This document shows, one piece after another, positions 1-12,135 of a DNA stretch of 12,135 nt. The notes beneath the pieces were generated by a model, which searched no databases, was not told where the DNA came from, and saw only the letters and a program-made list of their open reading frames with translations. Position numbers and translations under genes: made by a program. This stretch comes from an uncultured Thermomonas sp. (GTDB lineage: Bacteria > Pseudomonadota > Gammaproteobacteria > Xanthomonadales > Xanthomonadaceae), in assembly GCA_946480065.1 (NCBI GenBank), contig CAMLJA010000030.1, positions 1 to 12,135 of the forward strand, in the 5' to 3' direction. Within the stretch, counting starts at the first letter, position 1. Every line of letters starts with the position of its first letter.

Positions 1-46
1 AGATCAGAGTGAGTGACTGGAGTTCAGACGTGTGCTCTTCCGATCT
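1..46. other. Illumina adapter contamination at contig end
   Basis: Positions 13-46 match the Illumina TruSeq multiplexing read-2 primer: they begin GTGACTGGAGTTCAGACG and end GCTCTTCCGATCT. Positions 1-4 (AGAT) fit the 3' end of the P7 primer, so positions 5-12 (CAGAGTGA) sit where an 8-base index would be. Genomic sequence starts at 47. Open frames through this stretch give peptides familiar as adapter translations in databases, such as RKSTRLNSSH, TGVQTCALPI and [12 protein letters not shown]. The segment is a library artefact and carries no biological feature. Confidence 0.97.
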
Positions 47-1922
47 CCGCCGCCAGCACGCTGCCGTCGGCCACCATCCGCACCGCCGCCGCCACCTCGC
101 CGTCCAGCGCGCGGTCGCGGTCCAGGAACGGGATGCGCGCGCGGATCGCCGCGTGCGCCGCGGCCACCGCCCGCCCCGGGCGGAACGCGTCGGCCGCGGC
201 CAGCTCGGCGCGCAGGCCGTCGACCTCGGCCAGGAAGGCGTCGCGGTCGGGCGCACCCGGCAGCGGGCCGTTGTGGACCTTGGCGGCGAACGCCTCGGCA
301 TTCGTCCGACCCGCCAGTTCGCGCGCGGCGTTGATCATGTCGCGGCGCAGGTCCAGCGCCTGCGCGGCGGTGTACAGCTCCAGCCCCAGCACCTTGCCCA
401 GGTCGGCGGCCATCGCCAGCACGTGGCGGGCCTCGTTGGCGCCCATCGACACGTGGTCCTCGGCATTGGCCGAGGTCGGGATGGAATACACCGAGGCCGG
501 CATGGCGCGGCTGGCCAGGTCGTTGACGATGGCCGCGGCGGTGTACTGCACGATCATGTGGCCGGACTCGGTGCCGTCCTCGTTGCCGATCAGGAACGGC
601 GGCAGCCCGTCGCTGGTGGCCGCGTCCACCAGCTTGTTGAGGCGGCGCTCGCTGATCGAGGCCAGCACCGGGATGGCGGCCTTCAGGTAGCCCATCGCCA
701 GCGCCAGCGGCATGCCGTGGAAGTGGCCGGCGGAGATCACCTGCTCCTCGACGAACTCGGCCTGCTTGTCCGGGAACACCAGCGGGTTGTCGGTGACCGC
801 GTTGAGCTCGATGTCGAGCACGCGCCTGGCCTGGTCCAGCGCGTCGCGCACCGCGCCGTGCACCTGCGGGATGCAGCGCAGCGAGTAGCTGTCCTGCGGC
901 TGGTGCTTCTTGCCCCCGCGGAACGGGCGGAAGCGGCGGTAGAACTTCTCGCGGCCGTGGCGCTGGCCGAAAGGCACCCAGTCCCAGCCGATGTCGAAGG
1001 TCAGCGCGCGCGACTTTGCGGTCTCCCAGCTGGCGGGCAGCCACGGACGGAACCGCGGCACCAGGTGGTAGGCAATGTCGGCCAGGGTGGAACCCTCCAG
1101 CAGCCGCAGCAGCCGGGCCGCGGTCTCGACCTGGCCGGGGTGCGGGCGCAGCGCGTGCACGTCCGGCGCGAACGCGCCCAGGCGCCCGGCGAAGGCGTCC
1201 AGGGTCATCGCCGCGGCCAGGTCCGCGGTCTCCACCAGGTCCTCGAGCTGCTGCACCGCCAGCACGCCGGTCGCCAGCATCTGCGCGGTGCCGTTGTTCA
1301 GCGCCAGGCCTTCCTTGTAGGACAGCTCGACCGGCTGCAGGCCCTTGCGCGCCAGCGCCTCGGCGCCGGGCAGGCGCTGGCCGTCCACGAACGCCTCGCC
1401 GCCGCCCAGCAGGACGATGGCCAGGTGCGACAGCGGCGCCAGGTCGCCCGAGGCGCCCACCGAGCCCAGCTGCGGCACCACCGGCACGATCCCGGCGTTG
1501 AGCATCGCCGCCAGCGCCTGGACCGTCCGCACCCGGATGCCGGAGTGCCCGCGCAGCAGGGTGTTGATGCGGATGCACAGCATCGCCCGCACCACCTCTG
1601 GCGCGAACGGTTCGCCCACGCAGACTGCGTGGGTGACGATCAGGTTGCGCTGCAGCTCGATGTGCGGCGACATTCCGGACGCGGCGGCGCCCGGCAGTTC
1701 GTCGCGCAGCGGATGCGCGCCGAGCAGCTTGTCGGCGTTGCTGCCGAAGCCGGTGGACACGCCGTAGATCGGCTCTTCGCGGGCCACCTGCGCGGCCAGG
1801 AAGTCGGCCGCGCGGGCCACGCAGTCCAGCGCGCCCTCGTCCAGCGCCACCGCGGCGCCGCGCGCCACCGCCACCAGCTGCGCGCGGGTCAGCGAGCGGC
1901 CGTCCAGCCGGACCGCGCTCAC
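47..1922 (-). CDS. hutH: Histidine ammonia-lyase (HAL/PAL/TAL family), 3' end lost to adapter
   Basis: Would deaminate histidine to urocanate, the first step of histidine breakdown, in the cytoplasm. The MIO cofactor triad Ala-Ser-Gly is at residues 157-159 in [15 protein letters not shown]. Residues aligned by eye to the Pseudomonas HutH active site are kept: Tyr53 (YGVSTGFG), His98, Asn210, Gln343, Tyr346 and Arg349 (QDSYSLRC), Phe401 and Glu488 (AEDHVSM). The His and Glu are histidine-type substrate determinants, so HAL is favoured over PAL or TAL. About 625 residues are genomic, against about 510 for typical HutH. The excess lies mainly in an insertion at about 283-342 (aromatic and basic, including [14 protein letters not shown]) and in an extended segment at about 537-590. 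The GTG start overlaps the hisS stop as GTGA, implying translational coupling. The C-terminus is cut within its last residues by adapter sequence, so the natural stop is not seen. No other hut genes are visible. The exact substrate is inferred. Confidence 0.85.
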
Positions 1923-3292
1923 GGCGCGATCTCCGCGGCGCCGTCACGCGCCCGCAGCAGGGCCTCGCCGAGCGCGGACTGCGCCACCTCGAACTGCTCG
2001 CCGCGGCGCAGGTCCTTCACCGCGACCACGCCGCGCGCGGCCTCGTCCCCGCCGCGCATCGCCACGAAGCGGATGCCCGCCTTGTCGGCGTACTGCAGCT
2101 GTTTCGCCAGCTTGCGCGGCTCCAGCTGGGTCTCCACGTTCAGGCCGGCCGCGCGCAGCGCCTGCGAGAGCGCCAGCGCCGCGTCCAGGCCGGCGTCGTC
2201 CAGCAGCGCCACCAGCACGTCGACCGAGCTGTCCGAGGTGGGCACCAGCCCCGCGTCCTTCAGTTGGAAGAACAGCCGTGTCAGGCCGATGGAGATGCCC
2301 ACGCCCGGCAGCTTCGACCGGGTGTAGTGGCCGGCCAGGTTCTCGTAGCGGCCGCCCGAGCAGATCGAGCCGATCTGCGGGTAGGCGTCCAGCGTGGTCT
2401 CGTAGACCACGCCGGTGTAGTAGTCCAGGCCGCGCGCGATCGACAGGTTCAGCGCATAGCGCGACTCGTCCACGCCCAGCGCCTTCAGCTGCGACAGGAT
2501 GGCGCGCAGTTCCGCGCGGCCTTCCTCGAACAGCGGCGTGCCCGCGCCCAGCGCGTCGAGCTTCCCCAGGGCGTCGTCGTGGCCGTTGGAGCGCACCTGC
2601 GAGAACGCCATCAGCCGGTCGATGACGTCGGCGGCCAGGCCGAAGCCCTCGCCCGCCAGCGTGGCGCGCACCGCATCGCTCCCGCGCTTGTCCAGCTTGT
2701 CCAGCTCGCGCAGCACCAGCAGCTGGGCGTCGCCGTCGATGCCCAGGCCCTCGAACCAGCCGCGCAGCAGCTTGCGGTGGTTGAGCTGGATGGTGAAGTC
2801 GCCGATGGCCAGGCGCCCGAACACCGCCGCGATCACCGCCGGGATCTCGGCGTCGAAGCGCGGGCTCAGCGCGTCCTTGCCGATCACGTCGATGTCGCAC
2901 TGGTAGAACTCGCGGAAGCGCCCGCGCTGGGCGCGCTCGCCGCGGTACACGCGCTGCATCTGGTAGCGGCGGAACGGGAACGCGAGTTCGTGCTCGTGCT
3001 CGGCCACGTAGCGCGCCAGCGGCACGGTCAGGTCGAAGCGCAGCGCCAGCTCCGGCAGCCCATCGCGGCCCTTCTCCAGCGCGCCGGTGGACTGCACGAA
3101 ATAGACCTGCCGCTCGGTCTCGCCGCCGGACTTGGTCAGCAGCACCTCGGACAGCTCCATCACCGGCGTTTCCACCGGCAGGAAGCCGAACTGCTCGAAT
3201 GTGCGGCGGATCGTGTCCAGCATGCGCTGGAAGGCGACCTGGTCGCGGGGCAGCAGCTCCATGACCCCCGGCGGGGTGCGTGGCTTGATCAA
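1919..3292 (-). CDS. hisS: Histidine--tRNA ligase
   Basis: Class II aminoacyl-tRNA synthetase charging tRNA-His; cytoplasmic homodimer in known members. Counting from the chosen start (457 residues), visible motifs are motif 1 near 36-52 ([15 protein letters not shown]), motif 2 at about 116-131 ([16 protein letters not shown]), the HisRS signature [12 protein letters not shown] at about 287-298, [10 protein letters not shown] just after, and motif 3 at about 330-341. A C-terminal anticodon-binding domain follows. I chose TTG at 3292 because the protein then begins [15 protein letters not shown], where the family begins, with GGAG 9 nt upstream. A frame-consistent GTG at 3310 and ATG at 3343 would add 6 or 17 atypical residues, and a -10-like TAAACT lies inside the longest version. 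The stop overlaps the next gene's GTG start. Product very sure; start moderately sure. Confidence 0.96.
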
Positions 3293-3321
3293 GGCGGTAG
3301 GCTCCGGCACGGCAAGCCGCC

Positions 3322-3327
3322 AGTTTA
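3322..3327 (-). promoter_or_regulatory. Candidate -10 element for hisS
   Basis: TAAACT on the minus strand matches four of six bases of TATAAT. It would place the transcript start near 3315, about 23 nt before the TTG start of hisS and downstream of the in-frame ATG at 3343. No convincing -35 hexamer is seen at the right distance, so this is a weak call used mainly as support for the shorter hisS start. Confidence 0.25.
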
Positions 3328-3359
3328 ACCGGCGCACCCGCATTCCGGCCCTCCCCCAC

Positions 3360-3388
3360 TTGCCGCCGCGGCCCGCGCCCCCTAAAAT
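3360..3388 (+). promoter_or_regulatory. Sigma-70 promoter of tRNA-Pro
   Basis: TTGCCG at 3360-3365, a 17-bp spacer, and TAAAAT at 3383-3388 form a near-consensus promoter with ideal spacing. The discriminator after the -10 (GCGCGGC) is GC-rich, as in stable-RNA promoters under stringent control; that regulation is inferred. The start would be near 3395, leaving a leader of about 9 nt before the mature tRNA. Confidence 0.75.
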
Positions 3389-3403
3389 GCGCGGCTCTGC
3401 CGT

Positions 3404-3480
<77 letters not shown>

Positions 3481-3492
3481 ATCGGTTCCAGC

Positions 3493-3521
3493 GAACGCCG
3501 CCTCCGGGCGGCGTTCTGCTT
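3493..3521 (+). terminator. Hairpin terminator after tRNA-Pro
   Basis: A perfect 10-bp stem GAACGCCGCC (3493-3502) and GGCGGCGTTC (3507-3516) with tetraloop TCCG, followed by TGCTTCC on the plus strand. The T run is short. It starts 12 nt after the tRNA and lies just past the argH stop codon on the other strand, so it may also end or protect the argH transcript, although no T run follows on the minus strand. Confidence 0.7.
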
Positions 3522-3527
3522 CCGGGG

Positions 3528-4816
3528 CTAGAGCGCGGCCCAGCGCGCGCGCAGCGCGTCCAGGCGCAGGTCCGCCGGACCGCCCGGCGAAGTGCGCGCC
3601 GCCAGCGAGCCTTCCGGCGTGCGGCCCTGCCCGGCGGCCCCGGCCGACTCGGCCGCGGCCTTGTAGGCGTCGCGGAACGGCACCCCGGCGATCGCCGCCT
3701 CCACCGCCACGTCGGTGGCGTACATGCCCGAATCGATCGCGGCCCGCAGGCGGTCCTCGCGCCAGTCCAGGTTGGCAAGCAGCGCCGGCAGCAGCTCCAG
3801 CGCGGCCAGGCCGCGGCCGAAGCCGTGCACGATCGCGCCCTTGGAGGCCTGCAGGTCGCGGTGGTAGCCGGACGGCAGCGACAGCAGCTGCTCGATTTCG
3901 GTGCGCGCCGCGGCCACGCTGGCGTGGGTGGCGCGCATCAGTTCGATCACGTCCGGGTTGCGCTTGTTCGGCATGATCGAACTGCCGGTGGTGTATTGCG
4001 CCGGCAGCGCCACGAAGCCGAACTCGGCGCTGGTGAACAGCGACAGGTCCCAGGCGATCCGGCGCAGGTCCAGGGTGGCGCTGCCCAGCGCTTCCAGCGC
4101 GGCCAGCTCGAACTTGCCGCGCGAGAGCTGCGCGTACGCCGGCGAGACCTGCATCCGCGCGAAGCCCAGCGCGCGCGTGGTGTGCCCGCGGTCCAGCCGC
4201 AGGTTGACGCCGTAGCCGGCGGCAGTGCCCAGCGGGTTGCAGTCCACCAGCGCCAGCGTGCCGGCGGCGCGCACCGCATCGTCGATGAAGGCCTCCGCCC
4301 AGCCCGCCCACCACAGCCCGGCCGAGGACACCACCGCGCGCTGGATGTGGGTGTAGCCGGGCATCGGCAGGTCCTGCTCCGCCTCGGCCCGGTCCAGCGC
4401 GACCTTGGCGATCTCGCGGGACAGCGCGGCCAGCCGCGCGAGCTTTTCCTTCAGCCACAGCCGCGTGGCCACCAGCACCTGGTCGTTGCGGCTGCGCCCG
4501 GTGTGGATCTTGCGGCCGGCATCGCCCAGGCGCTCGGTCAGGCGGGCCTCGATCGCGGAATGGCCGTCCTCGTAGCGCCCGTCCAGCACGAACGCACCGC
4601 TGCGGAAATCGTCGGCCAGCCTCGCCAGCTCGCGCTTGAGTCCGCCCAGCTCGTCCAGCGTGAGGATGCCGATGCGCTGCAGGCCCTCGGCATGCGCGGC
4701 GCTGGCGGCGATGTCGTGCAGGAAGAACTCGCGGTCCAGCAGCACGTCATCGCCGGCCAGGAAGGCCTGGATGCCGGCGTCGACCGCCACGCCGGGTTTC
4801 TGCCACAGCAAGTCGC

Positions 4817-4820
<4 letters not shown>
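3528..4820 (-). CDS. argH: Argininosuccinate lyase
   Basis: Last step of arginine synthesis: splits argininosuccinate into arginine and fumarate; known members are cytoplasmic homotetramers. The 430-residue protein is slightly shorter than E. coli ArgH (about 457). Fumarase/aspartase-superfamily motifs in order: EDGHSAIE (84-91), [10 protein letters not shown] (106-115), PGYTHIQ (154-160) and the signature loop [12 protein letters not shown] (279-290) carrying the catalytic serine. The start ATG at 4820 overlaps the argC stop as ATGA. An upstream extension in the same frame lies inside argC and reads as low-complexity Arg/Gly/Pro, so it was rejected. This is the final cistron of the arginine operon here; the tRNA-Pro hairpin terminator lies immediately downstream. 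Confidence 0.97.
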
Positions 4821-7122
<2,302 letters not shown>

Positions 7123-7128
7123 GGGGGG

Positions 7129-8229
7129 TCAGGTTCCAAGGATGCGGGAGATGGAATCGGCGTAGCGCTGCAGCTGGTCCAGCGCCACCCATTCGCCGGC
7201 GGTATGCGCCTGGGCGATGTCGCCCGGGCCGTAGACGAAGGCGGTCAGGCCGGCCTGCGAGAACAGCGAGGCCTCGGTCCAGAAATCGACGGCGTTGCCG
7301 ATCGGCAGGTCCAGCGCGTCGGCGAGGTCGCGCGCGGCCAGCCGGCGCTCCTCCGCGGTGGCGCCAGCATCCGAAAAGAAGGCGCCGGCGGGCAGCGAGG
7401 GCCCGCGGAAGGTCTCCTCGTAGCGCTCCAGCGCGCCGGGCGCGGCGCAGGTGCCGAAGCGGACGTGCAGCGCATCGACGTCGTGCGAGGGCAGCGGGCG
7501 GAAGCCGAAGCGGACCTCGGCGCTGGGCGCGATCACGTTGGCCTTGATGCCGCCCTCGACCTTGCCGATGTTGAAGCGCAGGCCGGTCAGGCCGCCGAAG
7601 CGCGCGTGGGCCTCGCCTTCGACCAGGTCCAGCGCATTCGCGCCCCAGCGCATCGCCTGGTGCAGCGCGTTGGCCTGCAGCGCGTTGGCGCCGGAGGCGT
7701 GGCCGGCCTCGCCCTTGAAGCGCAGCAGCACCGAGCTGATGCCGCGGTGCGCCAGCACCGCCTCGCAGCGGGTCGGCTCGGCGATGATCGCCTCGTCGAA
7801 GCCCCGGTCCTCGGCCAGGAACGCGGCGATGCAGCGCGGGTCGTTCGCCTCCTCGTCGCTGGAGAACAGGAACGCCGCATCGCCGGCGGTGGCCTGCGCC
7901 GCCGCCAGCAGGCCCGCCGCCGCGCCCTTGATGTCGCAGGCGCCCAGGCCGATCGCGCGGTCGTGCGTCACCCGCAGCCGCAGCGGGTCGGCGTCCCACG
8001 CCTCGGACGATGGCACCGTGTCCAGGTGCACGTTGAAGACGCGGCGCGGGGTGCCGCGCACGGCCAGCAGCGACACCGCGCCTTCGCCGTGGTCGACCAC
8101 CTCGCAGCGGAAGCCCGGCAGCTGCGCGCGCAGGTAGTCGAAGATCCCGCCGGTGCCGATCCGGCGCGGCGGGTTGCGGGTGTCGAAGGAGACCAGCGCT
8201 TCGAGGTGGCGGAGAACATCTTCAAGCAT
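7129..8229 (-). CDS. argE: N-acetyl-L-citrulline deacetylase (M20 family)
   Basis: Zinc-dependent amidohydrolase of the M20 peptidase/ArgE family. In xanthomonads this protein removes acetate from N-acetylcitrulline to give citrulline, rather than acting on N-acetylornithine. Expected metal-site residues are visible: His68 in NVHLDT with Asp70, Asp99 in GACDIKGA, Glu126/127 in SSDEEAND, Glu151 in AEPT and His342 in QAHTAGEW. Length is 366 residues, like the Xanthomonas enzyme. Substrate assignment is inferred from family resemblance and from co-occurrence with the N-acetylornithine carbamoyltransferase two genes upstream; acetylornithine deacetylase is the alternative. It is separated from argG by a 110-bp palindromic repeat, so its expression relative to argFG may be modulated there. 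The ATG start lacks a strong Shine-Dalgarno sequence. Confidence 0.93.
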   Translation of the reverse strand: MLEDVLRHLEALVSFDTRNPPRRIGTGGIFDYLRAQLPGFRCEVVDHGEGAVSLLAVRGTPRRVFNVHLDTVPSSEAWDADPLRLRVTHDRAIGLGACDIKGAAAGLLAAAQATAGDAAFLFSSDEEANDPRCIAAFLAEDRGFDEAIIAEPTRCEAVLAHRGISSVLLRFKGEAGHASGANALQANALHQAMRWGANALDLVEGEAHARFGGLTGLRFNIGKVEGGIKANVIAPSAEVRFGFRPLPSHDVDALHVRFGTCAAPGALERYEETFRGPSLPAGAFFSDAGATAEERRLAARDLADALDLPIGNAVDFWTEASLFSQAGLTAFVYGPGDIAQAHTAGEWVALDQLQRYADSISRILGT

Positions 8230-8250
8230 GTAAGGGGTTCGCTCTTGCTC

Positions 8251-8360
8251 GTCATCCCCGCGAAGGCGGGCATCTTTTCGCAGACGTTGTGTCTGCGTAT
8301 CCAGTTCTTGGCAGTGGGTTGAAAATCCGGACGCCGGATTCCCGCGTTCGCGGGAATGAC
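8251..8360. repeat. Palindromic REP/MITE-like element between argG and argE'
   Basis: The outer arms 8251-8274 and 8337-8360 are inverted copies (21 of 24 bases complementary; right arm GATTCCCGCGTTCGCGGGAA plus TGAC). The right arm itself is a palindrome, CCCGCG TT CGCGGG. Two further perfect 7-bp hairpins lie inside: CGCAGAC/GTCTGCG (8279-8297, loop GTTGT) and AATCCGG/CCGGATT (8324-8340, loop ACG). GTCATTCCCGCGAA-type ends are common in dispersed intergenic repeats of xanthomonads. The element fills most of the 134-bp gap and ends 4 bp from the argG stop codon. No coding sequence. In the mRNA it would form a large structure that could stabilise the argFG part or reduce read-through. Confidence 0.8.
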
Positions 8361-8364
8361 AGCC

Positions 8365-9570
8365 TCAGCCGTTCACCTCGGCCCACAGCGTGCTGCTCAT
8401 GCCGAACAGCTTGATGAAGCCCTCGGCCTCCTCCACGCCCCAGTCGGCCGACTGCGCGTAGGTCGCGCCCTTGGCGTTCAGCAGGTGCGGCGAGCGCACG
8501 GCCACGGCATCCACCCGGCCGCCGCTGGTGCGCAGCACCACCTCGCCGTTGACCATGCGCTGGCTGGAGGCGAGGAACGCTTCCAGGTCCGCCTTCAGCG
8601 GATCGTGGAAGAAGCCCTCGTAGACCAGTTCCACCCACTTGCGGGCGACGTCCGGCTTGAAGCGGTTCTGCTGCTTGGTCAGCACCGCTTCCTCCAGCGC
8701 GCGGTGTGCGGCCAGCAGCGCGGCCAGGCCCGGCGCCTCGAACACGATGCGGCCCTTCAGGCCGATGGTGGTATCGCCGGTGTACATGCCGCGGCCGACG
8801 CCGTACTGGGCGAACATGGTGTTGAGCCTGGCGAGGATCTTTTCGCCCGCCAGCGCCTGCCCGTCCAGCGCCACGGCCTCGCCATTGTCGAAGCGCAGCG
8901 TCACTTCCAGCGCTTCGGCCGGCCAGTGCTCGCGGCGCGCGCACCAGCCGCGCGCGCCCTCGCCCGGCGCTTCCCAGGCGTCGATCTCGCCGCCGGACAT
9001 GGTCACGCCCAGCAGGTTCTCGTTGATCGTGTAGGCCTTCTGCTTGGCGCGCACGCCGAAGCCGCGCGCCTCCAGGTAGGCCTGCTCGTAGGCGCGGGTC
9101 TGGGTGTGCTGCTTCTGGATCTCGCGGATCGGCGCCACGATGCGGTAGTCGCCCTGCGCCTTCACGGCGAGGTCGAACCGCACCTGGTCATTGCCCATGC
9201 CGGTGCAGCCGTGGGCGATGGCATTGGTGCCCAGTTCGCGCGCACGCGCCAGACTGGCGTCCACGATCAGGTAGCGGTCGGAGACCAGCAGCGGGTACTG
9301 GCCCTGGTAGCCCTCGCCCGCCCACACGAAAGGCTTCACGAAGCCGGACCAGATCGCCGGGCCGCCGTCGACGGTGACGTGCGAGGCCACGCCCAGTTCG
9401 GCGGCGCGGGCCTCGATGGTGGCGCGCTCCTCGGCGTCCACGCCGCCGGTGTCGGCGAACACGGTGTGCACGTTCCAGCCCTGCTCCTTCAGGTAGGGCA
9501 CGCAGAAGCTGGTGTCGAGGCCGCCGGAGAAGGCGAGGACGATGTCGCGGGAGTCGTTGGGGGCAGTCAT
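8365..9570 (-). CDS. argG: Argininosuccinate synthase
   Basis: ATP-dependent joining of citrulline and aspartate to argininosuccinate in the cytoplasm. The 401-residue protein has the N-type ATP pyrophosphatase loop SGGLDTS at residues 15-21. Other family blocks follow: [22 protein letters not shown], and a C-terminal half with [19 protein letters not shown]. Length is normal for the family (about 400). It receives citrulline made by ArgF' plus ArgE' and hands its product to ArgH. The 40-bp gap from argF' is almost wholly GGGGAAT-type repeats, which on the coding strand read as C-rich ATTCCCC right up to the ATG, so no Shine-Dalgarno motif is present. Confidence 0.98.
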
Positions 9571-9600
9571 GGGGAATGTCCGGGGAATACGGGAATGGGG
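9571..9600. repeat. GGGGAAT short tandem repeats between argF' and argG
   Basis: Three GGGAAT/GGGGAAT units (GGGGAATGTCCGGGGAATAC, then GGGAATGGGG) fill 30 of the 40 bp between the argG start and the argF' stop. A related copy lies upstream of argF' at 10629-10641. Similar strings are a familiar intergenic filler in xanthomonads. Function unknown. Confidence 0.65.
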
Positions 9601-9610
9601 AGCGCGCGGT

Positions 9611-10612
9611 TCAGCGCAGCAGCGCGGCCATCACCGCCTTCTGCACGTGCAGGCGGTTCTCGGCTTCGTCGATCGCGATGCAGCGCGGGGAATCCATCAC
9701 CGCGTCGGTGGCCTTCACGTTGCGGCGCAGCGGCAGGCAGTGCGAGAACACGCCATCGTTGGTCAGCGCCATCTTGGCCTCGTCGACGATGAAGTGCTTG
9801 TACTGGTCGCGGATCGGCTTTTCCGGCTCCCAGTTGCCGAAGTACGGCAGCGCGCCCCAGCTCTTGGCATAGACCACGTCGGCACCGGCGTAGGCGCTCT
9901 CGATGTCGTGGCTGACCTGCAGCGAGCCGCCGCTCTCGGCCACGTTCTGCGCGGCCCAGCCCATGTAGCGCTCGTCCAGCACGTAGTCCGGGGTCGGGCA
10001 CAGCAGGGTCACGTCCATGCCTAGCCGGGTGGCGATGGTCAGCGCCGAATTGGCGACCGCGGTGTTGAGCGGCTTCGGGTGGTAGGTCCAGGTCAGCACG
10101 TACTTCCTGCCGCGCAGGTCGGTGGTGCCGAAGTGCTCCTGCAGCGCCAGCGCATGGGCCAGCTCCTGGCAGGGATGGGTGATGGTCTCCATGTTGATCA
10201 CCGGCACCGTGGAGTACCTGGCGAACGCCTTCAGCACCCGGTCCTCGCGGTCCACCGACCAGTCGACGAACTTCGGGAACGCGCGCACGCCGATCAGGTC
10301 CACGTAGCGCGCCAGCACCCGCGCCACCTCGGCGATGTGCTCCTCGGTATCGCCGTCCATGACCGTGCCGAGGTCGAACTCGATCGGCCACGCGTCCTTG
10401 CCCGGCTGCAGCACCACCGCGTGGCCGCCCAGCTGGAACGCGCCCAGCTCGAAGCTGGTGCGGGTGCGCATCGACGGGTTGAAGAACACCAGCGCAATCG
10501 AGCGGCCCTTCATCGCGTCGCCCAGCTTGCTGCGCTTGAACGCCGCGGCCTGCGCCAGCAGGGCGTCCAGGTCGGGGCGGCTCCAGTCCTGGGTGTTGAG
10601 GAAGTGCTTCAT
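9611..10612 (-). CDS. argF': N-acetylornithine carbamoyltransferase
   Basis: Transfers a carbamoyl group from carbamoyl phosphate to N-acetylornithine, giving N-acetylcitrulline. The 333-residue protein has the carbamoyl-phosphate loop as [12 protein letters not shown] (44-55) instead of the STRTR form of ordinary OTCase, plus HPCQ (146-149) and [13 protein letters not shown] (291-303). Lys300 aligns by eye (offset 2, anchored on Trp75 as Xanthomonas Trp77) with the Lys302 reported to be carboxylated in X. campestris AOTCase. Glu90 aligns with Glu92, the residue that distinguishes acetyl- from succinyl-ornithine enzymes. This fits acetylornithine specificity. It is the first cistron of the arginine operon, preceded by a leader with a terminator/antiterminator pair. 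Start ATG at 10612 has only a weak ribosome site. Confidence 0.97.
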
Positions 10613-10628
10613 CGGCGGTCGACTCGGT

Positions 10629-10641
10629 GGGGAATGGGGAA
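10629..10641. repeat. GGGGAAT repeat upstream of argF'
   Basis: GGGGAATGGGGAA, the same short repeat family as at 9571-9600, placed 17 bp upstream of the argF' start codon. The two copies bracket argF'. Confidence 0.55.
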
Positions 10642-10671
10642 CTGCGAGGCTGTTGCAAAGACCCAGAACGC

Positions 10672-10696
10672 AAAAACCCAGCCTGGGGGCTGGGTT
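10672..10696 (-). terminator. Intrinsic terminator (attenuator) in the argF' leader
   Basis: On the minus strand a perfect 9-bp stem AACCCAGCC (10696-10688) and GGCTGGGTT (10683-10675), loop CCCA, runs straight into TTT, giving five consecutive T counting the last two stem bases, followed by GCG. It lies about 60 nt upstream of the argF' start, on the same strand. It would therefore stop transcripts entering the operon unless disrupted. A further CTGGGT copy lies just downstream at 10666-10661. Confidence 0.75.
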
Positions 10697-10735
10697 CGGA
10701 TGGTGAAGCGCGACGACGCGTCCGGATTACCCAGC
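10689..10735 (-). promoter_or_regulatory. Predicted antiterminator exclusive with the argF' leader terminator
   Basis: On the minus strand GCTGGGT (10735-10729) can pair with ACCCAGC (10695-10689), which is the 5' arm of the terminator. CGGA (10724-10721) pairs with TCCG (10700-10697) inside that helix. The 20-nt apical part contains a mini-hairpin CGCG/CGCG (10720-10709). The 11 pairs in two helices cannot coexist with the terminator. The 5' arm overlaps the TAA stop of a possible leader peptide, so a ribosome at the stop would block it, whereas one stalled upstream would allow it. Pairing was found by hand; no folding energies were computed. Confidence 0.55.
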
Positions 10736-10828
10736 GGGATGTGAGGGTTCCGGTCGGCGCGCGCGCGACGTCATGCCGGAGGCCATCCGGGCGGCGTCAG
10801 CGTGGCGCGTGGCGAGGTGCATGTGCAT
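10727..10828 (-). CDS. Possible leader peptide of the arginine operon
   Basis: A 33-residue frame beginning MHMHLATRH and ending TSRARRPEPSHPAG, stop TAA at 10729-10727. It has five arginines, three of them clustered at residues 22-25 (CGC GCG CGC CGA), and four histidines. Its last codons (GCT GGG TAA) are the 5' arm of the antiterminator helix. That position is what a ribosome-mediated attenuator needs, with arginine as the natural sensed amino acid. Against it: no clear Shine-Dalgarno site, the frame is open far upstream, and arginine is common by chance in DNA this GC-rich. Shorter starts at Met15 or Met19 are possible. Translation is unproven. Confidence 0.3.
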   Translation of the reverse strand: MHMHLATRHADAARMASGMTSRARRPEPSHPAG

Positions 10829-10875
10829 GAGGGCGCGGATGCTCGCATGTCCCCGGCGCGGGCGCAAGCGCCGGC

Positions 10876-11310
10876 TCAGCGCATCGGCTGCGGGGTGATG
10901 GACACCCGGATCCGCAGGCGGTTGCCGGGGTCGCGGTCCATCCGGGTGCGGTAGCGGCTGCCCTTGTAGACGTAGTCCACGTCGTAGGCGATGGGCCGGC
11001 GGTACTCGCGCGAGACCGGCACGATCCGGCAGTCGCTCGCGTCCTGTTCGCCCTGGCCGCCGAAGGCGTCCTTCACGACCCCCACCACCCGCGCCAGCCG
11101 GCCCTCGTCCTGTCCGTCGCCGCAGCGGCGCTCCATCCTGGTCGTGCGCAGGGTCTGGTAGACCGGCCGGGCGTCCAGCACCATGGCGTAGTCGTAGCGC
11201 ACGTTCTCCTGCGGGATGGTCACCTCGCCGCCAACGTCCTGGGCGGACGCGGGCAGGCCGGCCGCAAGGGCCAGCAGGCAGGGCAGGACGCGGGGGGCGC
11301 TGCGGAACAT
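10876..11310 (-). CDS. Small exported protein of unknown function
   Basis: I do not recognise a defined function. The 144-residue product starts with a signal peptide: Arg3 and Arg7, a hydrophobic stretch VLPCLLALAAGLP, and an Ala-Ser-Ala cleavage site after residue 23, so it is probably periplasmic. The mature part has YDYAMVLDARPVYQT near 39-53, two cysteines (63 and 94) that could form a disulfide, and a C-terminal block IAYDVDYVYKGSRYRTRMDRDPGNRLRIRV rephrased here as IAYDVDYVYKGSRYRTRM followed by DRDPGNRLRIRVSITP. This flank pattern resembles glycine-zipper outer-membrane proteins of the 17-kDa surface antigen type, but the glycine-zipper helices normally between the halves are missing and only about 30 charged residues separate the cysteines. 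It is divergent from cysS and, with a 263-bp gap, upstream of the argF' operon on the same strand. Confidence 0.75.
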   Translation of the reverse strand: MFRSAPRVLPCLLALAAGLPASAQDVGGEVTIPQENVRYDYAMVLDARPVYQTLRTTRMERRCGDGQDEGRLARVVGVVKDAFGGQGEQDASDCRIVPVSREYRRPIAYDVDYVYKGSRYRTRMDRDPGNRLRIRVSITPQPMR

Positions 11311-11316
11311 GCGCCA

Positions 11317-11322
11317 AGTCTA
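11317..11322 (-). promoter_or_regulatory. Candidate -10 for the exported protein gene
   Basis: TAGACT on the minus strand ends 6 nt before the ATG at 11310. If used, transcription would begin at or near the start codon, giving a leaderless mRNA, in keeping with the absence of a Shine-Dalgarno sequence. No good -35 is seen (a TTCATC-like hexamer lies 19 bp upstream), so this remains weak. Confidence 0.25.
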
Positions 11323-11386
11323 GCGTCCGCGACCGCGACGGGATGAATCGCCGCTGTCGTCGCCGCGGCGCGGCCGGCCCCGCCGC

Positions 11387-11392
11387 TACAAT
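11387..11392 (+). promoter_or_regulatory. Candidate -10 for cysS
   Basis: TACAAT, five of six bases of the consensus, in a region otherwise almost all G and C, 24 nt before the cysS start codon. The start would be near 11399, leaving an untranslated leader of about 18 nt. No recognisable -35 hexamer lies 16-18 bp upstream (the bases there are GC only). Confidence 0.4.
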
Positions 11393-11416
11393 GGGCATCC
11401 CCACGCACCCGTCGCC

Positions 11417-12135
11417 ATGAGCCTGTCCCTCTACAACACCCTGTCCCGCCGGGCCGAAGCCTTCGCGCCGCAGGACCCGGCCGGCCCGACGATGTACCTG
11501 TGCGGGCCCACGGTCTACAACTACGTGCACATCGGCAACGCCCGCGGCCCGGTGGTGTTCGGGGTGCTGGCGGCGCTGCTGCGGCGCCGCTACGGCGGCC
11601 TGCGCTACGCCCGCAACATCACCGACGTGGACGACAAGATCAACGCGGCGGCCAGGGACCTCGGCACCCCGATTTCCACGATCACCGACAGGTACGCCGC
11701 CGCCTACCGCGAGGACATGGCCGCGCTGGGCGTCAGCGGCGACTTCGCCCCCGACATCGAGCCGGCGGCGACCGCGCACATGCCGCAGATGATCGCGATG
11801 ATCGAGCGCCTGATCGCGGACGGCCACGCCTACGCCGCCGAGGGCCACGTGCTGTTCTCGGTGGCCAGCTTCCCCGGCTACGGCAAGCTGTCGCGCCGCG
11901 ACACCGACGAGATGCTGGCCGGCGCGCGGGTCGAGGTGGCGCCCTACAAGCGCGATCCCGGCGACTTCGTGCTGTGGAAGCCCTCCACCGGCGACCTGCC
12001 GGGCTGGGACTCGCCCTGGGGCCGCGGCCGCCCCGGCTGGCACATCGAATGCTCGGCGATGGCCGAGGCCCACCTGGGCGAGACCATCGACATCCACGCC
12101 GGCGGCGTGGACCTGCAGTTCCCGCACCACGAGAA
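11417..12135 (+). CDS. cysS: Cysteine--tRNA ligase, N-terminal half (runs off window)
   Basis: Class I aminoacyl-tRNA synthetase charging tRNA-Cys. The window contains 239 codons of a protein usually about 460 long. It begins [16 protein letters not shown]; the ATP-binding HIGH motif appears as HIGN at residues 38-41 after [11 protein letters not shown], with the zinc-ligand Cys29. NITDVDDKI follows, and the visible part ends with [10 protein letters not shown] and [14 protein letters not shown], which hold the remaining zinc ligands (Cys, His). The KMSKS loop and anticodon domain lie beyond the right edge. It is the only protein gene on the plus strand here and is divergent from the exported-protein gene. 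The frame is open to the last base with no damage. Confidence 0.97.

What the first reader, a model, noticed from the sequence alone, without database searches (positions are those of the whole stretch)
10661..10828. Putative translational attenuator controlling the xanthomonad arginine operon
In the 263-bp leader of argF' the segment ACCCAGC (minus strand 10695-10689) can join either a perfect 9-bp terminator hairpin with a T run or an upstream 7+4 bp antiterminator. The antiterminator 5' arm GCTGGGT overlaps the last sense codons and stop of a 33-codon frame carrying Arg-Ala-Arg-Arg (including a CGA codon) about eight codons earlier. A ribosome reaching the stop would favour termination; one stalled at arginine codons would favour read-through, the correct logic for arginine limitation. 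Arginine operons are usually described as controlled by the ArgR repressor, so a leader-peptide attenuator here would be new or little described. The helices are seen in the sequence; peptide translation and arginine sensing are inferred.
Basis: partly seen in the sequence, partly recalled or inferred. Interest (0 to 1): 0.78.

Follow-up and report, generated by a model that had tools for sequence, protein, structure and literature searches.

The report
Arginine operon switch with leader peptide
Xanthomonas and its relatives, in which the usual arginine repressor was not found, seem to switch their arginine-making genes by letting a ribosome test, on a tiny arginine-rich upstream gene, whether arginine is running short; the same RNA is filed in a public database as a small RNA.

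Summary
Before argF' on the minus strand lie a 33-codon frame (10828-10727), a terminator (10697-10672) and an antiterminator sharing ACCCAGC (10695-10689). All recur before argF' in Xanthomonadaceae and a second family, probably Rhodanobacteraceae. The frame evolves as protein (pN/pS 0.167; 1.66 and 4.42 out of frame); its core MA[SA]GMTSRARRP is nearly invariant and its last Arg codon is the rare CGA in 119 of 121 loci found without requiring it. The shared arms covary (T-A 112, C-G 71, T-G 13, C-A 2 of 198 distinct leaders), and CGA lies 21 nt before the antiterminator in 171 of 198. The Arg_repressor domain was found in 0 of 119 Xanthomonadaceae genomes. Rfam lists this RNA as 'sRNA Xoo5'; its published 5' end lies 2 nt before the leader ATG, suggesting leaderless translation. 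Best reading: ribosome-mediated transcription attenuation by arginine supply, in place of ArgR; the arginine response is untested. Against: published Northern sizes (~130, ~100 nt) fall short of the predicted 159 nt, an Xoo5 deletion had no growth phenotype, and the protector hairpin is weakly supported. The kind is known; the specificity, leaderless start and conserved peptide appear new.

The parts
10839..10867 (-). Promoter-like pair: -35-like TTGCGC 10867-10862, -10-like GAGCAT 10844-10839, 10 nt before the ATG
   Evidence: Read. TTG[CGA] at -46..-31 in 30 of 35 non-redundant leaders with a start and enough upstream DNA, against 4, 1, 1 and 4 in four control windows.
10707..10830 (-). Match to Rfam RF02242 Xoo5; predicted transcript 5' end at 10830
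   Evidence: 70.7 bits, model 1-124 of 124; 5' RACE end in X. oryzae given in PMC3039613 Table 2 (passage); model position 1 is 2 nt before the ATG in the window and in L051 and L031.
10727..10828 (-). Leader peptide frame, 33 codons, MHMHLATRHADAARMASGMTSRARRPEPSHPAG, stop TAA 10729-10727
   Evidence: open in 49 of 49 leaders kept at under 88% identity; pN/pS 0.167 in frame over 64 distinct cores.
10754..10765 (-). Control codons CGC-GCG-CGC-CGA (Arg-Ala-Arg-Arg); CGA 10756-10754
   Evidence: CGA in 119 of 121 loci found without requiring CGA (two genomes were fetched twice); CGA is 0 of 266 Arg codons in 8 window genes.
10745..10753 (-). Segment 1, protector 5' arm CCGGAACCC (pairs with 10732-10729 and 10726-10722)
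   Evidence: RNAfold -13.8 kcal/mol for the window protector; a hairpin there in the Rfam consensus; weak overall.
10721..10735 (-). Segment 2, antiterminator 5' arm GCTGGGT 10735-10729 and CCGGA 10725-10721
10689..10700 (-). Segment 3, antiterminator 3' arm and terminator 5' arm: TCCG 10700-10697, ACCCAGC 10695-10689
10672..10697 (-). Intrinsic terminator (stem 10697-10688 with 10683-10674, loop CCCA, T run 10676-10672)
   Evidence: RNAfold -16.9 kcal/mol for the window terminator; median z -4.58 over 39 non-redundant leaders.
9611..10612 (-). argF', N-acetylornithine carbamoyltransferase, first gene of the operon
   Evidence: NCBIfam NF003384, 635.2 bits, cut-off 288.
3528..9570 (-). Rest of the presumed operon: argG 8365-9570, argE 7129-8229, argB 5776-7122, argC 4817-5779, argH 3528-4820
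   Evidence: NCBIfam hits above their cut-offs, except argH, 278.7 bits against a cut-off of 279.5. That they form one operon is inferred from order and strand.

Best explanation
It is a ribosome-mediated transcription attenuator for the arginine operon. Transcription starts about 2 nt before the leader ATG and a ribosome begins at the 5' end of the mRNA. With arginine plentiful it passes SRARR, reaches the stop codon and covers segment 2, so segments 3 and 4 form the terminator and transcription stops near 10672. With arginyl-tRNA short, it stalls on the Arg codons, above all the rare CGA, covering segment 1 but leaving segment 2, 21 nt downstream, free to pair with segment 3; the terminator cannot form and argF'GEBCH is transcribed. 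Shown by sequence: the frame and its conservation, the alternative helices and their covariation, the spacing, the gene association, no Arg_repressor domain found in the family. Inferred: translation, leaderless initiation in this organism, arginine sensing, read-through, a single operon.
For: Frame: open in 49 of 49 leaders kept at under 88% identity; pS 0.356, pN 0.059 over 64 distinct cores of 119 leaders, ratio 0.167 in frame and 1.66, 4.42 out of frame. Codons: CGA in 119 of 121 loci although it is 0 of 266 Arg codons in 8 window genes and 27 of 1360 in the first 100 codons of argF' in 230 loci; in a Salmonella his-leader assay CGA is read more slowly than CGU and CGC (PMC4046918, passages). 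Helices: arm and terminator base T-A 112, C-G 71, T-G 13, C-A 2 in 198 distinct leaders (136, 76, 15, 3 in all 230 rows); on an argF' tree 8 and 9 changes, 3 on the same branch (about 0.16 expected by my arithmetic). Second antiterminator helix: own pairs score 11.45, swapped pairs 9.78 (sd 0.22, highest of 200 swaps 10.27) over 151 distinct rows of 222. Spacing: CGA to arm 21 nt in 171 of 198 distinct leaders. Context: argF' and a terminator in 231 of 239 leaders; of the other 8, 2 have a terminator by eye, 5 lie at the end of the held DNA, 1 is a chance hit. No Arg_repressor domain found in 119 Xanthomonadaceae genomes. Short RNAs from this leader are reported on Northern blots in X. oryzae (PMC3039613, passages).
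Against: No experiment on arginine dependence was found. The predicted terminated RNA is 159 nt, yet Xoo5 bands are ~130 and ~100 nt and its cloned 3' end gives 124 nt, short of the terminator. The same paper reports that its sRNA deletions, Xoo5 among them, did not change growth in rich or minimal medium and left flanking genes unaffected (passage; extent of the deletion not seen). The protector pairing is not significant across relatives (median z -0.45). 8 of 230 rows (7 of 198 distinct) have a weak arm match of 9-10 of 14. Conservation of the peptide beyond Arg codons is not asked for by plain tRNA sensing.
Confidence: 0.87

Rival explanations
1. The nascent peptide itself is the sensor: the conserved core MA[SA]GMTSRARRP arrests the ribosome from inside the exit tunnel in response to a small molecule (arginine, ornithine or an intermediate) or its absence, and the RNA switch follows as above.
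For: Conservation goes beyond Arg: M-A, G, M-T-S and P are nearly invariant while most third positions vary.
Against: The nearly invariant rare CGA fits tRNA supply better. The stop lies 6 to 30 nt after the first base of the CGA codon, so arrest at the stop with fixed geometry is unlikely. An arrest caused by high arginine at RARR would switch the operon on, the wrong way round.
Confidence: 0.15
2. Xoo5 is a trans-acting sRNA and its place before argF' is incidental.
For: It was named an sRNA and seen as short RNA on Northern blots (PMC3039613, passages); terminated leaders can act in trans (general knowledge).
Against: It lies before argF' across two families, evolves as protein, and its helices share an arm in the manner of an attenuator.
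Confidence: 0.05
3. The leader regulates through a metabolite-binding RNA (riboswitch) and the frame is a by-product.
For: A structured leader with a terminator before a biosynthetic operon.
Against: No riboswitch family matches at the gathering threshold; substitutions keep the amino acids; the hairpin in codons ARMASG is not clearly stronger than a synonymous null (9 of 100 draws as low or lower, z -1.42).
Confidence: 0.04

Closest known systems
Ribosome-mediated leader-peptide attenuators (trp, his, thr, ilv, leu, pheA; recalled, trp and pheA also in PMC5343134, passages)
   Same: Short promoter-proximal frame, control codons, antiterminator, intrinsic terminator, biosynthetic operon of the sensed amino acid.
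   Different: Arginine as the presumed signal; leader apparently translated from the 5' end of the mRNA; one nearly invariant rare codon; conserved peptide core.
Salmonella speF leader orf34 (PMC6386406, abstract and passages)
   Same: A 34-codon leader with two consecutive Arg codons; ribosome pausing at low arginine changes the RNA fold.
   Different: Acts through Rho termination, mRNA stability and translation of a decarboxylase gene, not an intrinsic terminator before arginine biosynthesis; no Pfam match of the window peptide, so none to its family.
Pseudomonas carAB leader (PMC4997734, passages; the original 1994 paper not read)
   Same: A leader peptide and attenuation before a gene serving arginine and pyrimidine synthesis.
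   Different: Attenuation attributed to pyrimidines, arginine acting on transcription; other operon.
Rfam RF02242 / sRNA-Xoo5 (PMC3039613, passages)
   Same: It is this RNA: the window matches the whole model.
   Different: Filed as an sRNA; the model stops before the terminator; the passages read mention no leader peptide or attenuator for it.
cysS uORFC-8-2 of Rhodobacterales (PMC8632094, passages)
   Same: Predicted ribosome-mediated attenuation with tandem control codons and terminator.
   Different: Cysteine, alphaproteobacteria; sequences not compared here.

Membership tests
Ribosome-mediated transcription attenuator | Translated short frame near the promoter | tested here: inconclusive
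   Evolves as a coding frame; translation itself not shown.
Ribosome-mediated transcription attenuator | Codons for the regulated amino acid at a fixed place before the switch | tested here: met
   SRARR with CGA; CGA to arm 21 nt in 171 of 198 distinct leaders, 18-24 nt in 195.
Ribosome-mediated transcription attenuator | Intrinsic terminator between leader and first gene | tested here: met
   231 of 239 by criteria, 2 more by eye, 5 at the end of held DNA, 1 chance hit.
Ribosome-mediated transcription attenuator | Antiterminator exclusive with the terminator, with covariation | tested here: met
Ribosome-mediated transcription attenuator | Protector (1:2) hairpin | tested here: inconclusive
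   Folds in the window; not significant across 39 rows.
Ribosome-mediated transcription attenuator | Read-through depends on charging of the cognate tRNA | not testable with these tools
   Needs an expression assay.
Rfam RF02242 Xoo5 | Score above the gathering threshold | tested here: met
   70.7 bits against 50.
ArgR-controlled arginine operon | Arg_repressor domain protein in the genome | tested here: not met
   0 of 119 Xanthomonadaceae genomes; 8 of 299 in the order, all in one other family, f11. The window's own assembly is not held; AraC-type ArgR not tested.
speF leader peptide family (PF10940, named in PMC6386406) | Match to the Pfam model | tested here: not met
   No Pfam match up to E 1; a 33-residue peptide gives such a search little power.

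The most novel reading that the evidence does not exclude
A leaderless attenuator in which the ribosome starts on the first nucleotides of the transcript and a conserved 12-residue nascent peptide (MA[SA]GMTSRARRP), not tRNA charging alone, tunes or senses arginine status, having taken over from the ArgR repressor in Xanthomonadaceae and a second family of the order.
Probability: 0.2. Interest if true: 0.82.

Novelty: new variant of a known kind. Interest (0 to 1): 0.64.

Why it matters
It offers an answer to how a large group of plant-associated and environmental bacteria control arginine synthesis without the ArgR domain, turns an sRNA entry into a testable leader, and would add arginine to the amino acids read by attenuators of their own biosynthetic operons. 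A leader peptide at the very 5' end of an mRNA would be a clean system for coupling of a leaderless ribosome to RNA polymerase. I found no description of it in ten literature searches (listings, with passages of eight papers read) of an open-access library that lacks most subscription journals.

Tried and rejected
A pause or riboswitch-like hairpin in codons ARMASG looked covarying by eye but was not clearly stronger than a synonymous null (9 of 100 draws). A general protector hairpin is not supported statistically. Leader elsewhere in the class: the relaxed pattern hit 5 of 369 genomes, all in this order, and none of the 364 others. L133 (Deltaproteobacteria MAG) is a chance pattern match in a frame without argF' downstream. 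The relaxed three-mismatch pattern has background: by my count 14 of 299 genomes match its reversed control, and its list of places was cut; its five hits outside families f1, f2, f3 and f12 are taken as chance. L029 and L053 were dropped from the tables by my regular expression; read later they carry the leader with GITSRARRP and GTTSRARRP, L053 with CGG. One search stopped with an error after 6 of 12 rows; its printed rows were used. The outputs were cut.

Redundancy and ascertainment: two genomes were fetched twice (L001 and L051, L011 and L052), and some named loci are the same genomes as G-handle loci, so distinct-sequence counts are given beside row counts.

Full report
What is there. 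On the minus strand, 263 bases (10875-10613) separate an upstream frame from argF'. They hold a promoter-like pair (10867-10862, 10844-10839), a 33-codon frame (10828-10727), and a terminator (10697-10672) whose 5' arm ACCCAGC (10695-10689) can instead pair with GCTGGGT (10735-10729) at the end of the frame. The downstream genes are argF', argG, argE, argB, argC and argH (argH just under its curated cut-off), then hisS.

Known name. The stretch 10707-10830 matches all 124 positions of Rfam RF02242 'Xanthomonadaceae sRNA Xoo5' at 70.7 bits. In a sample of the family, 316 of 395 genomes have a match at E 0.001, 204 of 395 over the gathering cut-off. The source paper (PMC3039613, passages) maps a 5' end by RACE, reports bands of ~130 and ~100 nt with two transcripts in early growth and only the short one later, and places the RNA before PXO_00353, N-acetylornithine carbamoyltransferase. 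Model position 1 is 2 nt before the leader ATG in the window and in two relatives, so the leader frame would start at the very 5' end of the transcript. A TTG-type -35 lies at the matching distance in 30 of 35 non-redundant leaders, against 4, 1, 1 and 4 in control windows; 8 of 35 have one of five purine-rich 4-mers in the Shine-Dalgarno place. The passages I read do not discuss a leader peptide for Xoo5.

The frame is a gene. All 91 sequences of the first round (90 loci and the window) have argF'; 89 were distinct, 49 were kept at under 88% identity, and the frame is open in 49 of 49, 29-37 residues long. Thirty more loci found by pattern also have argF'. Over 64 distinct 15-codon cores from 119 leaders, pS is 0.356 and pN 0.059, ratio 0.167; the other frames give 1.66 and 4.42; codon positions 1, 2, 3 are off consensus in 3.9, 0.4 and 22%. 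The first Arg of the core varies in some leaders (Lysobacter, Vulcaniibacterium and others), while SRARR stays.

The control codon. The last Arg codon is CGA in 119 of 121 loci from searches that did not ask for it; L037 and L053 have CGG; among 111 distinct ones in the table it is CGA in 110. The two other Arg codons of the cluster are only CGT or CGC in 238 leaders. CGA is 0 of 266 Arg codons in eight genes of the window and 27 of 1360 in the first 100 codons of argF' in 230 loci. In a Salmonella his-leader assay CGA is read more slowly than CGU and CGC, and Arg-Arg pairs with CGA de-attenuate strongly (PMC4046918, passages). In one further family of the order two genomes have CGT there (G431, G455).

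The switch. Of 239 leaders, 231 have argF' within 450 nt and a terminator by my criteria; 2 more have one by eye (L043, L199), 5 lie at the end of the held DNA, 1 is a chance hit (L133). One of the 231 lacked the standard arm core and was left out, leaving 230, 198 of them distinct. Of the 198, 150 pair perfectly over 7 bases and 7 weakly (9-10 of 14). Xanthomonadaceae mostly have GCTGGGT/ACCCAGC/GCTGGGT, the second family GCCGGGT/ACCCGGC/GCCGGGT. The varying base pair is T-A 112, C-G 71, T-G 13, C-A 2. On an argF' tree there are 8 and 9 changes, 3 of them on the same branch, where chance gives about 0.16 (my arithmetic, 8 x 9 over 458 branches). The second antiterminator helix differs between families (CGGA:TCCG and the like against TGTCG:CGACA) and fits its own partner better than swapped partners: 11.45 against 9.78, sd 0.22, highest of 200 swaps 10.27 (151 distinct of 222 rows; the 8 weak rows left out). 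Energies: terminator median z -4.58, antiterminator -2.61, protector -0.45 over 39 non-redundant rows.

Geometry. The arm starts 21 nt after the first base of the CGA codon in 171 of 198 distinct leaders and 18-24 nt after it in 195, while the stop lies from 6 to 30 nt after it, 27 in 175. In five leaders where the stop moved 9 nt upstream the arm moved by 1 nt. So selection seems to keep the distance from the Arg codons to the switch. A ribosome with CGA in its A site would reach about 13 nt ahead (general knowledge) and leave the arm free; one at the stop codon covers it.

No repressor found. The Arg_repressor domain is in 0 of 119 Xanthomonadaceae genomes, with 9 of 14 control genomes positive. 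In 299 genomes of the order it is in 8, all of family f11. By my count of the rows, at least one match to the relaxed leader pattern is in 79 of 79 genomes of family f1, 75 of 75 of f12, 3 of 3 of f2 and 8 of 10 of f3 (one of these dubious), and 5 scattered matches elsewhere look like chance; 14 genomes match the reversed control. None of the 8 ArgR genomes has the leader in the stricter search (145 of 299 genomes, no control match), and the one match among them (G453) lacks SRARR. Outside the order, 0 of 364 genomes. Families f4 to f10 show neither leader nor ArgR; how they control arginine synthesis was not examined.

How it works. The parts fit the classical logic: ribosome at the stop, terminator; ribosome stalled on Arg codons, antiterminator. 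This step is inference; no arginine response was measured.

Against. The predicted terminated RNA is 159 nt, longer than the published bands, so the bands may be processed products, or the size estimates or the 3' end are off. The paper's sRNA deletions, Xoo5 among them, had no growth phenotype and are said to leave flanking genes unaffected, which is odd for the operon's own leader; I have not seen which bases were removed. Neither refutes the comparative evidence, but both need an answer.

Novelty. The kind is known. I found no description of an arginine-biosynthesis attenuator of this sort, nor of Xoo5 as one, in the ten searches of the open-access library; most subscription papers are not in it. 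The closest relatives in function are the speF leader (PMC6386406, passages) and the Pseudomonas carAB leader (PMC4997734, passages).

Noticed in passing
window 1-48: The contig end reads as Illumina adapter sequence (adapter recalled), so frames starting or ending there, including the last codons of the hutH-like frame 24-1922, are artefacts.
   Followed up: partly
window 24-1922 (-): The histidine ammonia-lyase-like frame is 632 aa and matches its best models, of about 505 positions, in two stretches, which suggests an insertion.
   Followed up: no
window 8225-8375: Between argG and argE lie short GC-rich inverted repeats (cattcccgcgaacgcgggaatc; gcccgccttcgcggggatgac), resembling dispersed REP/dRS3-type repeats (name recalled) inside the gene cluster.
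   Followed up: no
window 3404-3480 (+): A tRNA-Pro (CGG) gene lies on the opposite strand between argH and hisS.
   Followed up: no
window 10707-10830 (RF02242): The Rfam model Xoo5 ends before the conserved terminator and is typed as an sRNA gene although it contains a conserved coding frame.
   Followed up: yes
G431, G455: Two genomes of a third family have GMTSRARR with CGT, not CGA, as the last Arg codon; their RNA switch was not examined.
   Followed up: no
PMC3039613 Table 4 (passages): In the published deletion of another RNA, sRNA-Xoo1 (before thiC), ArgG and ArgF' proteins are both lower; a link to this leader is unexplored.
   Followed up: no
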